From the IMG/VR virus record IMGVR_UViG_3300043313_002018, positions 1 to 64,000 of that record: a DNA stretch of 64,000 nucleotides; one strand, written 5' to 3'. The position numbers and the translations under genes were made by a program. This stretch comes from a virus. Positions 1 to 64,000 of the stretch are shown here, piece by piece; positions within the stretch are counted from its first letter, which is position 1; every line of letters begins with the position of its first letter. The notes beneath the pieces are model-generated. The model saw nothing but the letters and a program-made list of their open reading frames with translations, was not told where the DNA came from and did not search any database.

Positions 1-3000
1 TCCCGAGGTAGAAGCGCCCGCGCTGCACGCCCACGGTGCCGCCGGTGTGCTCGAGCAGCACCTGGTTGAGCGTCTCCACCACGCCGTTGACGCCCGAGTG
101 GTCCCAGATAAATCGCGGCGCGGCACTCAAGTTGAACTTCGGCCACGGGTACCCCGCGCGCACCGCCGGGAACTTGTTCACCAGGTCGATAAACGATGCG
201 TTCATCGCCCCCTTGGGCCGGTTGAATTCGTCCTTGCCGAAGCCCTTCTTGATGAGCGCCCCGGAGAAGGTGAAGTCGAGCGCCCCACTCACCGCATGGT
301 GCAGCACCCGCCGCATCTCATCCGCGCCACCGAGCTTCGCCGCCAGGTCCGCCGGCGGCAGGTGGTACAGCAGATCGGGGTCGAGTCCCCGGTTCCGGAG
401 TTCGTCCCGCAAGTTCGCCACGTACATCCCCGAGCGCGCGGTAAATTCCTGCGCCCGGTTGAACAGCGTGAGCGTGTTCTGCACCTTCGGATTACTAATG
501 GCGTTCAGGATCCGATACTTGCTGACCTGGTGCGGGGTCGGCTCGCCGTAGTTGGTGGCGCCGAGGAAATGCGCCGCCTCCTCGGGAATCCCTTCCAGCA
601 GCTTCAGCGCCGCGCGCCGCTCCGCGCCCATTGGCAGGTTCGCCAGGTACGTGGTGCTGTCGAAAATCTGTTCCCACTGCGCCTGTCGCGCGTGCCACGG
701 CATCACCCAGCCGTCGGGACGCAGGATCGGCGTGTACCGCAGCAGGTCCCCGGCCTTTTGCAGGTGCTTGAGCGCCCGGCCGGGACGCGCCAGCGTGGTA
801 CTCGCCACCGCCGACCCGAGCTCGTCGAACATTTCCACGCCCCACCGCGCGTTCACGGTCCAGAAGTTGCGCGCCGCCGTCGCCCACTGGCTGAGCATGA
901 AGGACCGCGAGCTCGCCTCGAAGGTGTCGAACGAGCCGCGCTCGCTCTTGGTCAGGTCGTTGAGCAGCATCACCCGGTCCCACGCGCGGGTGGGCGCGAC
1001 GATATCCTTGAAGGTGTCGATCGGCGCCAGGTCGCCGAGGCGTCCGAGCTGGCGGCCGCCGGCGCCCAGGATGAGCGCATCCTCGAGCTCCCCGCTCGCG
1101 CCGGTGATCCCTTCGATCGCGCGGATCTCCGCCTTGTTCTTTTGCTTCCACACGCTGAGCGCGGCGAGGAAGCGGCCGCTCTCGGTCGCGGTTTTCGTCA
1201 GGTGCGCGGCGATCTGCTGGTTGATCTGCCGCTCGCTCATCCCCTGCTGCTTCATCGCGGTCTGCCAGGACTTCATGGCGCCCCAGGAGCTCGGGGACCG
1301 GAGCATCAGCTGCTCGGCGATCTGCCGATTCAGCCGCGTGAAGCTGTTCTGGGTCGGGTCGTCGAGGATGCCGTGGCCGTTGACGTCTTTCAGCACGTCA
1401 TTCAGCGCCGCCACCGTCATCCCGACTACCTGCTGTTCGCTCGGCAGCGGGATAGACGCGGCACCGGGCTGAAGGATGCCGCCTGGGCCAGCGGTAACTC
1501 CCTTGCCCTTGAGTGCAGGGGGAACCTCGGGTGCCACGACGATACGGCCAACTCCCTCCACCCAGTCGGTGCGTCCGTCATAGAGAGCGAATAGCGCACC
1601 AACGGGATCCTGTGGTCCCGCGGCAGTAGCTTGTTCAATTCGTGCGACAAGCGCATCTCGATGGGCATCCTTGAGAGGAGACGCCCGAACCGTCTCGCGC
1701 GCCGCCTTCTGTGTTGCCACGGTTGCTGCTTGGACTTCCACCCATGCCATGCGGGCATTGCCGTCCTCCAAGTATTGCTGCGCGCGCACGTACCACGGCT
1801 CCGTATTAAATTCCGCCTTGTGCGTGCGCAGGTAGTCGGTCATCGCCGGTGCATCGCCGGGGGCGCCCTTGAACTTGGGAATGCGGTCGACCATCCAGCC
1901 GGCGACAGCAGGCGGCACGGCGGTACCGGGTTTCGGCTTCTCCGTCCCGAGCCGCACCACGCCTTCCAGCCACGGACTGTGCACGCTGCCGCTCGGCTGC
2001 CATACCCGCACATCGCGCAGGCTCCCACCGCGTACCCCCAAGATCATCATCGGCAGGTCGCTTACCGTGCCCTTCAAGTCGCGGGTAGACGGTTCCGCCG
2101 ATCCGGTCGGCTGGCTGTGGAAGCTACTCAGCACATCCCACCCGTTCGCGCGCGCCATCTGCTGCGCGGCCGCCACCACATCCGCCCCGATCTCAAACGT
2201 CTTCGCCGGATTCGCCGCGCGGTTGTCGCTCACGATCACCTTGCGAATGTTGCCCTGGGAATCACCGAGGATGAGGCCGGCCACTTCCTGCTCGCCGGCG
2301 CTTTCGACCTTCTCCTTGAGCGTCTGGAAGTCCGCGTCGTCGATCGCCAGCTCGCGGATGGCCGCGTTGCGCTGGTTGCGCTTGCCGGCGACGTCGCCCA
2401 CCGCGCCCGTCTCGTCGAACAGGCTCGGGCCCTTGGGACGGGTGCCCTTGGGAATCTCCGCCGTGAGCCGGAACAGATCGGCCTCGTCAGCGAGCAGCGG
2501 CTGCTGGCGCGCGGCCTCGCGTACCTCCGGGAGCAACGCGGGCTGCTCCTCGGGCGTACGTACCGGCGCCTCCTCCTCAAGCTCAGGCCCCTTGAGCGGC
2601 AAACTCCCGGGCGTCCCGGGCCCCTCCGTCATCAGCGGCTGCTGCTGGTACTTGCCGAGCCCGCGTCGCTCGAGCTCCGCGCCGACCATCCCGGGACCGA
2701 CCTCGTACCACGCGCCGTTGAATTCCTCCGGCGCCTCGAGGTTCTCGACCCCGCCGCCCAGCTTCAGATTCTCATGGAGCGCCAGCAACTCCTGATCGCT
2801 CGCGCCGCGCACCAGCTTCCGGGCCTCGTGCATCTCATCGGGCGCCCAGTCGCTGTGCGTGAGCGCCGGCGGCGGGCCCTCCTGCGGCCGCCGCACGCCG
2901 AACTTCTCCATCAGGTCGTTCGGCTGCCGCTGCCCGCCTAGCTGCTCGTGCAGGTTGCCCATCGGCGACTGAAAGTCCCGCCGGCTCCGAAACCCAATGT

Positions 3001-5059
3001 CCGCCAGGCGCTCATCGCTAATGAGCGACCAGTCGAACTTGCGCGCCACCGGATCCCACGCCTCGCCCATGGCCGTGGCGATCTTCTGCGCCGCCACCGC
3101 CGCCTTCCCCGGCCGGCGCGCGCGCCCCTGCAGGAAGTTATCGATCTGAGTGGCGATCTGGCTGCGCGTCATGCCGATGCCCAAGGCGTCGAACATCTTG
3201 AGGATCGGCGTGCCGGCGACGTGCGGGGACCACAGGACGTCCGAGGGCCCACCCACCTCCGACTGCTCGGCGGCGTGGGTGTCCAGCGCCCGCTCGTCGC
3301 GCAACCCGCGCGCCGGCGCTTCCGGCGCCTGGTACTGGAACTCCTGCAGGTCGCTCAGCAGCCACTGCAGCATCAGGCCGTTCTCGCGGGATACGCGGCC
3401 GGTCTGCACCGCGGGAAGGGCGTCCACGCCGTGCACCTGGAATTCCGGCAGCGTGCCGACGTCGCGGCCGTCGCGCATCCCGGTGGTGCTCGGCGGCACC
3501 CCCAGCTCCTGCTGCTCCGGCATCCGCGGCGGATTGCGCCCCTCGCTGAAGGCGCCGGCGTCCGGTGCCACCAAGGCCGGAGGGCCCCCGCGTTGGGGCG
3601 CGGGCGTCTCGAGCGTGCGCTCGAACGCGCTACCGAAGGCGCGTTCCGACTTGGTGGCACCGGGGTCGACCTCGGGCCCCATGTCGGGGATGAGCTCGGT
3701 GCGATTGAGCGGACTGAACTCGCTCGGACCCTTGGGCCCGTACGCCGGATCCAGCGGGGTATACCACCCCACCTCGCTCGGCTGGTCGATCGGTCGCGGG
3801 CTGGACGTGGTACGGATGTCCGTGAGAATGCCTTGTACCTGTTGAATCGTCGCGTCCACCGCGCCACGCTGCTTCAGCCCGGCGAGGAAGCCTTCGATCT
3901 CACTCAGCTGCCCGTCCATCGTGAGGGTGTCCGCGCGCGTGCCGAAGTCCTTGACGAAGCTGCCGGCGTACTGCTGCAGATCCGCCTGCGCCAGCGCGTT
4001 CGCTTCGGTCACCAGCCGCTGCAGCATCGCCGCACCCGCTGCCGGGTTGTCCTTCCCCACCTGCGTCGCCAGGTCGTAGATCGCCTGCGCGGCGCCGTTG
4101 CGATTCGGGCTGGTGCGCAGGTCGTTGAAGTGCATGTCCACGAGCGCCGGGTCGGGCAGCGCGCGGGCCGCCTGCACCGCATGCACCGCTTCCCCGCCCG
4201 CGCCGATCGCCGCGCCAAACGGGGCACCGAGCAGCGTGCTCATCCCGACCTCGCCGAGCTCCGGCAGCCGGTGGTCGCGGATGGTGGATTCGGCCACGGT
4301 GCTGGCGCCGGAGCTCACCGCGCCTTCGAGCGTGCTCCCGGCGATCCGCGCCACCGCCGGCGCCACGGCGTCCTCGAGCCCGGGCGCGAGCGCCGCCAGG
4401 CCCTTCCCGGCGTACTTGGCAACAGGTACCGCGTTAATCAGCCCCTGTACCGCCACGTTCGGCAGGCTGATCCCGTCATCGCGCGTGCCCGACCAGTTCT
4501 GGTAGCCCTCGCGCAGCGCTTCGCCCGCCATGCCGCCGGCGGCCGCGCCAATCGCCGTGCCCCCAGGACCGACCGAACTGCCAATGCTGCCGCCCATGAC
4601 ACTCGGCACCGCCACCAACCCCGCCTCGATCGCCATGTCGGTGTAGGTGGGCGTGCGCAGCTTGTCCGGCGGCGGCGCCACCGGGCCGGTCGGCGCCTTC
4701 TTCATGGGGCCCAGCTCGTACCCGCCCAGGTTCGGCGGCGGCACGCTCTCGGTACCGAACGAGCTCGGATCAATTACATTCCGCAGCTCCGGCTGCTCGG
4801 CAAAGATCGCATCCACCAGATCGGCGTTATTGAAGGAGTCGAACTCGCCGGGGAATTCCGCCTTCCACGCCTGCACTAAATCTGCAGTCGAGTAGGTGCG
4901 CTTCGGCCCGGTGGGAATCGGTGTGCGTAGCGGCGAACCCGCCGGCGCGAGCGGCGGCGCCTGCACCGGGCGGCTGTCCGCGCCGACGCGCGTCCGAAAC
5001 GTCTCGCTCGTCGTCACCGACGGCTGGGGCGCGCGGGTCCGATCCTGGCCGCCGGCCAT
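1..5059 (-). CDS. Very large internal-virion-type protein with JAMM-like domain (3' end outside window)
   Basis: The minus-strand frame from the ATG at 5059 stays open to the left edge, giving at least 1,686 codons. The first 130 residues are rich in Pro and Thr. Two Gly/Ala-rich hydrophobic stretches lie near residues 140-185 and 270-300. Around residues 910-1010 there is a JAB/JAMM-like block: E925 before a G-L-I-L-G strand, then H981-S-Q-P and, after the usual spacing, P-S991-x2-D994. The second metal-binding His of the H-x-H pair is Gln983, so peptidase activity is doubtful. The remainder is helical and charged. It is the last gene visible in the structural operon and starts 3 nt after the stop of the preceding gene. 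Size and position resemble internal ejection proteins or the multi-domain 'polyvalent' proteins of phages; the family was not identified. Confidence 0.75.
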   Translation of the reverse strand, partial: MAGGQDRTRAPQPSVTTSETFRTRVGADSRPVQAPPLAPAGSPLRTPIPTGPKRTYSTADLVQAWKAEFPGEFDSFNNADLVDAIFAEQPELRNVIDPSSFGTESVPPPNLGGYELGPMKKAPTGPVAPPPDKLRTPTYTDMAIEAGLVAVPSVMGGSIGSSVGPGGTAIGAAAGGMAGEALREGYQNWSGTRDDGISLPNVAVQGLINAVPVAKYAGKGLAALAPGLEDAVAPAVARIAGSTLEGAVSSGASTVAESTIRDHRLPELGEVGMSTLLGAPFGAAIGAGGEAVHAVQAARALPDPALVDMHFNDLRTSPNRNGAAQAIYDLATQVGKDNPAAGAAMLQRLVTEANALAQADLQQYAGSFVKDFGTRADTLTMDGQLSEIEGFLAGLKQRGAVDATIQQVQGILTDIRTTSSPRPIDQPSEVGWYTPLDPAYGPKGPSEFSPLNRTELIPDMGPEVDPGATKSERAFGSAFERTLETPAPQRGGPPALVAPDAGAFSEGRNPPRMPEQQELGVPPSTTGMRDGRDVGTLPEFQVHGVDALPAVQTGRVSRENGLMLQWLLSDLQEFQYQAPEAPARGLRDERALDTHAAEQSEVGGPSDVLWSPHVAGTPILKMFDALGIGMTRSQIATQIDNFLQGRARRPGKAAVAAQKIATAMGEAWDPVARKFDWSLISDERLADIGFRSRRDFQSPMGNLHEQLGGQRQPNDLMEKFGVRRPQEGPPPALTHSDWAPDEMHEARKLVRGASDQELLALHENLKLGGGVENLEAPEEFNGAWYEVGPGMVGAELERRGLGKYQQQPLMTEGPGTPGSLPLKGPELEEEAPVRTPEEQPALLPEVREAARQQPLLADEADLFRLTAEIPKGTRPKGPSLFDETGAVGDVAGKRNQRNAAIRELAIDDADFQTLKEKVESAGEQEVAGLILGDSQGNIRKVIVSDNRAANPAKTFEIGADVVAAAQQMARANGWDVLSSFHSQPTGSAEPSTRDLKGTVSDLPMMILGVRGGSLRDVRVWQPSGSVHSPWLEGVVRLGTEKPKPGTAVPPAVAGWMVDRIPKFKGAPGDAPAMTDYLRTHKAEFNTEPWYVRAQQYLEDGNARMAWVEVQAATVATQKAARETVRASPLKDAHRDALVARIEQATAAGPQDPVGALFALYDGRTDWVEGVGRIVVAPEVPPALKGKGVTAGPGGILQPGAASIPLPSEQQVVGMTVAALNDVLKDVNGHGILDDPTQNSFTRLNRQIAEQLMLRSPSSWGAMKSWQTAMKQQGMSERQINQQIAAHLTKTATESGRFLAALSVWKQKNKAEIRAIEGITGASGELEDALILGAGGRQLGRLGDLAPIDTFKDIVAPTRAWDRVMLLNDLTKSERGSFDTFEASSRSFMLSQWATAARNFWTVNARWGVEMFDELGSAVASTTLARPGRALKHLQKAGDLLRYTPILRPDGWVMPWHARQAQWEQIFDSTTYLANLPMGAERRAALKLLEGIPEEAAHFLGATNYGEPTPHQVSKYRILNAISNPKVQNTLTLFNRAQEFTARSGMYVANLRDELRNRGLDPDLLYHLPPADLAAKLGGADEMRRVLHHAVSGALDFTFSGALIKKGFGKDEFNRPKGAMNASFIDLVNKFPAVRAGYPWPKFNLSAAPRFIWDHSGVNGVVETLNQVLLEHTGGTVGVQRGRFYLG

Positions 5060-5062
5060 GTC

Positions 5063-6499
5063 CTAGTCCTGCGGCAGGCCGGGGCCCTGCACGATATTCG
5101 GAGAGGACTTCTCCAACCGCTGCCGCACGCGGTTGCCGATCTCCCGCCGCGACGGGGCGGCGCCGCTCCCGCCTGTCCCCACCTGCCGCTTGGTCGCGGC
5201 GGTAAGCTCGCCGATCGTTTTGTACTGCCCCCGGGTGATTTTCGCCACGAGCGCGTTCTGTTGCGCCACCGGCAGGGCGGTCGCCTTCATGCCCGGCGGC
5301 CGACTGGCGTTGTAGGCGCTCAGGGCCGCCTTGGCCTCGGCATTCACATCCGTGAGCATGCCGGTGGCTTCCTGTTGTTCGGGGGTGAGCGCCCCTGCCG
5401 GCTGCGGCGCGTCGCCGAGCACCTCGGGTGCCCCACCATTGCGCGGCAGGCGCACCACCTGGCCGTTCACGGTCGCGGTACCGGCGTACTCGCTCGGTGC
5501 CGTCGGAATCGGCATATTCGTCGGGACGCTGGCGATCGGCGGTGCGCTCGGGTCGTTCGGATCGAGGAAGTCGCGCGTAATCACGCCGCCAACATTCCGG
5601 TTCACCCCGATCGGACGCGGCTGGTTGGTCGGCAGCATCTTCAGGATGGTTACCGCCTCGCCGTTCACTTCCGCCTGGCCCGTCTCCGGGTCGAAGATCA
5701 CGGTGCCGGTCATCTGCTGGCCGTCGGCCGTCTGGTAGTCGGCGTTCAGCGGCTTGGTGACGGAGCGGCGGCGCGGCGCCCCCGCCAGTCCCCGCACGAT
5801 ATCCACTTCGTCGGGATTTTTGGCCGTGCGAATCCCCTCGAACACCGCCTGGATGCGGGCCTGCAGCGTGCGACTGGCCGTGTCCGCGGCAATGTCCGCG
5901 GCACTGGGGTAGAGCCGCTTGCTGCGTGCCTGCGGGGTTTCCGGTGGCGGCGGGCCCGGCGGCGGCATTCCCCCGCCCATCCCGGGGGCGCCAAAGGCCG
6001 GCGGCTCCGTCCCGCCCAGCGGACTTGTCGGCGCCTGCGCGCCAAACGTCGGCGCGGCCACGCGCGCGCCCACCTGCTCCTCGCCAGGATTGCCACCCAT
6101 CGTCGGCGCCGTCACCCGATCGCTAATCCCAGGGCCGTTCGCCACGCGCTCGGGATCAACCGCAGCACTGTTTGGTTGCGCGGCACTGCCCGGCTGCGGC
6201 ACGGCGCTCGCCGGCGAGTTCCCGCCGAAAATCTGCTGGAGCGGCGCCATGTAGTCGGACTTGTCGACCTCGCCAAGGAAGCCGCTCAGGCCTTTGCCTG
6301 TTTTGGGCGAGCCCGCCGAGGCCAGGTTCAGCAGCCCCGCGGCCCCAATCTTCGCCAGTTCCGGATCCGTGTGCAGCGCCAGCGCCTGCAGGATCGAAAA
6401 CTGCCGGTCCTGGTCCGCCTTGCTCTTGGCGATCTCGGCGTCGCGGTACTTGGTGCGGGCCTGGTCGAACCCGCTGATGAGTCCTTCGGTGATGGACAT
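5063..6499 (-). CDS. Virion-associated protein, Pro/Gly-rich (unknown)
   Basis: A 478-residue protein. The first 80 residues are predicted helical and charged (start MSITEGLISGFDQARTKYRD). Residues 100-190 form a Pro/Gly-rich low-complexity linker. The second half is a mixed region ending in a basic helical tail. It begins 6 nt after the stop of the upstream gene and is followed 3 nt later by the giant gene. Nothing in it identifies an enzyme. Its place between two internal-virion-type genes suggests a structural or ejected protein. No clear Shine-Dalgarno precedes the ATG, so translation may be coupled to the gene before it. Confidence 0.7.
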   Translation of the reverse strand: MSITEGLISGFDQARTKYRDAEIAKSKADQDRQFSILQALALHTDPELAKIGAAGLLNLASAGSPKTGKGLSGFLGEVDKSDYMAPLQQIFGGNSPASAVPQPGSAAQPNSAAVDPERVANGPGISDRVTAPTMGGNPGEEQVGARVAAPTFGAQAPTSPLGGTEPPAFGAPGMGGGMPPPGPPPPETPQARSKRLYPSAADIAADTASRTLQARIQAVFEGIRTAKNPDEVDIVRGLAGAPRRRSVTKPLNADYQTADGQQMTGTVIFDPETGQAEVNGEAVTILKMLPTNQPRPIGVNRNVGGVITRDFLDPNDPSAPPIASVPTNMPIPTAPSEYAGTATVNGQVVRLPRNGGAPEVLGDAPQPAGALTPEQQEATGMLTDVNAEAKAALSAYNASRPPGMKATALPVAQQNALVAKITRGQYKTIGELTAATKRQVGTGGSGAAPSRREIGNRVRQRLEKSSPNIVQGPGLPQD

Positions 6500-6505
6500 G
6501 GGCGG

Positions 6506-7267
6506 TTACCCGATCCCGGCGGTGTCCCACGGCATGCCGGCACCGGCGCCGCCACTACCCGTGGGGAGACTCAGGCCGCCGCTGCTCTTGCCCTTCTTAC
6601 TCTTCATGGCGTCGAAGATCATGCTGCCAATCCCGGTGCCGGCTTCCTTCGCATTCTGGCCCTGCACGTACTCGCGGCGATCGGCGCTCTGCAACAACGC
6701 GCCGTAGCCCTGCGCGCCCGTGCCCTTGGAACCGGTGGCCGCGTTGAACAGGTTCGCCCCGGTATTCGCCTGCGTCCCGGCCAGCTGCCCCTGCTCCCCG
6801 CCGAGCTTCATCATGGAGTCCGCCGCGCCCGCACGCGCCGCGCTCGGCAGCAGCGCCAGCTTGCTGGCCTTGTCGCGGTTCAGCTCCGCCGTCGCCAGGT
6901 CCCGCGTCCCGCCCCGCATGCCGCTCTGCTCGAGCGCCTGCCCGGCGCCCCGATACGTCTCGGTAATTCCGGCACGCTCCGGTGCCAGCGTCTGGTCGAT
7001 CGCCGCGCGATTCCCGCGCAGCAGCGGGCTGAAGTAGTTGGCGCTCTGGTCGAGGGAGTTGTTCGCGGAGGTGAATTGCTTCTGGGCGCCGCCAAGGAAG
7101 CTCCCCGCCGCGTCCCCCATCTTGTCGCCGAACTTCCCGAGCTCAGAGCTCGAGGTCTGGAGGCCCGCTGTCGCGCTGTCCTGCGCCGCCGCGATTTTCT
7201 TGTTCTTGCCCCGGTTCATGAAGTACTGGGCGCCCATCGAGATCGCCGGAATCGCTGCTGCTGCCAT
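6506..7267 (-). CDS. Internal virion protein-like, Ala/Gly-rich (DNA ejection candidate)
   Basis: A 253-residue protein with a hydrophobic, Ala-rich N-terminus (MAAAAIPAISMGAQYFMN) followed by a long predicted helical region rich in Gln, Ala, Gly and Asn, and a Ser/Gly-rich tail. This composition is typical of small internal or ejection proteins of short-tailed phages (general family knowledge; no homologue could be checked). The start at 7267 is supported by a strong GGAGG six bases upstream. The start lies inside the 3' end of the acetyltransferase-like gene, an overlap of 125 nt. Confidence 0.65.
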   Translation of the reverse strand: MAAAAIPAISMGAQYFMNRGKNKKIAAAQDSATAGLQTSSSELGKFGDKMGDAAGSFLGGAQKQFTSANNSLDQSANYFSPLLRGNRAAIDQTLAPERAGITETYRGAGQALEQSGMRGGTRDLATAELNRDKASKLALLPSAARAGAADSMMKLGGEQGQLAGTQANTGANLFNAATGSKGTGAQGYGALLQSADRREYVQGQNAKEAGTGIGSMIFDAMKSKKGKSSGGLSLPTGSGGAGAGMPWDTAGIG

Positions 7268-7667
7268 CGCTTGCCTCCGCTCCAGCCTCGAGTTTTACAA
7301 AAAACAGGTCGCCCGGCACGCGCTCGAACCCCATCCGCGCCGCCATCGGCAGGTTGGTGGGCAGATCCTCATGCGCGATCGTCGCGTACGCCGTCGTGAT
7401 GCGCTCCGCCTGGAGCTGGGCCCGCATGCCCATCACCAGCGCCTTGATCACGGCTGGGTTCTTCCGGGCCTCCGGCTGCACCCACAGGGGTTCCAGGTGC
7501 ACCGCCAGCCAGATCGGCCAGTACCCCAGGAGCGTCCCCTGGGCGTCCTCCACCGCTACCACCTGCGCGTTGCCCAAGGCCGCGATCACGTCGCGGCGGC
7601 CCTGAAACGGGCCTGGGGCATCAGCGAGACGCCATAGGTCCTCCCCCTCGAGAATGCGCGTTCTCAT
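7143..7667 (-). CDS. GNAT-type N-acetyltransferase-like protein
   Basis: About 174 residues from the ATG at 7667, which lies 23 nt after the upstream stop; a GTG at 7715 would add 16 residues but sits inside the upstream gene. The core reads like a small GNAT domain: a strand with VVAVEDAQGTLLGYWP, a second strand with HLEPLWVQPEARKNPAVIKAL in the acetyl-CoA-loop region, then a helix and a strand ending MGFERVPGDLFFVKLE. Such proteins are common beside internal virion genes of podoviruses, where their substrate is unknown. The final ~40 residues overlap the next gene out of frame and look like low-complexity read-through. Confidence 0.6.
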   Translation of the reverse strand: MRTRILEGEDLWRLADAPGPFQGRRDVIAALGNAQVVAVEDAQGTLLGYWPIWLAVHLEPLWVQPEARKNPAVIKALVMGMRAQLQAERITTAYATIAHEDLPTNLPMAARMGFERVPGDLFFVKLEAGAEASDGSSSDSGDLDGRPVLHEPGQEQENRGGAGQRDSGPPDLEL

Positions 7668-7690
7668 GCGCCGGGATTCTACCACTTCCG

Positions 7691-8377
7691 TTAGAACCGG
7701 CCACGGCCTGTCCACACGCCCGGGGCAAACACCGTGACGTCGTTGTAGGCCGGCTGGGGGTTGGTCCCGCAGTGGCCGGCGATCACGTCGACGATGTAGA
7801 CGCTGGTACTGCCCTCGCCGCCGGCGACCGCGCCGTAGTCGTAGGCGAGTGCGTCCAGGCTCGGGTCGTTGATATTCCCGCGCTTGCCGTTGTAGCCCCA
7901 GCGGGTGTCGCCGCCGCGCAGGGCATCCACAATGGCGTCCATCAGGTCCCAGGTGCCGCCGGGGACGTTCTGGCAGCTGGTGGCGACAAACCCCGGGTTG
8001 GCGGCAAACACCGCGGCCACCGTCCCCGCGCTCGCCGGCAGCGGCAGCGAGCCGTCCGGCACCGTATTCGGGTCACCCGGAATCCCAGGCACGCCCGGCG
8101 GATGCGTGTTCGCCGCGATCGCAAAGGTGGAAAGCTGCATCGTCACGTACTTCTTGAGCGTGCGCACATTCACGGCGTCGGTGAGCTCCAGCGGGTCGAC
8201 CACGCCGGTCAGCCGGTTATTCACCTGTACCGGCACCGTGGCACTGCGCTGCAGGCTATTCGCCTGGAGCGTCGTAATCAACGCCTGCTGCGCGGCGAGC
8301 TGCTGGTACAACTCGGTCAGCAGCATCCGCAGCGCGGGATCCCGCACCGCGTTGATCTGTCCCATGCCGAGCGCCAT
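7691..8377 (-). CDS. Structural protein, unknown
   Basis: A 228-residue protein. The first 60 residues are helical with heptad-like Leu/Gln spacing (coiled-coil candidate); the centre is a Pro/Gly-rich linker with GVPGIPGDPNTVPDG; the C-terminal 100 residues are aromatic and Gly-rich, as in small receptor-binding or nozzle domains. It ends 23 nt before the acetyltransferase-like gene and starts 4 nt after the stop of the 1,344-residue tail protein, so it is part of the same operon. A tail accessory role is inferred from position only. Confidence 0.65.
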   Translation of the reverse strand: MALGMGQINAVRDPALRMLLTELYQQLAAQQALITTLQANSLQRSATVPVQVNNRLTGVVDPLELTDAVNVRTLKKYVTMQLSTFAIAANTHPPGVPGIPGDPNTVPDGSLPLPASAGTVAAVFAANPGFVATSCQNVPGGTWDLMDAIVDALRGGDTRWGYNGKRGNINDPSLDALAYDYGAVAGGEGSTSVYIVDVIAGHCGTNPQPAYNDVTVFAPGVWTGRGRF

Positions 8378-8381
8378 AGCC

Positions 8382-11300
8382 CTAGCTCACCCCGTCCCCG
8401 CCGGACATGAACCCGGCGGTGACCGGCAGGGGCGGCGGCGGCGCCATGTTCGGCGTCGCGGCAATCCCGCTGGCGTTCCCCATCTGGCGCACCTTATCGA
8501 GATCGTCACTGCCAAACGGCTGGCGCGTGCTCGGCGTCGTCGCGCCCCACGGCAGCACCAGCACGCTGCTCTCTTCCCGGTACAACTGGAAGCGCGTCCC
8601 GTCGATCTCGGGGGTAAACAGGTACTTCCACAGCACGCCCTTGAATGCCTGTAGCGGCACGTACAGCTTCTGTTTCACGCCGCCGGTATTCGGGATCAGG
8701 TACGTGGTCGAGGCCACCAGCCCGCCGCTGTTGTTGTAGGTCGTAATGGTCATGTTCACCGCGCAGGTGCTCTGAATCGTCGCCTGCACGGCAAAGAGCA
8801 CGTGCTCGCCGGCCAGGCCGTGATCGAGCAGCTGCGTCTCCCAGCGGACCATCGACAAGGGCTCCTCGTCGTAGACCCACTGGATCGAGTACGGGCGACT
8901 GAGGAAGGCGTCGGTGGGGCGCAACCGGAGTACCCGTGCGCTCGTCGCCGGGAACGCATAGTGATTCACCAGCCGGCCGTTGTGATTCACCGCCAGCGTG
9001 GCAATCACCTGCCCGTCGCCCTCCACGCGTACCGCCTTGGTCTGCCCGTAGGTGTCGCACTCGATCAGCACGCCCTTGATGCTCTTGTTGGTGAGGGTCC
9101 CGGCCACCGTGTAGTTCTGGTTCCAGTTCGCCTGCTCGCTCGGCTCCTCGTCGACGTGCCACACACGGGAGTACAACAGGCCGACATTGAGGTCCTCACA
9201 GAAGAAGCGGTACACGTGGCCGCGCTCCGGCCCGAAGGTGAGGTGCACCACCCGGCGCCCGGTACTCTGTACCGGGAACGTCGGCAGCCCTGTCTCAGGG
9301 TTGGTCACCAGCGCGCCGTCCACCATCACCTGCACGTCCTTGATGGCGCCGAAGGTATCGACTTCCAAGTCCAGCCCGGTGTAGTAGCTGTCCCCCAGGT
9401 TTTCAAAGCCGCTGTCCCAGCCGGCAATGCGCGGCGGCTCCGGTGTGGCGAGCCAGTCCACCTTAAAGAGCATCCAGAAGGTGCAGTCGCTGATCGCGCG
9501 GATCCGAATCTGGTCGGCTTTCACCGCCGGCCAGGAAAACTGCAGCAGCTTCCGCCCATTCGCCTGCAGCGTCAGGGTACTGGCGATCAACAACTGGTTG
9601 CCCTGCGTGTACTCGACCACGCATTCCACCTCAGTGTCCGCGGTGTCGCACACCAGGCTCAGGCCCCAGAAGTAGCGCTCGGTCGAGAAGCTCTCCCACG
9701 TGGTGGCGCGCTTCAGGACCTGATCGGGCTGGGGCGTGATCGCTACGCCGGTCACATACAGCGCGCTGGCGGCCGTGCCGCTCCACGCCAAGTCCAGTTG
9801 CAGATTGCGCGCCCGCTGCGGCACCAACCCAAACGGATCCGCCTGGTAGCGGCGCCGGCCGGTCAGCCCGGTAAAGGTGACGGGCGCGTTCGCCACTACG
9901 CCGTTATTCAGGTACGTGGTCAGCGTCAGCGCGGTGTCGGTCGGGAGATCGGCATCCAGAATCACGTCCCCCAGCAACTTGTCCTCGCGCGGCCGACCGC
10001 CGTCCATGTACCCGGTCACAATTCGTGGGGCGATCGCCGTCCCGTTGTCGGTCGTGCCGGTGTGCAGGTGCGCGGTGCCGTTGCTGCAGCCGAGCCACAG
10101 CTGCGGCGCGAGGTTCATCCCCTCTTCCGCGTAGGTCACCTGCGGCGGAACCGCGAAGTCGTAGCTGCCCCAGTCCTTCGTCAGCAGCGAGTACACCAGG
10201 CAGCGCAGCGTGCCGCCGGTGTCCTTGTAGGTGAAGAAGATGCGGTTCTGGAACACGCTCAGGCGCAGGTACACCGACTGCATGAGATCCACCGGCAGGA
10301 CGTAGCTGCCAGGCACGTACTCCACGCGCTGCCCGTGAAAGAGCGGGTCGATCTGCGTGCTGAGGAGCTCCGCCGTTTGTCCGGCGCTCAGGTAGATGCC
10401 GGCCGCATCCGCGTCCCCGCTGACGAAGTACACCCCGGCCGCGGTCTGCGTCCACGCCCAGCGGGACGCGATACCCACCTGGCACGCGGTTTCCTGCACG
10501 CTGACCTCGCCGCTGCCGAGATTGGCGATCGCCTGGTAGCCACGCTTCCGGCTCAGGATGAACCCGATGCCATTCACGAGCGTGCCCGCCAGCAGCTCCT
10601 CGCTCGGCGGGCAGACCTCGATCGCGTTCTGCGGCGGCCAGCTCCCGGCCTTCTCGACCTTGCTGTAGTACAGATGCCCCGGGCGGTACGGATCCCCGAG
10701 CCCGAGCAGGCGCCCGCCCAGTGGCCCGAACACCACCGGCAGCGGCTGCGCATGCACCGTGGCGCCGGCGCCCGTCACCGTGGTCACCGGCTGGTCGTTA
10801 TCCAAGGCCAGCGTGGCACTCGCCACCGCCGTCGTGTCGCTCTCGGCGTCGGTCAACGCCGCGCCGTCGCCGGCATTCACCCCCACGTAGTACCAGTCCG
10901 CGGGAATCGATCCTCCACGCCGGTAGAAGCGCTGCCGCACGCGCGGGTCGCCGTACCCCACCGGGCTGACGGTCGCGCGCTGGCGCAGCGCCTCGAGCCG
11001 GGTGTTCTCGCTCATCTCCGGGCTCGGATTACTCTCATCGCCCGTATCTAAGTGGTAGTGCGTGTACCGCCAGTCGTACGGCGTCGCGGTCGGCTCGGTC
11101 GTGTCCAGCGGATAGCCGCCGGTCAGGAACCAGTCGTCGCAGGCGACCTTGATCGCATCCGGGCCGGTGGTCTGCAGCACGAGCACAATCCCGGTGATGG
11201 TATCCCAGCCGAGTGTCGCCTGGTTGCCGAACCGCAGGAAGTCGCCGCGGCGCAGCGGCTTGTCGATGTTGCCGAACTCGCTCCAGGTGCTGCGACCGGG

Positions 11301-12416
11301 GGCGAGCTGCTGGCTGCTCTGGGTGGGCAGCGAGCTCACGCCGGCGGTTTGGCTGGGCGGGAGCAGGCCGCCGCCACCGAGGGGACTGACGGTATCGGGC
11401 GTGAGCCCGAGCACCCCGTCGTTCAGGTACTGCGTGATGAGGTCGGCAGTGCGGGTCCGATTCCCGGTTTCCAGCGATCCCAGCGTATTCTCCAGGAAGG
11501 CCGTAATGTCGTTGCCCCGGATCGCCTTCACAAACCCGTCGGTGTTGAGCGCCGCGTCGGTCCCGGGCAACACCGTCCCGTCAAAGGAGGAGCAAATGAA
11601 GTAGATGCGAATCTCTTCCAGCAAGGCGGGCAGGTCGACCCGCAGCCAGAGGTGAATCAGATCTTCTGCGCTCGCGGCGACCGTCCCGCCTTGCAACACG
11701 GTCAGGTCCATCGCCTTCGCACGGCCGACGATGCTCGCGTACCCCAGCACCGCCCCACCCGGGTCGGTCGTAAACTCGACACAGTTCCCACTGAGCCCGG
11801 TGACGTCGGCCCCCGTCGGCGTGCCCGCCGTCAGCGGCTCGGTACTGCGGTCTACCCCCGCCGTATACGTCCACCCGGCCGCATCGGTGCTATCACTGCT
11901 GTCAAAGGCCGCAATCCCGGTGGTGAGGATGTCTGCGACCACGGCGCTCGCCGCGGTGGTCGGCGCTGGCAGCCCCAGCGCGATCGCCGGACCCGTGGCA
12001 CTGGCCTGGCGCATCTTCGCCGTGTCCGCCGCAATCATCCACGGCTCGCCGCTCAGCGCCGGCCGGTACGGCAGCATTACCAGCGGACTGCCGCTGAACC
12101 CGCCCTCCAGCACACTCGGCGCCGCGTTCCCCCGCAGCCAGCTCGTGCCGCCGCTCCAGAACCGCATCGCACTGGCGCTCGCCGGCAGGTCCAGCCGCTG
12201 GATCTGCAGCACGCTGCCGATGCCGCTGATCTGTTGCGTCATCCCGGGCCGGCTCGCCATCTCGCCGTGAAAATTCTGTACCACGTTCGCCCGGTACAGC
12301 GCCTCCTCCGGGTCGAGCTGGTCTTTCGCCACGAACCAGTTCAACCCCTTGCGTCCGGGGATGAAGCAGGGGGTTTCATGCTCGCTGGGCGCGGCGCCGC
12401 GGAATGTGAGTCCCAT
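8382..12416 (-). CDS. Large tail nozzle/tube-like protein (beta-propeller type)
   Basis: A 1,344-residue protein. Near the N-terminus it has the pattern GLNWFVAKDQLDPEEALYRA followed by N...GEMASRPGM, which matches the start of podovirus tail-tube B/stabilisation proteins that fold as propellers. Around residues 560-820 it has propeller-like text (HLYYSKVEKAGSWPPQNAIE; ILSRKRGYQAI; LSVFQNRIFFTY). The C-terminal ~400 residues are repeated beta-rich segments with WDSGFENLGDSYYTGLDLEV and related units, about twice the length of the usual family member. The ATG at 12416 overlaps the upstream stop (TAATG). It probably forms the distal tail tube and a fibre-like extension. Confidence 0.7.
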   Translation of the reverse strand: MGLTFRGAAPSEHETPCFIPGRKGLNWFVAKDQLDPEEALYRANVVQNFHGEMASRPGMTQQISGIGSVLQIQRLDLPASASAMRFWSGGTSWLRGNAAPSVLEGGFSGSPLVMLPYRPALSGEPWMIAADTAKMRQASATGPAIALGLPAPTTAASAVVADILTTGIAAFDSSDSTDAAGWTYTAGVDRSTEPLTAGTPTGADVTGLSGNCVEFTTDPGGAVLGYASIVGRAKAMDLTVLQGGTVAASAEDLIHLWLRVDLPALLEEIRIYFICSSFDGTVLPGTDAALNTDGFVKAIRGNDITAFLENTLGSLETGNRTRTADLITQYLNDGVLGLTPDTVSPLGGGGLLPPSQTAGVSSLPTQSSQQLAPGRSTWSEFGNIDKPLRRGDFLRFGNQATLGWDTITGIVLVLQTTGPDAIKVACDDWFLTGGYPLDTTEPTATPYDWRYTHYHLDTGDESNPSPEMSENTRLEALRQRATVSPVGYGDPRVRQRFYRRGGSIPADWYYVGVNAGDGAALTDAESDTTAVASATLALDNDQPVTTVTGAGATVHAQPLPVVFGPLGGRLLGLGDPYRPGHLYYSKVEKAGSWPPQNAIEVCPPSEELLAGTLVNGIGFILSRKRGYQAIANLGSGEVSVQETACQVGIASRWAWTQTAAGVYFVSGDADAAGIYLSAGQTAELLSTQIDPLFHGQRVEYVPGSYVLPVDLMQSVYLRLSVFQNRIFFTYKDTGGTLRCLVYSLLTKDWGSYDFAVPPQVTYAEEGMNLAPQLWLGCSNGTAHLHTGTTDNGTAIAPRIVTGYMDGGRPREDKLLGDVILDADLPTDTALTLTTYLNNGVVANAPVTFTGLTGRRRYQADPFGLVPQRARNLQLDLAWSGTAASALYVTGVAITPQPDQVLKRATTWESFSTERYFWGLSLVCDTADTEVECVVEYTQGNQLLIASTLTLQANGRKLLQFSWPAVKADQIRIRAISDCTFWMLFKVDWLATPEPPRIAGWDSGFENLGDSYYTGLDLEVDTFGAIKDVQVMVDGALVTNPETGLPTFPVQSTGRRVVHLTFGPERGHVYRFFCEDLNVGLLYSRVWHVDEEPSEQANWNQNYTVAGTLTNKSIKGVLIECDTYGQTKAVRVEGDGQVIATLAVNHNGRLVNHYAFPATSARVLRLRPTDAFLSRPYSIQWVYDEEPLSMVRWETQLLDHGLAGEHVLFAVQATIQSTCAVNMTITTYNNSGGLVASTTYLIPNTGGVKQKLYVPLQAFKGVLWKYLFTPEIDGTRFQLYREESSVLVLPWGATTPSTRQPFGSDDLDKVRQMGNASGIAATPNMAPPPPLPVTAGFMSGGDGVS

Positions 12417-13054
12417 TAGCTAATCACCACGGATTTCAGGAGCGCCTGCGCCAGCTGCACGCCTTCGTCGTAGCGCGTTTCACAGTAGGCCGCGCGCGGC
12501 TGGTCATACGCGCGTCCCTGCTTGCCGAACATATCGGCCAGCACGCCGTACATCAGGTACGGCTCGCACTCGTCCGGCACCGTCAGCTCCAAGCCCGTGC
12601 CGTCGAGCACGTTCCCGACCAGCGCCGCAAACAGGTGCAGCACCCCGCCGGTGAGCGGCGACGGCACCAGCGAGAACTGCTTGGTGGCGATCTCCTCGGT
12701 CAGGTACCACTGGCTGCGCCCGTAGTCGCTTTCCCAGCGCGGCAGCATATTGTCGGCCTCGCGCCGCGTGACTGGCGACAGCGGGTAGGTGCGCCCGGCT
12801 TCCACGATGAACGCATTCCGCGTTGCCAGCCAGCCGTCCGGCAGGTCCTGTTGCGCCTGCTGCGCAATCACCGGCGTGGCGAGCCAGCTGGTAATCAGCA
12901 GGGTTTCCTTCAGGAAGCGGTCCTGCCGGGCGTTCAGGTACCCGAGGATCTCCGTCGGCGTCCACAGGCCGCTCGGCCACGTGGCGCCGAGGTCCGGCGC
13001 CTCAATGACCATGCGCTGCAGTTGCTCGAGCAGCTCCTGGTCCGTGACTGCCAT
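12416..13054 (-). CDS. Head-tail adaptor-like protein
   Basis: A 212-residue protein from the ATG at 13054, which shares one base with the preceding stop (TAATG); a much longer in-frame extension upstream is only the shadow of that gene. The architecture is an N-terminal helical segment (TPTEILGYLNARQDRFLKET), a beta-rich centre and C-terminal helices ending with a YDEGVQLAQALL-type helix. This is the pattern of phage connector/adaptor proteins (gp4/gp11-like). It lies between a second adaptor-like gene and the large nozzle-like gene, consistent with a tail-connector role. Confidence 0.6.
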   Translation of the reverse strand: MAVTDQELLEQLQRMVIEAPDLGATWPSGLWTPTEILGYLNARQDRFLKETLLITSWLATPVIAQQAQQDLPDGWLATRNAFIVEAGRTYPLSPVTRREADNMLPRWESDYGRSQWYLTEEIATKQFSLVPSPLTGGVLHLFAALVGNVLDGTGLELTVPDECEPYLMYGVLADMFGKQGRAYDQPRAAYCETRYDEGVQLAQALLKSVVIS

Positions 13055-13770
13055 TACAACCCACCCCCGCCCGGCGGCACATCCGCCGGCTGCCCGGTGG
13101 TCGGCGCATCCGGCACCAGGCTCCACGCATACCCTTCCTTCTGGAAGGACGTGTACCAGCGGCTCATCTTGAGCAGCGCGTTGCGCTCGACGGCCGCCTT
13201 CACAAACTGCTCCAGGTACGGCTTGGTGCGATCGAGGAAACTCGCCCCCGCCTTCAGTGCGCACACGTGCAGCGCATACCCGGTGAGCGTGTCGATCTCC
13301 TCCGACCCGATGTTCACGAAGTCGCTGTCGTCGGTCAGCACCGGGGTACTCCGTACCCCGTCGACTTCGAGGCTGCCGACCACGGGGCTCGCCGGGTAGA
13401 TCGCCAGCAGATTCAATCCTACCGGGGCCCAGAACAGGGGGCGCGACGGGTGCCCATCCGCCCCCGCGCGCGCCTGCCACCAGTCCGGCGTCAGCATCTG
13501 GATCTCCGCCACGCTGACCCCGGTCATGTTCTTCCCCTGCCACGTCACCGCGGTCTGCTGGGCGAGCGTCCCCGGCACCGGCACCAGCGGGTCGTTCGGC
13601 ACGTTCCCCACGACGATGCGCCGGCGCCAGTAGCTCGTGAGCAGGTTCCACGTCCGGAGGGCCTGATTGAGCGCCAGGTTCGCGTCAATCTCGGTCCAGA
13701 ACGGGCTCGACTCATAGCGCTGCTGCAGGAGCTGGCGCAGCTGCGCGCGCGTGGTAGTGGTGTAGGGCAT
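13054..13770 (-). CDS. Adaptor/tail-connector-like structural protein
   Basis: A 238-residue protein with N-terminal helices (LRQLLQQRYESSPFWTEIDA, then a LNQALRTWNLLTSYWR helix), a beta-barrel-like middle (VPVPGTLAQQTAVTW), C-terminal helices around ALHVCALKAGASFLDRTKPY and a Pro/Gly tail. Its layout resembles the two other adaptor-like proteins at 12416-13054 and 25391-26365. Translation is coupled with the following gene. No enzyme motif is present. Confidence 0.6.
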   Translation of the reverse strand: MPYTTTTRAQLRQLLQQRYESSPFWTEIDANLALNQALRTWNLLTSYWRRRIVVGNVPNDPLVPVPGTLAQQTAVTWQGKNMTGVSVAEIQMLTPDWWQARAGADGHPSRPLFWAPVGLNLLAIYPASPVVGSLEVDGVRSTPVLTDDSDFVNIGSEEIDTLTGYALHVCALKAGASFLDRTKPYLEQFVKAAVERNALLKMSRWYTSFQKEGYAWSLVPDAPTTGQPADVPPGGGGL

Positions 13771-13774
13771 CGAC

Positions 13775-13972
13775 CTACTTGCGGGCGATCAGCGCGTTGA
13801 TCGCCTGCGCGAACTCCTTATTGATCTGCTGCTGCTGCTCGAGCAGCCGCTCGGTCTGGTAATGCTGCAGGTTGTGCCGCTGGTACATGTTGTAGCCCAT
13901 GGCCCCAAAGATCCCGGTGAGCAGCGCGCCTACCATCAGCAGTAGGAGCTGCCCGCGTTGTACTGCCGTCAT
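13775..13972 (-). CDS. Small membrane protein with coiled coil
   Basis: A 65-residue protein with one clear membrane segment (LLLLMVGALLTGIFGAMG) close to the N-terminus, followed by a Gln/Glu-rich predicted coiled coil. The layout fits an inner-membrane spanin or a holin accessory, but it sits inside the tail cluster and not in the lysis-like group, so a tail role is also possible. The ATG at 13972 is preceded by GGAGGCTGAGCC, the same GGCTGAG word seen before seven plus-strand genes. Confidence 0.6.
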   Translation of the reverse strand: MTAVQRGQLLLLMVGALLTGIFGAMGYNMYQRHNLQHYQTERLLEQQQQINKEFAQAINALIARK

Positions 13973-13999
13973 GGCTCAGCCTCCGCGGCTACTCTACCG

Positions 14000-15601
14000 C
14001 TAGTAGCCATGGCAGGCCAGTACCAGCACGTCCGAGGCGGTCCAGGCTAACGCCGCACCCGTCGATACCGTCTGGTTCTCCACGGTCACGGTGGTCGTGG
14101 TCGAGCCGATCTGCATCGTGCGCTGGTTGGCGTAGTTCCCGAGCACGCCGGTCTGATTCTCGACGCTGCACACCCACCCGGTGGTGGCCGCCGGCATGGT
14201 GATGACGCCGGACGTGGCCGAGCCACCCGTGCCGACATTGATGGTGAAGGCGGCCGTGCCGTTATTCGTCGGCACCGTCGGCAGCGTCCCGAACCCCGAG
14301 GCAATCGTCGGCGCCGTCGAGCTCATCACCAACCGGGTCAGCCCGACACTGCTCAGCCCGCTGAGCGTCGTCAGGCAGCTGTAGGCATTGGTCCCGGTCG
14401 CATACCCCAGCGGCGTCGTCGTGCAGTTCGGGAGCGCCTTGGCCTGCCACGCGGTGCCGTTGCTTACCAGATTCGTGTCATCGGCGGCCGTCGCAATCCC
14501 GGTGCCGCCGTTGGCAAACGGCAGGATGGTCGCCGCCACGTCGGTCGTTAGGTCGATCGCTGTCAGCCCGGCGGTAATCACCCCGCGCGTATTAACTGTC
14601 GCCTTGACGTAGGTGCCGGCACTGACCCCGGAGAGCGGCAGATCGGCGTTCACCAGGGACCGAAAGGTCGGCGCGCTCGGCCCCGCTGAGCTCGGGCCGG
14701 CAAACACGGTATTGAGGACCTGCGTGGCGAGTGTCCCGGTGAGCGTCCCGGAGGTGGTCACCGGGCTCCCGGTCACCGTCAGGATGGCCGGCAGGCTCAG
14801 CGCCACGCTCGTCACGGTGCCCGTGCCCACCGTCGGTGTCTTCCACGTGCCGTCGCCGGCCCAGAAGGTCGTGCCGCTGGCACTGGTCCCGGAGTTCAGG
14901 TGCGTCACGGCCAGGTTGCCGCTCACATCCGTGGACAGGTCCACCGCCGCCCCGAACAGGCTCACATTCGCCGACAACCGCGCGTCATCGAGCGTCCCGG
15001 AGGTCAGGTCGGTGGCCGAGCGGGTCGCCAAGTCCGCCAGCGAGCTGCTGGTCTTGCTGATCTTGGTCCACGCGATTGCGGCCGCGGCGTCGATCTGGGC
15101 GTTCCCGATGGTGGTCGGCAGCCGCGCGAGCGCCACGGTCCCCGAGGCGATGCTGCTCCCGTTGAGCGCGGTGAGGGTGCTGCCGTCCGTGCTCCACGCC
15201 GGGTCGTTCGCCCCCATCTGCAGGAACGTCCCGATGCTGCCCTTGGCAAACCGCGCCCACACGGGCGTGCTGTTCGCCACGATCAGATCCCCGCGCGTCG
15301 GCGGACTCGCCGCCAGCGTGTCCGGGTGCGTCGCACTCAACAGGTTGTGGGGGGTCGTCGACCCACCCCCACCGCTGAGGGTGCTGCCGTTCCAGTACAG
15401 GTTCGTCCCGTCGGTGTAGAGCCGGTGGGTTGTCTCCGACGGCAGGAACACCGCCAGGCGCAGATCGTTAAAAATCTGCGTGCCGGTCCAGGTGTTATTG
15501 CGCTGCAGCAGCTGCAGGACCTGCGTCGGCAGGCTCTGCGCCAGCAGCACGCCAGTAAACACCGACAGCAAGAGCGCCGCGGTCGTGAGGGCTCGCCGCA
15601 T
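14000..15601 (-). CDS. Tail-fibre-like protein with N-terminal signal peptide
   Basis: A 533-residue protein from the ATG at 15601, one base after the upstream stop (TAACATG). A more upstream in-frame start only adds shadow sequence. The first 22 residues (MRRALTTAALLLSVFTGVLL, then AQ) have a basic start, a hydrophobic core and a small residue before Gln: a Sec signal peptide. The rest is Ser/Thr/Gly/Ala-rich with fibre-type repeats such as GTVTSVALSLPAILTVTGSP and ILPFANGGTGIATA, familiar from phage side-tail fibres. A signal peptide is unexpected on a protein that should assemble in the cytoplasm. It could be a fibre, or an exported protein built from fibre repeats. Confidence 0.7.
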   Translation of the reverse strand: MRRALTTAALLLSVFTGVLLAQSLPTQVLQLLQRNNTWTGTQIFNDLRLAVFLPSETTHRLYTDGTNLYWNGSTLSGGGGSTTPHNLLSATHPDTLAASPPTRGDLIVANSTPVWARFAKGSIGTFLQMGANDPAWSTDGSTLTALNGSSIASGTVALARLPTTIGNAQIDAAAAIAWTKISKTSSSLADLATRSATDLTSGTLDDARLSANVSLFGAAVDLSTDVSGNLAVTHLNSGTSASGTTFWAGDGTWKTPTVGTGTVTSVALSLPAILTVTGSPVTTSGTLTGTLATQVLNTVFAGPSSAGPSAPTFRSLVNADLPLSGVSAGTYVKATVNTRGVITAGLTAIDLTTDVAATILPFANGGTGIATAADDTNLVSNGTAWQAKALPNCTTTPLGYATGTNAYSCLTTLSGLSSVGLTRLVMSSTAPTIASGFGTLPTVPTNNGTAAFTINVGTGGSATSGVITMPAATTGWVCSVENQTGVLGNYANQRTMQIGSTTTTVTVENQTVSTGAALAWTASDVLVLACHGY

Positions 15602-15602
15602 G

Positions 15603-15884
15603 TTACACATCCTCCGGGTCGTACAGCAGCAGGTCGGGGTTCTGGTACTCGTCCCCGCCGCCGCTCTCAGGGGTGATCGTCTCGGTGTAGCGGCCATTCG
15701 CCGCGTACCAGCCGTAAATGCCGGTGTCGGCCGCCGCGGTAAACGGATTGGCCTTCGGGGTCACGCCGTTGTCGCTGTACAGCGTGCTGAGCGCATCCGT
15801 GCCAAAGTCCCGCACTTCTACGGTGGCACTGCCCGCCGGTACGCCCGTTCGCACATTCCGTGCCCAGTCGCCTCGTCGTTCCAT
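15603..15884 (-). CDS. Small tail/virion-binding domain protein, paralogue of 19140-19997 C-terminus
   Basis: A 93-residue protein, clearly related to the last ~95 residues of the protein at 19140-19997: both have WARN(V/I)-x-T, PAG, an LxxLY segment, NPF-A--DTGIY-W-A-NGRY-ET(I/V)TP and end YxNPDLLLY. This NPF/DTGIY/NGRY pattern is common in N-terminal, virion-binding parts of phage tail spikes and fibres. An AGGAG lies seven bases before the ATG. Directly downstream is the fibre-like gene, for which it may be a separate attachment module. Confidence 0.7.
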   Translation of the reverse strand: MERRGDWARNVRTGVPAGSATVEVRDFGTDALSTLYSDNGVTPKANPFTAAADTGIYGWYAANGRYTETITPESGGGDEYQNPDLLLYDPEDV

Positions 15885-15894
15885 CGTTATGCTC

Positions 15895-17223
15895 CTAACA
15901 GGTCGTGCAACCCGCGGTGGCGCCGGTCGGGTTCATGGGCAGTCCACCGCCCGTACTCTCCGTCGGCACGATCTCCTCCGGCAGTGGCGCCGCGTCCCGG
16001 ACCAAGACCAGCGGGCACGATTCCGAGGCCCCAAATAGCGGCGGGCTGGCGGTTTCGGCTCCACTATACGCGCCATTCTCAAAGGCCGCATGCCGCACCT
16101 GCGTCAGCACCGTGCCGTCGAGCGCGTAATTGGTGTACACACCCACGCCGGCCTCGTGCGACATGACCCAGAAGGTCGCGCGGTAGACCGAGAAGGCCAA
16201 GCGCGGCACCGGGAGCTGCGACGAGAAGGTAATGGTGGTCAGCAGGACGCCGGCCGGGTCGTAGCGCCGCACCTCCTCCACCCCGCTCCCCGCGCGCACG
16301 TAGAGCGCCACGATGCTGTCATCCGGCAGGCACAAGATGTCGACAATGCGCAGGCTCGCCACGCCTGCCACCAGGTCCGCCAGCGCCACGTTGTTGACCA
16401 GATCCCAGCGCTGAATCGGCTGCGCCAGCGGCGCCGTCGCATAGTAGAGAATCGTCTCGGCGTCATTCGCCGCGATGCCCTTAATGGACGTCGCGCCGGT
16501 CAGGGTCAGACTCACCGCCCCAAAACTGCCCGTGTCCAGCAGGTCCCGCACGGTGACGTCGCCGGCGCCGTCAAACGCCACGTAAAACTTCGTGCCATTG
16601 ACGGTACGGATGTACGGCGTGCCGAGCGCCGAGGTGTCGATCGAACTTAGCACCGTGAAGTCGGGGGTGTAGACCACCAGCCGGTCGTTGTACTCGTCCG
16701 AGAATGCCATCACGCCGGTGTCGAGCGCGTCCCCCGCTTCCCCGGCCACCACGTCCGGGAACGAGGCCAGCACTGTGTCATCGGTCGTGGCGGACAGCGC
16801 AATCGCCGGAAAGTCCTCCGTGTCGTCGTTGACGAGCAGACTCCCGATCGGGACCGGCGCGGGCGTGAGAAACTCGAGCGTCAGCGTCAGGATCGCCGGC
16901 GTCGGGTCACCGCTGCTCGTCGTGAGCCGCAGGAAGTACTGCGTACCGATCGCTACTTGCAGCTGCAGGGGAATGTTGCGCCCGCCGGACGTGAGAAAGC
17001 TCGGACTGCTGTCCGGTCCCTGGTACGCCAGGATACTCGGCCGGTAGCCGCTGCCGCCCGTCCCCCCGAACGCAAACACGCTCAGCAGCCCGGTCACCGG
17101 CGCCACAAAACTGTAGTAGACCGTGTAGGTCACGCCGGCATCATGGACGTCCTGCGTGATCGACGCCGGGAAGCCGACAATCGGGGTGGCGACGTCAAAG
17201 TCGAGATTGGTCGGTGCCGCCAT
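15895..17223 (-). CDS. Beta-propeller-like receptor-binding candidate (paralogue 2)
   Basis: A 442-residue protein, paralogous to the 633-residue protein directly upstream. Shared landmarks in order: F-A/D-T-AxPI--FPAS-TQDV at the N-terminus, TYTVYY-FVAP-TGLL, LLVNDDT--FP, VVAGEAGDALD(T/S)G-MAF, YIRT(V/M)NGTKFYV-FDG-GDV-VRDLL, GIAAND-ETILY, and a Gly/Cys tail. The middle consists of repeated four-strand units that suggest a beta-propeller. It lacks the ~190-residue N-terminal insertion of its paralogue. Position suggests a host- or glycan-binding tail protein. Confidence 0.65.
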   Translation of the reverse strand: MAAPTNLDFDVATPIVGFPASITQDVHDAGVTYTVYYSFVAPVTGLLSVFAFGGTGGSGYRPSILAYQGPDSSPSFLTSGGRNIPLQLQVAIGTQYFLRLTTSSGDPTPAILTLTLEFLTPAPVPIGSLLVNDDTEDFPAIALSATTDDTVLASFPDVVAGEAGDALDTGVMAFSDEYNDRLVVYTPDFTVLSSIDTSALGTPYIRTVNGTKFYVAFDGAGDVTVRDLLDTGSFGAVSLTLTGATSIKGIAANDAETILYYATAPLAQPIQRWDLVNNVALADLVAGVASLRIVDILCLPDDSIVALYVRAGSGVEEVRRYDPAGVLLTTITFSSQLPVPRLAFSVYRATFWVMSHEAGVGVYTNYALDGTVLTQVRHAAFENGAYSGAETASPPLFGASESCPLVLVRDAAPLPEEIVPTESTGGGLPMNPTGATAGCTTC

Positions 17224-17226
17224 CGC

Positions 17227-19128
17227 TTAGCTCGTGCACCCCGAGCCGCCGCCGGCGGCGTCCATCGCCAACCCACCTCCCACGCAGCCGTCCGGCACCG
17301 GTTCCGGCGGCACCGCCGTCCCGTGCATCACGACCAGCGGGCAGGACAGAGACACGCCGAACAACGGGGGATCCGTCGTCTGGGCTCCGAGGTAGAGGCC
17401 CTCGTTATAGGGCGCATGGCGGACTTCGCTCAGCAGCGTGCCCGCGAGGTCGTAGTGCTGAAACACGCTGTCATCCGTCGACGGCATCATGATCCAGAAT
17501 GTCTGGCGGTCGCCGGAGTACGCGAGGCGTGTACCCGTCCCACCCGGAGACAGGGTCACTGTGAACTGCATCAGGATGGTACCGCTCGAATCGTAACGCC
17601 GTAGCGTAATCGGGCTCGAGCCGGTGAAGGTGTAGAGCACCACGATCGTGCCGTCGGGCATGACCAGAATGTCCTTAGCACGATAGTTGGCCGCCAACCC
17701 CGCATTGAGCACGCTCAGCTCGACCCCGTTGACCAGATCCCACCGACGCACCGGTGCGTTCCCAATGTCCGTGGAGAAGTACAGGATCGTCTCGTCGTTA
17801 TTGGCCGCGATGCCCCGCAGCGACGTCACCCCGGGAAGCGTGAAGTCGACCGCGCCAAAGAACCCGGTGGCGAGCAGATCCCGTACCCGCACGTCCCCCG
17901 TCCCGTCGAACCCGACGTAGAACTTGGTACCGTTCATGGTACGGATGTACGCCAGCCCCAGCCCGGTCGTGTCCTGCGCGTGGATCACGGTGAAGTTGGC
18001 ATCGTAGGTCACAATCTGCGGCAAGGTGCGATCCTCGAACGCCATAATGCCGCTGTCCAGGGCGTCGCCCGCCTCGCCCGCTACGACGGTCGGCACCGAC
18101 CGCTTCACCAGGTAATCGGTGCTCGGCGACGCCACGATCAGGGGGAAGCCGCCGGTATCGTCGTTCACGAGGAGATCGCCGGGCAGCACCGCTTGTGCGG
18201 CGAGGTACTGCGCCGTCACCGTCAGGAGCGCCGGTGTCGGGTTCCCCGCCCGGTCGAAGCACAGGAAATATTCCTGCCCGGCGGTCACCTGGATCTGCAC
18301 CGGTCGGTTGTCGTCACCGCTAATCAGGAGCGTCGGGCGACTATCCCCACCACCGACCGTGGTCAGCCGTCCCGTGGTGACTCCGGAGCTCTCCTCCACC
18401 CCAATCCCGAGGCCGAGCGGTTCGAGGAAGCGCGTGCTGACCACTGAGGTAATCAGCGCCCCGTTGAGCCACAGGGTCCACGTGGTACCCAAGCGGCGCA
18501 ACCCGATTACGTCGCCCGGTGTGAGTGGCGCGCGCGTGATGTCAAAGAGCAGGGTGTCGAGCACGTCATCGACGTAGAGCTTGAAGGTGATCTGCCCGGT
18601 CGCAAACACCAGCAGCTCAAAGGTCGTCGTCGGTCCCGGCAGCGCCACCCCGTACACAAACAGGTCCAAGCCGCATTCCACGGTCGGGAGCGCAGCGACT
18701 GTCAGGTACGCTTCGAGGTCCGGCCCGTTGGAGATCCCCGTGTGGTACGCGCCGCTGTACGACGGGCTACTCCCGTCGCTGTTGGCCACCGCATTGGACA
18801 GCAGCCGCAGCGGCGTGCCCCACCAGTAATCCATCGTCGCCCACGGCGCCGCCAGGGGGTTCTCGTTGGCGCGCGTGAAGGCGTCAATGACCGGGGTGCT
18901 GGGAAAGCCGCCGTCCGTCGTACTTTGATAGACCAGCGTCTGGGGCTGGTAGCCGCTCCCGACGGTGCCGCCAAATCCGAACAGGTGCAGCAATCCGGTC
19001 TGCGGGGCGACAAACCGGTAGTACACCGTGTACGTCGTCGCCCCGTCCCGCACGTCCTGGGTAAAGGACGCCGGGAAGCTGGCGATGGTGCGCGCCGTGT
19101 CGAAGGAGGTGTTCTCAGGTGCCGGCAT
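17227..19128 (-). CDS. Beta-propeller-like receptor-binding candidate (paralogue 1)
   Basis: A 633-residue protein that shares its frame of landmarks with the 442-residue paralogue that follows it 3 nt later (same N-terminal DTAR/DVAT segment, LLVNDDT, VVAGEAGDALDSGIMAF, YIRTMNGTKFYVGFDG). Residues ~100-285 are an extra beta-rich, lectin-like domain (VIDAFTRANENPLAAPWATM ... GDVIGLRRLGTTWTLWLNGA) absent from the shorter copy. The pattern suggests gene duplication followed by gain or loss of a binding domain, common in phage adhesins. Confidence 0.65.
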   Translation of the reverse strand: MPAPENTSFDTARTIASFPASFTQDVRDGATTYTVYYRFVAPQTGLLHLFGFGGTVGSGYQPQTLVYQSTTDGGFPSTPVIDAFTRANENPLAAPWATMDYWWGTPLRLLSNAVANSDGSSPSYSGAYHTGISNGPDLEAYLTVAALPTVECGLDLFVYGVALPGPTTTFELLVFATGQITFKLYVDDVLDTLLFDITRAPLTPGDVIGLRRLGTTWTLWLNGALITSVVSTRFLEPLGLGIGVEESSGVTTGRLTTVGGGDSRPTLLISGDDNRPVQIQVTAGQEYFLCFDRAGNPTPALLTVTAQYLAAQAVLPGDLLVNDDTGGFPLIVASPSTDYLVKRSVPTVVAGEAGDALDSGIMAFEDRTLPQIVTYDANFTVIHAQDTTGLGLAYIRTMNGTKFYVGFDGTGDVRVRDLLATGFFGAVDFTLPGVTSLRGIAANNDETILYFSTDIGNAPVRRWDLVNGVELSVLNAGLAANYRAKDILVMPDGTIVVLYTFTGSSPITLRRYDSSGTILMQFTVTLSPGGTGTRLAYSGDRQTFWIMMPSTDDSVFQHYDLAGTLLSEVRHAPYNEGLYLGAQTTDPPLFGVSLSCPLVVMHGTAVPPEPVPDGCVGGGLAMDAAGGGSGCTS

Positions 19129-19139
19129 GACGCAGCCTG

Positions 19140-19997
19140 CTAGACCGGCGGATTGTAGAGCAGCAGGTCCGGGTTGGTGTACGCCTCGCCCTCACCCTCG
19201 ATCGGCGTGACCGTTTCATCGTAGCGCCCATTTTCGGCGCTCCAGCTGTAGATGCCGGTGTCGGGATCGGCGTAGAACGGATTCATCTTCAGCGTTTCGC
19301 CGTCCGCCTCGTAGAGGGCCACCAGCGTCTCGGTGGCGTGCTCCGTCACACGCACCAGCGCCCAGCCGGCCGGTGCATCGGTGAGGATGTTCCGCGCCCA
19401 GCTCGTCCGTTGCTGGAGACGCGACCCGGCGGGCGTGCCGCCACTGGCGACCACGGTACCGGCGACACCGCTCGCAGGGACGCCTACCAGCGGTACCTGC
19501 CGGGACTGGACCACCGACCCAGGAGAGAGCGTGGTGCTGACCCCGCTCAGCGCCAAGGAGATCCCCGGCCGCAGCGTCCCAGGACTCCCGGTGGCCTCGC
19601 AGCCGCTCAGGCTCGCCGTCTGGTCCCCGGCCAGGGACACGGTACCGACGGCGCCGGTGGCGGGAATACCCGAGAGCCCGATCGCCACGCCGGGCGTGAG
19701 ACTGCCGGGACTACCGGTACCGGCAACGCCCGTCGGGCTGAGCGCCCGATCGGGAACAACCGTGCCGACACTGCCGGTGGCGGCCGAGCCGCTCAGCCCC
19801 GCAGAGAGGCCGACGCCAACCGACCCGACGGCGGTTGTGCTCGAGACGCCGGTGGGTCCCAGCGCGAGGGCTACGCCAAGCGTGCCGACCGCGCACGTCG
19901 CCGCGACGCCCGTCAGGGCCAACGTAATGTCGGCCCCGACGACCCGGAACCGCCGGAACAGCGGCTTGAACGGTTGCGCGCGGCCGAGACGAGCCAT
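19140..19997 (-). CDS. Tail protein with eight 20-residue repeats and virion-binding domain
   Basis: A 285-residue protein. Residues ~27-190 contain eight tandem copies of a ~20-residue unit of the form L-(S/T)-G-V-x-A-T-x-x-(V/P)-G-(T/S)-(L/V), one copy being 22 residues. The final ~95 residues are the same domain as the stand-alone protein at 15603-15884 (NPF, DTGIY, NGRY, ending NPDLLLY). Gly/Ala-rich repeats of this kind occur in phage structural proteins and form extended beta structures. It heads the four-gene paralogous block 19997-15603. Confidence 0.7.
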   Translation of the reverse strand: MARLGRAQPFKPLFRRFRVVGADITLALTGVAATCAVGTLGVALALGPTGVSSTTAVGSVGVGLSAGLSGSAATGSVGTVVPDRALSPTGVAGTGSPGSLTPGVAIGLSGIPATGAVGTVSLAGDQTASLSGCEATGSPGTLRPGISLALSGVSTTLSPGSVVQSRQVPLVGVPASGVAGTVVASGGTPAGSRLQQRTSWARNILTDAPAGWALVRVTEHATETLVALYEADGETLKMNPFYADPDTGIYSWSAENGRYDETVTPIEGEGEAYTNPDLLLYNPPV

Positions 19998-20000
19998 CGA

Positions 20001-20465
20001 CTAGGCCAGGCGAATCAGACCGGTCGCGTTGTCGTTCGTGGGCATCGTCAGGGTCAGCGTGCCGGCGGTAATCGTCTGCGACCCGAACGTATGCACGCTC
20101 ACGGCCTTGTTGCTCTGCGTACTGTTGTAGATCAGCACCGCATCGAACGCGGTGGAGAGCGTCACCGTGGTGAAGACGATCGAGGCGGTGGGCGTGGAAT
20201 ACGCCGTCGTGCTCGTGCTCGTCGGCGCGATCCAGTCCGGCGAACCGGTCAGGTCCACGCCGCCGGCCGAGTACCCGCTGCCGCTGACCTCGCCGGTGGC
20301 CGAGTACGCCGTCGTGCCCGCACCGAGCGAGGCCGACGCCAGATAGAGTGCCGCCTTGAACGAGTCGGGCGTCGTCGCCCCGCGGACCACGGTCGTCCCG
20401 AACGCGTGAATCGCGTTCAGCAGGTCGACCTTGAAGCTGGTGCACATTGCCTGCGAATTAGCCAC
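20001..20465 (-). CDS. Phage structural protein, MANSQ-type
   Basis: A 154-residue protein beginning at a GTG (20465) with an AGGAGG five bases upstream. It starts MANSQAMCTSFKVDLLNAIH and continues with FKAALY, TAYS--GEVSGSGYSAGG and a Thr/Ser-rich beta C-terminus. The writer recognises this pattern as a widespread small phage structural family of unknown exact role. It overlaps the preceding 69-residue gene by 8 nt. Confidence 0.7.
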   Translation of the reverse strand: MANSQAMCTSFKVDLLNAIHAFGTTVVRGATTPDSFKAALYLASASLGAGTTAYSATGEVSGSGYSAGGVDLTGSPDWIAPTSTSTTAYSTPTASIVFTTVTLSTAFDAVLIYNSTQSNKAVSVHTFGSQTITAGTLTLTMPTNDNATGLIRLA

Positions 20466-20667
20466 CGAATCCTCCTACGGCGGATTCCGCCGAGACATTG
20501 CGCTTGAGGGTGACGTGCGCGGAGCGGTGCACGAGCACGCCCTCGTACCAGTACTCCACCCAGGTTGTGTACTCGTTGTCGTTGTCGAGCTCGCCGGTGC
20601 GTTTCTCGAGGAGGGACTCGTCGGTTTCCCCGAGGACTCCGTTAATGAGCGTGGAGATCATCGGCAT
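20458..20667 (-). CDS. Small structural-cluster protein, unknown
   Basis: A 69-residue protein from the ATG at 20667 with GGGAGG seven bases upstream; it starts 2 nt after the upstream stop. It is acidic in the middle and has an aromatic strand TWVEYWYEGVLVHRSAHVTL. A longer in-frame ORF exists upstream but is the shadow of the 165-residue gene. Its tight coupling between two structural genes is the only clue to function. Confidence 0.6.
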   Translation of the reverse strand: MPMISTLINGVLGETDESLLEKRTGELDNDNEYTTWVEYWYEGVLVHRSAHVTLKRNVSAESAVGGFGG

Positions 20668-20669
20668 CG

Positions 20670-21167
20670 CTATTCCTCCCAGATCACGTAGCAGATCGCA
20701 TTCACCGCGGCCGGCGCCGTCACGCGCACGCGCAGGAACTTCGACACGGGTACCTGCGGCTCGCGCCCGAGCGCAAACTGCTTGAAGTACTGGTTCGTGG
20801 GAGCGATCAGCTGGCAGTCGAACATCCGCACCGCGGTGATCGTGCCCTCGGTGATCGCGCCGTCGTTGAACATCGTGGCGCCGGTGCCGCCGACACACAG
20901 ACTCGGCGGCGCGTTCGGGTCGCCCCAGATGGTGGGCGTCAGCGACGTGCCGGCGGTGGCCGCGACGTCGGTCTGCAGCAGCTCGCACAGAACTGGCACG
21001 GCCGCGGCCGACCCGTCAAACGAGATGCCCCACTCAATGATCGTGATCGGGCAGGTGCTCGGCGTCGCCACCTGCAGGAGCGTATTGATCGACGTCGTGC
21101 AGGCCATCTTGACCTGTCCGGCCGTCGTAGGCGACGCCCCGTTGAACGCGATGTACTGCTTGGACAT
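20670..21167 (-). CDS. Structural protein, unknown (165 aa)
   Basis: A 165-residue protein with a GGGAG Shine-Dalgarno before the ATG at 21167. It is beta-rich, with conserved-looking segments ITIIEWGISFDGSAAAVPVL, TAVRMFDCQL and FALGREPQVPVSKFLRVRVT. Such compact beta-sandwich proteins are commonly minor capsid, decoration or tail components. It sits between the lectin-like gene and the 69-residue gene in the same operon. Confidence 0.65.
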   Translation of the reverse strand: MSKQYIAFNGASPTTAGQVKMACTTSINTLLQVATPSTCPITIIEWGISFDGSAAAVPVLCELLQTDVAATAGTSLTPTIWGDPNAPPSLCVGGTGATMFNDGAITEGTITAVRMFDCQLIAPTNQYFKQFALGREPQVPVSKFLRVRVTAPAAVNAICYVIWEE

Positions 21168-21182
21168 GTGTCTCCCGTTTCC

Positions 21183-21938
21183 CTAGTAGTAACTCGCGCG
21201 TTTCACGGCCTGGCGTCCGGCGATCGCCCGCGCGGCCGCTGCCGCCGCCACGGCTGCGGGCACATCCACAAAGCGCTTCCGCGGCGACGGGAACGTCGTC
21301 CAGAGTGCCCGGGGATCAGCGAGCGAGCGCACTTCCGCCGGCGACAGCGCCCGGTTGTAGGTGCGCCACTCGCGGGTGTACGTGTCGTCGCCCTGCGCAT
21401 TGCGGACCCACCCGAGCGTCCACGGACTCGCGCTGGCGGGTAGGTACGGCCCTGCCGCGACTGTCGGGGATCCGGATTCCAGGCCGTCCACGTACACCTG
21501 CACCTTCGAGGAGTTCGCCGTAAACACGATCACGTGCTCGCGCCCGTCGACGCAATCTGTCGCGGACGTCGCGCTGTACTCGGCCGTATCGAAGGTGTCG
21601 CGGATGATGAAATTCACCCCGCCGCGCCACAGCAGCTGCTTCACACCGTCGCCGTCTTCCGCCCACTTGCCACCGTAGTTGCCGCTCGACGCCAACAACT
21701 GTCCGCGCCACATAAATGTGAACCCAGGAGTCGCGGTGAGGCACGCGGGGCGATCTAGCGTGATGAAGCCGTACGAGATCCCGAGGCGGACCTGGTTGCC
21801 GACTATCAGCGGTGTCCCACCGGGCGCCGACGGAAGCGACCCGCGCTGGATGTCGTACGCCAGCGCCCCGTTGTACCCCGCCACGTACCACTGCACGAGC
21901 CCCTGTCGCACGATCGGGTCGATTCGGCTCGTCAGCAT
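21183..21938 (-). CDS. LamG/concanavalin-A-like lectin-domain protein
   Basis: A 251-residue protein. Residues ~45-215 have the strand pattern of a LamG/ConA-like jelly roll: FTFMWRGQL, GVNFIIRDTF, HVIVFTANSSKVQVYVDGLE, SPWTLGWVRNA, and the typical final TREWRTYNRALSPAEVRSLA followed by DPRALW. This ending is characteristic of the Laminin_G_3 family in phages and bacteria. A sugar- or surface-binding role on the virion is inferred. The last 40 residues are Ala/Arg-rich. Confidence 0.75.
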   Translation of the reverse strand: MLTSRIDPIVRQGLVQWYVAGYNGALAYDIQRGSLPSAPGGTPLIVGNQVRLGISYGFITLDRPACLTATPGFTFMWRGQLLASSGNYGGKWAEDGDGVKQLLWRGGVNFIIRDTFDTAEYSATSATDCVDGREHVIVFTANSSKVQVYVDGLESGSPTVAAGPYLPASASPWTLGWVRNAQGDDTYTREWRTYNRALSPAEVRSLADPRALWTTFPSPRKRFVDVPAAVAAAAAARAIAGRQAVKRASYY

Positions 21939-21941
21939 CGG

Positions 21942-22547
21942 CTAGCTCTGGGCCACGTTCGCGTAGCTGCCCACATACGTCACCTGCTGCCCGGAGGAGG
22001 CGAGCGCACCGACCATCGAATGCGTAATAAACACCACAAACTTCTTCGGCATGTTGCCGCCGAACACCGCCGCCACGCTCGGGCAATCCAGGTAGTACAC
22101 GACGCTGTTGCTGGCGTTGGTCGCACTGACCGCGCCGAGCTTGCAGATCGCGTCGCGGATCATGGTGTTGGTGACGGTTTCGGCGCTCGCCGTGCCGTCA
22201 AAGACGTCCGGCCAGGTGGAGTCGTCGAGCATCGCCACCAGGTACAGGCGCACCTCGCCCACGGTCAGGGTCGTACCGGAGGTGATCTTCGCCGTGACCC
22301 GCATGTCGAGGTACTTGGTCGAGGTGTTGTCGACCGCGGTCGACTCCCAGCCGGCGACCCATGTGGCCGAGGAGGCGAGCGAGTTCAGCGCGCTGAGCGA
22401 CGCTTCGTTGGTGGAAGCGGCGTAGGTGAGGAGCACGTCCCCGGCGGCGCCGGCCTCCTCGCGCAGGAGCACGGCTGCGCGGCTGTTCGAGGTCCAGTAC
22501 CAGAACAGCCACGCGGCGAGCGACCAGCGCGAGAGGAACGCGCGCAC
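21942..22547 (-). CDS. Structural protein with 'AVDNTSTKYLD' motif
   Basis: A 201-residue protein. The start is a GTG at 22547 overlapping the previous stop, with GAGGA upstream. The first ~25 residues are hydrophobic and aromatic (SLAAWLFWYW). The body carries WVAGWESTAVDNTSTKYLDM and YLVAMLDDSTWPDVFDGTAS, a pattern the writer associates with a common phage structural protein of unknown role. It is downstream of, and coupled to, another such gene. Confidence 0.65.
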   Translation of the reverse strand: MRAFLSRWSLAAWLFWYWTSNSRAAVLLREEAGAAGDVLLTYAASTNEASLSALNSLASSATWVAGWESTAVDNTSTKYLDMRVTAKITSGTTLTVGEVRLYLVAMLDDSTWPDVFDGTASAETVTNTMIRDAICKLGAVSATNASNSVVYYLDCPSVAAVFGGNMPKKFVVFITHSMVGALASSGQQVTYVGSYANVAQS

Positions 22548-23116
22548 TAACTGTTCCTCGCGGCTTCAATATCCGTGTAGCCGATCGGCCCTTCAAAGGT
22601 CATCGTCGCCGCGGTACTCGCGTTGCCGCCGGTCCCGCCGCCGCTGGTATCGGCCAGCAGTTTCTCGATGCGACGCGCCTTGCGGGCGAGCGCGTTGTCA
22701 CGGACCGGCACCCAGCCGGCCGACTTCAGGGCGCCAGCCGTCCCCGAGGGCACATTGGTCAGCGCATCCTGCAGACCCGCCCGGACGTTCGCCTTCGCGC
22801 CGTTGATCGTGACTTGGCTGCCCTGCAACAGGAGCTGCAGGTTGAACTGTTTCCCCTGGCACGCCAGCGAGCGGTTCGCCCAGACCTGCGTCGTGTCCGG
22901 GGCATCGCTCGGCGTCAGGTTCGCCCACACGATCTGGTCGTTGATATCCGCCACCGGAATGTTGGTACGGTAGACGAAGAAGTCCGGTGCAACGATCTGG
23001 GCGTACGCCGCCGCAATCGCCGAGTTGCCGTCCGAGTTGTTCGGCAAGGCGTTCAGCGCGTTGTCGGCGAGAATGTCGGCTTTGACAGCGGCGAGCTGGG
23101 CGACGGTCAGCGGCAT
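22547..23116 (-). CDS. Phage structural protein, 'ALPNNSDGN' family
   Basis: A 189-residue protein. It starts with an LTVAQLAAVKADILAD helix followed by ALPNNSDGNSAIAAAYAQIV and DFFVYRTNIPV, then a W-centred region and a helical C-terminal half with an Arg/Lys-rich segment. The opening is a recognisable motif of small tail/head proteins found in many phages. An AGAGGA lies just upstream of the ATG. Role unknown, probably virion. Confidence 0.7.
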   Translation of the reverse strand: MPLTVAQLAAVKADILADNALNALPNNSDGNSAIAAAYAQIVAPDFFVYRTNIPVADINDQIVWANLTPSDAPDTTQVWANRSLACQGKQFNLQLLLQGSQVTINGAKANVRAGLQDALTNVPSGTAGALKSAGWVPVRDNALARKARRIEKLLADTSGGGTGGNASTAATMTFEGPIGYTDIEAARNS

Positions 23117-23124
23117 CGGATCCT

Positions 23125-24588
23125 CTACTTCAAGAGCGCTTCCGCAAGCGTGCGGAGGGCGGCTTGCGCCGTGGTTTGTTTCTGCGCCTGCGCGATCAGC
23201 ACCTTGATGGTAGTGATGCGCGCGAGGGCCGCATCCCGGTCCCGCTGCAGGGTGGTGATGGCATTCACCTGCGCCTCGAGCACGGCGATCCGCGCGGTCA
23301 GCTGCGCGATGATGAGGGCCTGCGAGTCGGTGGCCGGCGGCGTCACCGGCGGCGTGACCACGCCCCCATTCCCAATGTGAAACACCTGGATCAGCGGCCG
23401 GTACTCGTTCGGGTCCGCGAGCATCTGCGCGATATAGAGCCGCTGCGTCACCGGGTCGTACCCGACCCCGCCGATACTGACGTCCTTCTGGTCAATGGGG
23501 AAGGTCAGCGGCCACACGCCATACGGGACGATTTCCCACGGCTGCTTCGTGCCCGCCTTGACCGCCGCGAAGTCGTTCAGGTCGTACGCCCATACCTGAT
23601 ACCGGTACGGGTAGGCGTGCGTCCCTTTGTAGTTGTTCACCGGGTCGTAGCAGAGGGGGTGCCCGACTTCATCCGGCGTGCCGACCAAGGCCAGATTGCC
23701 GGTGCCCTCGCCGTAGCACGGTGTCCCCAGCCCGTTCCGTCCGATAAACAGCGCCGTGCGCGTGCCCGCAATGACCGCGGCGCCGCCCATCCCCGTGGAC
23801 TGATTGTAGGTCGTGTTGATGACCGTCCCGTCCCACAACCCCAGCGTTGGATGCGCCCCGGTGTAGTAGAGCAACGGGAACGCCGGCACGAGCGCCTGTC
23901 CGACCAGTGCCCCGTTGAACGCGAACGCATCCGGCCCAAACGACGTCCGCGACACGATCGGGATGCAGCACTGCCCCGTCAGCGTCGGCCCACCCAGCAG
24001 CGTCTGCCACTCGGTCGGAATCGTCGCCATGTACCCGGACACGTAGCCGGTCTTCGCGGCATCCCAGACGGCCGACCATCCCGACCAGCTCGCCTCGTTC
24101 AGGCGCAGGGACCGCGCGTAGTGCGAGAAGCGCTGCCCGTTGCCGGCGTCGTAGTAAACCCAGCCGGTGCCGAGAAGCTTCCCGCCCTGCACCAGCAGTC
24201 CGCCAAGCCCCTGGCCGTCGGTGCCGATCTCGTTTAGGTGACCCACGGTCGGATCGAAGAAGCCCTGCAGGTAGGTGGCGATCGGCAAGTCCCCGATGTT
24301 CGCGCTATTCACCGGCGTCGGGATGGAGATTTCCGCCACGCGATGGGCGCGGCTGGTGACAAAGAGCGAGGGCCCGGCCGGATTGAACGCCAGCGGCCCG
24401 CCACCGAACGCCAGGTTGTCGCCGTTGGCCGCATCCAGCGGTCCACGAAAAGCGCCCAGGTACTGCAGATCCGTCTCCGCCACTCGGGGCTGCGTGGTCG
24501 GATCTTGCGCCACCAGGGGCGCCCGCGTGAGCAGGACCAGCACCAGTCCGGTAAGTAGTGTCAGCAGTGCGCGCGTGTACCGTGTCAT
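23125..24588 (-). CDS. Exported beta-propeller-like protein with signal peptide and coiled-coil tail
   Basis: A 487-residue protein. The N-terminus (TRYTRALLTLLTGLVLVLLT, then RAPLVAQ) is a strong Sec signal peptide. Residues ~40-400 are repeated beta units (YLGAFRGPL, LGGLLVQGGKLLGTGWVYYD, ALFIGRNGLG, VSIGGVGYDPVTQRLYIAQM) typical of bacterial extracellular propellers. Residues ~420-487 are a predicted coiled coil. GAGGGG precedes the ATG. A secreted propeller is unusual inside a virion gene cluster. It may be a host-acquired exported protein, or an adhesin exposed on the infected cell. Confidence 0.65.
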   Translation of the reverse strand: MTRYTRALLTLLTGLVLVLLTRAPLVAQDPTTQPRVAETDLQYLGAFRGPLDAANGDNLAFGGGPLAFNPAGPSLFVTSRAHRVAEISIPTPVNSANIGDLPIATYLQGFFDPTVGHLNEIGTDGQGLGGLLVQGGKLLGTGWVYYDAGNGQRFSHYARSLRLNEASWSGWSAVWDAAKTGYVSGYMATIPTEWQTLLGGPTLTGQCCIPIVSRTSFGPDAFAFNGALVGQALVPAFPLLYYTGAHPTLGLWDGTVINTTYNQSTGMGGAAVIAGTRTALFIGRNGLGTPCYGEGTGNLALVGTPDEVGHPLCYDPVNNYKGTHAYPYRYQVWAYDLNDFAAVKAGTKQPWEIVPYGVWPLTFPIDQKDVSIGGVGYDPVTQRLYIAQMLADPNEYRPLIQVFHIGNGGVVTPPVTPPATDSQALIIAQLTARIAVLEAQVNAITTLQRDRDAALARITTIKVLIAQAQKQTTAQAALRTLAEALLK

Positions 24589-24601
24589 GCGTCTGTCCCC
24601 T

Positions 24602-25063
24602 CTACCAGCCCAGTGTCGGTTCGACGCTGAGCGACACCCGCACGGCGCCGGCCGCGCCGGCGGTTTTGCTGGCCGCCGCCCGGTTCACCAGCGCCATGTG
24701 GATCTTGCTCGTGCGGTCCTCGTCGTAGAGCTGCACCTGCAGCGCATCGGCGACAAACGTGTAGAGGCCCGTCGCCGCGATCTGCAGCGCCGTGGTCGGC
24801 AGCACCACCCGGCCGATGAGCGTATTGGTGTCAGGTGCGGCGGAGTTACCCGCCGTGCCCGTTTTGGTGAAGAACCAGAGCTCCCAGTCGAGGTCTTCCA
24901 TCGACACGATCGTGACCGCCCGCAGGAGCGCATCCACGTTCTCGCCGAGACTGAGCGCCTTGACGTCGAGCGAAGCGAAGGCGGCCGCATTCTGTGCGAT
25001 CGTCCCCGTGAACTCGCGGGTGGTCAGCGTGCGTGCGAGGACGCGCTTGCCAGGTTGGGCCAT
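24602..25063 (-). CDS. Structural protein, unknown (153 aa)
   Basis: A 153-residue protein with a compact beta-rich centre (DWELWFFTKTGTAG, GRVVLPTTALQIAATGLYTF) and an Ala-rich C-terminus that ends in a strand VRVSLSVEP. It lies 13 nt downstream of the 95-residue gene's region and 13 nt upstream of the exported propeller gene in transcription order. Similar small proteins follow connector genes in many phages, but no named family is recognised. Confidence 0.65.
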   Translation of the reverse strand: MAQPGKRVLARTLTTREFTGTIAQNAAAFASLDVKALSLGENVDALLRAVTIVSMEDLDWELWFFTKTGTAGNSAAPDTNTLIGRVVLPTTALQIAATGLYTFVADALQVQLYDEDRTSKIHMALVNRAAASKTAGAAGAVRVSLSVEPTLGW

Positions 25064-25084
25064 GTCAGCACCTCTCCGTCGCGC

Positions 25085-25372
25085 CTACTGACCCGTCTTG
25101 AACGTCTGGTCGGACTGGTGATCGTCGACGAGGCCGATGCCGCTGCCGCCGCTCGATCCGCCCGTCACGTCCACGCGCGTGGGCGTGGTCCCGAGCTCGC
25201 TCGAGCTCGTTTCCTTGCCGCCGGGCGTCGGGCAGATGCCCTCGGTCCAGGGCGAGTTGAGAAGCCCCGGGCCGCCGGGACCGGTGTTCGCAATGTCCTC
25301 GCCGCCGCTCAGGCCGGCATGGTTGCCGCCCGCGCTCGGGGTGGGGCACAGGCCGTCAAATTCAGTCTTCAT
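25085..25372 (-). CDS. Small Gly/Ser-rich protein, unknown
   Basis: A 95-residue low-complexity protein rich in Gly, Ser, Thr and Pro with two similar CPTP segments (FDGLCPTPSAGG and EGICPTPGG). A GGGAG seven bases before the ATG supports this frame over a competing, more basic frame in the same place. It fills the gap between two structural genes. Function unknown. Confidence 0.5.
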   Translation of the reverse strand: MKTEFDGLCPTPSAGGNHAGLSGGEDIANTGPGGPGLLNSPWTEGICPTPGGKETSSSELGTTPTRVDVTGGSSGGSGIGLVDDHQSDQTFKTGQ

Positions 25373-25390
25373 TGGTTGTCTCCCTGACAG

Positions 25391-26365
25391 TTAGTAGCCG
25401 TATCCTACACCCGAGCCGCCGCCCCAGTAGTCACCAAGGCTGGCATCGGTCGAGCGCAGCAGGTGCGTGTCCATCGGCACGATGCCCTGCACCCAGCGCC
25501 AGTCCACCCGGTTGTACTCTTCCGCCGGCGACGTATCCTCGTCCCGCACGCTAATCTGCTGCAGGGACTCCTGAAACGCCTTCTCGAGCATCTGCGCCAG
25601 CTGCAAGTTGAAGTACGGATTCTTGCGCTCGGCGGTCCCGGGATACAACGCACATTTGGCGAGGGCCCCGGTTTCCAAGACTTCCGCCCGCGTCGCAAAC
25701 TGGCCCTGCAGCCGGTCGTCATCCGTGGGTTCCAGCTTGGCGTAGTAGCTCATCTGGTAGACGGCCGTGGCGCTCGGGTAGGGCCACCACTCGTAGACCT
25801 GCCGCCCGTCCATCGTGCCGCCGCCGGTCCACACGCCGCGCGCGGCAATGATACGGGCGGTCGAGTCCGCCCAGAGGCGATTCGGATCCCAGCGATCGAG
25901 CTGCTCGCTCGTGTACCACCAGGGCATGGCTTGCTGCACGACCAGGTTGGAGAGTGTGCGGCAGCCGTCGAAGTTCTCCGGGAGAAACAGGAAGGCGCTG
26001 GAAATGGTCACGGTGAGCGACCCGCCGGTCCCGGCCCACGCCTGATCGAGCGTCGCCTCGGTGTACCCGGCGTCGATCGCGACGATGGTGTACGGCACGC
26101 CCTGATTGGTCGCACGGACCTGCCGATTCAGATCGCTGGCGACAAAGGCCCCGGTCAGGGTGGCCGACCCCTGCGTCGCCACAACCGCCAGCGTCCGGCT
26201 CGCCACCGTGGTCGGCTGGTACCACCGCCGCATCCAGCTAAAGCGCCGGCCGCCGGTGGCGTCCTGGTAGGCGTCCTGCACATAGCTCCGCACCAGCATC
26301 GGCGGCACCGCCGAGGCTTGCAAGGACACCTTGCGCCAGAGATCGCCGAAGGTCGTCGCGGCCAT
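25391..26365 (-). CDS. Head-tail connector/adaptor-like protein
   Basis: A 324-residue protein with N-terminal helices (VRSYVQDAYQDATGG), a beta domain (TLTGAFVASDLNRQVRATNQ, a pattern for adaptor beta-barrels, then YTIVAIDAGYTEATLDQAW), and a C-terminal helical region with YFNLQLAQMLEKAFQESLQQ. It follows the capsid-proximal genes, where the head completion/adaptor protein is expected. Most likely binds the portal ring or a tail ring (inference). Confidence 0.6.
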   Translation of the reverse strand: MAATTFGDLWRKVSLQASAVPPMLVRSYVQDAYQDATGGRRFSWMRRWYQPTTVASRTLAVVATQGSATLTGAFVASDLNRQVRATNQGVPYTIVAIDAGYTEATLDQAWAGTGGSLTVTISSAFLFLPENFDGCRTLSNLVVQQAMPWWYTSEQLDRWDPNRLWADSTARIIAARGVWTGGGTMDGRQVYEWWPYPSATAVYQMSYYAKLEPTDDDRLQGQFATRAEVLETGALAKCALYPGTAERKNPYFNLQLAQMLEKAFQESLQQISVRDEDTSPAEEYNRVDWRWVQGIVPMDTHLLRSTDASLGDYWGGGSGVGYGY

Positions 26366-26377
26366 GGGAAGCGGACA

Positions 26378-26394
26378 CCTAGGCAGAGCCTAGG
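26378..26394. repeat. Short perfect hairpin between genes
   Basis: CCTAGGC, AGA, GCCTAGG: seven-base arms around three bases, in the 35-nt gap between the connector-like gene and the small head gene. It has no T run, so a terminator role is unclear. It could modulate mRNA processing. Confidence 0.4.
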
Positions 26395-26400
26395 GCATCC

Positions 26401-26730
26401 CTAGCGTCCCAGCGCTTCGGCGCGGAACGTGTACGCGCTGAGGTTCGTGCCGTTGGCGATTTCCGCGCCGGCCAGGTCGAACCACTGCATCTTCTGCGTG
26501 GTGAAGTTGTACCGCGCGATGCGAATGTCCGTGCCGTTGTACGCCGCTTCCGGGTTGATGAACATGATCCGGCCGAGGCCGAACGTGTTCAGGAGGTTGA
26601 TCACCTCACCGCCGGTTGGGTAGCTCGTGGGGCCGTCCCAACGGAACACCCGGCGCATGTATTCGGCGGTCTTGTCTCGAAAGGGGGTTCCGACGAGGAC
26701 GTCGTTCGTGAGATTGATAGGCACTGGCAA
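26401..26730 (-). CDS. Small head-cluster protein, unknown
   Basis: A 109-residue protein, beta-rich, with RRVFRWDGPTSYPTGGEVIN and ADLAGAEIANGT-type strands, located after the capsid and decoration-like genes. It may be a capsid accessory or head-completion protein. It lies downstream of a strong hairpin at 26850-26880, so it may be transcribed less than the capsid gene. Confidence 0.6.
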   Translation of the reverse strand: MPVPINLTNDVLVGTPFRDKTAEYMRRVFRWDGPTSYPTGGEVINLLNTFGLGRIMFINPEAAYNGTDIRIARYNFTTQKMQWFDLAGAEIANGTNLSAYTFRAEALGR

Positions 26731-26849
26731 ATCCTTCCGTGAGCGGGGACCTCGCGCGATCGGGGCTGAGTCCGACCGGCGCGGGTCCCGTTAAGCTGCA
26801 ACGGCCTCGGGGCGAGCCGGGCGCGCACCACAGCCGACCCAAAGACTCA

Positions 26850-26880
26850 GGCGGGAGTCGCGCCGTGCGCGTCCCCCGCC
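26850..26880 (-). terminator. Strong GC hairpin after decoration-like gene
   Basis: Read on the minus strand: an 8-bp stem (GGCGGGGG/CTCCCGCC, one G-T pair), an A-A mismatch, a further 4-bp CGCG stem and a five-base loop. It is followed by TGAGTCTTTGG, only a weak T tract. It lies 9 nt after the 26890-27444 gene ends, in the only sizeable gap (159 nt) of the capsid region. It fits a partial terminator or attenuator that keeps capsid-gene mRNA high relative to later genes. Confidence 0.5.
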
Positions 26881-26889
26881 ACCTTTCCC

Positions 26890-27444
26890 TTAGAACACCT
26901 GCGGAATCGCCAGGTCCACCGCGCACTGCGCGTTGGCGGCGTCGTAGGTGCCCGCGGTCACGCCCATCGGCGGATACGTGCTCGCGCTGCCCGCGGCCAG
27001 GCAGTCGGCCTTGCCGGCGGTCGCGCTCGGGATCACGATCTTGCCCGTGGCGTCCGGCGTGCTGGTCGGCGCGTCCACGAACTTCACCGACGGGTGACGC
27101 CCGCCGTTCTGGATGATCGCCAGCCGGCCCGGGGTCACCGCGCCGAGGTAGACGCCGGCCACCTGGCCGCGATTGGTCGTCGCGGTCGTGGTCTGGTACG
27201 TCAGGCGGTTCTTCCACCACGCCGTCGCGCCGTTGAACGGCGCCGTGGTCATGGTGCTGTCGGTGCGGACCAGCTGAATGTTCTTGCTGGCCTTGGGGTC
27301 CGCCGCGGTACCCGCGCCGAACACGAAGGTGCACGAGCCACCGATCATGCCCGGGTACCGCCAATCGGATTCGGCAATGTTGAATTGCGCCGGATCGTTG
27401 GAGTTCGGCAGGTAGAGCGGCTGAATACGGATGTTGTTTGGCAT
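26890..27444 (-). CDS. Capsid decoration-like/minor head protein
   Basis: A 184-residue beta-rich protein directly downstream of the major capsid gene. Notable segments are TFVFGAGTAADPKASKNIQL, AGVYLGAVTPGRLAIIQNGG and GVTAGTYDAANAQCAVDLAI. The 'VYLGAVTPGRLA/IIQNGG' region is the kind of short beta-barrel text found in phage head-decoration proteins. The assignment rests mainly on position and fold-like composition. Confidence 0.55.
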   Translation of the reverse strand: MPNNIRIQPLYLPNSNDPAQFNIAESDWRYPGMIGGSCTFVFGAGTAADPKASKNIQLVRTDSTMTTAPFNGATAWWKNRLTYQTTTATTNRGQVAGVYLGAVTPGRLAIIQNGGRHPSVKFVDAPTSTPDATGKIVIPSATAGKADCLAAGSASTYPPMGVTAGTYDAANAQCAVDLAIPQVF

Positions 27445-27461
27445 GACGTCTAAAGCCGCTC

Positions 27462-28535
27462 CTAGTTCAGGAAGCCGAACAACCCGCGCTGGAGACGGGG
27501 CGTTCGGCAGGTGAAGTTGCCAGCGAAAAGAATCTGGCCTGCCAGCATGTTGTCGTCACGCGCGCCCTTGAACCCGGTGAAGCCGAACGCGAACTTCGGC
27601 GACGCCGCGATGTAGAGGCGCAGGTACGCATCGTTGCCCTGGGGACCGAAATTCATCCACCAGAACGTCTCGCCGACGGTCGCGTCAGTGAGGTAGTTGC
27701 CCAGGTTCGGGTCGTTCTGCCCGTCGAGGCCGGGGCAGTACTGGGACTCGACGATCGTGGCCTGGTTGAACTTCAGGCCGGGCCACTCGATCTCGGGGTC
27801 CTTGACGTCGATGATCTGGTGCGGGAGGAAGTTCTCCGACAGGAACGCCATCGCGCGGTTGGTGGTGACGCCGAGCTGCGGGTGCTCCTTGCCGATCACC
27901 GACGCGCGGTAGGTGTGGGTCAGCATGCGGTAGCTGGCCTGCGAGACGGAGTTCGTGCTGATCACGCCGGTGGGCGTGTTCAGCGCGCGACCGACGCCCG
28001 AGCGCAGCTGCCCGCCGTAGGACGGGAAGGTGGCGCCGGTCCAGGTCGTGTTCACGCCGTCGGTGAACGCCTCCTCGAGGCCGTTGATCTCGAGGGAACG
28101 ATCGCTGCCGCCGCTACCGGACAGATCCTGCCCGTTGCGGAAGATCGCAATCTCGAGGATGGCGCTCATGGCGAGCGCCGCCTCGGCGAGATCCTGCTTC
28201 ACCGTGGAGAACATCGCCATCGGGCCCGCGAGCTCGACTTCAATGTCCTCGAGGTACTCGGTCACGTTGACCTGGTAGTACCGCGGGGTGAACAGCAAAC
28301 CCGTCTTGGTCTGCTTGCGCGTGAGGGCGAAGTTGCCGCCCTTCGCATAGGCGCCGCCGGCGGGCGCGTCATACAGGAAGTTCTCCTGAATCTGCGGGCC
28401 GTTCCAACGCCGGTTGAACCGGGACTTGAGCTTTGCGGTGACCGGGCCCGCCAGGAAGTAGTTGTCGACTACGCCCGGGAGGATTTCCTTCTGCGTCACC
28501 GTGTTCAGCTCGTTGAGCTGTGGAGCAAATAGCAT
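27462..28535 (-). CDS. Major capsid protein
   Basis: A 357-residue protein between the scaffold-like gene and the decoration-like gene. It has an N-terminal arm, an E-loop-like stretch (GGAYAKGGNFALTRKQTKTG), a helix with LAEAALAMSAILEIAIFRNG resembling the HK97-fold spine, and a beta/A-domain C-terminus with GETFWWMNFGPQGNDAYLRL. A GGAGA precedes the ATG. Length, gene order (portal, scaffold, this gene) and text support the capsid assignment; the exact capsid family could not be checked. Confidence 0.8.
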   Translation of the reverse strand: MLFAPQLNELNTVTQKEILPGVVDNYFLAGPVTAKLKSRFNRRWNGPQIQENFLYDAPAGGAYAKGGNFALTRKQTKTGLLFTPRYYQVNVTEYLEDIEVELAGPMAMFSTVKQDLAEAALAMSAILEIAIFRNGQDLSGSGGSDRSLEINGLEEAFTDGVNTTWTGATFPSYGGQLRSGVGRALNTPTGVISTNSVSQASYRMLTHTYRASVIGKEHPQLGVTTNRAMAFLSENFLPHQIIDVKDPEIEWPGLKFNQATIVESQYCPGLDGQNDPNLGNYLTDATVGETFWWMNFGPQGNDAYLRLYIAASPKFAFGFTGFKGARDDNMLAGQILFAGNFTCRTPRLQRGLFGFLN

Positions 28536-28569
28536 CTGGGGTTCTCCGAAAATCTATCCGTGCTGGCGC

Positions 28570-29370
28570 TTAGGCCCGGCCGCTCACGAGCTGGTCGTAC
28601 ATCCGGGCCGCGGCCGCGGGATCGCCCTTGGGCCGTGCCGCCGGATCGAGACTCAGCGCATCGAGGGGACTGCCTTCGCCGCCCATCGGATAGGGCATGT
28701 CAACGGGCCCGGTGCTGGCAATCTTGCGGCGCTCGTCCGCGCGAATTTCTTCCTCGCGCGCGGTCACCGCATCGGCACGCATCTTCTCGAGCTTGTCCTT
28801 GTGGACCAGCTCGTAGACGCCGCGTACCCCCAGCTCCCCGATTTGGGGATGCCGGACCAGATCGTTCACGTTGAGCGTTTCCTTGAAATTCTGACGGTGA
28901 AAGTCCGCAAACTGCACGGCATCGCTGACGTACTGCACGTACGCACCCTCGCGCGGCGCGAGTGTCTCGGCCACAATCTTGGCAACGTCTTCCTTGGTCA
29001 TGGGTCCGGCTCCTGGCTGGCGTTCGGCTGGTAATTCGTCCGTGGTGGTGGTGCGGGTCCCCGCGGCTGCCTCGCGTTCCTGCAGCTTGCGCTCACGCTC
29101 GGTGAGCTCGGTTTCCTTCTCCGCCTTCCACGAATCCAGACGGCCTCGCCAGTCGGTGAGGCGTGCTTGCGTGGTCGTTGTCTGCGTCCGAAGCCGCTCG
29201 AGCTCCGCGCGTTCTTCGTCAAGTGGCGACACCCGAGAGCCCACGGTTTCGAGGGCGGTCAGTGCCTCCGGCGAAGAGAGGATCGTGTCGATGTTGCCCC
29301 GCAAGTTGTCCGGCAACTTGCTCTTGAGTTCGTCGAGGAATGTCTTCCCGAGATCTGCTTTCCCAGCCAT
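28570..29370 (-). CDS. Scaffolding-like protein
   Basis: A 266-residue, highly charged protein. Residues ~50-105 are an uninterrupted coiled coil (EERAELERLRTQTTTTQARL, then LERERKLQE-type heptads). A basic/acidic helical C-terminal region and a Pro/Ala tail follow. It sits immediately before the major capsid gene, where scaffolding proteins are normally encoded. No protease domain was seen, so processing during maturation is unlikely to involve this protein's own activity. Confidence 0.7.
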   Translation of the reverse strand: MAGKADLGKTFLDELKSKLPDNLRGNIDTILSSPEALTALETVGSRVSPLDEERAELERLRTQTTTTQARLTDWRGRLDSWKAEKETELTERERKLQEREAAAGTRTTTTDELPAERQPGAGPMTKEDVAKIVAETLAPREGAYVQYVSDAVQFADFHRQNFKETLNVNDLVRHPQIGELGVRGVYELVHKDKLEKMRADAVTAREEEIRADERRKIASTGPVDMPYPMGGEGSPLDALSLDPAARPKGDPAAAARMYDQLVSGRA

Positions 29371-29396
29371 TGTGCGCGTCTACCTTCTCTGGTCGG

Positions 29397-29780
29397 CTAG
29401 GCAGGATTGCCGTTTTGCGGCGGGAACGGCGCGGCCCCGGGAAACTCCCGGCCCACGCTGCTCATCGTCGACGGCGCTCCGCCTGCGAGGACCAGCTTGC
29501 TGAGCCCGCGCTGCAGCAGGTCCTTGGCGGCAGCGATTTCGGGCGCAATGTCGGGGACCATCTGGGCCATGTCATCGAACATGCCCGAGATGGACTCGCC
29601 GGACTTGAGGATCCCCATGAGGACCTCGGGCGGGAGCTGGCGGGCAGGAGCGCCCAGGCCAGAGCTACCCACGTTGCCGGGGTTCTGGAGATCGGAGAAG
29701 CTGGGGTTCATCGGGTTGGGCGGCGGAGCGTCGAGACTGCTCGAGCCCATCCCGCTGCCGGCCGTGCGTCCCGGGAACAT
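29397..29780 (-). CDS. Small head-cluster protein, unknown
   Basis: A 127-residue protein with a Pro/Ser/Asn-rich first half and a helical segment around residues 52-100 (EVLMGILKSGESISGMFDDM). The ATG directly follows the preceding TAA (TAAATG), so the two genes are translationally coupled. Perhaps a scaffold accessory; no family recognised. Confidence 0.6.
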   Translation of the reverse strand: MFPGRTAGSGMGSSSLDAPPPNPMNPSFSDLQNPGNVGSSGLGAPARQLPPEVLMGILKSGESISGMFDDMAQMVPDIAPEIAAAKDLLQRGLSKLVLAGGAPSTMSSVGREFPGAAPFPPQNGNPA

Positions 29781-29966
29781 TTACTTGCCTGAGACTTTCT
29801 TGGCGAAGGGGTTCTTGCCGGCCTTCTTCTTGCCGGCGGACTTTTTCGCGGGCGGCTTGCCGGCCTTCTTGGCGAAGGGGTTGCCGCTCGGCGCGGGCGC
29901 GGCACCGGCAGCCACACCGGCGCCCATCGGGGGTTGACCTGCACCCATGTTCGGAGGAAAGCCCAT
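29781..29966 (-). CDS. Lys/Pro/Ala-rich basic protein with NPFAKK repeats
   Basis: A 61-residue protein from the ATG at 29966, with AAGGA eight bases upstream; a longer in-frame start at 30017 would cross the preceding terminator-like hairpin. The first half is Gly/Pro/Met-rich, the second half is strongly basic, with two NPFAKK copies and several AKK/GKK steps, like histone-H1-type tails. It probably binds nucleic acid, perhaps packaged DNA (inference). It lies between portal and scaffold genes. Confidence 0.6.
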   Translation of the reverse strand: MGFPPNMGAGQPPMGAGVAAGAAPAPSGNPFAKKAGKPPAKKSAGKKKAGKNPFAKKVSGK

Positions 29967-30015
29967 ATATTGTGTCCTTGAGGCCCCCCGCGACCGGCTG
30001 AACGCCTGTACACGC

Positions 30016-30056
30016 AAAAAGGGCGGGATCGGCAGTGTGAGCTACCAATTCCGCCC
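30016..30056 (-). terminator. Rho-independent terminator candidate
   Basis: On the minus strand AGGGCGG pairs with CCGCCCT across a ~25-nt loop and is followed at once by TTTT then GCG. It lies 38 nt after the 77-residue gene ends (30094) and before the basic-protein gene (29966). It would separate the terminase/portal transcript from the scaffold/capsid transcript, which would then need its own promoter or partial read-through. Confidence 0.55.
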
Positions 30057-30093
30057 TCGATACCCAACAGAGCGCCGAAGCGTCCGCGAGAGG

Positions 30094-30327
30094 CTACGGC
30101 GAAGAGGATGGGGCCGAGCTACCCGGTCTGTCAACAGATTTGTTCGCCGGGTGCTCGGGGAAGCGCAGAACGTGCGGCCGTCCCAGCTCAACCATTTGCG
30201 GCTGGCCGTTCAGGAAGTGCAGGGTGACCGGTCCCGTGAAGCGCAGGGCGTGCATCGTCCCCAGCATCTCGGCGAAGCCGGCTGCCTGCTGCCGCAGGAC
30301 CTCCTCGACTTCCACAGCGGTCGGCAT
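30094..30327 (-). CDS. Small protein downstream of portal, unknown
   Basis: A 77-residue protein. Its ATG at 30327 directly abuts the portal stop codon. The first ~30 residues are a helix (VEVEEVLRQQAAGFAEMLGT), then a short beta segment (PVTLHFLNGQPQMVELGRP) and a Ser/Pro tail. No recognised family; coupling to portal suggests a head role. Confidence 0.55.
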   Translation of the reverse strand: MPTAVEVEEVLRQQAAGFAEMLGTMHALRFTGPVTLHFLNGQPQMVELGRPHVLRFPEHPANKSVDRPGSSAPSSSP

Positions 30328-32496
30328 CTACTTCTTGCTCTCCGTGGTGGTGGTGCGGGTGCCACCGTTGCCGTCCGACTTCTCCTCCTGCTTGGGCGTG
30401 TCGCCGCCGGACGCTTTCCGCCCCGCCGGATTCTCGGTCATGCCAATGCCCATCATCATCTGCGCCTGCAGGCGCTCGACCACGGTGATCGGCACCCGCA
30501 TCTCCAAGATCTGCCCGCTGGCCGGGTCCATGATGTACTTCCCGGGGTTTTGCGCAAGCAGCAGCATCAGCGCTTCCGGCGTCGCCGTCTGTTCCGGCTT
30601 CAGCGGCGGCATCGGCGGCAACGGCATCGGCGGCGGCGACCCGAAGTTCGGAATCTCCATCGCCTCGGCCAGCGACCACGCATCGTAGTAGCCCATGCGC
30701 GCCAGCTGAAATTTCATCATCTTCTCCTGCTGCGCGTTGAACGCCAGCACGGAGTTCGGTGCCACCACAAACACCATCAGCTTCGCCATGGTCTGCGCGC
30801 GCACGCTCCGCGGCAGGTTCTTGTCGAACGCCGGGTCGTAGTCCGGGTTCGGCACGTGCATCAGCATCGGGGCGCCCAGCGGGTCGACGCCGACCTGCTG
30901 CGGCATCGTGTTCGACATCGCCGGAATGAGCGAGTCCGGCTCGTAGTCGAAGTCCTCGAGCAGCGCGCCGGCGTCACCGAGGATGGCGATGCGCTTGGCC
31001 GAATCCATGAACTGGAACGTGTTGAAGGAGAGCTGCGCGCTGGCCCGGCGCAGGAACGCTTCCATCATGCGCCCTTCCATGCGGAGCTCGGGGGTCAGCA
31101 TCTCCTGGTATTTCTCGAGCGTGTCGCCCGCGGGGAGCTGCGAACGCATCTGAAGGAGCGCCTCGAGGTTGCCGGTACCCGCTAAGCTCTGGAAGTCCGA
31201 CTTCAGCGAGGTAAACCACTGGAAGTTCTGCGCCAGCACCTGCGGATTGGGCCCATCGAGCTTCGTGACCACCTTGGAAGGATCGACCACGTTCGTCTTC
31301 AGCTTGAACGTGAATCCCGGTTTGCGGGAGTCGTAGCTCTTGGCCGTGGCCTCGGAGACGGCATTGCGATCGAGCACCACCTGCCGGTCCATCCACTGCT
31401 CAATGCCCATCTTCATGTGCTTGCCCGCGAGGTTGATCGCGTTCTGCACACCGGTGAGCGAGGCGAGCTGCGACTGCCCGAGGAAGTGCCAGGGGAGTTT
31501 CCACAGGTGGAGACGGGCGAAGGGGAACTTGCCGTGCCAGTACGGGTTCGGGCCGTCGTACAGGATCAGGTCCTGCGTGCTGACGACGAGCCGCTTGGTC
31601 GGGTACATGTAGCCCCCGGGCTCGACCGTGTACTGGAAGGACTTTTCTCCCATGACGATGGGGCGGGAGCCGAGATTTCGCGTACGATCATCGAGGTACG
31701 CCCGGTACAGAATGCAGTCGCCTGAGCGAGGCGGTCCAGCCATCCGAGCGCCTCCACCCAAGTTGCTGAGTGGGTCAGCTGGTGTCTGAAACTGTTGAGG
31801 ACGTCGGAAGAAGATCCCCTTGATGGAGCCAAGCAGGCTGTCGTCAGTGGTAGTGATAGCTGCCGCGGCATAGGGGTACTTCTCTCGCAGGCTGTTGACC
31901 GACCAGATCTCCCGGAAGATCGCGCCCTGCCACGTTTGTTCGTCGCCATAGCGTCCCGGCCTCCAGGGCAGCGTGTCCCGCGGGTCCTTCGGAATCACCT
32001 GGTGGTCGCCGCCGCCGGGCAGTCCCGGGTTCCACTCGATCATCATGTCGCCGGTGCCGGCGGCCCAGGCCATCTTGACCACATCCCCGAAGCTGAGGTC
32101 GGCCTGGTTGTTCAGCCACCAGGCGATCGACAGCAGGTTCAGCTGCTGCGCGTGCATCTGGTACTTGGGGTTGAGCGAGCGCCAGCCAAAGGTGGGCTTC
32201 AAGTCGGTGAGCGCAGAGGCATGCGCCTTCAGCGCCTTCTCGCAGAAGTTAAAGATCATCGGCTCCATGAACTGCGGGAGCCCAGGGGAGTCCGGCGACG
32301 GCTGCTGGTCGCCGCTCACGTACCGCATGCTCTGCGCGATCTTGTCGTAGTTGGGATCCTGCGTGTTGACGGCATCCCCCTCGATGATCGCGTCCGACAA
32401 CCAGCCGAGGACCCGACTGGCGTACTGCCCGTCCTTACGCTGCAGCGCGGCGTCGGTGAGGGTGGGGAACTGGTAGATCCCGCTGGAGCTGTACAT
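30328..32496 (-). CDS. Portal protein
   Basis: A 722-residue protein. Segments typical of podovirus/large-type portals appear in order: N-terminal wing with ALKAHASALTDLKPTFGWRS, WWLNNQADLSFGDVVKMAWA, KRLVVSTQDLILYDGPNPYW, FARLHLWKLPWHFLGQSQLA, the long stem-helix region around SLTGVQNAINLAGKHMKMGI, and a helical crown with ELRMEGRMMEAFLRRASAQL. The last ~90 residues are Pro/Met-rich then charged. It lies downstream of terminase and upstream of scaffold/capsid, the canonical order. Twelve-subunit ring function is family knowledge. Confidence 0.8.
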   Translation of the reverse strand: MYSSSGIYQFPTLTDAALQRKDGQYASRVLGWLSDAIIEGDAVNTQDPNYDKIAQSMRYVSGDQQPSPDSPGLPQFMEPMIFNFCEKALKAHASALTDLKPTFGWRSLNPKYQMHAQQLNLLSIAWWLNNQADLSFGDVVKMAWAAGTGDMMIEWNPGLPGGGDHQVIPKDPRDTLPWRPGRYGDEQTWQGAIFREIWSVNSLREKYPYAAAAITTTDDSLLGSIKGIFFRRPQQFQTPADPLSNLGGGARMAGPPRSGDCILYRAYLDDRTRNLGSRPIVMGEKSFQYTVEPGGYMYPTKRLVVSTQDLILYDGPNPYWHGKFPFARLHLWKLPWHFLGQSQLASLTGVQNAINLAGKHMKMGIEQWMDRQVVLDRNAVSEATAKSYDSRKPGFTFKLKTNVVDPSKVVTKLDGPNPQVLAQNFQWFTSLKSDFQSLAGTGNLEALLQMRSQLPAGDTLEKYQEMLTPELRMEGRMMEAFLRRASAQLSFNTFQFMDSAKRIAILGDAGALLEDFDYEPDSLIPAMSNTMPQQVGVDPLGAPMLMHVPNPDYDPAFDKNLPRSVRAQTMAKLMVFVVAPNSVLAFNAQQEKMMKFQLARMGYYDAWSLAEAMEIPNFGSPPPMPLPPMPPLKPEQTATPEALMLLLAQNPGKYIMDPASGQILEMRVPITVVERLQAQMMMGIGMTENPAGRKASGGDTPKQEEKSDGNGGTRTTTTESKK

Positions 32497-33021
32497 TTAG
32501 GTGTCCGCCATGCCGGGACCGAGCGCACTGGCGAGGGATTCGTCAGCACCCGGACCCATCTCCGCCTCAACCGGCTCGCCGTCTACCGCGTCGAAGGTGA
32601 TTTTCTGCCGGCCCTGGCTGTCCGTTAGCACCGGCGCGCGCTGCGGCGGCTCGCCGAAGCTGTTCACGAGCATGCCGCCGTTCTTGGTGTCGTTGTTGAA
32701 GGCGCGGAAGCGCATCTCCTGCCCGATGCCGTCGGCGGCCATCTTCGCACTCTCGGATTCCAATCTTCGAACATCGCGCAGCGACTCCATTCGAAGTTGG
32801 TCGCCGCTCCCGTCCTGCACGGGGATTTCCCACGGCGAGGTGTGCCGGAAGCCAATGGCCGCCGAGCGCTCGCCCGTGAGCTTTCCGTGCAGCTCGGGGT
32901 GGTAATCCCGCGTCTGCCGCCACTTCATCGGCACGCCGCAGTGCTCGGGCACCGGCGCCCCGTCGTGCACCGTCACCCGCGCCGAGCACGCCTCACACGC
33001 ATAACTACGCACCAGCGGCAT
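32497..33021 (-). CDS. Small zinc-ribbon protein (FmdB-like N-terminus)
   Basis: A 174-residue protein from the ATG at 33021 (GAGGAG seven bases upstream; an in-frame start ten codons earlier is less likely). The first 35 residues form a zinc ribbon: Y-x-C-x2-C, then P-E-H-C-G-V-P-M, similar to FmdB-type ribbons often seen near phage portal genes. The remainder is hydrophilic with no catalytic motif. It overlaps the previous gene by 17 nt and its TAA directly precedes the portal ATG. Confidence 0.6.
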   Translation of the reverse strand: MPLVRSYACEACSARVTVHDGAPVPEHCGVPMKWRQTRDYHPELHGKLTGERSAAIGFRHTSPWEIPVQDGSGDQLRMESLRDVRRLESESAKMAADGIGQEMRFRAFNNDTKNGGMLVNSFGEPPQRAPVLTDSQGRQKITFDAVDGEPVEAEMGPGADESLASALGPGMADT

Positions 33022-33469
33022 CGGCCGGCTCCTCATCCTCGAGAGAATCATCCGGGTCGAACCCCGGTGTGTAGAACACGCCCTGGGCCCCCGGCGGGAT
33101 CATAAAGATCTGCTCGATCACTTTCGCGGCGACCATGCCGATGAAGCGCTCCGTGGTTTCCCCGGCTTTCTGGGCGCGCTCCTCGATCAGCACGAACTGG
33201 CTGGGGGTGAACACCAGGCGGGCGTCGCCCATGTGGATCTGCGCGGTGGCGGACAGGGCACGATCTAAATCCAGCTTGTTGCGCATCGGCAGGCCGGTGC
33301 CCAGGCGATCCGCAATCTCCTGCAGCTCGTGCAGGCTGAGCACCACGCGGCCGTCGGGCGCATGCAGGGTTTCCGTGAGGCGCAGCGCGACCTCCGCCTC
33401 GAGCGAGCGGCGCCCCTTCAACTGGGTTTGCAGCGTCTCCGCCACATCATCGGGGATTGATACCTTCAT
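33005..33469 (-). CDS. Ribbon-helix-helix-like N-terminal protein
   Basis: A 154-residue protein from the ATG at 33469 with AAAGGA eight bases upstream; the longer frame to 33634 is a shadow. It opens with a short strand and helix, KVSIPDDVAETLQTQLKG, then RSLEAEVALRLTETL, resembling the ribbon-helix-helix DNA-binding fold of Arc/MetJ-type regulators. The middle has a helix with LDLDRALSATAQIHMGD, and the C-terminus is acidic. It may be a regulator or, given its neighbours, a terminase-associated DNA-binding protein. Confidence 0.55.
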   Translation of the reverse strand: MKVSIPDDVAETLQTQLKGRRSLEAEVALRLTETLHAPDGRVVLSLHELQEIADRLGTGLPMRNKLDLDRALSATAQIHMGDARLVFTPSQFVLIEERAQKAGETTERFIGMVAAKVIEQIFMIPPGAQGVFYTPGFDPDDSLEDEEPADAAGA

Positions 33470-33482
33470 GCGCGCGGTCCTT

Positions 33483-33677
33483 TCAGCGAAGGGAGTCGGT
33501 TGGAACGGTAATGTAGCACGGCCGCCGGCGATCGGCGGCTTGCACGCCCAAGTCGCGCAGGATGGGGTCGTTGCCGTCCTGCCAGGGATCGGGGAATACC
33601 CAGCCGCTGGCGCGGTCGTTGTCCGTGTCGACACTCACCACCGCGAACGGACGCAGGCCAGCTTCCAGGCGCAGCAT
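33483..33677 (-). CDS. Small protein between terminase and RHH-like gene
   Basis: About 64 residues from an ATG at 33677; the frame stays convincing for some ten codons further upstream without a standard start, so the true 5' end is uncertain. Content: LRLEAGLRPFAVVSVDTDND, ASGWVFPDPWQDGNDP, then CYITVPTDSLR. It is compact and beta-like. No family recognised. It fills the gap between the terminase nuclease gene and the next gene. Confidence 0.45.
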   Translation of the reverse strand: MLRLEAGLRPFAVVSVDTDNDRASGWVFPDPWQDGNDPILRDLGVQAADRRRPCYITVPTDSLR

Positions 33678-33729
33678 CCGAAAGGTCTGCCCGATCAGGA
33701 CGCCGCCGGGACGGTTCGGGGACTTGCCC

Positions 33730-34719
33730 TTAGTGCCAGCTGTATTCGTCGTCGTAGATGATGCCCCGGACGTCGTGGAGTTCTTCAACGTCATCCTCCT
33801 TGTCGTTGCCGCGGTCGGCAAACTGTTGAATTTCTGGTTCGGTGTAGGCCATGTTGCGGTAGTCCTTCTTGGCCGCCTGGTCGCCGGCGATCTGGGTTTG
33901 TCGCTGGCGCATCTGGGACAGGCGGCGCCGGCGCTCGTCCAAGGGCTCCCGCTCCCCGCCCATGAGTCGCCAGCAGACAATGTGGCCGATCGCCAAGGAC
34001 ATGATGCAGTCGTCGTGGGCGCCGCGCGCCGCTTCCGCCTCCCACAGCGCGCCCTCGGTCTGAAAATCCCCCAGCTCCGCGAGCGTCCACGGGGAGTTGA
34101 TGCGCAGGTCGGGGAGTCCCGTCTGCGGGTCGAAGTTGGTAACGGCTTCGTGGAAGTGATCGAGCAGCATCGGCCGCGTGCGCTGGGTCGTGTACCACCC
34201 GAGCTTGGTGGTGAAGCGCGAGCTCGGATCGATCGCGTCGAGCATCTCCCAGCGGTAGAAGTGCGAGTACCCCAGATGCAGTTGCAGCGTGTCCTGCGTG
34301 CTCAACCCGTGGTTGTTCGTTTCGATCGCGGCCAGCGCCTCCAGCCCGTCGTCGTCGCAGTAGTAGCGGCCGAGCGCGTCACAGACGAAGGCGAGCTCTC
34401 TGGGTTTCACCTTGTCGCTGATGAACTGGGCGACCTGCTCCTCGACGCGATCGAGGGTGCCCATACGGGTGACGTCGACTACCGAGCGGTCCTTGCCAAT
34501 CCCGTCGGAGACGTCTGCGCTCAGCACGTACTTGTAGCCCCGCAGCGGCGGCTCCCAGATCTGGCAGACCTCGAGGAGCTCGCCGATCTGCGCGCGTGCG
34601 TAGAGCTCCCCCGGCCCGAGCACGCGGAAGCCGTAGCCCACCGGGATGTAAGCCGGGTTGTCGGTGACCTTCTGGAGCTTCTTGGGGAGCGGCGGGAGGT
34701 GCTTGCGCGTGGTGCTCAA
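33730..34719 (-). CDS. terL: Terminase large subunit, nuclease half (separate gene)
   Basis: A 329-residue protein with the RNase-H-like nuclease of phage terminases. The first acidic motif is in KYVLSADVSDGIGKDRSVVD (Asp near residue 69); a middle Asp in AFVCDALGRYYCDDDG; and the last in AARGAHDDCIMSLAIGHIV (H-D-D near 235). The start is a TTG at 34719 that overlaps the TGA of the ATPase gene (TTGA) with GGAGG seven bases upstream, so it is coupled to that gene. In most phages both modules are one polypeptide; here they are split in the inter-domain linker. The C-terminal 90 residues are charged. Confidence 0.8.
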   Translation of the reverse strand: MSTTRKHLPPLPKKLQKVTDNPAYIPVGYGFRVLGPGELYARAQIGELLEVCQIWEPPLRGYKYVLSADVSDGIGKDRSVVDVTRMGTLDRVEEQVAQFISDKVKPRELAFVCDALGRYYCDDDGLEALAAIETNNHGLSTQDTLQLHLGYSHFYRWEMLDAIDPSSRFTTKLGWYTTQRTRPMLLDHFHEAVTNFDPQTGLPDLRINSPWTLAELGDFQTEGALWEAEAARGAHDDCIMSLAIGHIVCWRLMGGEREPLDERRRRLSQMRQRQTQIAGDQAAKKDYRNMAYTEPEIQQFADRGNDKEDDVEELHDVRGIIYDDEYSWH

Positions 34720-36128
34720 CTCAGCACCTCCGCCGGCGGCACGGGGAGTTCCGGTTCGACGACGTGCGGCTGCACGCTCGGGTCATTCTTCAGCCGCTGC
34801 ACGACCACCGGCCCGCGCTGGGCGCCGGCAATCTCCCGCGCGACCTCCGCTTCCTGGAACGCGGTGTCGCGGATCTCGGTGATGAGGGAGGCAGGCTGAA
34901 TGGTGTACAGGGTGCGCAGCGGCCGCGCGACGTTGCGGAGCTTGTCGATCTGCTCTGGGCTGAAGATGCTGCGCCCCGAGTACTGAAACGCCTCCCCAGG
35001 TTCCGCCGGATACTCCTCGAAGAACTTGTACAGCACGCCCTTCTGCTGCGCCGCTTCGTAGCTGCGGAAGTACCAGTAGAGCTGCTCTTTGCTCAGCTCG
35101 AACGACCGCCGCATCCACCGCGGCGCGTGCCGGTTGACCCGCGCGGCGTAATCCAGGCAGTACCCGGGAGGTTCCCAGCCGTCCGGCACCGGCATCCAGT
35201 ACTTGCTGCGCTCGGCGTACCACGGAATGAAGATGTTGAAGCTGCGGCCATATCCCCGTTCCGTCGCCAGCCACTCGTTGTGCCACCAGTTGTGGCGACC
35301 CTTGGCCGTGCTCTCCTTCATCCAGAGCGTGCGCGGCGTGCGCGCGATCGCCGGATCGAGGGAGTCGTCAATGGTTTCGGCGTACTCCCAGGTGCTGAGC
35401 TCGCTCAGGTGCACGCAGGAGTAGGTCTTCGATCGACCCAGTTGCCCCTTCTGCCCACCCTCGTCCGAGAGGCCGCCCTTCATGCTCTTGCCGGCTTCCA
35501 CGACCACGCTCGAGTGATTCGTGAACACAATGTGCCGGTCCTTCGTGTGAAACTTCTCCCCGGGCTTCAGCCACCAGGGCAGCTCCTCGACCACCAGCTC
35601 CAGCATCCCGAACAAGCCCGTGCTCCCCGAATTCTCGGGCACGTCGCTTGCAATCATGCTCTTTGTGTACGATTGCGTCGTCGTCCGATGAGCCACCAAA
35701 CTCTGGCAGAGCGTGCTGGCGCCCAGCTGACGGCCCTTCAGAATATTCCCCACGAGGCCGTCCGGATGGCCGCTCGAGAAACGCTTCTCTTCCTCGTCGG
35801 CGAGCGCCGCCAGGATCAGCTCCTGGGATTCCCACAACGGGTACATCGGCGACACGCCGGTATCCGGGCGAATGATCTTGCAGTAGCGCTCGGCCCAGTG
35901 GCGCCAGCTGAGTTTCGTCAGCACCCGCTCGTTGCGGATGAACCACTGCTCGTCCGCGGAGAGCGCGCGGATGACGCCTTTCTTGGGATCGTGCGCGGTG
36001 GCGAGCTGCCGGGTAAGCAGCTGGCACTGGGGGACTGGCAGGCTCTCCACCGCGCCGCCGACGGCTGCGCCAAGGGGTGAGCCGAGCAGCAGCTTGAGCC
36101 GCGCGTCGACGACAGCCTGGGAGTACAT
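34716..36128 (-). CDS. terL: Terminase large subunit, ATPase half (separate gene)
   Basis: About 470 residues from the ATG at 36128; an earlier ATG at 36209 is possible but overlaps the upstream gene. The ATPase module shows a Walker-A-like motif in NILKGRQLGASTLCQSLVAH, a Walker-B-like hydrophobic strand with SEL in TYSCVHLSELSTWEYAETID, then coupling motif text and EEYPAEPGEAFQYSGRSIFS, the usual end of the motor domain. About 75 linker residues follow, then the stop. It drives DNA translocation into the prohead at the portal (family knowledge). The nuclease is supplied by the next, overlapping gene. Confidence 0.8.
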   Translation of the reverse strand: MYSQAVVDARLKLLLGSPLGAAVGGAVESLPVPQCQLLTRQLATAHDPKKGVIRALSADEQWFIRNERVLTKLSWRHWAERYCKIIRPDTGVSPMYPLWESQELILAALADEEEKRFSSGHPDGLVGNILKGRQLGASTLCQSLVAHRTTTQSYTKSMIASDVPENSGSTGLFGMLELVVEELPWWLKPGEKFHTKDRHIVFTNHSSVVVEAGKSMKGGLSDEGGQKGQLGRSKTYSCVHLSELSTWEYAETIDDSLDPAIARTPRTLWMKESTAKGRHNWWHNEWLATERGYGRSFNIFIPWYAERSKYWMPVPDGWEPPGYCLDYAARVNRHAPRWMRRSFELSKEQLYWYFRSYEAAQQKGVLYKFFEEYPAEPGEAFQYSGRSIFSPEQIDKLRNVARPLRTLYTIQPASLITEIRDTAFQEAEVAREIAGAQRGPVVVQRLKNDPSVQPHVVEPELPVPPAEVLS

Positions 36129-36144
36129 GGCGGGAGGGGCGCGG

Positions 36145-36432
36145 CTAGGGGCCGCCCCAGGTGGCGCGCAGGGAGACGCCGCCAACCCAGCTCCGATCGA
36201 GCGGCGCATTCCACCCGCTCTTACCGATCCACAGTGCCGCGGTCATTTTCCCGTCCGCACTGCGACTGGCAATCACCAGATTCACCCCGGTGCGCGTCTG
36301 CACGTTGAGCGCCGCGGTAGTCGCACCCGCCGGCACCTTCTCGAGCTCGAGCGCCACCTGCCGCTGCAGGTCGTCGCTGAGGGTGGCCGCCGGAAACGGC
36401 ACCACTGCGACGCCCGGTAGTGTCTCAGACAT
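36145..36432 (-). CDS. Small protein upstream of terminase, unknown
   Basis: A 95-residue protein: an N-terminal helical part (LSDDLQRQVALELEKVP), then beta strands (TTAALNVQTRTGVNLVIASR, MTAALWIGKSGWN). It overlaps the end of the membrane-protein gene by 8 nt and ends 16 nt before the terminase ATPase start. Position would suit a small terminase or packaging accessory, but no DNA-binding helix-turn-helix is visible. Confidence 0.5.
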   Translation of the reverse strand: MSETLPGVAVVPFPAATLSDDLQRQVALELEKVPAGATTAALNVQTRTGVNLVIASRSADGKMTAALWIGKSGWNAPLDRSWVGGVSLRATWGGP

Positions 36433-36814
36433 TGCCGGTCAGCAGCGGGAACTTGCCTTCGAGCTTGCCGAAGATCGTCACTAGATCCTTGAGCAACGCC
36501 ACCGTCGGCCCGGCAATCGCCAGCAGCGACGCCTTCTTTAGGACGTCCGCAAAGTCCCCGCTCGGAATCATGTCGTGCCCGTAGGAGGTCAGCATCGCGG
36601 TGATGATGCCCACGAGCGCCGTGAAGTAGGCATTGCCAAACCGGATGAGCAGCGCCAGCGCCACCGGCACGACCTTCACCACGATATTCGGCGTGGTCGT
36701 GCCCGGCGTCACCATCACCTGGTCGTGCATGTGCGGCGGGAGGCCGTCGCCGTCGGTCCCGGCGACCACGGCGACCTTAACCGGTACCGGGCCGATGAAC
36801 TGCTCGTCTGCCAT
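36425..36814 (-). CDS. Membrane protein, holin-like candidate
   Basis: A 129-residue protein with two hydrophobic segments: VALALLIRFGNAYFTALVGI followed by ITAML, and LLAIAGPTVALLKDLVTIFG. A GGAAGGGG lies upstream of the ATG. Two membrane segments and location beside other membrane proteins and 1.3 kb from an endolysin gene fit a holin or an anti-holin, but the length is on the large side. The N-terminal 45 residues are soluble and beta-like. Confidence 0.5.
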   Translation of the reverse strand: MADEQFIGPVPVKVAVVAGTDGDGLPPHMHDQVMVTPGTTTPNIVVKVVPVALALLIRFGNAYFTALVGIITAMLTSYGHDMIPSGDFADVLKKASLLAIAGPTVALLKDLVTIFGKLEGKFPLLTGNV

Positions 36815-36827
36815 GGGGGACCCCTTC

Positions 36828-37535
36828 CTACCAGACGATCGGCGGCTTGCCCTGGGATGTGCGCTCAGCGTTCAGCGCCGCGCGCCATTCCGGCTGGTGC
36901 TTGGCGATCGACGCCTCGATCGTCTTGCAGTTGCCGACCAAGAAGTCGTAGTTCGTGCGGTGCGGCCACGTGCCGCATTCGCCGTCGAGGCCGGGCTTCT
37001 CCGCCCGCTTGTAGTCCTCCTCGAGCAGACGGGTGATTTTCTTCCCGCCTTCATCGCCGCCGAGGGACTCGTAACTCGGGTACACGGGCGTCGCCGGCAC
37101 CGGCGGAATCGGGGGCACCACCACCCCGCCACCCGTGAGGTAGCTCAGTTCATCCGCGGTCAGCGGCTTGGGCGCCACCCACAGGTTGTTCGTGCGCCGT
37201 TCCTTGAGGTCGGCCGGCGTCAACCGGGTCACGAGCGTCGCGCCCGGCGCGCCACTCCCGCCCACCAAGTCGATGACGTTGAGCAGATCGGCCTGATCGC
37301 CGTTGCCGGCAATCGCGTCTTCGGCCCAGCCATCGACGTTGGTTTCGCCCGAGGTTTTGCTGAGCCACCCGCACAGCGTGCGATCGCCACTGGGGTTGAC
37401 GTCGTACGCCACGAGACGCGCGAACAAGCTGGCCGCGCGCTGGTCGCCGGCTTTCACACGAACGAAGTAGCCCTGCGCTTCGCGGGCCTGGGCCATCTGC
37501 AGGATACGATCGAGGTGCGGCTGTGAGACGGGCAT
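36828..37535 (-). CDS. Unknown protein (235 aa)
   Basis: A 235-residue protein from the ATG at 37535 with CAGGAG upstream. The first half is helical (HLDRILQMAQAREAQGYFVR) with YDVNPSGDRTLCGWLSKTSG; the middle has a Pro-rich hinge (VVVPPIPPVPATPVYPSYES); the end contains GGKKITRLLEEDYKRAEKPG, then a CGTWPHRTNYDFLVGNCK segment with two cysteines. No catalytic motif recognised. It is cotranscribed with the membrane proteins. Confidence 0.6.
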   Translation of the reverse strand: MPVSQPHLDRILQMAQAREAQGYFVRVKAGDQRAASLFARLVAYDVNPSGDRTLCGWLSKTSGETNVDGWAEDAIAGNGDQADLLNVIDLVGGSGAPGATLVTRLTPADLKERRTNNLWVAPKPLTADELSYLTGGGVVVPPIPPVPATPVYPSYESLGGDEGGKKITRLLEEDYKRAEKPGLDGECGTWPHRTNYDFLVGNCKTIEASIAKHQPEWRAALNAERTSQGKPPIVW

Positions 37536-37566
37536 GCGCGTGCTCCTGGAATGGACGGTTGCGAAT

Positions 37567-37755
37567 TTAATGCGGCCGAGCGATATCAAACGGTGGCGCA
37601 CATCCCGCTTCCTGCATGAGGCACAGCAGCAGGATGATCGCGGCCGTCCCTACCAGCACCGCCATCAGCCACTTGGGCATCGGGGTCCCGGTCAGCACGC
37701 AGTACAACACCACCAGCAGGACAATCAGGCCAATGACGCTCAGAATCAGGCTCAT
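37567..37755 (-). CDS. Small two-segment membrane protein (holin candidate)
   Basis: A 62-residue protein: membrane segment 1 (LILSVIGLIVLLVVLYCVLT), a short loop with GTPMPKW, membrane segment 2 (LMAVLVGTAAIILLLCLM), and a short tail. Size, two membrane spans and vicinity of an endolysin are the normal features of small holins. GGAGA lies just before the ATG. Lysis function is inferred. Confidence 0.6.
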   Translation of the reverse strand: MSLILSVIGLIVLLVVLYCVLTGTPMPKWLMAVLVGTAAIILLLCLMQEAGCAPPFDIARPH

Positions 37756-37805
37756 GGGGCTTCTCCGGCGGGGACTATAGCACGGCTCTTGCAGCAGCGT
37801 GTCCC

Positions 37806-37985
37806 ATGGACCTGATCCTCCTCGCGCTCGTGGTGGCGGTGGTCGCGGCGATTGTGTGGTGGATTACGACCAATTTGGTCAAGGAACCCACCCTGGTGAA
37901 GATTATCTGGTTCCTCACCGTGCTCGTGCTGGGGTTTTACGTGTTACGCCAGCTGGGTATTGCGATTCCTAATGTGATTCACTAA
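37806..37985 (+). CDS. Small plus-strand two-segment membrane protein
   Basis: A 59-residue protein encoded against the direction of all neighbours: MDLILLALVVAVVAAIVWWI, a TTNLVKEPTLVK loop, then IIWFLTVLVLGFYVLRQLGI. Two membrane segments joined by a short charged loop resemble the small Thivi_2564-type membrane proteins found in many phages and bacteria. No strong Shine-Dalgarno is visible. It lies in a 393-nt stretch that has no good minus-strand gene, which supports its reality. Confidence 0.6.
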   Translation: MDLILLALVVAVVAAIVWWITTNLVKEPTLVKIIWFLTVLVLGFYVLRQLGIAIPNVIH

Positions 37986-38074
37986 TTTTTTCCCACTGCT
38001 CCCCCGCGGCTTCCGGTATTCTGCGCCTGATGCCGCGAGGGTTGCGTTTGCACGGTTTCTGCAGGTAGGTCGGT

Positions 38075-38224
38075 ATGACTGCCAATACCGTTGTGCTGCT
38101 GACGATCGTGCTCGGGACGGTCGTCCACACGCTCTGCGACCTCTTTGCCTACGCCCGCGCCAAGAAAAACGACAGCGCCCGGCTCTCCAGCCCCTCTTCA
38201 TCGAGCTTTCGCACCGACCCCTGA
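38075..38224 (+). CDS. Very small plus-strand membrane protein (uncertain)
   Basis: A 49-residue frame: one membrane segment (TVVLLTIVLGTVVHTLCDLF) then a basic and Ser-rich tail. AGGTAGG lies upstream of the ATG. Its 3' end overlaps the end of the endolysin gene on the other strand by 76 nt, a convergent overlap. It could be a second lysis or membrane accessory gene, but chance cannot be excluded. Confidence 0.4.
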   Translation: MTANTVVLLTIVLGTVVHTLCDLFAYARAKKNDSARLSSPSSSSFRTDP

Positions 38225-38727
38225 TCGACCGCCTGGTCGATCATGTACGAGCGGGCGGCAACGAGGGCATCATTCACCAGGCGCGCGGTGACATTCGGAA
38301 AATACGGCTCCGCACTCCAGTCGCCCAGCAGCTGCCGCAGCTTCTGCAACGTCTTGTCGTTCAGCGTGCCGGTCGGCTCGACGTAAATGACCCGCTGCAG
38401 CCAGCGAATGGCGCGCGCCGGGCCGGAATTCACGCCAAAATCAATGAGCTGCACCCGCAAGGGCTCAAACGGGATGTTGGCGTGGGTAAATCCCGGCTCC
38501 TCGATGTAAAACAGGCGGTAAATCGCCCGCGCGGTGTCGAGCGGCAGCGCCCGAAAGCCCTCGCGCGTCGCCGACAGCCCTGTTACGCGTCGGATATACC
38601 GCTGGTAGGTGTCCCAGGTGATGCCGTAGAGCGTTTCCGGGTCCACCGAGCCGTTTGGGCGCTCGACTTCGGGGCGATGCCCGCCTTCCCGCGCGAGAAT
38701 GCCATCGAGAATGTCGATTTCCGTCAT
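38149..38727 (-). CDS. Endolysin, GH108-type muramidase with PG-binding-like C-terminus
   Basis: A 192-residue protein. The N-terminus has the GH108 signature: D-x-I-L-x-R-E-G-G with the catalytic Glu in ILAREGGHRPEVERPNGSVD, then PETLYGITWDTYQRYI. The middle (FGVNSGPARAIRWLQRVIYV) and TLNDKTLQKLRQLLGD match the peptidoglycan-binding/substrate domain that normally follows. It cleaves the glycan backbone of murein at lysis (family knowledge). It overlaps the upstream spanin-like gene by 4 nt. Confidence 0.8.
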   Translation of the reverse strand: MTEIDILDGILAREGGHRPEVERPNGSVDPETLYGITWDTYQRYIRRVTGLSATREGFRALPLDTARAIYRLFYIEEPGFTHANIPFEPLRVQLIDFGVNSGPARAIRWLQRVIYVEPTGTLNDKTLQKLRQLLGDWSAEPYFPNVTARLVNDALVAARSYMIDQAVDQGSVRKLDEEGLESRALSFFLARA

Positions 38728-38999
38728 TTCCGGCTCAATTTCTCCACCGCGGCGGCCGTGCGCGAGATATCCTCAGCAATTTGATCGAGGCGGGTCTTCA
38801 GCACCGCGTTGTCGATCTGCAGCTGGGAGAGCGTGGCGCGCTGGCCGCGCAGGTCTTGCGCATCCGCGTCCACCTTCTTGACCAGATCGTCGCGAATGGC
38901 GGTGTTGGTCGCCACCCAGACCCCAATGCCGAAGATCCCAATGAGCAGCCCGCGGTCCAGCGTGAGCAGCTTGTCGGTCGAGCGCGTCGACGGCTGCAC
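38724..38999 (-). CDS. Spanin-like protein: membrane anchor plus coiled coil
   Basis: About 91 residues from a GTG at 38999 just after the upstream TAA (TAACGTG) with GGAG before it; the frame upstream of it is a shadow. It has one membrane segment (RGLLIGIFGIGVWVATNTAI), then ~55 residues of charged heptads predicted to form a coiled coil. This is the layout of inner-membrane spanins, and the endolysin gene follows with a 4-nt overlap. No outer-membrane lipoprotein partner was identified. Confidence 0.55.
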   Translation of the reverse strand: MQPSTRSTDKLLTLDRGLLIGIFGIGVWVATNTAIRDDLVKKVDADAQDLRGQRATLSQLQIDNAVLKTRLDQIAEDISRTAAAVEKLSRK

Positions 39000-39000
39000 G

Positions 39001-39708
39001 TTACTCCGCGCCGGCGCCATCCGGGTCGACCTCGGTCGGCTCGGCATCGACGATTTCTGGCACCCCGCTGCCGGCGCCGAACAACACGCGATCCATGGCT
39101 TCCTGCATGCGCTCGTAGCCCTCGTAGCTACCGCCGCCAAAGGTAGCGACTTGTACCGAGGTATTGACCTGCACCCCGCCGCCTTTGCCGGTGAGGCCGC
39201 CCATCTCGAGGGCCAAGTCCCGGCAGGTCGTATCCGCCGGGAAGGTCAGCTTGCCGCCACCCCGGCATACCCCGCAGTCCTGCGGGGACGGATTGGGCTC
39301 GCTCTTAGTCGGGTCCGCGGTGATCTTCCCGGTGCCCAGGCATTCCGTGCAGGTGTCCTCGTAGTCAGCCGCCTTGTGCATGACCTCGTGGACCACGGTG
39401 GGGAGTCGCTCCGCGATATGGCGCTTGGCGAGGAGTTGAGAGCGCAGCTCGCTGCCGGAGGCCAACGCCGCGATGAGCTCCCCCGGAAGGATTCTGCCCA
39501 TCTGGCAGATCTCGGCCAGGTTCCGCGCGTTGTGGTCCGGGTCGGCAATCAGCCCTAGCAGGTACCGGACGTCCTTGGTCTGCTTGGCGAAGGTGAGCGC
39601 CTGTACCAGCGCCTGCCGCCCGCCGAATTCCAGCTCGAGCCGATCGAGCTCCACCCGCGCGTTGAGCGCCAGGGGGACGGGGCCGCTGCGCTTGGCGAGG
39701 CCGGCCAC
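39001..39708 (-). CDS. Protein with DnaJ-type zinc-binding CxxCxGxG pair
   Basis: A 235-residue protein from a GTG at 39708 overlapping the upstream TAG (TAGTG); a longer frame to 40491 exists but overlaps the gene before. Residues ~150-180 contain CTECLGTGK and CGVCRGGGK, two CxxCxGxG units as in the zinc domain of DnaJ. Just before them is HEVMH (an HExxH match), which could be accidental. The first 120 residues are helical. C-terminus is acidic. It may be a chaperone-like or nucleic-acid-binding factor; function unknown. Confidence 0.6.
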   Translation of the reverse strand: MAGLAKRSGPVPLALNARVELDRLELEFGGRQALVQALTFAKQTKDVRYLLGLIADPDHNARNLAEICQMGRILPGELIAALASGSELRSQLLAKRHIAERLPTVVHEVMHKAADYEDTCTECLGTGKITADPTKSEPNPSPQDCGVCRGGGKLTFPADTTCRDLALEMGGLTGKGGGVQVNTSVQVATFGGGSYEGYERMQEAMDRVLFGAGSGVPEIVDAEPTEVDPDGAGAE

Positions 39709-40088
39709 TACTGGAGAGTCCCCGCGCCGGGTACGTCGGCGCTCAGCCGCTGCTCCGCCTCTGTGTACAGGCGTTCGTACTCCTGCACCAGCCGCTCTTC
39801 GTCGAGGAGCTCGCCGTGCTGCACGTACCAGAGGGACCGGAGTTCCTCCATGCGTGCCGCCTTGAGGTCGCGCTCGCTGCCGTGCTCGGCGTACACGTCG
39901 ACCGGCTGCTGGTCGGGTGGCGGGACGCCTAGTACGAGGTCCCGGTAGCTCGGATCGCTGTGGCAGAGGTACGTACGCACCGTCTCCGCGAGGTCCTCGC
40001 TCGCTGCCGCCTGGCGCTCCGCCGCCAGCACCCGCCGTTCCAGCAGCGGTACGAGCGCGGCCAGCAGTACTTTTGCCCATTCCAGCAC
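39708..40088 (-). CDS. Helical protein at start of the minus operon, unknown
   Basis: About 126 residues if started at a GTG at 40088; the frame is open to a GTG at 40229, but that extension is low complexity. It begins with an amphipathic or membrane-edge helix (VLEWAKVLLAALVPLLERRV), then charged helices with EELRSLWYVQHGELLDEERL. It is the first gene of the leftward operon, next to the divergent control region. No family recognised. Confidence 0.5.
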   Translation of the reverse strand: MLEWAKVLLAALVPLLERRVLAAERQAAASEDLAETVRTYLCHSDPSYRDLVLGVPPPDQQPVDVYAEHGSERDLKAARMEELRSLWYVQHGELLDEERLVQEYERLYTEAEQRLSADVPGAGTLQ

Positions 40089-40162
40089 GAGCGGGATAGT
40101 CGCATAGGCGCGGCGCGTACGCAAGGGCAGACACCGGGGAGGGACGCCAGCGGGTGCAGTTC

Positions 40163-40176
40163 CTGTGCACAGACCG
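40163..40176. repeat. Operator-like direct repeat copy 1 (CTGTGCACAGACCG)
   Basis: The first ten bases are a perfect palindrome, CTGTGCACAG. An identical 14-mer lies at 40362-40375, 199 bases away. Confidence 0.55.
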
Positions 40177-40361
40177 GCTGCCAGCCGTACAGAGGTACGT
40201 ACAGAGCTCGAGGCCTCGGGCGTGGCCACGTGCTAGGCGCACTTTTCTGCCGTTAGTACAAAACTTCAGGGTATCAGTGCTGTCAAGAGCGAAAGCCCCG
40301 GGCAGGCCCAGGCGAAAGGTATCCCGCAAGTCCAGCTGCGCCAACAGCTTGCAGCTAAATT

Positions 40362-40375
40362 CTGTGCACAGACCG
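40362..40375. repeat. Operator-like direct repeat copy 2 (CTGTGCACAGACCG)
   Basis: Identical to 40163-40176. Close to the only AT-rich patch of the region, hence a candidate operator for one of the divergent promoters. Confidence 0.55.
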
Positions 40376-40570
40376 ACCACGTTCCCCCATCGAAAATAAA
40401 TTTGTCCCAAGCCGGTCCCGCTCGTCCGGCCTGGCCGGGGGCCTGGCGCGGACAATGGCGGCGCGTGCGGCATCGCTCGAGCCGGAGCCATGCGGGCAGT
40501 AGATAGCTGACAGCACTGGGCCCTACTCCAGCCCGCCCTAGGTTGTCAACCAGTACGCGTACCGCCGCCC

Positions 40571-40580
40571 CTGTAGACAG
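40571..40580. promoter_or_regulatory. CTGTAGACAG operator-like site
   Basis: Shares the CTGT-N2-ACAG form with 40163 and 40362, and is identical to 47910-47919. It is 32 bases before the ATG of the first rightward gene. Confidence 0.4.
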
Positions 40581-40611
40581 ATACCCCGTGATAGCTGTAG
40601 GATGCTGGTGT

Positions 40612-40854
40612 ATGGGTAAGCAGTCAGTCAGTCAGCAGCGCCGTAGCGCCCGCCCTGTGTACAGCAGCAGCGTATGCCCCAGTGGTGCAGGCGTGGTGAC
40701 GGCATCGCGCCGTATCCCCGACCTACTCTCGACCCTGCCCCTGTCCACACGGCAGCTCGCCCGCGCGCTGCAGGCAGAACGCAAAGCAGAGAGCCGGACA
40801 GCCCGGCAACAGCAGCCACGACCGCAGCGGCAATCCCGCCGCACTTCCCGCTAG
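40612..40854 (+). CDS. First rightward small basic protein, unknown
   Basis: An 80-residue protein from the ATG at 40612 with AGGA upstream. It is strongly basic. The second half (ASRRIPDLLSTLPLSTRQLA, then RALQAERKAESR) is helical and could bind DNA. The DNA for its start carries four CAGT tandem units. It ends ten bases before the next gene, in the same direction. Early regulator is a guess from position. Confidence 0.5.
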   Translation: MGKQSVSQQRRSARPVYSSSVCPSGAGVVTASRRIPDLLSTLPLSTRQLARALQAERKAESRTARQQQPRPQRQSRRTSR

Positions 40855-40863
40855 GAGCCCACC

Positions 40864-41526
40864 ATGCCGACCCGCAAGGAACTTATCGAACGAGACGCCA
40901 CGATCGCCGACCGCTGTACACACACCCGCAAGCGTGCCGAGCCTGCCACCGTGGATGCGCTCGATCCGCTCGTGACCTTCAGCGTGTGGATCTGCATTGA
41001 GAAGCACGACCAGAACGCGGACGCCGAGCAGGAGTACGACGAGCTGGACGCGCCCGGCGCCGCTGTCGCCACCTTCGACACCTACGACGAGGCGTACGCC
41101 TACGCCGAGCAGCTGACCACACAGGCCGAGCAGATCGAGCCGCCCGCCGCCAGCCTGCCCGCAGGCATTGCGAACACGCCCCACAACCGACAGGCGATTT
41201 ACGCCGAGCTGCTGAACCTCTGCGCGAACCCCAGCATCGAATACCCCGACTTCCTCCGTCTGCAGACGCTCAACGGGCGAGTCGGCCACCTCGGCACGGC
41301 CAACGGCAGCTGGCAGATGGATATCATGCGCCGGGGACGCGCGGGGGACGTCGACGCGCCGGTCGACACCCTCACCATTCCCGCGACCCACTCCGGCAGC
41401 GCCGAAGGCATCGCGCGCTTCTGTGTCGGCACCCTTGCGGGCCTGCTGGCCTACACGGCCTACCCGACCGAGCAGGCCGCCAAGGCCGCCGACCGCGCAG
41501 AGAGGCAAGCCCGCAATGACCGCTAG
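40864..41526 (+). CDS. Early protein, unknown (220 aa)
   Basis: A 220-residue protein with GGAG six bases before its ATG. Acidic segment QNADAEQEYDELDAPGAAVA followed by TFDTYDEAYAYAEQLTTQAE, then a helical region. Its final ~40 residues are Ala-rich helix (GLLAYTAYPTEQAAKAADRA). The 'F-D-T-Y-D-E-A-x-x-Y-A' element resembles short phage proteins that carry it as an N-terminal beta-alpha unit. Function unknown. Confidence 0.6.
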   Translation: MPTRKELIERDATIADRCTHTRKRAEPATVDALDPLVTFSVWICIEKHDQNADAEQEYDELDAPGAAVATFDTYDEAYAYAEQLTTQAEQIEPPAASLPAGIANTPHNRQAIYAELLNLCANPSIEYPDFLRLQTLNGRVGHLGTANGSWQMDIMRRGRAGDVDAPVDTLTIPATHSGSAEGIARFCVGTLAGLLAYTAYPTEQAAKAADRAERQARNDR

Positions 41527-41557
41527 CCACCACCCGCAGATCCAAGGAGCCGACACC

Positions 41558-42064
41558 ATGAGCGATTCAGTCACCGTCAAGATCCTGCCGAATGACAAGG
41601 GCATCCCCTCCGGCAAGCTGGCCGACGCCGAGCTGCACTTTCACGCGGGCCCACTGGCTGGCCTGCGCTTACTCGGCTTTGCCATCTGGCAGAGCCGCGT
41701 GAAGGGTAGCGCCTGCAATGTGACCTTTCCCGCCCGCACCTACAGCGTAAACGGTGAGCGCCGAAGCTTTGCCCTCTTGCGTCCTAGCGACAGCGGGATT
41801 GACGGACAAGAGCGCATCCGCGCGTTGATCCTGCAGGCATACGCCGAGCAGGTGGAGCAGGCCGCAGCGCCCGCCGCGCCGAGCGTGCCCGCCTTCGACC
41901 CCAAGACGGCATTTGCCGTGCCTGCAGCCGCGCCCGCGCCCGCACGTGAAGAAGGCCCGCAAGTCCCCGAGGAACGCTATCAGGCCGAACAGCAGAACGG
42001 CCGTACCGCCACCGACACCCGCAAGTTCAGCGCCCAGCAGGGCAGCGTATTGGATCTCTTCTAA
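41558..42064 (+). CDS. Early protein, unknown (168 aa)
   Basis: A 168-residue protein from the ATG at 41558 with AAGGAG eight bases upstream. The first ~95 residues form a compact beta domain (GKLADAELHFHAGPLAGLRL, FAIWQSRVKGSACNVTFPAR, ERRSFALLRP), the rest an Ala/Pro-rich linker and a short C-terminal KFSAQQGSVLDLF tail. The final acidic/aromatic tip is the type used by SSB-like proteins to bind partners, but that is speculative. Confidence 0.6.
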   Translation: MSDSVTVKILPNDKGIPSGKLADAELHFHAGPLAGLRLLGFAIWQSRVKGSACNVTFPARTYSVNGERRSFALLRPSDSGIDGQERIRALILQAYAEQVEQAAAPAAPSVPAFDPKTAFAVPAAAPAPAREEGPQVPEERYQAEQQNGRTATDTRKFSAQQGSVLDLF

Positions 42065-42072
42065 CGGTCGAA

Positions 42073-42101
42073 ACGGCGGAGGACTGGAGGCCCTCCGCCG
42101 T
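42073..42101 (+). terminator. Hairpin in leader of the DUF932 gene
   Basis: ACGGCGGAGG and CCTCCGCCGT form a 10-bp stem with a nine-base loop, 9 nt after the preceding stop. There is no T tract. It could protect the mRNA end or act as an attenuator. The 3' arm (CCCTCCGCCGTACG) resembles the region after the hairpins of the two leaders at 43.2 and 43.5 kb. Confidence 0.45.
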
Positions 42102-42177
42102 ACGCGCCGATTGGCCCCGGCGCGCTGATGAGACAGGCCGCAACCGATAACCGACCGATAGAAGGAAGGCTGAGACT

Positions 42178-43209
42178 ATGGCACACATGATCGATGAATC
42201 CACCGGACTGGCCGCGATCGCCTACGCAGGCGGCACCCCGTGGCACAAGCTGGGCCGACGCATGACCGAGGAGCAACGCAGAAGCTTAGAGCTGGCGATG
42301 CAGGCCGCCGGGCTCAACTGGACGGTGGACGCCACCCCGCTGCAGTACCTCCGCCCGTGCGGGCCCGGCAGTAACAACGGCTTTGCCACCGTGCCCGACG
42401 CCGCCGGGATCATCCGCCAGGACACCGGCGCCTACCTTGCCACCGTTGGAAAGGGGTACACCCCGATTCAGAACCGCGAAGCCTTTGACGTGCTCGCCCC
42501 ACTGGTCGAGAACCACGGTTGCACGATCGAAGTTATGGCGTCGCTCGACAGCGGACGTCGTACCTTCGCCCTATTGAAGATGCCCGACGCCACCATCACG
42601 CCGGCAACAGGGGATGATGTTCGCGGGTACGTGCTCGTTACCAATGCCCACGACGGCAGCAGCGCTGTCCGCGCCCAGCTCACCCCGATCCGCGTGGTCT
42701 GCCAGAACACGCTGACCTTGAGTCAGGCCACCAAGCACAGCACGGCGGCAGTCGTGCGCCACACCAAGAGCGCGCCCGATCGCTTGAAGCAGGCCGCCGA
42801 AATCGTGGAGCGCATGCAACAGGCCCTAGCCAAGACCGGCGAGACGTACGCGGAACTCGCCGCGCGCGCGATGAACGCCAAGGAGCTCGCCGCCTACATC
42901 GAGACGGTGATCCCGGCGCCCGCCGCCGACGTCGCCGCCAACACCATCAGCGAGGTAATCAAGGCGCGCCGGGAAGCCATCGCCGATCTGATCTTCCACG
43001 GGCATCACGTGCCCGACCACATCACCAACAGCACCTACGGGATTAGCTCCGCATGGCGCGCGTACAACGCCGTCACGGAGTACTTCGACCACATCCGCGC
43101 GACCGAGGCCAAGAGCAGCAGCGCCCGCGCGACCGCGTATGACAGTGCCTTGTTTGGCGGGAATGCCGCGATCAAGGCGCGCGCGCTTAATGTGCTGGTG
43201 GCAGCGTAG
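42178..43209 (+). CDS. DUF932 / phage-plasmid TIGR03299-like protein
   Basis: A 343-residue protein. Family landmarks are the N-terminal GGTPWHKLGRR, the VDATPLQYL and YLATVGKGYTPIQNREAFDV segments, then VENHGCTIEVMASLDSGRRT, RGYVLVTNAHDGSSAVRAQL and TPIRVVCQNTL, all typical of DUF932. These proteins are widespread in phages and plasmids and are encoded with early genes; biochemical activity is not established, though links to recombination or plasmid biology have been proposed. The ATG follows GAAGGAAGGCTGAGACT. Confidence 0.85.
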   Translation: MAHMIDESTGLAAIAYAGGTPWHKLGRRMTEEQRRSLELAMQAAGLNWTVDATPLQYLRPCGPGSNNGFATVPDAAGIIRQDTGAYLATVGKGYTPIQNREAFDVLAPLVENHGCTIEVMASLDSGRRTFALLKMPDATITPATGDDVRGYVLVTNAHDGSSAVRAQLTPIRVVCQNTLTLSQATKHSTAAVVRHTKSAPDRLKQAAEIVERMQQALAKTGETYAELAARAMNAKELAAYIETVIPAPAADVAANTISEVIKARREAIADLIFHGHHVPDHITNSTYGISSAWRAYNAVTEYFDHIRATEAKSSSARATAYDSALFGGNAAIKARALNVLVAA

Positions 43210-43223
43210 GCTTCAAGGGTAGA

Positions 43224-43278
43224 CCGTAGGCCGGGACACAATCCCGGCCCTCGGCGTACCCTTTTGGAGGCTGAGACA
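43224..43278 (+). promoter_or_regulatory. Structured mRNA leader A (upstream of 43281 gene)
   Basis: An outer stem CCG/CGG (43224-43226 with 43252-43254) encloses an 8-bp hairpin, GGCCGGGA-cacaa-TCCCGGCC (43229-43249), followed by a 24-nt tract (43255-43278) that ends with GGAGGCTGAGACA before the ATG. Leader B has the same layout with compensatory base changes. Confidence 0.65.
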
Positions 43279-43280
43279 CC

Positions 43281-43478
43281 ATGACCGTGACCCAACTACA
43301 TAAGACGCTCACCGCGCTGATTCAGCAGGGGAAAGGCCGTCATCAAATCCAGGCGCTGATCGACACGCCGGATTCCTTCAGCGACGGGGAGTTAGTGGAC
43401 GTGGCGATCCATCACAGCAAGCCTCGGATCGTGCTGCATATCGAACAGCTCCCGGCACCGGAGGACAGAAGAGGTTAG
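43281..43478 (+). CDS. Small early protein, unknown (65 aa)
   Basis: A 65-residue protein: a helix with HKTLTALIQQGKGRHQIQAL, then SFSDGELVDVAIHHSKPRIV and a strand LHIEQLP. The compact helix-strand pattern with 'G-x-G-R-H-x-I' suggests a small beta-alpha fold. It is preceded by structured leader A and followed by leader B. No family recognised. Confidence 0.55.
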   Translation: MTVTQLHKTLTALIQQGKGRHQIQALIDTPDSFSDGELVDVAIHHSKPRIVLHIEQLPAPEDRRG

Positions 43479-43479
43479 A

Positions 43480-43533
43480 CGGTAGGCCTGCAGCAATGCA
43501 GGCCCTCCGCGTACCCTTTTGGAGGCTGAGACA
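43480..43533 (+). promoter_or_regulatory. Structured mRNA leader B (upstream of 43534 gene)
   Basis: Outer stem CGG/CCG (43480-43482 with 43507-43509), hairpin GGCCTGCA-gcaa-TGCAGGCC (43485-43504), then the same 24-nt tract (43510-43533) as leader A. The stems differ from leader A in sequence but pair perfectly, in both the outer and inner stems. Confidence 0.65.
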
Positions 43534-43749
43534 ATGAGCAGACCCAGTACCGACGTTGACCGCGCACTAGCCGCAGAATGGACTGCGCGCCGCTGGCCGC
43601 AGCTCACCAAGAACGAGCAGAGCCTAATCCGCTTCGGGATGTTTCCCGCCGCCGTCATGGCCGAGGGAGAGCGCGAGGGATTGAACGGCCACGCACTCGC
43701 GTGCGCCTTTATGGACTGCGCCAAGGCGGACGGAGGGATGCGCGCATGA
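43534..43749 (+). CDS. Small early protein, unknown (71 aa)
   Basis: A 71-residue protein from the ATG right after the GGAGGCTGAGACA tract. It is a short helical protein with RALAAEWTARRWPQLTKNEQ and FPAAVMAEGEREGLNGHALA. The last codons overlap the ATG of the next gene (ATGA), so the following membrane protein is translated by coupling. Confidence 0.6.
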   Translation: MSRPSTDVDRALAAEWTARRWPQLTKNEQSLIRFGMFPAAVMAEGEREGLNGHALACAFMDCAKADGGMRA

Positions 43750-43865
43750 TCGCCCTACTGACCGAATTGTGGCAGCACCCGCAGACCCGCGCGGTACTCG
43801 TGCTGTTTGCCGTCAGTGTGGCAGTCAGCACCGCGAACCTCTTTCTGTGGAGCCCGCGCCGATGA
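43746..43865 (+). CDS. Very small membrane protein (39 aa)
   Basis: A 39-residue protein with a single membrane segment (AVLVLFAVSVAVSTANLFLW) and a short Arg tail. It overlaps its neighbours on both sides by ATGA, so it belongs to a tightly coupled array. Superinfection exclusion or membrane modulation are typical roles of such phage proteins, but nothing here decides. Confidence 0.55.
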   Translation: MIALLTELWQHPQTRAVLVLFAVSVAVSTANLFLWSPRR

Positions 43866-44206
43866 TCGGCCCGCTCGTACTCGCCCTCGTACAAGACGCG
43901 CGCGGCGCCTACAAATTGACCACGCCGCAGTTGGAGCAGGTACTCGCCGCCACGATCGGCACCACGCACGGACGTCCCAGCGGCGATCCGCTGGTGTGTG
44001 CGGTGGAGCAGCTCCGCAGCCAGGTATCCGCCGTGCTGCAGGCCCGCAGGAAGGTAGACGCCGACGACGCCCGCGCGGCCGCCGCAGCCGAACGCGCCCA
44101 GCCGGCGCCGGCCGCCGGAGGACAGCGCGTCCCGCTGCCGCCGGCACCCCCCAGCCCGCGCCCGACCGCCGGCGCGCTGCAACAGCCGCAGATGGATCTG
44201 TTATGA
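43862..44206 (+). CDS. Early protein, Ala/Pro-rich tail (114 aa)
   Basis: A 114-residue protein, first ~70 residues helical (VQDARGAYKLTTPQLEQVLA; CAVEQLRSQVSAVLQARRKV), followed by a low-complexity Ala/Pro tail that ends QQPQMDLL. The ATGA overlaps on both sides show cotranslation with its neighbours. Function unknown. Confidence 0.55.
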   Translation: MIGPLVLALVQDARGAYKLTTPQLEQVLAATIGTTHGRPSGDPLVCAVEQLRSQVSAVLQARRKVDADDARAAAAAERAQPAPAAGGQRVPLPPAPPSPRPTAGALQQPQMDLL

Positions 44207-44382
44207 GGTACGTGGTACTGAGTGCCGAAGGACTGGAAGGAGTCTTCGATCGAGTCGAGGATGCGTACGGCTACGCCGCCGCGCTTCGGTCGATTGGTGT
44301 TTTGACGGTCGTACGTACCTCTGTACGTACGCCCGCGTCAGATGGAAAAACACCAGGAGGGCTGAGACATGGCACCGAATAG
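44203..44382 (+). CDS. Small early protein with 'VFDRVEDAYGYAAAL' element
   Basis: A 59-residue protein with a beta-alpha opening (RYVVLSAEGLEGVFDRVEDA) similar in style to the DTYDEAYAYAEQL element of the 220-residue early protein. The C-terminal half is basic. It starts at ATGA overlapping the previous stop. Its 3' end overlaps the 16-codon micro-ORF that follows. Confidence 0.5.
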   Translation: MRYVVLSAEGLEGVFDRVEDAYGYAAALRSIGVLTVVRTSVRTPASDGKTPGGLRHGTE

Positions 44383-44419
44383 GAAGCACGCTGTACGTAC
44401 GCCGGGGGTGCCGCAATGA
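44369..44419 (+). CDS. Micro-ORF (16 codons) coupled to next gene
   Basis: ATG at 44369 has the best leader in this region, GGAGGGCTGAGAC, yet the frame encodes only MAPNRKHAVRTPGVPQ before a TGA that overlaps the ATG at 44416 (ATGA). It probably acts as a translated leader that delivers ribosomes to the next gene, or gives a tiny basic peptide. Confidence 0.45.
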   Translation: MAPNRKHAVRTPGVPQ

Positions 44420-45045
44420 GCGCCGACACCCTCGACACCCGCACGCTCGAGTACCGCGGCCTGCGCTTCAAGGTCTGCCACGTGGCCGACCCTGACCACC
44501 GCGCCCCGTGGGAGGAGTACGACGGGCACGGCGTGGTCACGGACTGGCTGTCCATCGAGCAGCAGGCCGAGCGCGATCGTACGAAGTTCTACCCGCTGGG
44601 TACCATGCAGCGTGATGGCTCCCAGCGCTTCTATGACATGGACGCTAGTATCCGCAAGGCTATTGCGGAACAGTGGGGTGTGAACGACGAGGAACGCGCC
44701 AAGCTGAAAGCGGGACGGCTGGACGGTGCCGAGGCCAGCGAGGCCCAAGTACTCCACCGCGCCGTCGTACTTGATCGGGACTACCTCAATGCGTGGTGTA
44801 ACGACGAATGGCAGTACATCGGCGTGGTGGTACAGCTGCAGGACGCGGGCGAACTGGTACCCACACAGAGCCTCTGGGGGATCGAGAGCAACGACACGGC
44901 GTACCTCGCAGCGGTCGCGCGGGAGCTGGCCGATCAAGTCATTGACGAGGCCAATAGCGCCTTAGAGCAGGCCATGTACAAGCTCCGCGAGCTGCAGGAG
45001 CAGATCCAGGCGGCGGTACTCGATCGGAAGGATGGCACCGCATGA
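44416..45045 (+). CDS. Early protein, unknown (209 aa)
   Basis: A 209-residue protein: beta-rich N-terminus (LEYRGLRFKVCHVADPDHRA, then WEEYDGHGVVTDW), a middle with SQRFYDMDASIRKAIAEQWG, then DYLNAWCNDEWQYIGVVVQL and a C-terminal helical coiled-coil segment (LEQAMYKLRELQEQIQAAVL). The WEEYDGHG/W-YIGVVV combination is a recurring pattern of phage proteins of unknown function. Coupled to the genes on both sides. Confidence 0.65.
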   Translation: MSADTLDTRTLEYRGLRFKVCHVADPDHRAPWEEYDGHGVVTDWLSIEQQAERDRTKFYPLGTMQRDGSQRFYDMDASIRKAIAEQWGVNDEERAKLKAGRLDGAEASEAQVLHRAVVLDRDYLNAWCNDEWQYIGVVVQLQDAGELVPTQSLWGIESNDTAYLAAVARELADQVIDEANSALEQAMYKLRELQEQIQAAVLDRKDGTA

Positions 45046-45209
45046 ACGGCCCGCGCTACTGGATACGTGTGCAGATCCCCACATGGGGACTCACCCGGCA
45101 CACCGGCCCGCGTAAGACGTGGTGGTACTTCAATAAACGCCGCTGGGTGCAGGTACGTAATCAGCTTCGGCGGCAGGGGTGTTGGTACGCCGCTGGGAGG
45201 TTGCCATGA
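45042..45209 (+). CDS. Small Trp/Arg-rich protein (55 aa)
   Basis: A 55-residue basic protein with many Trp and Arg residues (YWIRVQIPTWG, TWWYFNKRRWVQVRNQLRRQ). It starts at an ATGA overlap and ends the same way, so it is part of the coupled early array. Possibly nucleic-acid binding; unrecognised. Confidence 0.5.
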   Translation: MNGPRYWIRVQIPTWGLTRHTGPRKTWWYFNKRRWVQVRNQLRRQGCWYAAGRLP

Positions 45210-45403
45210 TCCCACGCGTGCTCAGGATCGAAGATGAGGAAGCAATGGCGATCGACGAAGAACTGAGGGCTGGGCAACGTACCGCACGCGTGCAGGTCAA
45301 CGTTACTTATCGTGATCAGTTTGGGACACGGTACCACGGCACGCGAGAGGTAAAGATTGCGCTGCGCCGGGAAACCGATGCGGATATTCAAGGAGGGCGG
45401 TAA
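45206..45403 (+). CDS. Small early protein, unknown (65 aa)
   Basis: A 65-residue protein with an acidic helix (RIEDEEAMAIDEELRAGQRT) and a beta hairpin (RVQVNVTYRDQFGTRYHGTR, then EVKIALR). GGGAGG lies five bases before the ATG, itself overlapping the upstream stop. Unrecognised. Confidence 0.5.
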   Translation: MIPRVLRIEDEEAMAIDEELRAGQRTARVQVNVTYRDQFGTRYHGTREVKIALRRETDADIQGGR

Positions 45404-45405
45404 AA

Positions 45406-45855
45406 ATGGGACGCCCGCTAGTCCACCCCCACCCGCGCGAACTCGGCGCCACCCGCTTCTTCGCGCGCCTGATCGCCTTCGACCTTGAGTGCCCCAGGTG
45501 TGGGAAGGTCTTTTCGATCCGGCGCATGAACCGCTCGAAACTGTCGGCCGTGGCGCTGGACGATGCCGCGCACACGTGGAACCCGACCACGGCCCGCTTT
45601 ACCTGCGTGGGGAAGGACGGCTGCCAGAAGCAGTACGTCTTAGGGCTGCTGGCGTGGGAACCGCCACGTGGTGCCCGTGCCGGCGCGCTGCCGATGGACC
45701 AGGTGCCGACACACCGCCAGTTGGCCGAACTGCGCGAACTGGGCAGCGGCCAGTGGATGCCGCACCAGCCGACCGGCCGCATGGATACCAGTAACCTCGC
45801 AATCACTGACGAACGTCCGGAGGATCACGACGATGACCGCCACGAAATCGAATAA
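45406..45855 (+). CDS. Zinc-ribbon early protein (149 aa)
   Basis: A 149-residue protein. Cys pairs in LECPRCGK (residues ~28-33) and FTCVGKDGCQ (~66-73) are spaced as a zinc ribbon split by a beta-rich insertion. The second half is Pro/His-rich and acidic. Its end overlaps the start of the next gene by 23 nt. Likely nucleic-acid or protein binding. Confidence 0.55.
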   Translation: MGRPLVHPHPRELGATRFFARLIAFDLECPRCGKVFSIRRMNRSKLSAVALDDAAHTWNPTTARFTCVGKDGCQKQYVLGLLAWEPPRGARAGALPMDQVPTHRQLAELRELGSGQWMPHQPTGRMDTSNLAITDERPEDHDDDRHEIE

Positions 45856-46315
45856 GCAGAAGGCTGAGCACACCACCCACACGTACACCCCAGACGCGCG
45901 TTTAGTCGGGATGAACTTCGACCGCAAGGATGCAATCCAGTTCCCCGCCGGGCAGAGCCGAGGGCGCAACGGCGGATTCACTGCCACCAGCTTCGCCGTC
46001 GCCGGAACGCCCGGCTTTGGCGACGACGACGCCACGATCGCCGTAGAGGTACACAGCAGGCGACAGGCGACCTACGCGCCGATCCGCTTGGCGCTGAGCG
46101 TGCCCGATGCGATCGTGCTCGCCCAGGCCCTACTGCAGGCCGCTGAGGCCGTGACCGGAACGCCGCAGGAGTCTGCACCGATCCACGCCCGCTGCCTGCA
46201 CTGCGACGCCGCTATCACGCTCGACCACGGCGCATGGATCGACCGTACGAAAGGGGACGGATGCGGGGACGCCGTACACGAACCGGCGTGGGACACGATC
46301 GAGGCTCGCCCATGA
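45833..46315 (+). CDS. Early protein with late CxxC pair (160 aa)
   Basis: A 160-residue protein from the ATG at 45833 with GGAGG nine bases upstream; the longer frame before it is a shadow. It has a helical segment (VPDAIVLAQALLQAAEAVTG) and a small Cys cluster near the end (ARCLHCDAAI ... GDGCGD), possibly binding zinc. Start of the protein is hydrophilic. No family recognised. Confidence 0.55.
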   Translation: MTATKSNKQKAEHTTHTYTPDARLVGMNFDRKDAIQFPAGQSRGRNGGFTATSFAVAGTPGFGDDDATIAVEVHSRRQATYAPIRLALSVPDAIVLAQALLQAAEAVTGTPQESAPIHARCLHCDAAITLDHGAWIDRTKGDGCGDAVHEPAWDTIEARP

Positions 46316-46476
46316 CCAGCAGCCCCAGCAGCCGCGCCCGCCTCCTTGCCCTGATCGTGCTGATGCTTGTGCTGTTCGCCGTGCAGGCGTGCGTCTCGAC
46401 CGTGCTGCATCTCCAGGCGCGCTTACTGGGCCCCGGCCTGCGCGCGCCCGTATCTACCGCATCCCCAACCCCCTAA
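46312..46476 (+). CDS. Small membrane protein (54 aa)
   Basis: A 54-residue protein with one membrane segment (RLLALIVLMLVLFAVQACVS) and a Pro/Ser tail. FAVQAC is a poor match to a lipobox, so a lipoprotein is only a weak possibility. It overlaps the previous stop by ATGA and is the last gene before the repeat array. Confidence 0.5.
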   Translation: MTSSPSSRARLLALIVLMLVLFAVQACVSTVLHLQARLLGPGLRAPVSTASPTP

Positions 46477-46558
46477 GAGGGTAGAAAGTGTGACCATTTG
46501 GTAGGTAACTAGTAGACAGCTAGGCACTTATCAAATGGTCACCGTCCTACAGCCGAGC

Positions 46559-46592
46559 TGACCCTTTGACCATTCAAATGGTCAAAGGGTCA
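46559..46592. repeat. 34-base palindrome at centre of the array
   Basis: Perfect 16-base arms, TGACCCTTTGACCATT and AATGGTCAAAGGGTCA, separated only by CA. It contains two exact and two degenerate repeat cores back to back, and could form a cruciform. Confidence 0.75.
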
Positions 46593-46633
46593 ATGTGGTC
46601 AAGGTCTTATATCTTGTACAAACGCACGGATTA

Positions 46634-46647
46634 CGCCTGTACAGGCG
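46634..46647. repeat. 14-base perfect palindrome CGCCTGTACAGGCG
   Basis: Seven-base arms with no spacer, just before the last exact repeat core. The centre CTGTACAG is related to the CTGTnnACAG sites but without the two middle bases. Confidence 0.6.
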
Positions 46648-46713
46648 AAATGGTCAAAAGGTCAGGATATTCCTGAGCCCTCTCGGTTTCGCTTTTTGTT
46701 TGATAGGGAGTCG

Positions 46714-47670
46714 TTACTGCGTGAGTGCCAGGGCGTAGCGCCCGTGGCCGATCTTCCGCACGCGGCCCGCGTCGATCTCTCGATCGAGCTGGCGCTGCAT
46801 GGTGCTCTTGCTGAGGTCCCGCTCAACCGCGTGCTTGAACAGGTCGACGAACACTAACCCATCCGGCCCGGCATTAGCAAGCACGCCCACAATCCAGCAG
46901 GCCGCGACGTCCGCCGACACTTCCTCGGAAAGGAATCGGCCGGCGTCATCCCGGGACACACTGAAGGTTTTGCTCTTGCTGTGGTGGGGCGCCCAGAGGA
47001 ACGTGTAGTGCTTGGTCTTCAGCTCCTCGGGGCTGGCGAGGAACATCTGCGTGTCGGAGTACGTGTAAAGGGAGGTGCTGCCGAGAATATGGTCCTGGAG
47101 TCGCGCATACCCTTGCTTCTTGTCGGCTTTGGGTTTGCTCGCGTCCATCGTGCCGATCAGCGCCACGTGGTTCAGGCGCTGGCAGAGCTCGCGGACTTCC
47201 AAGAGTGCCACCGCGGTCGCGTCCGCGTCCAAGAGGTTGCCACCTAAAAACAGCGCCAGCGAATCCACATACACCAGCGAGCCGGCGGGAAACCCGGCGG
47301 CCGGCGCCACCTTCGCCAGACACTCTTCCAGGATCGCCAGCCGATCGGCTTTGGTGCGCATCCGGCGTTTCTTGAAGGTCGTATCGTCGACGAGGGAGTA
47401 GTGCTTGAGATGTTGCAGCCCCTCGAGCGCAAACCATTTCGAGCTCGAATGAATCCAGCTGCGATTCGCCCCGATATACGCCTGGTAGGGGGGTGCGGGC
47501 AGGGTCGGCGCGACACCGAACACCGGCGCCTGATGGCTGAGCAACTTGGCGAGGAGCGCCAGAAAGGCGGTTTTCCCCACGCCGCTGGTGCCGGCGAGCA
47601 GGTTCACCGACCCAGCTAAGAGTACCGGTTCGAGCGGACCTGGGGCAATCGAGTGTGCGCTGTCTGCCAT
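46714..47670 (-). CDS. RepA-like hexameric ATPase/helicase (AAA_25) with C-terminal winged helix
   Basis: A 318-residue protein. The Walker A is in NLLAGTSGVGKTAFLALLAK (residues ~24-43); a hydrophobic Walker B strand ends in SLVYVDSLALFLGG with the Asp near 126; the later VALIGTMDASKPKADKKQGY has the sensor/loop layout of RecA-type RepA helicases of plasmid RSF1010. Residues ~255-318 look like a winged helix (LVFVDLFKHAVERDLSKSTM, then DREIDAGRVRKIGHGRYAL). It is the only minus-strand gene in this half. Its 3' end faces the repeat array. Likely a replicative helicase or initiation factor. Confidence 0.7.
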   Translation of the reverse strand: MADSAHSIAPGPLEPVLLAGSVNLLAGTSGVGKTAFLALLAKLLSHQAPVFGVAPTLPAPPYQAYIGANRSWIHSSSKWFALEGLQHLKHYSLVDDTTFKKRRMRTKADRLAILEECLAKVAPAAGFPAGSLVYVDSLALFLGGNLLDADATAVALLEVRELCQRLNHVALIGTMDASKPKADKKQGYARLQDHILGSTSLYTYSDTQMFLASPEELKTKHYTFLWAPHHSKSKTFSVSRDDAGRFLSEEVSADVAACWIVGVLANAGPDGLVFVDLFKHAVERDLSKSTMQRQLDREIDAGRVRKIGHGRYALALTQ

Positions 47671-47806
47671 GTCTCAGAAGTCTCCTGAATCTCAACACAG
47701 GGATGGGCGTGGAGAGGACACATGGGCAGACGGCGCGGGTGGTAGGTTCGGGAACGTCAGTGGGTGTTGAGTGGGGCGAACTGTAGCGCACTCCGGGTAC
47801 ACGTGG

Positions 47807-47858
47807 AAGCCACTAAATGTAGGACTGCTGAGATTCTGTGCACTGTATTTAGTGGCTT
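47807..47858. repeat. 12-base perfect inverted repeat AAGCCACTAAAT / ATTTAGTGGCTT
   Basis: Arms at 47807-47818 and 47847-47858, 28 bases apart; the spacer contains CTGTGCACTG. The right arm overlaps the -35 of the promoter candidate, so a protein bound there would block rightward transcription. Confidence 0.6.
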
Positions 47859-47886
47859 GACGAGGGCCGCAGAGTTTCTGTAAAGT
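47857..47886 (+). promoter_or_regulatory. Sigma70-like promoter candidate (TTGACG-N18-TAAAGT)
   Basis: TTGACG at 47857-47862 and TAAAGT at 47881-47886 with an 18-base spacer, 62 bases before the ATG at 47949. The CTGTAGACAG site at 47910-47919 would lie just after the transcription start. Confidence 0.5.
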
Positions 47887-47909
47887 TCACACTCTTTGGT
47901 GGCCGAACC

Positions 47910-47919
47910 CTGTAGACAG
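47910..47919. promoter_or_regulatory. CTGTAGACAG operator-like site
   Basis: Identical to 40571-40580 near the other main rightward start. Both are 30-40 bases before a first gene, suggesting shared control. Confidence 0.4.
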
Positions 47920-47948
47920 GAAAGCCGCCGATCCAGTAGGCTGAGCAC

Positions 47949-48275
47949 ATGACAACCACGCAGGGTACGCCCACCGACAATCCGCAGTTGCTCGACGACG
48001 AGAGCGCCGACGCCCAGTTTCTGGAGGCCGTGGAGGCCATGCGCGCCGCCAGCCGCCCCAAGGTGCGGGTGCGCGTGCTGCTGCAGCTCTATCGGTTCGG
48101 GGTCGGGCAGCGCTACAAGAACTGGCGCGGGCAGATCTTCCGCCTGGAGCTCGATCCCACGATCATGGCGGCCAGTAACTTCCGCACGGCGCTCAGCATG
48201 TTCTTTGAAGCGTTGACGACGATTGGGCCGGCCAAGGTGGTGGACGCCTTGCAAGCCGCGATGAAGGGAAACTGA
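47949..48275 (+). CDS. Recombination-operon small protein (108 aa)
   Basis: A 108-residue protein with an acidic N-terminus, then a basic helical part (ASRPKVRVRVLLQLYRFG, then QRYKNWRGQIFRLELDPTIM) and a helix FRTALSMFFEALTTIGPAKV. Its ATG follows GGCTGAGCAC. It shares TGATG with the next gene. No family recognised; position suggests an accessory to the nuclease/recombinase genes. Confidence 0.55.
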   Translation: MTTTQGTPTDNPQLLDDESADAQFLEAVEAMRAASRPKVRVRVLLQLYRFGVGQRYKNWRGQIFRLELDPTIMAASNFRTALSMFFEALTTIGPAKVVDALQAAMKGN

Positions 48276-48481
48276 TGGCCGACGTCATCCTTACCGTCAC
48301 CGTGGCCGAGGGGTCGACGCTGCCGCAGGCGATTCGCGCCATGCTGCGGATTGCGCGGGCGTTGAGCTGTTTGGTGGGTTCCACGTGGAACGGCGAGACA
48401 TTTACCGTGAACGGCGACGAGAGCTACTCCGCCGCGCAGGACCGTATCCTGAAACAGCTGAAGGTGAACGGGCGTGAGTAA
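48275..48481 (+). CDS. Small protein, unknown (68 aa)
   Basis: A 68-residue protein with beta strand, helix (GSTLPQAIRAMLRIARALSC), strand and a final helix SYSAAQDRILKQL. It is coupled to both neighbours by overlapping start and stop codons. Unrecognised. Confidence 0.5.
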   Translation: MADVILTVTVAEGSTLPQAIRAMLRIARALSCLVGSTWNGETFTVNGDESYSAAQDRILKQLKVNGRE

Positions 48482-49853
48482 CGGACCCCTGACACTTTCC
48501 AAGCCGATTCTCCTCTGGCTGACGGATCGCAGCCGCTACGAAACCGGCAACGCCTGCGCGCGGGAACGGCTCCTGCGCTACCACTGGGGCCCGCATGGCT
48601 ACGGGATTCAGAAGGCGGCGCAGAAGATTCCCCTCGCCACCGGGGACGTGGTGCACACCGGGCTCGCACTCGTGCTCGACTACTGCCGGGACAACGATGT
48701 ACTGCCGCCGGCGGAGATTGTGAATGTGGCGGTCGAGACGGCGCTCAAAAAGTACGCCCAGATCATCGACTCCCGCGGCCTCCTGCACTGGGAAGACACC
48801 GCCGAGCAGCAAGCGCGCCTCATCAGCGAGCAGCAGATGCTGATCGAAGGGTTGATCCGCGGCTGGGTGATGTGGCGCCTGCCGGAAGTCCTGAAGGTCT
48901 ACCGCATCGTGTACGTCGAGCGGGAAGCCGTCAGTGTGTCCCGCTGTACCTGTGGCATCGGCGACCGCCTCGGCACGCTCGAGGATCACGTCTCCAAGGA
49001 CTGCGAAGGCATCTGCATCCAGACCCGCGGCGACTTCGTGGCCCAGCATCGCACGACCGGCAACTACGCCTACAACGAGTTCAAGACCACGACCGAGAAC
49101 AACATCCGGTTCCGCACGACCTACGAAACCACGATGCAGCCCTACCTGGGCACGCTCGGGATCGAAGACGAGCTCGGCATCGACGTCACCGAGATCTACA
49201 TCCACGGGCTCATCAAGGGGAAGTACACGCACGAGTACAACCCCGACACCCGCGACTACGATGGGCCCGAGTACCAGAACAGCAAGCTCTGTTACGCCTA
49301 CCGGGATGAAGCGAATCCGATGGCGGCGAGCTGGACGGTCAAGAGTCAGTGGAAGGACGGGGCCGGCATGACCAAGCGGTTGCCCAAGTCCTTCAAGCGC
49401 ACGCCGGTGGCGGAGTTCGGCAACTACCAGGAATACCTGGAGGCGTTTGCCGAGGACCTCGCGCCGCAAGTGCTGGTCACCCTGGGCCCGCTGCCCAAGA
49501 AGCAGCACATTCGAGATGGCGCGCTGGAATCGTGGGTACATGAAGAGGAGCGTATCCGCTGGGCGCTCTTTGAATTCGCCGACCTGGTGGATGCGCATGG
49601 CGGCAACTGGGCGGCCGAGCCCGTGCAGCGCTTCCTCGATCGCCAGTTCCGGCGCACGTTCGACTGCCAGCGCTTCGGCGGGCGGTATGCCTGCCACATG
49701 ATCCCGATCTGCCACGAGCATCCCGGTTGGGAAGATCCGATGGGGTTGCTGGGGTTTGTCCCGCGCCGACCGCATCATCTCCCGGAGGAGCAGCAGGCGA
49801 TCGAACGCGGCTACCTGGCGCCCGACGTCGCGGTCGAGACGCCCGAGGATTAA
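48474..49853 (+). CDS. PD-(D/E)XK nuclease, Cas4/RecB-like
   Basis: A 459-residue protein starting at a GTG that overlaps the previous stop. The N-terminal CARERLLRYHW is typical of the first helix of Cas4/RecB-type phage nucleases. The catalytic core is ICIQTRGDFVAQHRTTGNYA followed by YNEFKTT, giving the D...ExK arrangement. Cysteines in SRCTCGIG and DCEGIC, and C-F-x-RYAC--IPICH near the end, could bind an iron-sulphur cluster or zinc. Such proteins degrade or resect DNA ends in phage recombination (family knowledge). It precedes the Sak4-like gene. Confidence 0.75.
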   Translation: MSNGPLTLSKPILLWLTDRSRYETGNACARERLLRYHWGPHGYGIQKAAQKIPLATGDVVHTGLALVLDYCRDNDVLPPAEIVNVAVETALKKYAQIIDSRGLLHWEDTAEQQARLISEQQMLIEGLIRGWVMWRLPEVLKVYRIVYVEREAVSVSRCTCGIGDRLGTLEDHVSKDCEGICIQTRGDFVAQHRTTGNYAYNEFKTTTENNIRFRTTYETTMQPYLGTLGIEDELGIDVTEIYIHGLIKGKYTHEYNPDTRDYDGPEYQNSKLCYAYRDEANPMAASWTVKSQWKDGAGMTKRLPKSFKRTPVAEFGNYQEYLEAFAEDLAPQVLVTLGPLPKKQHIRDGALESWVHEEERIRWALFEFADLVDAHGGNWAAEPVQRFLDRQFRRTFDCQRFGGRYACHMIPICHEHPGWEDPMGLLGFVPRRPHHLPEEQQAIERGYLAPDVAVETPED

Positions 49854-49865
49854 GAAGGAGGAGTG

Positions 49866-50285
49866 ATGGTTGACAAGAAAGCACTGACGTTAGAGGAATT
49901 CCGCACCACCACGCGCGAGCTCGATGGCAGCGTGCCGCTGCTGTTCAACGGACAGCGGGTGCATGGCATCCTGCTCGATCGCAACACCGCCGGCGACCTG
50001 CAGGCGCACCTGCAGGGGGACAGTCTCGCCAGCGAAGACGCACCGCTGGTGCCCGTACCGGAGGCCGTAATGGCGCCCGCCGGCCACGAGCCCCGGGATA
50101 TGGCCCCGGAGGTGGATGATGCCGATGCCGACACCGATCGGCTCGAATCCCTCACCGAGCGGCGCACCAACGATCCGGCGTCGCTGACCGATGAGGAACG
50201 CGAGGAGCTCGCGCGGCTCGAGAAGTTGGCCGGCGTGGAAGACCGGCGCGCACCGGACACCGGCAACGAAGGCGACCCGCTCTAG
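49866..50285 (+). CDS. Acidic protein, unknown (139 aa)
   Basis: A 139-residue protein with a good GGAGG AGTG leader. It has a beta-rich start (LDGSVPLLFNGQRVHGILLD) and a very acidic, Asp/Glu-rich second half. It may bind or regulate a DNA-binding neighbour. No recognised family. Confidence 0.55.
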   Translation: MVDKKALTLEEFRTTTRELDGSVPLLFNGQRVHGILLDRNTAGDLQAHLQGDSLASEDAPLVPVPEAVMAPAGHEPRDMAPEVDDADADTDRLESLTERRTNDPASLTDEEREELARLEKLAGVEDRRAPDTGNEGDPL

Positions 50286-50288
50286 GCC

Positions 50289-51068
50289 ATGGCCGAAATC
50301 CCTCCGAAGATCGCGGCCGGCATCGCCGAGGGCGGCGGCCGTCACTACCGCGGGCGCGGCCTTGGCCAGATGGGCCCGTGGAAGTGCGTCGCCTGCGGCA
50401 TCGAGAACGTGGGGGACTTCGGGAAGGGGTGCCAGAAGTGTGGAGCGGGTGCCCCTGGCGTGCAGACACGGAAGAAGGGTGAGGCTAGCCTGGTTACCGA
50501 GACTGCTGTCAGGGCGCCCGCTGCACGACCCGCCCGCGCGAGCGCGACTCGTGCCGAGGGGAACACGATCGCGCAGCAGTTGCGCGGGCGGGTCGGCAGT
50601 ATCGACTACGACGAGATTGAACGGCGCATGGCACGCGCGCTGGAAGCCCGGCTCGGCGGCGGGTACACCACCCCCGAACGCCGGGTGCTCTACGAAGCGC
50701 TGGAGAGTTTCCTGATCTTGATCGACAACGGGGAACTGGAGTTACCGGCCGGGTACATGTCGATCGAACAGATGCGCATTCTTGCGCAGAAGGTGGCCCC
50801 GGACGAGGGCCTGGAAATGGTTGAGGAGAGAGATGCCGCAAGCACCACCACCGCGCCCGAGACAGACCCCGAAGCCGGGGACCGCGCTGAAGCCAGCCCC
50901 GGCGGGGAGTACGTCCCCGACGACGACCACGACACCGACTACGCCGATCTCGACCTCCGCACCGGGAGTCGGGTCAGTCCCGCGCCGCTCGACCCCGCGC
51001 CCGAATTCGTCGACCCTGATCCTGGGCCCGACGAAAGCCGGGAAGACGACCCTGATCGCCACGGCTAG
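50289..51068 (+). CDS. RanBP2-type zinc-finger protein
   Basis: A 259-residue protein. Near residue 30 there is a RanBP2-type finger: GPWKCVACGIENVGDFGKGC, then QKCG (W-x-C-x2-C-x3-N ... C-x2-C). The middle is helical (IERRMARALEARLGGGYTTP; RRVLYEALESFLILIDNGEL). The last ~80 residues are an acidic, low-complexity tail that overlaps the start of the next gene by 236 nt. Partner-binding role likely. Confidence 0.6.
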   Translation: MAEIPPKIAAGIAEGGGRHYRGRGLGQMGPWKCVACGIENVGDFGKGCQKCGAGAPGVQTRKKGEASLVTETAVRAPAARPARASATRAEGNTIAQQLRGRVGSIDYDEIERRMARALEARLGGGYTTPERRVLYEALESFLILIDNGELELPAGYMSIEQMRILAQKVAPDEGLEMVEERDAASTTTAPETDPEAGDRAEASPGGEYVPDDDHDTDYADLDLRTGSRVSPAPLDPAPEFVDPDPGPDESREDDPDRHG

Positions 51069-52596
51069 CGAGTACATCTACGAAACCTGGGGCAAGGTCC
51101 TCGTCCTTTACACGGCGGAGCTCGGTGGGTTCAGTGCCCGCGTCGAGCAGCGCATCCGCCAGGGGTTGATTCGTCCGGTGCGCATGCGCACGCGCGATGA
51201 CGAGGAGAACTCGCTCTCGTTTGAAACCCTGCAGCTCTGCTCCAAGGGCTACATGCCGGTGCGCTTCCTCAACCCGCTGGAAGGCGAGGTCGAGCAGGGC
51301 GTGCCGATGATCGGCCCGACCACCACCATTCACGAGCAGTTCTGCGGCAGCTGTGCCGGCTCAGTACAACGCACCCGCTTCAAGAGCAAGCTGCGCAACA
51401 CCACCTGCCCGCATTGCAAGAAGCCGGTAACGATCAGCACCGGAACGGTCGTGAGCACCGTGCAGCAGACCAAGGGGTTTGAGAATATCGGGGGACTTGG
51501 CTACGACGGGCTCACCTCCTTCAGCGACTGGTACCTGCAGGATATGTCCCACCGCAAGAACCTCGAGGGCGAGAAGGCGGCGCTTGGCGGCGAGATTGAG
51601 TCGGGCAACATCACCTTCCGGGGTAACAACCGCAGCCAGGTCGGCATGGCGCAGACGCGGGTACACGAGCTCGTGGCGAACAGCCTGAGCATCCCGAACT
51701 TGGAGCTGATGCCGTTCTGGACGGCGATCTCGCATGAGAGCTCCGACGATACCGGCCGCCTGACCATCGTCGGACCCAAGCTGGCCGGCGACGCCAAGAC
51801 CTACATCGCTTGCAGCTGGTTCGGCAACGTCGTGGAAGCCGACGTGCGCCAGAACGAGCACCACGAGTACATCCGCCGCCTCTGGGTCAGCCAGTTCTAC
51901 GACGAGAACAACCGCCGGCACCTGTGCGGCCACCGTGGCGATCCGCGCTTCATGGACGTCTACTACGAGGACGCGCCCTACAGCGACGAGAAGCCGCCGA
52001 CGGAAATCTGCACGGGGTTCTCGCTCAGCTACTTCCTGAAGCAGGTGGAGCTGAGCATCCAGAAGGGTATGGACGTCGACAAGATCGGCGACGGCAAGAT
52101 GCCCGGGACGGATAGCATCCCCACGATCTACGGGGATGCGGATGACGAGCTGGCGCCGGCACCGGTGGCAGCAGTGGCCGCGGGACCCAAGGCGGTCAGC
52201 CGCAAGCCGGGCGTGGTGAAGCCGAAGCCGCCAGGCGCGAAGCCGGCACCGGTAGCGACGTCCGCACCCGAGCCTGAGCCCGAGCCCGAGGTCGATCCCA
52301 CGCCTGACAACAGCACGGTGGCGGAAGAAGCCGCTGAGGAAACGGAAGCTCCGGCAACCGAGGAGGTTGTCCCCGAGGTGCAGGAGTCGGAAGCGCCGGC
52401 GGAGGACCAGTCCTCTCCCGCCGAGCCCGCACCGACGCCTGTGCAAACCGCGACCGCGGCTCCCGCACCGCCTGCTCCTGGTGCGTGGGCCCGGCCCGCG
52501 GGCAGCAAACCGCCGGCGCCTCGTGCGCCGCAACCTGGCCCCAAGGCCCCGGCGCGCACTGCGCCCCGGCCCGTGCAGGCCATGAAACCGAGCTAA
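50833..52596 (+). CDS. Sak4-like RecA-fold ATPase / single-strand annealing recombinase (AAA_24)
   Basis: About 587 residues from the ATG at 50833 (GAGGAGAGAG upstream). The first ~60 residues are Pro/Thr-rich, then STLILGPTKAGKTTLIATAS carries Walker A. Strand VLVLYTAELGG follows. A two-CxxC zinc ribbon is inserted (FCGSCAGS ... TTCPHCKKP). The core continues with GYDGLTSFSDWYLQDMSHRK and LELMPFWTAISHESSDDTGR. The last ~150 residues are a Pro/Ala/Glu-rich low-complexity tail. The Sak4 family pairs with SSB-like proteins in phage recombination; a putative one follows. Start position is uncertain because of the long overlap with the gene before. Confidence 0.7.
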   Translation: MPQAPPPRPRQTPKPGTALKPAPAGSTSPTTTTTPTTPISTSAPGVGSVPRRSTPRPNSSTLILGPTKAGKTTLIATASEYIYETWGKVLVLYTAELGGFSARVEQRIRQGLIRPVRMRTRDDEENSLSFETLQLCSKGYMPVRFLNPLEGEVEQGVPMIGPTTTIHEQFCGSCAGSVQRTRFKSKLRNTTCPHCKKPVTISTGTVVSTVQQTKGFENIGGLGYDGLTSFSDWYLQDMSHRKNLEGEKAALGGEIESGNITFRGNNRSQVGMAQTRVHELVANSLSIPNLELMPFWTAISHESSDDTGRLTIVGPKLAGDAKTYIACSWFGNVVEADVRQNEHHEYIRRLWVSQFYDENNRRHLCGHRGDPRFMDVYYEDAPYSDEKPPTEICTGFSLSYFLKQVELSIQKGMDVDKIGDGKMPGTDSIPTIYGDADDELAPAPVAAVAAGPKAVSRKPGVVKPKPPGAKPAPVATSAPEPEPEPEVDPTPDNSTVAEEAAEETEAPATEEVVPEVQESEAPAEDQSSPAEPAPTPVQTATAAPAPPAPGAWARPAGSKPPAPRAPQPGPKAPARTAPRPVQAMKPS

Positions 52597-52667
52597 CTAG
52601 GTAAGCGTTCCCCCGTTCGTCTACCCCGAGCTGCGAGAGGCGCTGCTCGATATTCCAGGAGTGTTCG

Positions 52668-53390
52668 ATGGCAGGTATCAAGGATCTGAAGTTAGGCAAG
52701 GACGTGTTCGAGGCCAGGACCGCGGAGGCGCTGCCCGAGCAGATCGGCAGCCGCAAGCGCGCCCTCTACCCGGGCCCGTACCGCTTCAAGGCGCCCGTGG
52801 CCGCGAAGATCAACGAGTGCTTCGACACCTTCGAGGTGGAGATCGGCGGCAAGAAGGTCACCCGTGTGGTCGCGGTCCACCGCGACGGCGCCGAGCTGAC
52901 CGTCATTCAGGCGCCGGCGAAGTACACCGAGCGCGTGGGGGACGCCTTCTCCACCCGCATCAGCAACGCCGAGCGCAAGCGCGGCAAAGGCGACGATGCC
53001 CCGATGGCGAGCGACATGGACTACATGCTCGCGGTATTACAGCCGAAGGGCACGCCGCTCCCGACCAGCAACCGCGGCTACCTCGAGGCGTACGCCAAAG
53101 TCGTGCCCGAGGCCGAGTTCGGCGCGGATATCGAGTGGAACTGGCGCTGCGACCCGAAGAAGGCCGCGCGCGTGCCGGACCCCGACAACGACGGCAAGAC
53201 GATGGAGCTCAACGGCGAAGAGGGCCGGGAGAACCGCGCCGGCTGCAACACCAAGTACTACCAGAAGGACGTCCAGAAGGTGGACGCCGAGGGCAATGCC
53301 GACACGGCGGGCGAGTTCCCCCGCACGATCGAGTGCCAGTGCGGCGCGATTCTGTTCGCCAACGAGAACCTGCAGAACTTCCGCAAGTAG
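52668..53390 (+). CDS. Putative ssDNA-binding-type protein next to Sak4-like gene
   Basis: A 240-residue protein with AGGAG six bases before its ATG. The middle has beta strands (TFEVEIGGKKVTRVVAVHRD, AELTVIQAP). The C-terminus has an unusual D-P-x-K segment, then CNTKYYQKDVQKVDAEGNAD and IECQCGAILFANENL with three cysteines. Its place after an annealing recombinase is typical for an SSB-like partner, but no OB-fold signature could be confirmed. Confidence 0.5.
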   Translation: MAGIKDLKLGKDVFEARTAEALPEQIGSRKRALYPGPYRFKAPVAAKINECFDTFEVEIGGKKVTRVVAVHRDGAELTVIQAPAKYTERVGDAFSTRISNAERKRGKGDDAPMASDMDYMLAVLQPKGTPLPTSNRGYLEAYAKVVPEAEFGADIEWNWRCDPKKAARVPDPDNDGKTMELNGEEGRENRAGCNTKYYQKDVQKVDAEGNADTAGEFPRTIECQCGAILFANENLQNFRK

Positions 53391-53408
53391 CGGAAGGCAG
53401 GCCCCGCA

Positions 53409-53488
53409 CCCGGCAGCACTCCTAAGTGCCGGGGACTCTCGGCGTGAATGGCGCCCCGCGCTGGCGGGATAGTGGGCGCCACGCTTTT
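53409..53488 (+). terminator. Tandem hairpins, second followed by TTTT
   Basis: First: CCCGGCA / TGCCGGG around an 11-base loop (53409-53433). Second: TGGCGCCC (53449-53456) / GGGCGCCA (53474-53481), then CGCTTTT. They lie between the recombination genes and the first glycosyltransferase gene and fit an intrinsic terminator. Confidence 0.55.
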
Positions 53489-53507
53489 CCTACAAGGCTG
53501 AGGATCC

Positions 53508-54704
53508 ATGGACCAGGACTGTCTCATCGTCGTGATCGGCGACTCGCCCCGGCTGCACACCGGACTGTCGCGCATCGCCCGCGATATCACCCAGCGCCTC
53601 TGGGCAGCGCGCGAGCGCCTGGGCATCCAGGTGGCACAGGTCGCCTGGGAACCGCGCGGCGTGGTCGCCCCGATGCCGCCATGGCCGCTGGTGACGTTTG
53701 CCGAGCTCGAGCAGGACTGGGGCGCGGAGCAGGTACTTGGGTATGTGAACGCGCTGACCGGGCAGCTCGGCGTCGATCCCAGCAAGGTCGTGCTGTTCAC
53801 CATCTGGGACCCGGCCCGCTGCTTCGAGTACCGGCACACCTGCGAGAACCTCTGGGGGTATTTCGCTGTCGACGGGCATAACCGCCATGGACGCTTCGGC
53901 GGGCCGGCGGCAGAAACGGTGGTGCGCTACAAGCGGGTGCTGGCGTACACCGAGTACGGCGCGCAGGTGTTGCACGACACGATTGCGCATACGAACGGGC
54001 CCGGCCCTGTCATGCCCGTATCGTACCTCCCCCACGGCCACGACTGGGGCGCGGCCCAACGCGCGGACGCCATCGCCAACTGTCTGCCACCGACTGACGG
54101 CTGGCAGCTTGGGTGTGTCGCCACCAACCAACCCCGCAAGGACCTGGGGTTGTTCTTCGCCGTGCTCAGCATCCTGCGTGAGCAGGGCGAACCGGTACAC
54201 GGCTGGCTGCACACCGACGCCCTGGTCACCAGCGCCTGGTCGATCCCCGAGCTGCTCGAGGTCTACACCATCTCCCAAGACTGGTGCTACATCAGCGCCG
54301 GCCTGGCCGACGAGCGCTACCTGCAGGCCATGTACGCGGGTTGTGCGGTGACGCTGGCACCGGGCCGCGGCGAGGGGTTCGGGTACCCGATCGTGGAGAG
54401 CTACGCCATGGGGCGGCCGGTGGTACATACGAACTACGGCGGCGGCAAGGAGTTGACTCTTCCCGAGGGGCGTGTGGACTGTATCGCCTACGATACGGCG
54501 AATCCCTACGTCCTGCAGCGGCCGATTCTCCACCCGCAGGACGTCGCTATCCGCTGCCAACAGCTGGCCCATCAGATGCTCGCCGATCCGACCCGCGCCG
54601 CCTACTACGCCGGCACGGTCGCCAACCTCCACTGGGACCAGTTGTGGCCGCGGTGGGAAACATGGATTCGACAGGGGTTACGCGAGTTGAGGAGCACGCC
54701 ATGA
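53508..54704 (+). CDS. Glycosyltransferase, GT4-like (GT-B)
   Basis: A 398-residue protein. The N-terminal domain has SPRLHTGLSRIARDITQRLW, the G-(L/I)-S/A-R opening of GT4-type enzymes. The C-terminal domain has LGCVATNQPRKDLGLFFAVL (the N-x-R-K-D nucleotide-sugar contact) and APGRGEGFGYPIVESYAMGR, then PVVHTNYGG, the classic E-x7-E donor-binding region. It transfers a sugar from an NDP donor (family knowledge); acceptor unknown. ATG preceded by AAGGCTGAGGATCC; coupled by ATGA to the next gene. First gene of the sugar cluster. Confidence 0.8.
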   Translation: MDQDCLIVVIGDSPRLHTGLSRIARDITQRLWAARERLGIQVAQVAWEPRGVVAPMPPWPLVTFAELEQDWGAEQVLGYVNALTGQLGVDPSKVVLFTIWDPARCFEYRHTCENLWGYFAVDGHNRHGRFGGPAAETVVRYKRVLAYTEYGAQVLHDTIAHTNGPGPVMPVSYLPHGHDWGAAQRADAIANCLPPTDGWQLGCVATNQPRKDLGLFFAVLSILREQGEPVHGWLHTDALVTSAWSIPELLEVYTISQDWCYISAGLADERYLQAMYAGCAVTLAPGRGEGFGYPIVESYAMGRPVVHTNYGGGKELTLPEGRVDCIAYDTANPYVLQRPILHPQDVAIRCQQLAHQMLADPTRAAYYAGTVANLHWDQLWPRWETWIRQGLRELRSTP

Positions 54705-55096
54705 GCGAGAGCAAGGTACGGGAGTTCAAAGCGGTGGAAGCGCGGGCACAGCTCCGCGATGCGACGCAGCGGCAGGTGCACGACGGCCCGCGCATCCTCG
54801 ATGCCTTCGGGCGCGTGGTGCAGGTGGACGACGGCATTCTGCTCGCGGAAACCTCGCCCATGTCGGTCGTATGGCGGGTGACGGCCCTGACGCCCGCCAC
54901 CGAGCGCCAGCACCAAGGCGGCGTCTGGATGGACCTGCAGGCGGGCATGCGCGTGCTGGTGGGGCCGAATGTGGCGAACCCGAGCGTGGTGCTGGGCATC
55001 CTGCGGAAAGAGAGCGCCGCGCCGGATGCGCCGGGGGCGGGGCAAACGGCTGGTGGGATCATTTTGTCGGACCCAGACGGGCTGAGTGAGCGATGA
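54701..55096 (+). CDS. Small protein in sugar cluster, unknown (131 aa)
   Basis: A 131-residue protein from the ATGA overlap at 54701 with GAGGAG upstream. Helical basic start (REFKAVEARAQLRDATQRQV), then a beta-rich body (VQVDDGILLAETSPMSVVWR, MDLQAGMRVLVGPNVANPSV), low-complexity end. It lies between two glycosyltransferase genes and is coupled to both. No family recognised. Confidence 0.55.
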   Translation: MSESKVREFKAVEARAQLRDATQRQVHDGPRILDAFGRVVQVDDGILLAETSPMSVVWRVTALTPATERQHQGGVWMDLQAGMRVLVGPNVANPSVVLGILRKESAAPDAPGAGQTAGGIILSDPDGLSER

Positions 55097-55968
55097 AGGA
55101 ACCTCGATTGGTCGTGGTGACGGCCACCGCCGACGCTAAGCGCTTCGGCGAATTCGCCCACGAGCTCGACTTCCACGCGGACGGCTCGGTGCCGATCGTG
55201 GCCGTGGCACAGAAGTTCGCCCGGTGGTTGCCACTCCGCAACGGCGTCATAGAGGGGCACAACGACTACCTGGGCGTGGTCCCGGCGTTCGCGCGGGGTT
55301 GCGAGATCGCCCTGCGTACGTACCCGCGTGCCGAGGTGATCGCCTGTCTGCACGATGATCTGCTAGTCAGCGAGCCCGACTGGGACCAGAAGCTCCTCGC
55401 CCACTTTGACACCCATCCCGACTGCGGCCTGGCCGGCTTCGGGGGCGCCTGGGGACTCGGGGACGAGCAGGCCGGGCAAGGCATCTATCGTCCGACCTGG
55501 CTGGTGCGTCGCGGGTTTATGTCGAACATGCAGGACGCCGAGGCGCACGGCACACGCGTCACCGAACCGCGGAAGATCGCCTGCCTCGACGGGTTCTCGC
55601 AGGTGTTCCGGCGCACGTTCCTCCAAGGTCGTCACCACAACGGCGTCGGCCCGAACATTGCGTTCGACGGCACCCTCTTTAGCATCTTGCAGGACTGGGG
55701 CGTGATGCACCACGCCTACGACGCCGCCACCGGCGCCTTCGCACGGTACCTGAGCTGGGACACCTGGCTCCTCCCCTTCGCCGTGCACCACAAGGGCGGG
55801 CAGACGGCCGTCGGGGACGCGCAGTACAACGAGTGGGCGCGCACCCACGCGCAGAAGCTCCCCGACTCGACCTCCGTCGGCGATCAGGTGTTTTGGGAGC
55901 AGGCCCACAAGATCATCTGGCAGCGTCTCGGGCATTTGTTGCCCTTCGAGGTCGACCGCCTTGGGTAA
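55093..55968 (+). CDS. Glycosyltransferase, GT2-like (GT-A)
   Basis: A 291-residue protein. The open Rossmann-like core includes VVTATADAKRFGE, YLGVVPAFARGCEIALRTYP and the metal-binding acidic run VIACLHDDLLVSEPDWDQKL (D-D after a strand). GLAGFGGAWGLGDEQ and FVLDGF-like CLDGFSQVFRRTFLQ follow, with a conserved FDGTLFSILQDWGVMHHAYD. This is the pattern of GT2-type enzymes that use an NDP-sugar with a divalent metal. Overlaps both neighbours by a few bases. Confidence 0.7.
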   Translation: MKEPRLVVVTATADAKRFGEFAHELDFHADGSVPIVAVAQKFARWLPLRNGVIEGHNDYLGVVPAFARGCEIALRTYPRAEVIACLHDDLLVSEPDWDQKLLAHFDTHPDCGLAGFGGAWGLGDEQAGQGIYRPTWLVRRGFMSNMQDAEAHGTRVTEPRKIACLDGFSQVFRRTFLQGRHHNGVGPNIAFDGTLFSILQDWGVMHHAYDAATGAFARYLSWDTWLLPFAVHHKGGQTAVGDAQYNEWARTHAQKLPDSTSVGDQVFWEQAHKIIWQRLGHLLPFEVDRLG

Positions 55969-56545
55969 ATCCATCGCGGAGCTCGACGCACTCCTCGGGG
56001 CGTCCCTCGACTCGACCGGGCCCGGTGCCAAGGACCGGCCCGAAGCCCGTACCTCAGTCGTCGCGGAGAAACTCCGTACCAGGCTTGCGAAGCGCGGTGC
56101 CCTGCCTCCCGACCCGGGCGCCACCGCCAACACCGTGCAGGTCGGCGGAGTGACACGCTATGGAGACGCGGGTGGTCCGGTGGTCGTGGTTAGGCGCGCT
56201 CGCTCGGAAGTACGGGAAGCCGCCGGCGCGGCCGGAAGTACCAGCGACCCCTTCGGGTGGAAGGTCCAACCCGGCAACGCCCTCGAGCCACCTCCCGGGC
56301 GACAACCCGCTGGGCTGGAGCGGGTACACGGCCCGGGAACTGTTCCGCGTCGGCCGGCGCTTCCGCATTCTGCTCCCGCGGGAGGGGGAGTCACGCCGGC
56401 GGGCCCAGCTGACCGACACGTACACGATGGTCCAGCACGACCGGACGCAGGGGTACTTCCGGGGGGACCTGGACCCGGCGGGGGAGGACCTGCGGCGGTT
56501 TCCGTGGGCGACGTTCGAGCAGACGCTGGCGGAGGAGCGGGTACG
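55961..56545 (+). other. Open frame upstream of helicase: possible extra N-terminus or frameshifted gene
   Basis: A TTG at 55961 (GAGG upstream, overlapping the previous stop) opens a frame that continues without a stop into the helicase. The first ~68 residues look protein-like (SIAELDALLGASLDS, TSVVAEKLRTRLAKRGALPP). From about 56160 on, the frame turns Gly/Pro-rich and looks like the shadow of the 56160-56612 gene in another frame. Either a short gene lost its stop, or a +1 shift joins it to that gene. Confidence 0.4.
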
Positions 56546-56612
56546 GTGGCAGAACAGCCTACCCCGGGGGAGCACACCCTCCCACTTACGTTCCAGCACC
56601 TCGACGAGGTAG
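56160..56612 (+). CDS. Unknown protein overlapping helicase start (150 aa)
   Basis: A 150-residue frame with GGAG nine bases before the ATG. The protein-like part is LGWSGYTARELFRVGRRFRI and DTYTMVQHDRTQGYFRGDLD, then EDLRRFPWATFEQTLAEERV. It overlaps the helicase (GTG at 56546) by 67 nt. It may be a helicase-associated small protein; or, with a +1 shift, the C-terminal part of the upstream frame. Confidence 0.55.
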   Translation: METRVVRWSWLGALARKYGKPPARPEVPATPSGGRSNPATPSSHLPGDNPLGWSGYTARELFRVGRRFRILLPREGESRRRAQLTDTYTMVQHDRTQGYFRGDLDPAGEDLRRFPWATFEQTLAEERVRWQNSLPRGSTPSHLRSSTSTR

Positions 56613-57886
56613 AGGACAGCACGCCGGCGCCGCTCGCCGAGGGGGAGGCGCCCAACTGGCCCGGCCCGTTTCAGTTCGTCACCGGGCCCGCCGGCTGCGG
56701 GAAGACGTACCTCGCCCGCCAGTGGGGCCTGCACGACAAAGGCTTCCTGCTCTGCGCGACCACTGGCATCGCCGCGGTGAACCTGGGCGACGCGGTAACG
56801 GTACACAGCACGCTCAAGTTCTTCGACACCGCCTCCCTCGAGGAGAACTTCGTCTCGGGCCACTTGCAGGCCCGCATGCGCAAGCTGCGCGCTAGCGGTA
56901 TCACCCGCTACGGCATCGACGAGGTAAGCATGATGCCGGCCCGGGTGCTCACCACCCTCACCCACGCGATCGAGGAGCTGAACTCCGACGCCGCCGTGGA
57001 CATGGGGCACGAGCCGCAGATCGGCATCACCCTGATCGGCGACTTCCTGCAGCTCCCGCCGGTCAAGGAGGAGTACGCCTTTCAATCCCCCGAGTGGCCG
57101 AAGTACGAAGCGCACATGCTCAAGCTCAGTACCACCTACCGCCAGACGGACCCCGATTTCATCCGGGCCCTGCGCGCGGTACGCCTGGGGCAGCCGGAGG
57201 AAGCGATGGACGTCCTCGGCCCGCACATTCAGCCGTCGCTGGACATGCGCTTCGACGGCACCACCATCCTCAGCAAGAACCTGCAGGTGGATCGCTTCAA
57301 CAAGCTGCGCCACCAGGAGCTCGCCGGCGACGTGCTCACCTACAAGAACACCATTACCGGCAAGCCGCTCCCCGAGTGGGAGAAGAATATCCCGATGTTC
57401 GTGGGACTGAAGCGCGGCGCCAAGGTGATGATCCTGGCGAATAAGTACCTGGATATGGGCGGCGGCGAGCGGCTGCTGCTCTACGCGAACGGCGACACCG
57501 GCACCTTTGTGGACGGGGACCCGCGTACCAAGGTGGCCCACGTGCAGCTGAATCGCAGCGGGGAAGTCGTCCCGGTTACCTACAACATCCGGCAGAACCT
57601 GCTGCCGACCGGCGCCAAGGGGAAGAAGAAGGACCGGTATCAGGTGCTAGGTGAGGTCGAGTACATGCCGCTGCGGCTGGCGTACGCCTCGAGCGTACAC
57701 AAATCCCAGGGCCTGACCCTCGATCAGGTGCAGGTCGATATTAGCGATCCGTTCTTTGCGGCGCCGGCGATGGTGTACGTGGCACTAAGCCGGGGGCGCT
57801 CGTTAGAGGGGCTGAGACTGGTGGGGAACCCGGCGCTGCTGCTGAAGCGGTGCACGGTGGACCCATTGGTGGAGAGGTGGCGATGA
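56546..57886 (+). CDS. Pif1/RecD/Dda-like SF1B helicase
   Basis: A 446-residue protein from a GTG at 56546 with GGAGGAG eight bases upstream; a continuous frame goes back to 55961 (see separate entry). Motif I is QFVTGPAGCGKTYLARQWG (near residue 42), Ia CATTGIAAVNL, motif II YGIDEVSMMPARV, motif III IGDFLQLPPVKEEYAFQSPE, then LSTTYRQTD, and the C-terminal RLAYASSVHKSQGLTLDQVQ with YVALSRGRSLEGL, the typical end of Pif1/RecD helicases. It unwinds DNA 5'-3' in phage replication or recombination (family knowledge). Confidence 0.85.
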   Translation: MAEQPTPGEHTLPLTFQHLDEVEDSTPAPLAEGEAPNWPGPFQFVTGPAGCGKTYLARQWGLHDKGFLLCATTGIAAVNLGDAVTVHSTLKFFDTASLEENFVSGHLQARMRKLRASGITRYGIDEVSMMPARVLTTLTHAIEELNSDAAVDMGHEPQIGITLIGDFLQLPPVKEEYAFQSPEWPKYEAHMLKLSTTYRQTDPDFIRALRAVRLGQPEEAMDVLGPHIQPSLDMRFDGTTILSKNLQVDRFNKLRHQELAGDVLTYKNTITGKPLPEWEKNIPMFVGLKRGAKVMILANKYLDMGGGERLLLYANGDTGTFVDGDPRTKVAHVQLNRSGEVVPVTYNIRQNLLPTGAKGKKKDRYQVLGEVEYMPLRLAYASSVHKSQGLTLDQVQVDISDPFFAAPAMVYVALSRGRSLEGLRLVGNPALLLKRCTVDPLVERWR

Positions 57887-58728
57887 GTTTGCGATTGTGT
57901 CATCCGGGAAAGTTCGGGGATCTGCTCTGGGCCCTGCCCACCGCGCGCGCGCTGGCCGAACAGGCCGGCAAGGATGAGGAGTACGGCGGGGTAGAACTGC
58001 ACCTGCCCAGCGCACTGCGCTCGATCAAACCCCTGCTCGAGAAGCAGGGCGATTACCTTGCCAGCGTCGTACTGCATGACGACTGGCAGGTACAGGACAC
58101 CGCGCCAGCCACACCGTTGCAGCCGCCCGGGTACACGATGCCCTCGCTCGGCTACAAGCAGTGGCCCGTACGCGAACTCCCCTACGAGGTCGCCTGGGAG
58201 CACGGCATGTACGAGAGTGGCCTGAGCGACGCCCACTTCTTCCGCCCCTGGATTCACGTTCTCCCCTTGGACTATAACCTGGCCAGCGACCGGCAGCGCC
58301 TGGTCGTGCACTGGACCGATCGGTGGTTTGAGCTCAAACTGGGCATTCTGCGCGAGCTCCAGCGCGTCCTCGCCCGGGATGTGTACTGCCAGTGGATCGC
58401 GGCACCGGGATCGCGCATGGCCGAGGCCGGCGCGGTGCAGGTGGACTGGGTGGCCCTGGCGCGTACCCTGGCCGGCGCCGATGCCGTGCTGACCGACTGC
58501 AGCAGCGCGCACGTGCTGGCGGCCGCGGTGGGGGTGAAGACCATCCTGGTGGTCGAACCGGAAACGGATCGCCACCACTTCATCTTCTGGCCGGGGAGCA
58601 CGGACACCTGGCAGCCGCGAGACACCGTGCTGGGGCGGGCGATCCGGCCGGTGCTGGGGAACGACGGGAAGCCCACCTTTGACTCGCGCCATACCATTGA
58701 GGAGGTCACCCGTGCCCTACGCCGCTGA
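57883..58728 (+). CDS. Glycosyltransferase, GT9 heptosyltransferase-like
   Basis: A 281-residue protein from the ATG at 57883 (ATGA overlap with the helicase stop). The opening LRLCHPGKFGDLLWALPTAR, then ALAEQAG, matches the G-D-x-L-x-(A/T)-L-P start of GT9 enzymes; later LAGADAVLTDCSSAHVLAAA, VGVKTILVVEP matches the T-D-S-x2-x-H-x-A-A-A-x-G donor-side motif. GT9 enzymes add heptose or related sugars to LPS; here the target is unknown. Coupled to the helicase and to the following gene. Confidence 0.7.
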   Translation: MSLRLCHPGKFGDLLWALPTARALAEQAGKDEEYGGVELHLPSALRSIKPLLEKQGDYLASVVLHDDWQVQDTAPATPLQPPGYTMPSLGYKQWPVRELPYEVAWEHGMYESGLSDAHFFRPWIHVLPLDYNLASDRQRLVVHWTDRWFELKLGILRELQRVLARDVYCQWIAAPGSRMAEAGAVQVDWVALARTLAGADAVLTDCSSAHVLAAAVGVKTILVVEPETDRHHFIFWPGSTDTWQPRDTVLGRAIRPVLGNDGKPTFDSRHTIEEVTRALRR

Positions 58729-59158
58729 CACCGAGGTCCCCGTCGATCGCTCCAAGCAGCAGATCGAGGCCATGCTCAAGCAGCGCGGCTGCGAGGGGTT
58801 TGCCTCTGCCTGGAGCTCGCAGGGCGACACCATCGAGTTCATGTGGAAGGGCATGCGCATTCGCTTTGTGGTGCCACCGCTCGACCAGGAGAAGTACAAG
58901 CACGACGCCCAGGGCCGGGAACGCCGGGCGGAGGTGCTCGCCAAGCAGCTCGCCCAAGCGAACCGCGCACGCTGGCGCGGACTCTACCTAGTGGTGAAGG
59001 CCAAGCTCGAGGCGGTGGAGTCGGGCATCTCGATCTTCGAGGAGGAATTTCTGGCGTTCATCGTCGACCCTACCTCGAACAGCACGGTGGGGCAGGTACT
59101 GGTGCCGCGGCTGTTGAATGGTGGGAAGCTGCTGCTGACCGCTGGGAAGGAGACGTAG
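58712..59158 (+). CDS. Conserved phage protein, 'PYAADTEVPVDRSKQQIE' type
   Basis: A 148-residue protein from a GTG with GGAGG six bases upstream. It opens PYAADTEVPVDRSKQQIEAM, then a strand IEFMWKGMRIRFVVPPLD, followed by basic helices (AKQLAQANRARWRGLYLVVK, then AKLEAVESGISIFEEEFLAF). This exact order is common in many tailed phages as a hypothetical gene. Function unknown; usually found near replication/recombination genes. Confidence 0.75.
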   Translation: MPYAADTEVPVDRSKQQIEAMLKQRGCEGFASAWSSQGDTIEFMWKGMRIRFVVPPLDQEKYKHDAQGRERRAEVLAKQLAQANRARWRGLYLVVKAKLEAVESGISIFEEEFLAFIVDPTSNSTVGQVLVPRLLNGGKLLLTAGKET

Positions 59159-59160
59159 CG

Positions 59161-59637
59161 ATGGCTGATGACAAGTCTGCTCTCGAGGGCACGCGATCCC
59201 TCACAGACATACAAGAGGACTTGCGATGGATTCGCTCGTTCATTGAGTATGCTCGCTACGAATTACAGCCGGGAGCACAGATGACTGGCGATCAGTTGCA
59301 ATGCGAGGCTGACAAGGCCATCGCCAAGATCGACGCCATCCTTGCGCTCTCCCGGCTCCCCGCAGACCAAGAGGAGGAGCGCGGTTGGCTGATCGAGAAA
59401 TACCGTGATCGTAATGGTGACCCAATTCAACCTGAATGGTGGGACGGTTCCAGTTTCAGAACAAATGCCGATCACGCGATGCGATTCAGCCGAGAAATAG
59501 ACGGCAAACTCATGCTGTCGTTACTGCTCGGTAATACATTCGCGTTCGACTGCCGCGTCACGGAGCATCTATGGGAGCCAGCCCCGTCCCTCTCGTCACG
59601 GCTCCCCGTAGAGGAGCAGAAGGAATCCCGTGGGTAG
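59161..59637 (+). CDS. Phage protein of lower GC, unknown (158 aa)
   Basis: A 158-residue protein. The N-terminal half is helical (LTDIQEDLRWIRSFIEYARY). The centre reads RGWLIEKYRDRNGDPIQPEW, WDGSSFRTNADHAMRFSREI, a pattern seen in small phage/plasmid proteins in which W-x3-W-W-x-G precedes a D-A helix. Codon use is visibly less GC-rich than its neighbours. It starts just after the previous stop. Confidence 0.6.
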   Translation: MADDKSALEGTRSLTDIQEDLRWIRSFIEYARYELQPGAQMTGDQLQCEADKAIAKIDAILALSRLPADQEEERGWLIEKYRDRNGDPIQPEWWDGSSFRTNADHAMRFSREIDGKLMLSLLLGNTFAFDCRVTEHLWEPAPSLSSRLPVEEQKESRG

Positions 59638-60007
59638 ACTGTTAAATCCCGGCCTCGGCGAGCTCGCCGACCGCTACACCATCCTGCAGCTGAAGATCCT
59701 GCACGGCGACCCGACGAACGTCCAGCACTTCCACGCCGAGCAGGCGCAGGTGCTGATGACGATGGAGCGGCACGCCAGTCTGAACAGCGACCAGGTACGC
59801 AGCCTAATCGTCTACCTGCGCACGGTCAACGGCGAACTGTGGACGCTCGAGGACCAGATGGCGGTGTACGCCAAGGCCCTGCTGGTCGACCCGCCGGTGG
59901 TCGCCGCGCTGGGCATGACGATCTGGAAGTTAAACCAGGAGCGCAACCAGCTCATTCAGCGGATCAACGTCGCCGCCGGCACGGATGCCGGCCCCGAGAA
60001 ATTCTAG
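59630..60007 (+). CDS. Small helical protein, 'GELADRYTILQLKI' type
   Basis: A 125-residue protein from a GTG at 59630 with AAGGA upstream, overlapping the previous gene by 8 nt. NPGLGELADRYTILQLKILH then a helical body and QERNQLIQRINVAAGTD. Proteins with this opening are found near glycan or nucleotide-sugar genes in phages (writer's recollection, not checked). It could be a regulatory subunit for a glycosyltransferase. Confidence 0.55.
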   Translation: MGRLLNPGLGELADRYTILQLKILHGDPTNVQHFHAEQAQVLMTMERHASLNSDQVRSLIVYLRTVNGELWTLEDQMAVYAKALLVDPPVVAALGMTIWKLNQERNQLIQRINVAAGTDAGPEKF

Positions 60008-60037
60008 TTGACACGTGGTACGCACGTACCATACATT
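60008..60037 (+). promoter_or_regulatory. Promoter candidate TTGACA-N18-TACATT with palindrome in spacer
   Basis: TTGACA at 60008-60013, TACATT at 60032-60037 (18-base spacer), or ATACAT with 17. The spacer contains TGGTAC-gcac-GTACCA (60016-60031), a 16-base inverted repeat that could be an operator. Drives the gene at 60065 and the downstream sugar genes. Confidence 0.55.
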
Positions 60038-60064
60038 CACCCCTTCCGAAAGGCTGAGGACCCC

Positions 60065-60334
60065 ATGAGCAAGGCACTTCCGACCCGCAAGGATGTATTC
60101 AGCAAGGACGGCCGGCGCTACGCCGGGTACGCGCCCGCGACCGCCGGCGACGCGAACCTCCCGACGGGGGTACGCGGCACCTACAAGGGCCCGATCTACC
60201 GGCTGGAACGGCAGGTGCGCACCCGGCGCGGCTTCGGTACCCTGGTGCATGTGATCGTCTCGTTCACGCGCACCAAGGCCAAGGCCCACCAGATGGCGGC
60301 CGGCTGGGTGAAGATCGCCACGAAGGACCGGTAG
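60065..60334 (+). CDS. Small basic protein, unknown (89 aa)
   Basis: An 89-residue protein with AAAGGCTGAGGACCCC upstream of its ATG. Basic, with beta strands (GPIYRLERQVRTRRGFGTLV, HVIVSFTRTKAK) and a short tail ending IATKDR. The last seven codons and stop lie within the first arm of the 67-bp inverted repeat. No family recognised. Confidence 0.55.
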   Translation: MSKALPTRKDVFSKDGRRYAGYAPATAGDANLPTGVRGTYKGPIYRLERQVRTRRGFGTLVHVIVSFTRTKAKAHQMAAGWVKIATKDR

Positions 60335-60380
60335 GCCATGCTGGTGGCCCTGGTATCCAGCGTGCTCGAGTGCGGCGTCG
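60314..60380. repeat. 67-bp inverted repeat, left arm
   Basis: Perfect reverse complement of 60541-60607. It contains the end and stop of the 60065 gene, the start codon of the glycosyltransferase at 60338 and its first 14 codons. The arms are separated by 160 bases. Confidence 0.9.
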
Positions 60381-61435
60381 CCGAGCACAGCGACATGCTC
60401 AAAACGGCGGTACGCACGGCCGACTCGTCGATCGAGTTTGTGACCGACGGCGCTTGGCTCGATCCGCAGCAGTTCTCGGGTACCTTCCCCGATGGCCGGG
60501 GATTTGACGCGGTACGGGGCGGACTTACCCATACACGCTTCGACGCCGCACTCGAGCACGCTGGATACCAGGGCCACCAGCATGGCCTACCGGTCCTTCG
60601 TGGCGATTTGGTGCACCTCAACTACCACCGCGGGCTGCATTCCCGCTGGACGCCGGAGGTGATCGCCAGCTACGGGCCCACCCCCTTCGTCATCACCTTC
60701 CACGACACGTTCGAGACGCAGCCGGACGATCTAGCCTTCCGTCTCCTCGACACCTTCAACGTGCGCGGCATGGTGGTACACGAGCCCTGCGACCTCGTGA
60801 GCCATCCCAAGGTCCACTACTGGCGCCAGCCTTGCCCGCCGCCCCTCGGCCGCGGCTGGCCGGCGGATATCCCCAAAGTGTTCACTGCCCATGGCTGGCG
60901 CCCGACCCTCGGCACGCTCGGCTGGGACTTCCCGTGGAAGAACTACGACCTGCTGGCGGACGTCACCGCCGAGCGGGGCTGGAACCTGCGGATTGTCGGC
61001 AAGGTCGACGGGGACCGGCGGAAAGCGCTGGCCGCTCGCAACCCGAACATCTGGTTTGACGGCTACGTGGAGACGCCGGATGCGATCGCCAAGCTCAGTG
61101 CGTGCGACGCGACGGCGTTCCTGTACACCTGCGCCAATTCCGGCACGAGCGGGGCGATTCGCCAGGGCATTACGGCGGGCAAGCCACTGATCGCGGCAAC
61201 CGGCTGCCGACAGTTCCGGGACTTGGAGGGTACCGCAGAGGGGTGGCCGATTCGGTGGATTGCGCCGAATGCCGATGCGCTCGCCATGACGCTGGACACC
61301 GGCGAGTACGGGTACAGCTTTGCCCTGATCGGCCTCGCCCAGGACCTCAGCTGGGAGAAGGTTGGGCCGCAGTACGCCAAGCTGTATCGAGACGCGGTAG
61401 CGGATGCCGCGAGAAACGCCCGGCGCCTGCCATGA
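60338..61435 (+). CDS. Glycosyltransferase, GT4-like, start crossed by inverted repeat
   Basis: A 365-residue protein. The N-terminus VALVSSVLECGVAEHSDMLK has the C-G-(V/I)-A-E-(H/Y)-S-x2-L of GT4-type enzymes. Then HLNYHRGLHSRW, PFVITFHDTF, a GTB linker with HGWRPTLGTLGWDFPWKNYD, LRIVGKVDGDRRKALAARNP and the C-terminal NSGTSGAIRQGITAGKPLIA donor site. Residues ~68-90 (AALEHAGYQGHQHGLPVLRG) are encoded by the right arm of the inverted repeat, i.e. by an inverted copy of the gene's own start, and look foreign to the fold. Coupled to the next gene by ATGA. Confidence 0.75.
   Translation: MLVALVSSVLECGVAEHSDMLKTAVRTADSSIEFVTDGAWLDPQQFSGTFPDGRGFDAVRGGLTHTRFDAALEHAGYQGHQHGLPVLRGDLVHLNYHRGLHSRWTPEVIASYGPTPFVITFHDTFETQPDDLAFRLLDTFNVRGMVVHEPCDLVSHPKVHYWRQPCPPPLGRGWPADIPKVFTAHGWRPTLGTLGWDFPWKNYDLLADVTAERGWNLRIVGKVDGDRRKALAARNPNIWFDGYVETPDAIAKLSACDATAFLYTCANSGTSGAIRQGITAGKPLIAATGCRQFRDLEGTAEGWPIRWIAPNADALAMTLDTGEYGYSFALIGLAQDLSWEKVGPQYAKLYRDAVADAARNARRLP
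60541..60607. repeat. 67-bp inverted repeat, right arm
   Basis: Perfect reverse complement of 60314-60380, inside the glycosyltransferase gene. On the minus strand it reproduces an ATG with the same first 14 codons and an open frame through the 160-base spacer. Confidence 0.9.
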
Positions 61436-62340
61436 AGGTCCTCCTGATCGGCAACCTCTCCGACCGCCGCTGCGGCTTCCAGAACTTCACCGCGCAGATG
61501 CAGCACGCGCTGCACGCCCGTGGGGACGTGGAGCTGACCATGTACGACGGCACCTACTCAGCGGTGTACGCACGCCAGCAGCTCCCCGGCCGGCATTACG
61601 ACGGCTTCTTCCCAGCGAACCTGGACGAGTTCAACGTCGTGCACCTCGTCTGGAACGCCATGACGATGAACCATTATGCCGGCGCTCCGTGGTCCCTGCT
61701 CGAGGGGATCGTGCTCCGCAGCTGGTGGGACGGCGGCCCGAGCGACGCCTCCTGCCCCTTCGAGCCCCACATGGACGTCAAGTGGAGCGACTACCCGCGG
61801 GAGGGCTACGAGTACATGGCCTACCCAGTCCCCGACTGGGTGGACGACCTGCCGGCCACCGCTCCCACCTTTACCGTGGGTTGCAGCTCTGTGCGCGGCG
61901 ATGGCGTTGCCAGCGTGCGGGAGGTGTGCCAGAAGCACGGCTGGGCCCTCAACCTGCCCGAGCCCGGCCAGTGGCTGTCGATCGAGGACGAAATCCGCCG
62001 CCTCGCGCGCAGCTCGGTCAATGTCTGCTGGTACAACACCCCGCCGCTCTGGCACAACCGGGCCAGCGCGCCCAGCATGCTGATCGCGGCCCTGCGCCCG
62101 CTGCTCATCAACGACGACCCGCTGGTGGCGCACCTGCAGGGGTACACCGGCGAGCAGGGTATCTACAAGGGCAGTAAGCACGGTTGGGACTACGGCCCGA
62201 ATCTTGAGGAGTGCCTGATCGCGCTGGACATGCTGCACCGCACCGGCGGACTCTCGACGCCGCAGCGACCGCTTTCCGACCTGAGCTGGACCCGTGCCGC
62301 CCGGCAGTTCGTGCAGACGTGGGAGGCCGCCCGTGCGTAG
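61432..62340 (+). CDS. Glycosyltransferase-like protein (GT-B)
   Basis: A 302-residue protein from the ATGA overlap at 61432. It starts KVLLIGNLSDRRCGFQNFTA (a G-x-(R/G)-C-G-F pattern like the acceptor-side start of GT4 enzymes), has FNVVHLVWNAMTMNHYAGAP, and a C-terminal region with SSVNVCWYNTPPLWHNRASA, PSMLIAALRPLLINDD and THGWDYGPNLEE-type donor text, where an acidic pair follows. It is more distant from standard GT4 than its neighbour. Ends at a TAG inside the start of the reductase gene. Confidence 0.6.
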   Translation: MKVLLIGNLSDRRCGFQNFTAQMQHALHARGDVELTMYDGTYSAVYARQQLPGRHYDGFFPANLDEFNVVHLVWNAMTMNHYAGAPWSLLEGIVLRSWWDGGPSDASCPFEPHMDVKWSDYPREGYEYMAYPVPDWVDDLPATAPTFTVGCSSVRGDGVASVREVCQKHGWALNLPEPGQWLSIEDEIRRLARSSVNVCWYNTPPLWHNRASAPSMLIAALRPLLINDDPLVAHLQGYTGEQGIYKGSKHGWDYGPNLEECLIALDMLHRTGGLSTPQRPLSDLSWTRAARQFVQTWEAARA

Positions 62341-63253
62341 GGTCGCCGTTACCGGGACCACCGGGTTCCTCGGGAACGCGGTGGTGCGCGCGCTCGAAGA
62401 GGGCGGGTACACGGTCCTCGTGCTGGGCGGGGTCAACCTGCTGAACGAGCACGCGACCGAGGCGGCGATTGAACGCCTGCCGGCGCACACCCCCGTCATC
62501 CACCTCGCCTACCCCGGTGGCGACGGTATCGGCGACGCGCTCAAGCACCCGGCCACGATCGCGCTCAACCTGATGCGCATGGACCTGAACGTCATTCAGG
62601 CGTGCGCGCGGCAGCACATCTCGAAGCTGGTCTGCATCGGCTCGGTCTGCGCGTACCCGGAACGCACCAACGTCCCGACCTGCGAGGAGATGCTCTGGAG
62701 CGGCTACCCCGAGCCGGTGAACGCCAGCTACGGCATCGTCAAGCGCACCCAGCTCGCGCTACTGCAAGCATGCCGGGACGAGTTCAACCTGAACGGCATC
62801 CACCTGATCCTGCCGAACCTCTACGGCCCCGGCGACCGCACCAAGCACGTCATCCCTGCGCTGATCGGGCGCATGCGCAAGGCCGCCCGCGACGGCGACG
62901 GCGTGGTGACCATCTGGGGCCACGGGGACGTCAGCCGCAGCTTCCTCTACATCGACGACGCCGCGGCCGGCATTGTCCGCGCGCTCGAGCACTACAATCG
63001 TCCGGCGCCACTTAACCTGGTGAACGCCGGCGAAACCACCATGTACGAGCTCGCCCGCATCCTGCAGGTCTACACCGACTACTACGGCGGCCTGGAGTGG
63101 GACACCACCCAACCCGTCGGCCACCGGCAGCGCAACTTTTCTCAGGTCAACATGGTGCACGCGCTCGACTGGCGTCCGCGGGTCGGGCTGGCCGACGGCC
63201 TGCAGCAAACGGTCCACTGGCACCAAACCGAATACCCCACGGAGTCCCTCTAA
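62333..63253 (+). CDS. NAD(P)-dependent sugar epimerase/reductase, GDP-fucose-synthase-like
   Basis: A 306-residue extended SDR from a GTG at 62333 with GGAGG six bases upstream. The nucleotide motif is RRVAVTGTTGFLGNAVVRAL; the active site has SVCAYPERTNVPTCEEMLWS and ASYGIVKRTQLAL (Y-x3-K). NLYGPGDRTKHVIPALIGRM, SRSFLYIDDAAAGIVRALEH and NAGETTMYELARIL are typical of GDP-L-fucose synthase/GDP-mannose-derived epimerases. It converts an NDP-4-keto-6-deoxy sugar or epimerises it (family knowledge). Overlaps TAATG with the methyltransferase. Confidence 0.8.
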   Translation: MRRVAVTGTTGFLGNAVVRALEEGGYTVLVLGGVNLLNEHATEAAIERLPAHTPVIHLAYPGGDGIGDALKHPATIALNLMRMDLNVIQACARQHISKLVCIGSVCAYPERTNVPTCEEMLWSGYPEPVNASYGIVKRTQLALLQACRDEFNLNGIHLILPNLYGPGDRTKHVIPALIGRMRKAARDGDGVVTIWGHGDVSRSFLYIDDAAAGIVRALEHYNRPAPLNLVNAGETTMYELARILQVYTDYYGGLEWDTTQPVGHRQRNFSQVNMVHALDWRPRVGLADGLQQTVHWHQTEYPTESL

Positions 63254-64000
63254 TGCCGTTGCTGAGTACCGAACTGTCCGCCTGCCGCGTCTGCGGCGAC
63301 ACCAGCGCCATCGAGCCAGTCCTCGAACTGGGTCCGCAGAAACTCAGCGGGTTCCCGGCCAACGCCGAGGAAGCCGCCGCGGTACACACCGTGCCGCTCG
63401 ATCTGCTCCACTGCAGCAACTGCGGCACGGTGCAGCTCTCCCACACCGTCAACCCGGCGCTGTTGTTCCGCGACCAGTACTGGTACGCCTCCGGCATCAA
63501 CGGCATGATGCGCGAGGAGCTGCGCAACGTGGTGCGCGAGGCCCGCGGCTGGGTCAAGGTCCGCGACGGCGACTGGGTGCTGGACATTGGCGCCAACGAC
63601 GGCACCCTGTTGAATGCCTGGCGCGAGCACGCCTGGGAGGGCCGGCCGATGCGGGTAGCGGTGGAACCCTCGCCGACGTTCCGCACGGCCCTCCACGACG
63701 TCAGCGACCTCTACATCCCGGACGTCTTCCCGACGCCACTGGACATGCAGTTCAAGGTCATCACCTCGATCGCCATGTTCTACGCCGTGCCGACGCCAGT
63801 GGAGTTCGCGCAGGCCATCCGCGAGCGCCTGACTCCCGACGGCGTGTGGATCGTCCAGATGCAGGACCTGCACAACATGGTGCAGGCGACGGCGTTCGAC
63901 AACATCTGCCACGAGCACCTCGCCTACTACAGCGTGAGCAGCTTCCACGAGGTGTGCACGCGGGCCGGGCTGAAGATTGTGAGCGTCCAACCCCGCGAGA
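63253..64000 (+). CDS. Sugar C-methyltransferase-like (SAM), 3' end outside window
   Basis: At least 249 residues, cut by the right edge. The N-terminal zinc-binding part has LSACRVCGD and HCSNCGTVQLSHTV, then FRDQYWYASGI. The SAM motif is in WVLDIGANDGTLLNAWREHA. Then MFYAVPTPVEFAQAIRERLT and ICHEHLAYYS. This zinc-plus-SAM layout with the E-H-L-x-Y-Y is that of TylCIII/NovU-type enzymes, which add a methyl group to C3 (or C5) of a 4-keto-deoxy NDP-sugar. It follows the epimerase by TAATG, so both probably act on the same sugar. Confidence 0.8.
   Translation, partial: MPLLSTELSACRVCGDTSAIEPVLELGPQKLSGFPANAEEAAAVHTVPLDLLHCSNCGTVQLSHTVNPALLFRDQYWYASGINGMMREELRNVVREARGWVKVRDGDWVLDIGANDGTLLNAWREHAWEGRPMRVAVEPSPTFRTALHDVSDLYIPDVFPTPLDMQFKVITSIAMFYAVPTPVEFAQAIRERLTPDGVWIVQMQDLHNMVQATAFDNICHEHLAYYSVSSFHEVCTRAGLKIVSVQPRE

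Follow-up and report, generated by a model that had tools for sequence, protein, structure and literature searches.

How a phage gene came to carry a perfect inverted repeat, with one arm lying over its start codon and the other within its own coding sequence, is the question raised by the glycosyltransferase (GT) locus analyzed here. The window, the whole stretch of DNA that was analyzed, comprises 64,000 nt (positions 1–64,000) of the IMG/VR virus contig IMGVR_UViG_3300043313_002018, a record of 71,802 bp from a phage with terminase and helicase genes; the repeat is known here from the sequence of this one contig. The analysis indicates that the repeat most likely reflects a one-off recent copying error tolerated by the enzyme, and not an evolved DNA switch.

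The repeat and the glycosyltransferase that contains it

The features of the locus, in window coordinates, are as follows:

59630–60007, plus strand: DUF4254-like gene, the upstream neighbor of the GT gene (PF14063, E = 4.7e-6, 26.9 bits versus a cut-off of 27)
60065–60334, plus strand: orphan ORF of 89 residues, preceded by the DUF4254-like gene and followed by the GT gene, ending inside the left arm
60314–60380, plus strand: left arm, the native copy that served as donor (3′ end of the upstream ORF including its stop codon, a Shine-Dalgarno-like AAGGA, the ATG, and 14 GT codons)
60338–61435, plus strand: GT-B fold glycosyltransferase (GT4-like) of 365 residues in a phage glycan cassette, assigned from its fold, Foldseek matches, and a sub-threshold Pfam match
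60381–60540, plus strand: spacer in its native orientation (conserved GT N terminus at 60381–60478, then extra linker at 60479–60540)
60479–60607, plus strand: 43-codon linker (residues 48–90), mostly absent in homologues and including the right arm
60541–60607, minus strand: right arm, the derived copy in inverted orientation, which supplies in frame the GT residues from 68 (last base) through 90

The two arms are reverse complements at 67 of 67 positions and are separated by 160 nt, so the exact arms and spacing reported in a preliminary description of this DNA were borne out on the letters; its placing of the GT start codon and first 14 codons in the left arm was also correct, with one further base included. 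A perfect pair of 67-mers is not expected by chance, which excludes a chance origin. This pair is the only inverted repeat of at least 24 nt in the window, no second such repeat is present in the whole 71.8-kb record, and across nine related records (566 kb) perfect inverted repeats within 1 kb reach an arm length of 24 nt at most. In viral_contigs, 22-mers and 24-mers taken from the arm and the linker had no other exact match. Beyond the arms, similarity is at chance level both in the outer flanks (2/10 and 20/50 matches) and in the inner flanks (3/10 and 14/50). This sharp loss of similarity at all four edges argues for a single recent event and against an old, decaying repeat, and the absence of differences over 67 sites would place the divergence of the arms below about 4.5% (rule of three).

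An AlphaFold2 model of the GT (pLDDT 83.9, pTM 0.83), built from 11 sequences, was matched by Foldseek to PimA, MshA, HepE, and SenB, with E values of about 1e-11 to MshA, PimA, and HepE, as expected for a GT-B fold. The encoded protein thus resembles the GT4-like GT-B enzymes PimA, MshA, and HepE in fold, but differs from them in sequence (11%–19% identity) and in possessing an additional disordered linker; since the Pfam GT4 model PF13439 scores 13.2 bits against a cut-off of 28.5, the term “GT4-like” refers to fold alone. Residues 53–72 and 79–87 of the model have pLDDT values below 50 and are flanked by strands at 33–36 and 91–96, suggesting that the linker is a disordered surface loop around which the GT-B fold is predicted to stay intact.

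Native and copied arms in the light of homologues

Homologues of the GT were retrieved using an FPWKN[YF]D codon pattern followed by an alignment scan, and ten were compared, the majority from the same ~72-kb phage group. Most come from contigs that have in common the terminase and helicase as well as the gene order helicase, 57850 gene, DUF4254, GT, methyltransferase-like, PolA; several of these contigs are 71–72 kb in length. DUF4254-like homologues lie beside the GT gene in seven relatives; the orphan 89-residue ORF has no Pfam or PHROG match and no homologue in the relatives. A close relative lacking the right arm was sought and not found, the homologues being 25%–42% identical to the GT. 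Annotated phages gave no match at either the nucleotide or the protein level, plasmids yielded only a partial GT match, single-protein scans of viral_contigs and genome_contigs and an alignment scan of genome_contigs returned no relatives, and a VHLNYH codon pattern produced chance matches only.

In all ten homologues the GT start leads into CG[IV], and in most of them AEHS or a near variant comes next; the left arm and spacer of the present gene encode CG[VI]AEHS at the same position. From the cysteine of this CG to the asparagine of NYH/NYQ (or its equivalent) there are 83 residues here compared with 38–55 in the homologues. The excess is confined to residues 48–90; the right arm, which accounts for residues 68–90, is missing from 10 of 10 homologues, and homology to the relatives restarts in frame straight after it, at Leu91 of the sequence LVHLNYH. 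The preliminary description had proposed aligning homologues to see whether residues ~68–90 are an insertion, and the alignment indeed places the right arm within an extra linker.

Codon composition follows the same boundaries. Upstream of the linker GC3 stands at 0.87; it drops to 0.55 over residues 48–67, is 0.65 in the right arm, and returns to 0.87 beyond it. The right-arm value falls in the lowest 1.8% of 23-codon windows, and a value as low as that of the linker as a whole (0.60) occurs in 0.4% of 43-codon windows across the other genes of the phage. The part of the left arm read in the GT frame has a GC3 of 0.93. GC3 and homologue conservation together identify the left arm as the donor and the right arm as the copy, and rule out the converse, i.e. 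a native right arm and a copied left arm. The open frame of the right arm is itself a weak sign of selection, as all three frames of the arm are open. The 62-nt stretch adjoining the right arm (60479–60540, GC3 0.55) is likewise extra relative to the homologues and of odd composition; it has no second copy in the record, and a 24-mer from it has no exact match in viral_contigs.

Origin of the inverted copy

We consider it probable that the right arm arose by a single recent event, either a template switch or the insertion of an inverted fragment, that placed 67 nt into a tolerant loop of the GT. A recent template-switch duplication was among the explanations raised in the preliminary description, and it is supported by the absence of the linker from homologues, the foreign codon statistics, the predicted disorder, and the sharp, undecayed edges. 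During phage replication or repair, the 67 nt at the GT start would have been copied inversely ~160 nt downstream, into the gene's own N-terminal linker: the growing strand would have quit its template near 60540, copied the complement from 60380 back to 60314, and then rejoined the original template at the LVHLNYH codons. Capture of a reversed 67-bp fragment would be an alternative route to an identical product. Because excision of exactly 67 nt breaks the frame, a small native piece must have been replaced; in simulations of inverted 67-nt copies replacing 0–30 nt, the frame was kept in about 21%, and survival of the ORF therefore needs no special design. Given that the frame is kept and that the new residues lie in a predicted disordered surface loop, the enzyme is probably still functional. 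We infer the template-switch step, its recency, and a working protein alike. The presence of the phage's own family A DNA polymerase counts in favor of a copying event, whereas the additional low-GC3 residues 48–67 beside the arm count against it, as they are not accounted for by one 67-nt copy.

Template switching is known to make perfect local inverted repeats (PMC7954356), and the present locus resembles a short-range template switch, as formulated in the four-point model (PMC7954356) and the quasipalindrome model (Ripley, 1982), in the one-step formation of a repeat, the return to the template, and the sharp edges: a new perfect inverted repeat ends abruptly, and past the copy the original template is resumed from residue 91 onward. 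Template switching also alters coding sequence in Saccharomyces cerevisiae (PMC8604942), where, as here, an inverted copy inside an ORF changes the protein. The yeast coding cases have arms of 7–16 nt, with spacers searched up to 70 nt, in contrast to the larger 67-nt arms and 160-nt spacer of the phage gene, for which there is no ancestor sequence; moreover, the yeast events homogenize short existing repeats and change no more than 5 neighboring residues, whereas about 22 residues are copy-derived here (PMC8604942). If the junctions hold in reads, a recent inverted template-switch copy has added some 22 residues with frame and fold unbroken, in an event larger than those yeast coding cases (PMC8604942). 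Such an event would illustrate the one-step growth of disordered loops.

The main rival, a chimera having likewise been named in the preliminary description, is an assembly or library chimera, in which fold-back, PCR/MDA template switching, or a mis-joined path would have produced a right arm present in the contig only. Inverted chimeras are well described for amplification and library preparation, and the perfect identity of the arms, the poor codon statistics of the added residues, and the occurrence of the repeat in one metagenomic contig and in no relative would all fit such an origin. A plain fold-back or MDA chimera, however, has a single inverted junction that runs through to the end of the read or fragment, and two junctions are needed here: the sequence comes back to the gene with the frame and the conserved motif intact, an outcome for which accidental frame retention is about 21%, and the record contains no further repeats of this kind. 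The return to the gene, as read from the contig, appears to favor a real event over a simple fold-back chimera, and we regard a chimeric origin as unlikely, although it carries appreciable weight.

Bacterial surface-glycan genes are commonly phase-variable, which counts in favor of a further explanation listed in the preliminary description, a phase-variable switch. According to this proposal, the locus would be an evolved intragenic inverton whose 160-bp spacer flips, alternating two versions of the enzyme or turning it off. Like the intragenic invertons of Chanin et al. (2024), as cited in PMC11892184, the locus consists of an intragenic segment bounded by inverted repeats, and the frame does stay open when the spacer is inverted, as had been claimed, giving 365 residues starting MLVALVSSVLECGVEACMGK. 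The motif is also replaced as described, with CGVEACMG... in place of CGVAEHSD..., but AEHS is thereby swapped for unrelated residues, leaving no plausible functional alternative form, a difference from the intragenic invertons. Since inversion erases AEHS, the current orientation of the spacer is the functional one, and an inverted spacer as the ancestral state was rejected on the ground that CG[VI]AEHS is native in the present orientation. Nor is the open inverted frame evidence for a switch, because 44% of random 160-bp inversions simulated in the genes of this phage stay open. The preliminary description saw no recombinase in the window, and a search of the record similarly revealed neither a serine resolvase/invertase (PF00239) nor a tyrosine integrase (PF00589), a further difference from the invertons cited in PMC11892184. 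Typical invertible sites are repeats of 10–20 nt (PMC5903667), a length far exceeded by the 67-nt arms, and the repeat is absent from all the relatives compared. The proposal of an evolved switch thus fared poorly, and we judge it very improbable. We likewise find improbable an on/off switch that dispenses with a recombinase, in which replication or homologous recombination would flip the spacer and leave an in-frame, inactive enzyme in some phages; were it true, virion or host glycan modification would vary. The repeat may nevertheless permit rare passive inversion of the spacer, by recombination or template switching, that would inactivate the GT. More generally, phase variation in a GC-rich phage is weakly supported by a perfect inverted repeat whose spacer reads open when inverted, given the 44% of inversions that remain open.

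Transcript folding and genomic surroundings

Folding prediction for the transcript gives a hairpin (−226.5 kcal/mol, z −17.6) whose 67-bp stem includes the start codon, and we infer that the mRNA could, as a side effect of the repeat, bury its start codon in this way. A selected role in RNA control, whereby the hairpin would hide the ribosome-binding site and start codon and so lower or time GT translation, would draw on the stability of this fold and the position of the start codon within the stem. Such folding is, however, common to any perfect inverted repeat, the hairpin is not conserved among the relatives, and ribosomes can load before the right arm is made, since the latter is transcribed about 200 nt past the start codon; selected RNA control is accordingly very doubtful. 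The sole Rfam match, to the microRNA precursor MIR1437, was dismissed as a long-hairpin artefact (53 bits versus a gathering score of 168).

The gap between the DUF4254-like and GT genes (60008–60337) varies among the related records, with different small ORFs in L033, L044, L052, and L060 and none in L040, and is an apparent insertion hotspot. In two relatives, ORFs for HNH_3 homing-type endonucleases immediately precede the GT gene (L048:6363–6851 in G002 and L057:7258–7770 in G007). The G002 HNH ORF opens with a partial copy of the GT start, which looks recoded, is 67% identical (32/48 nt), and stops at codons 15–16, a break that adjoins the position of the left arm's inner edge in the present gene (codon 15). 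These sequence comparisons suggest that the GT start may be a homing target, and a nuclease cut there could have begun the rearrangement, a proposal that rests on one coincidence.

At the scale of the genome, an open minus-strand frame of about 2,250 codons spans the record ends in phase (window 2–5062 and record 70115–71802, both on the minus strand), as would be expected if the record were a near-complete, circularly permuted genome of ~72 kb. A single ORF at 66674–69817 of the record (L004:6674–9817) combines a uracil-DNA-glycosylase superfamily domain with the family A DNA polymerase, and polA homologues are present in most of the related records.
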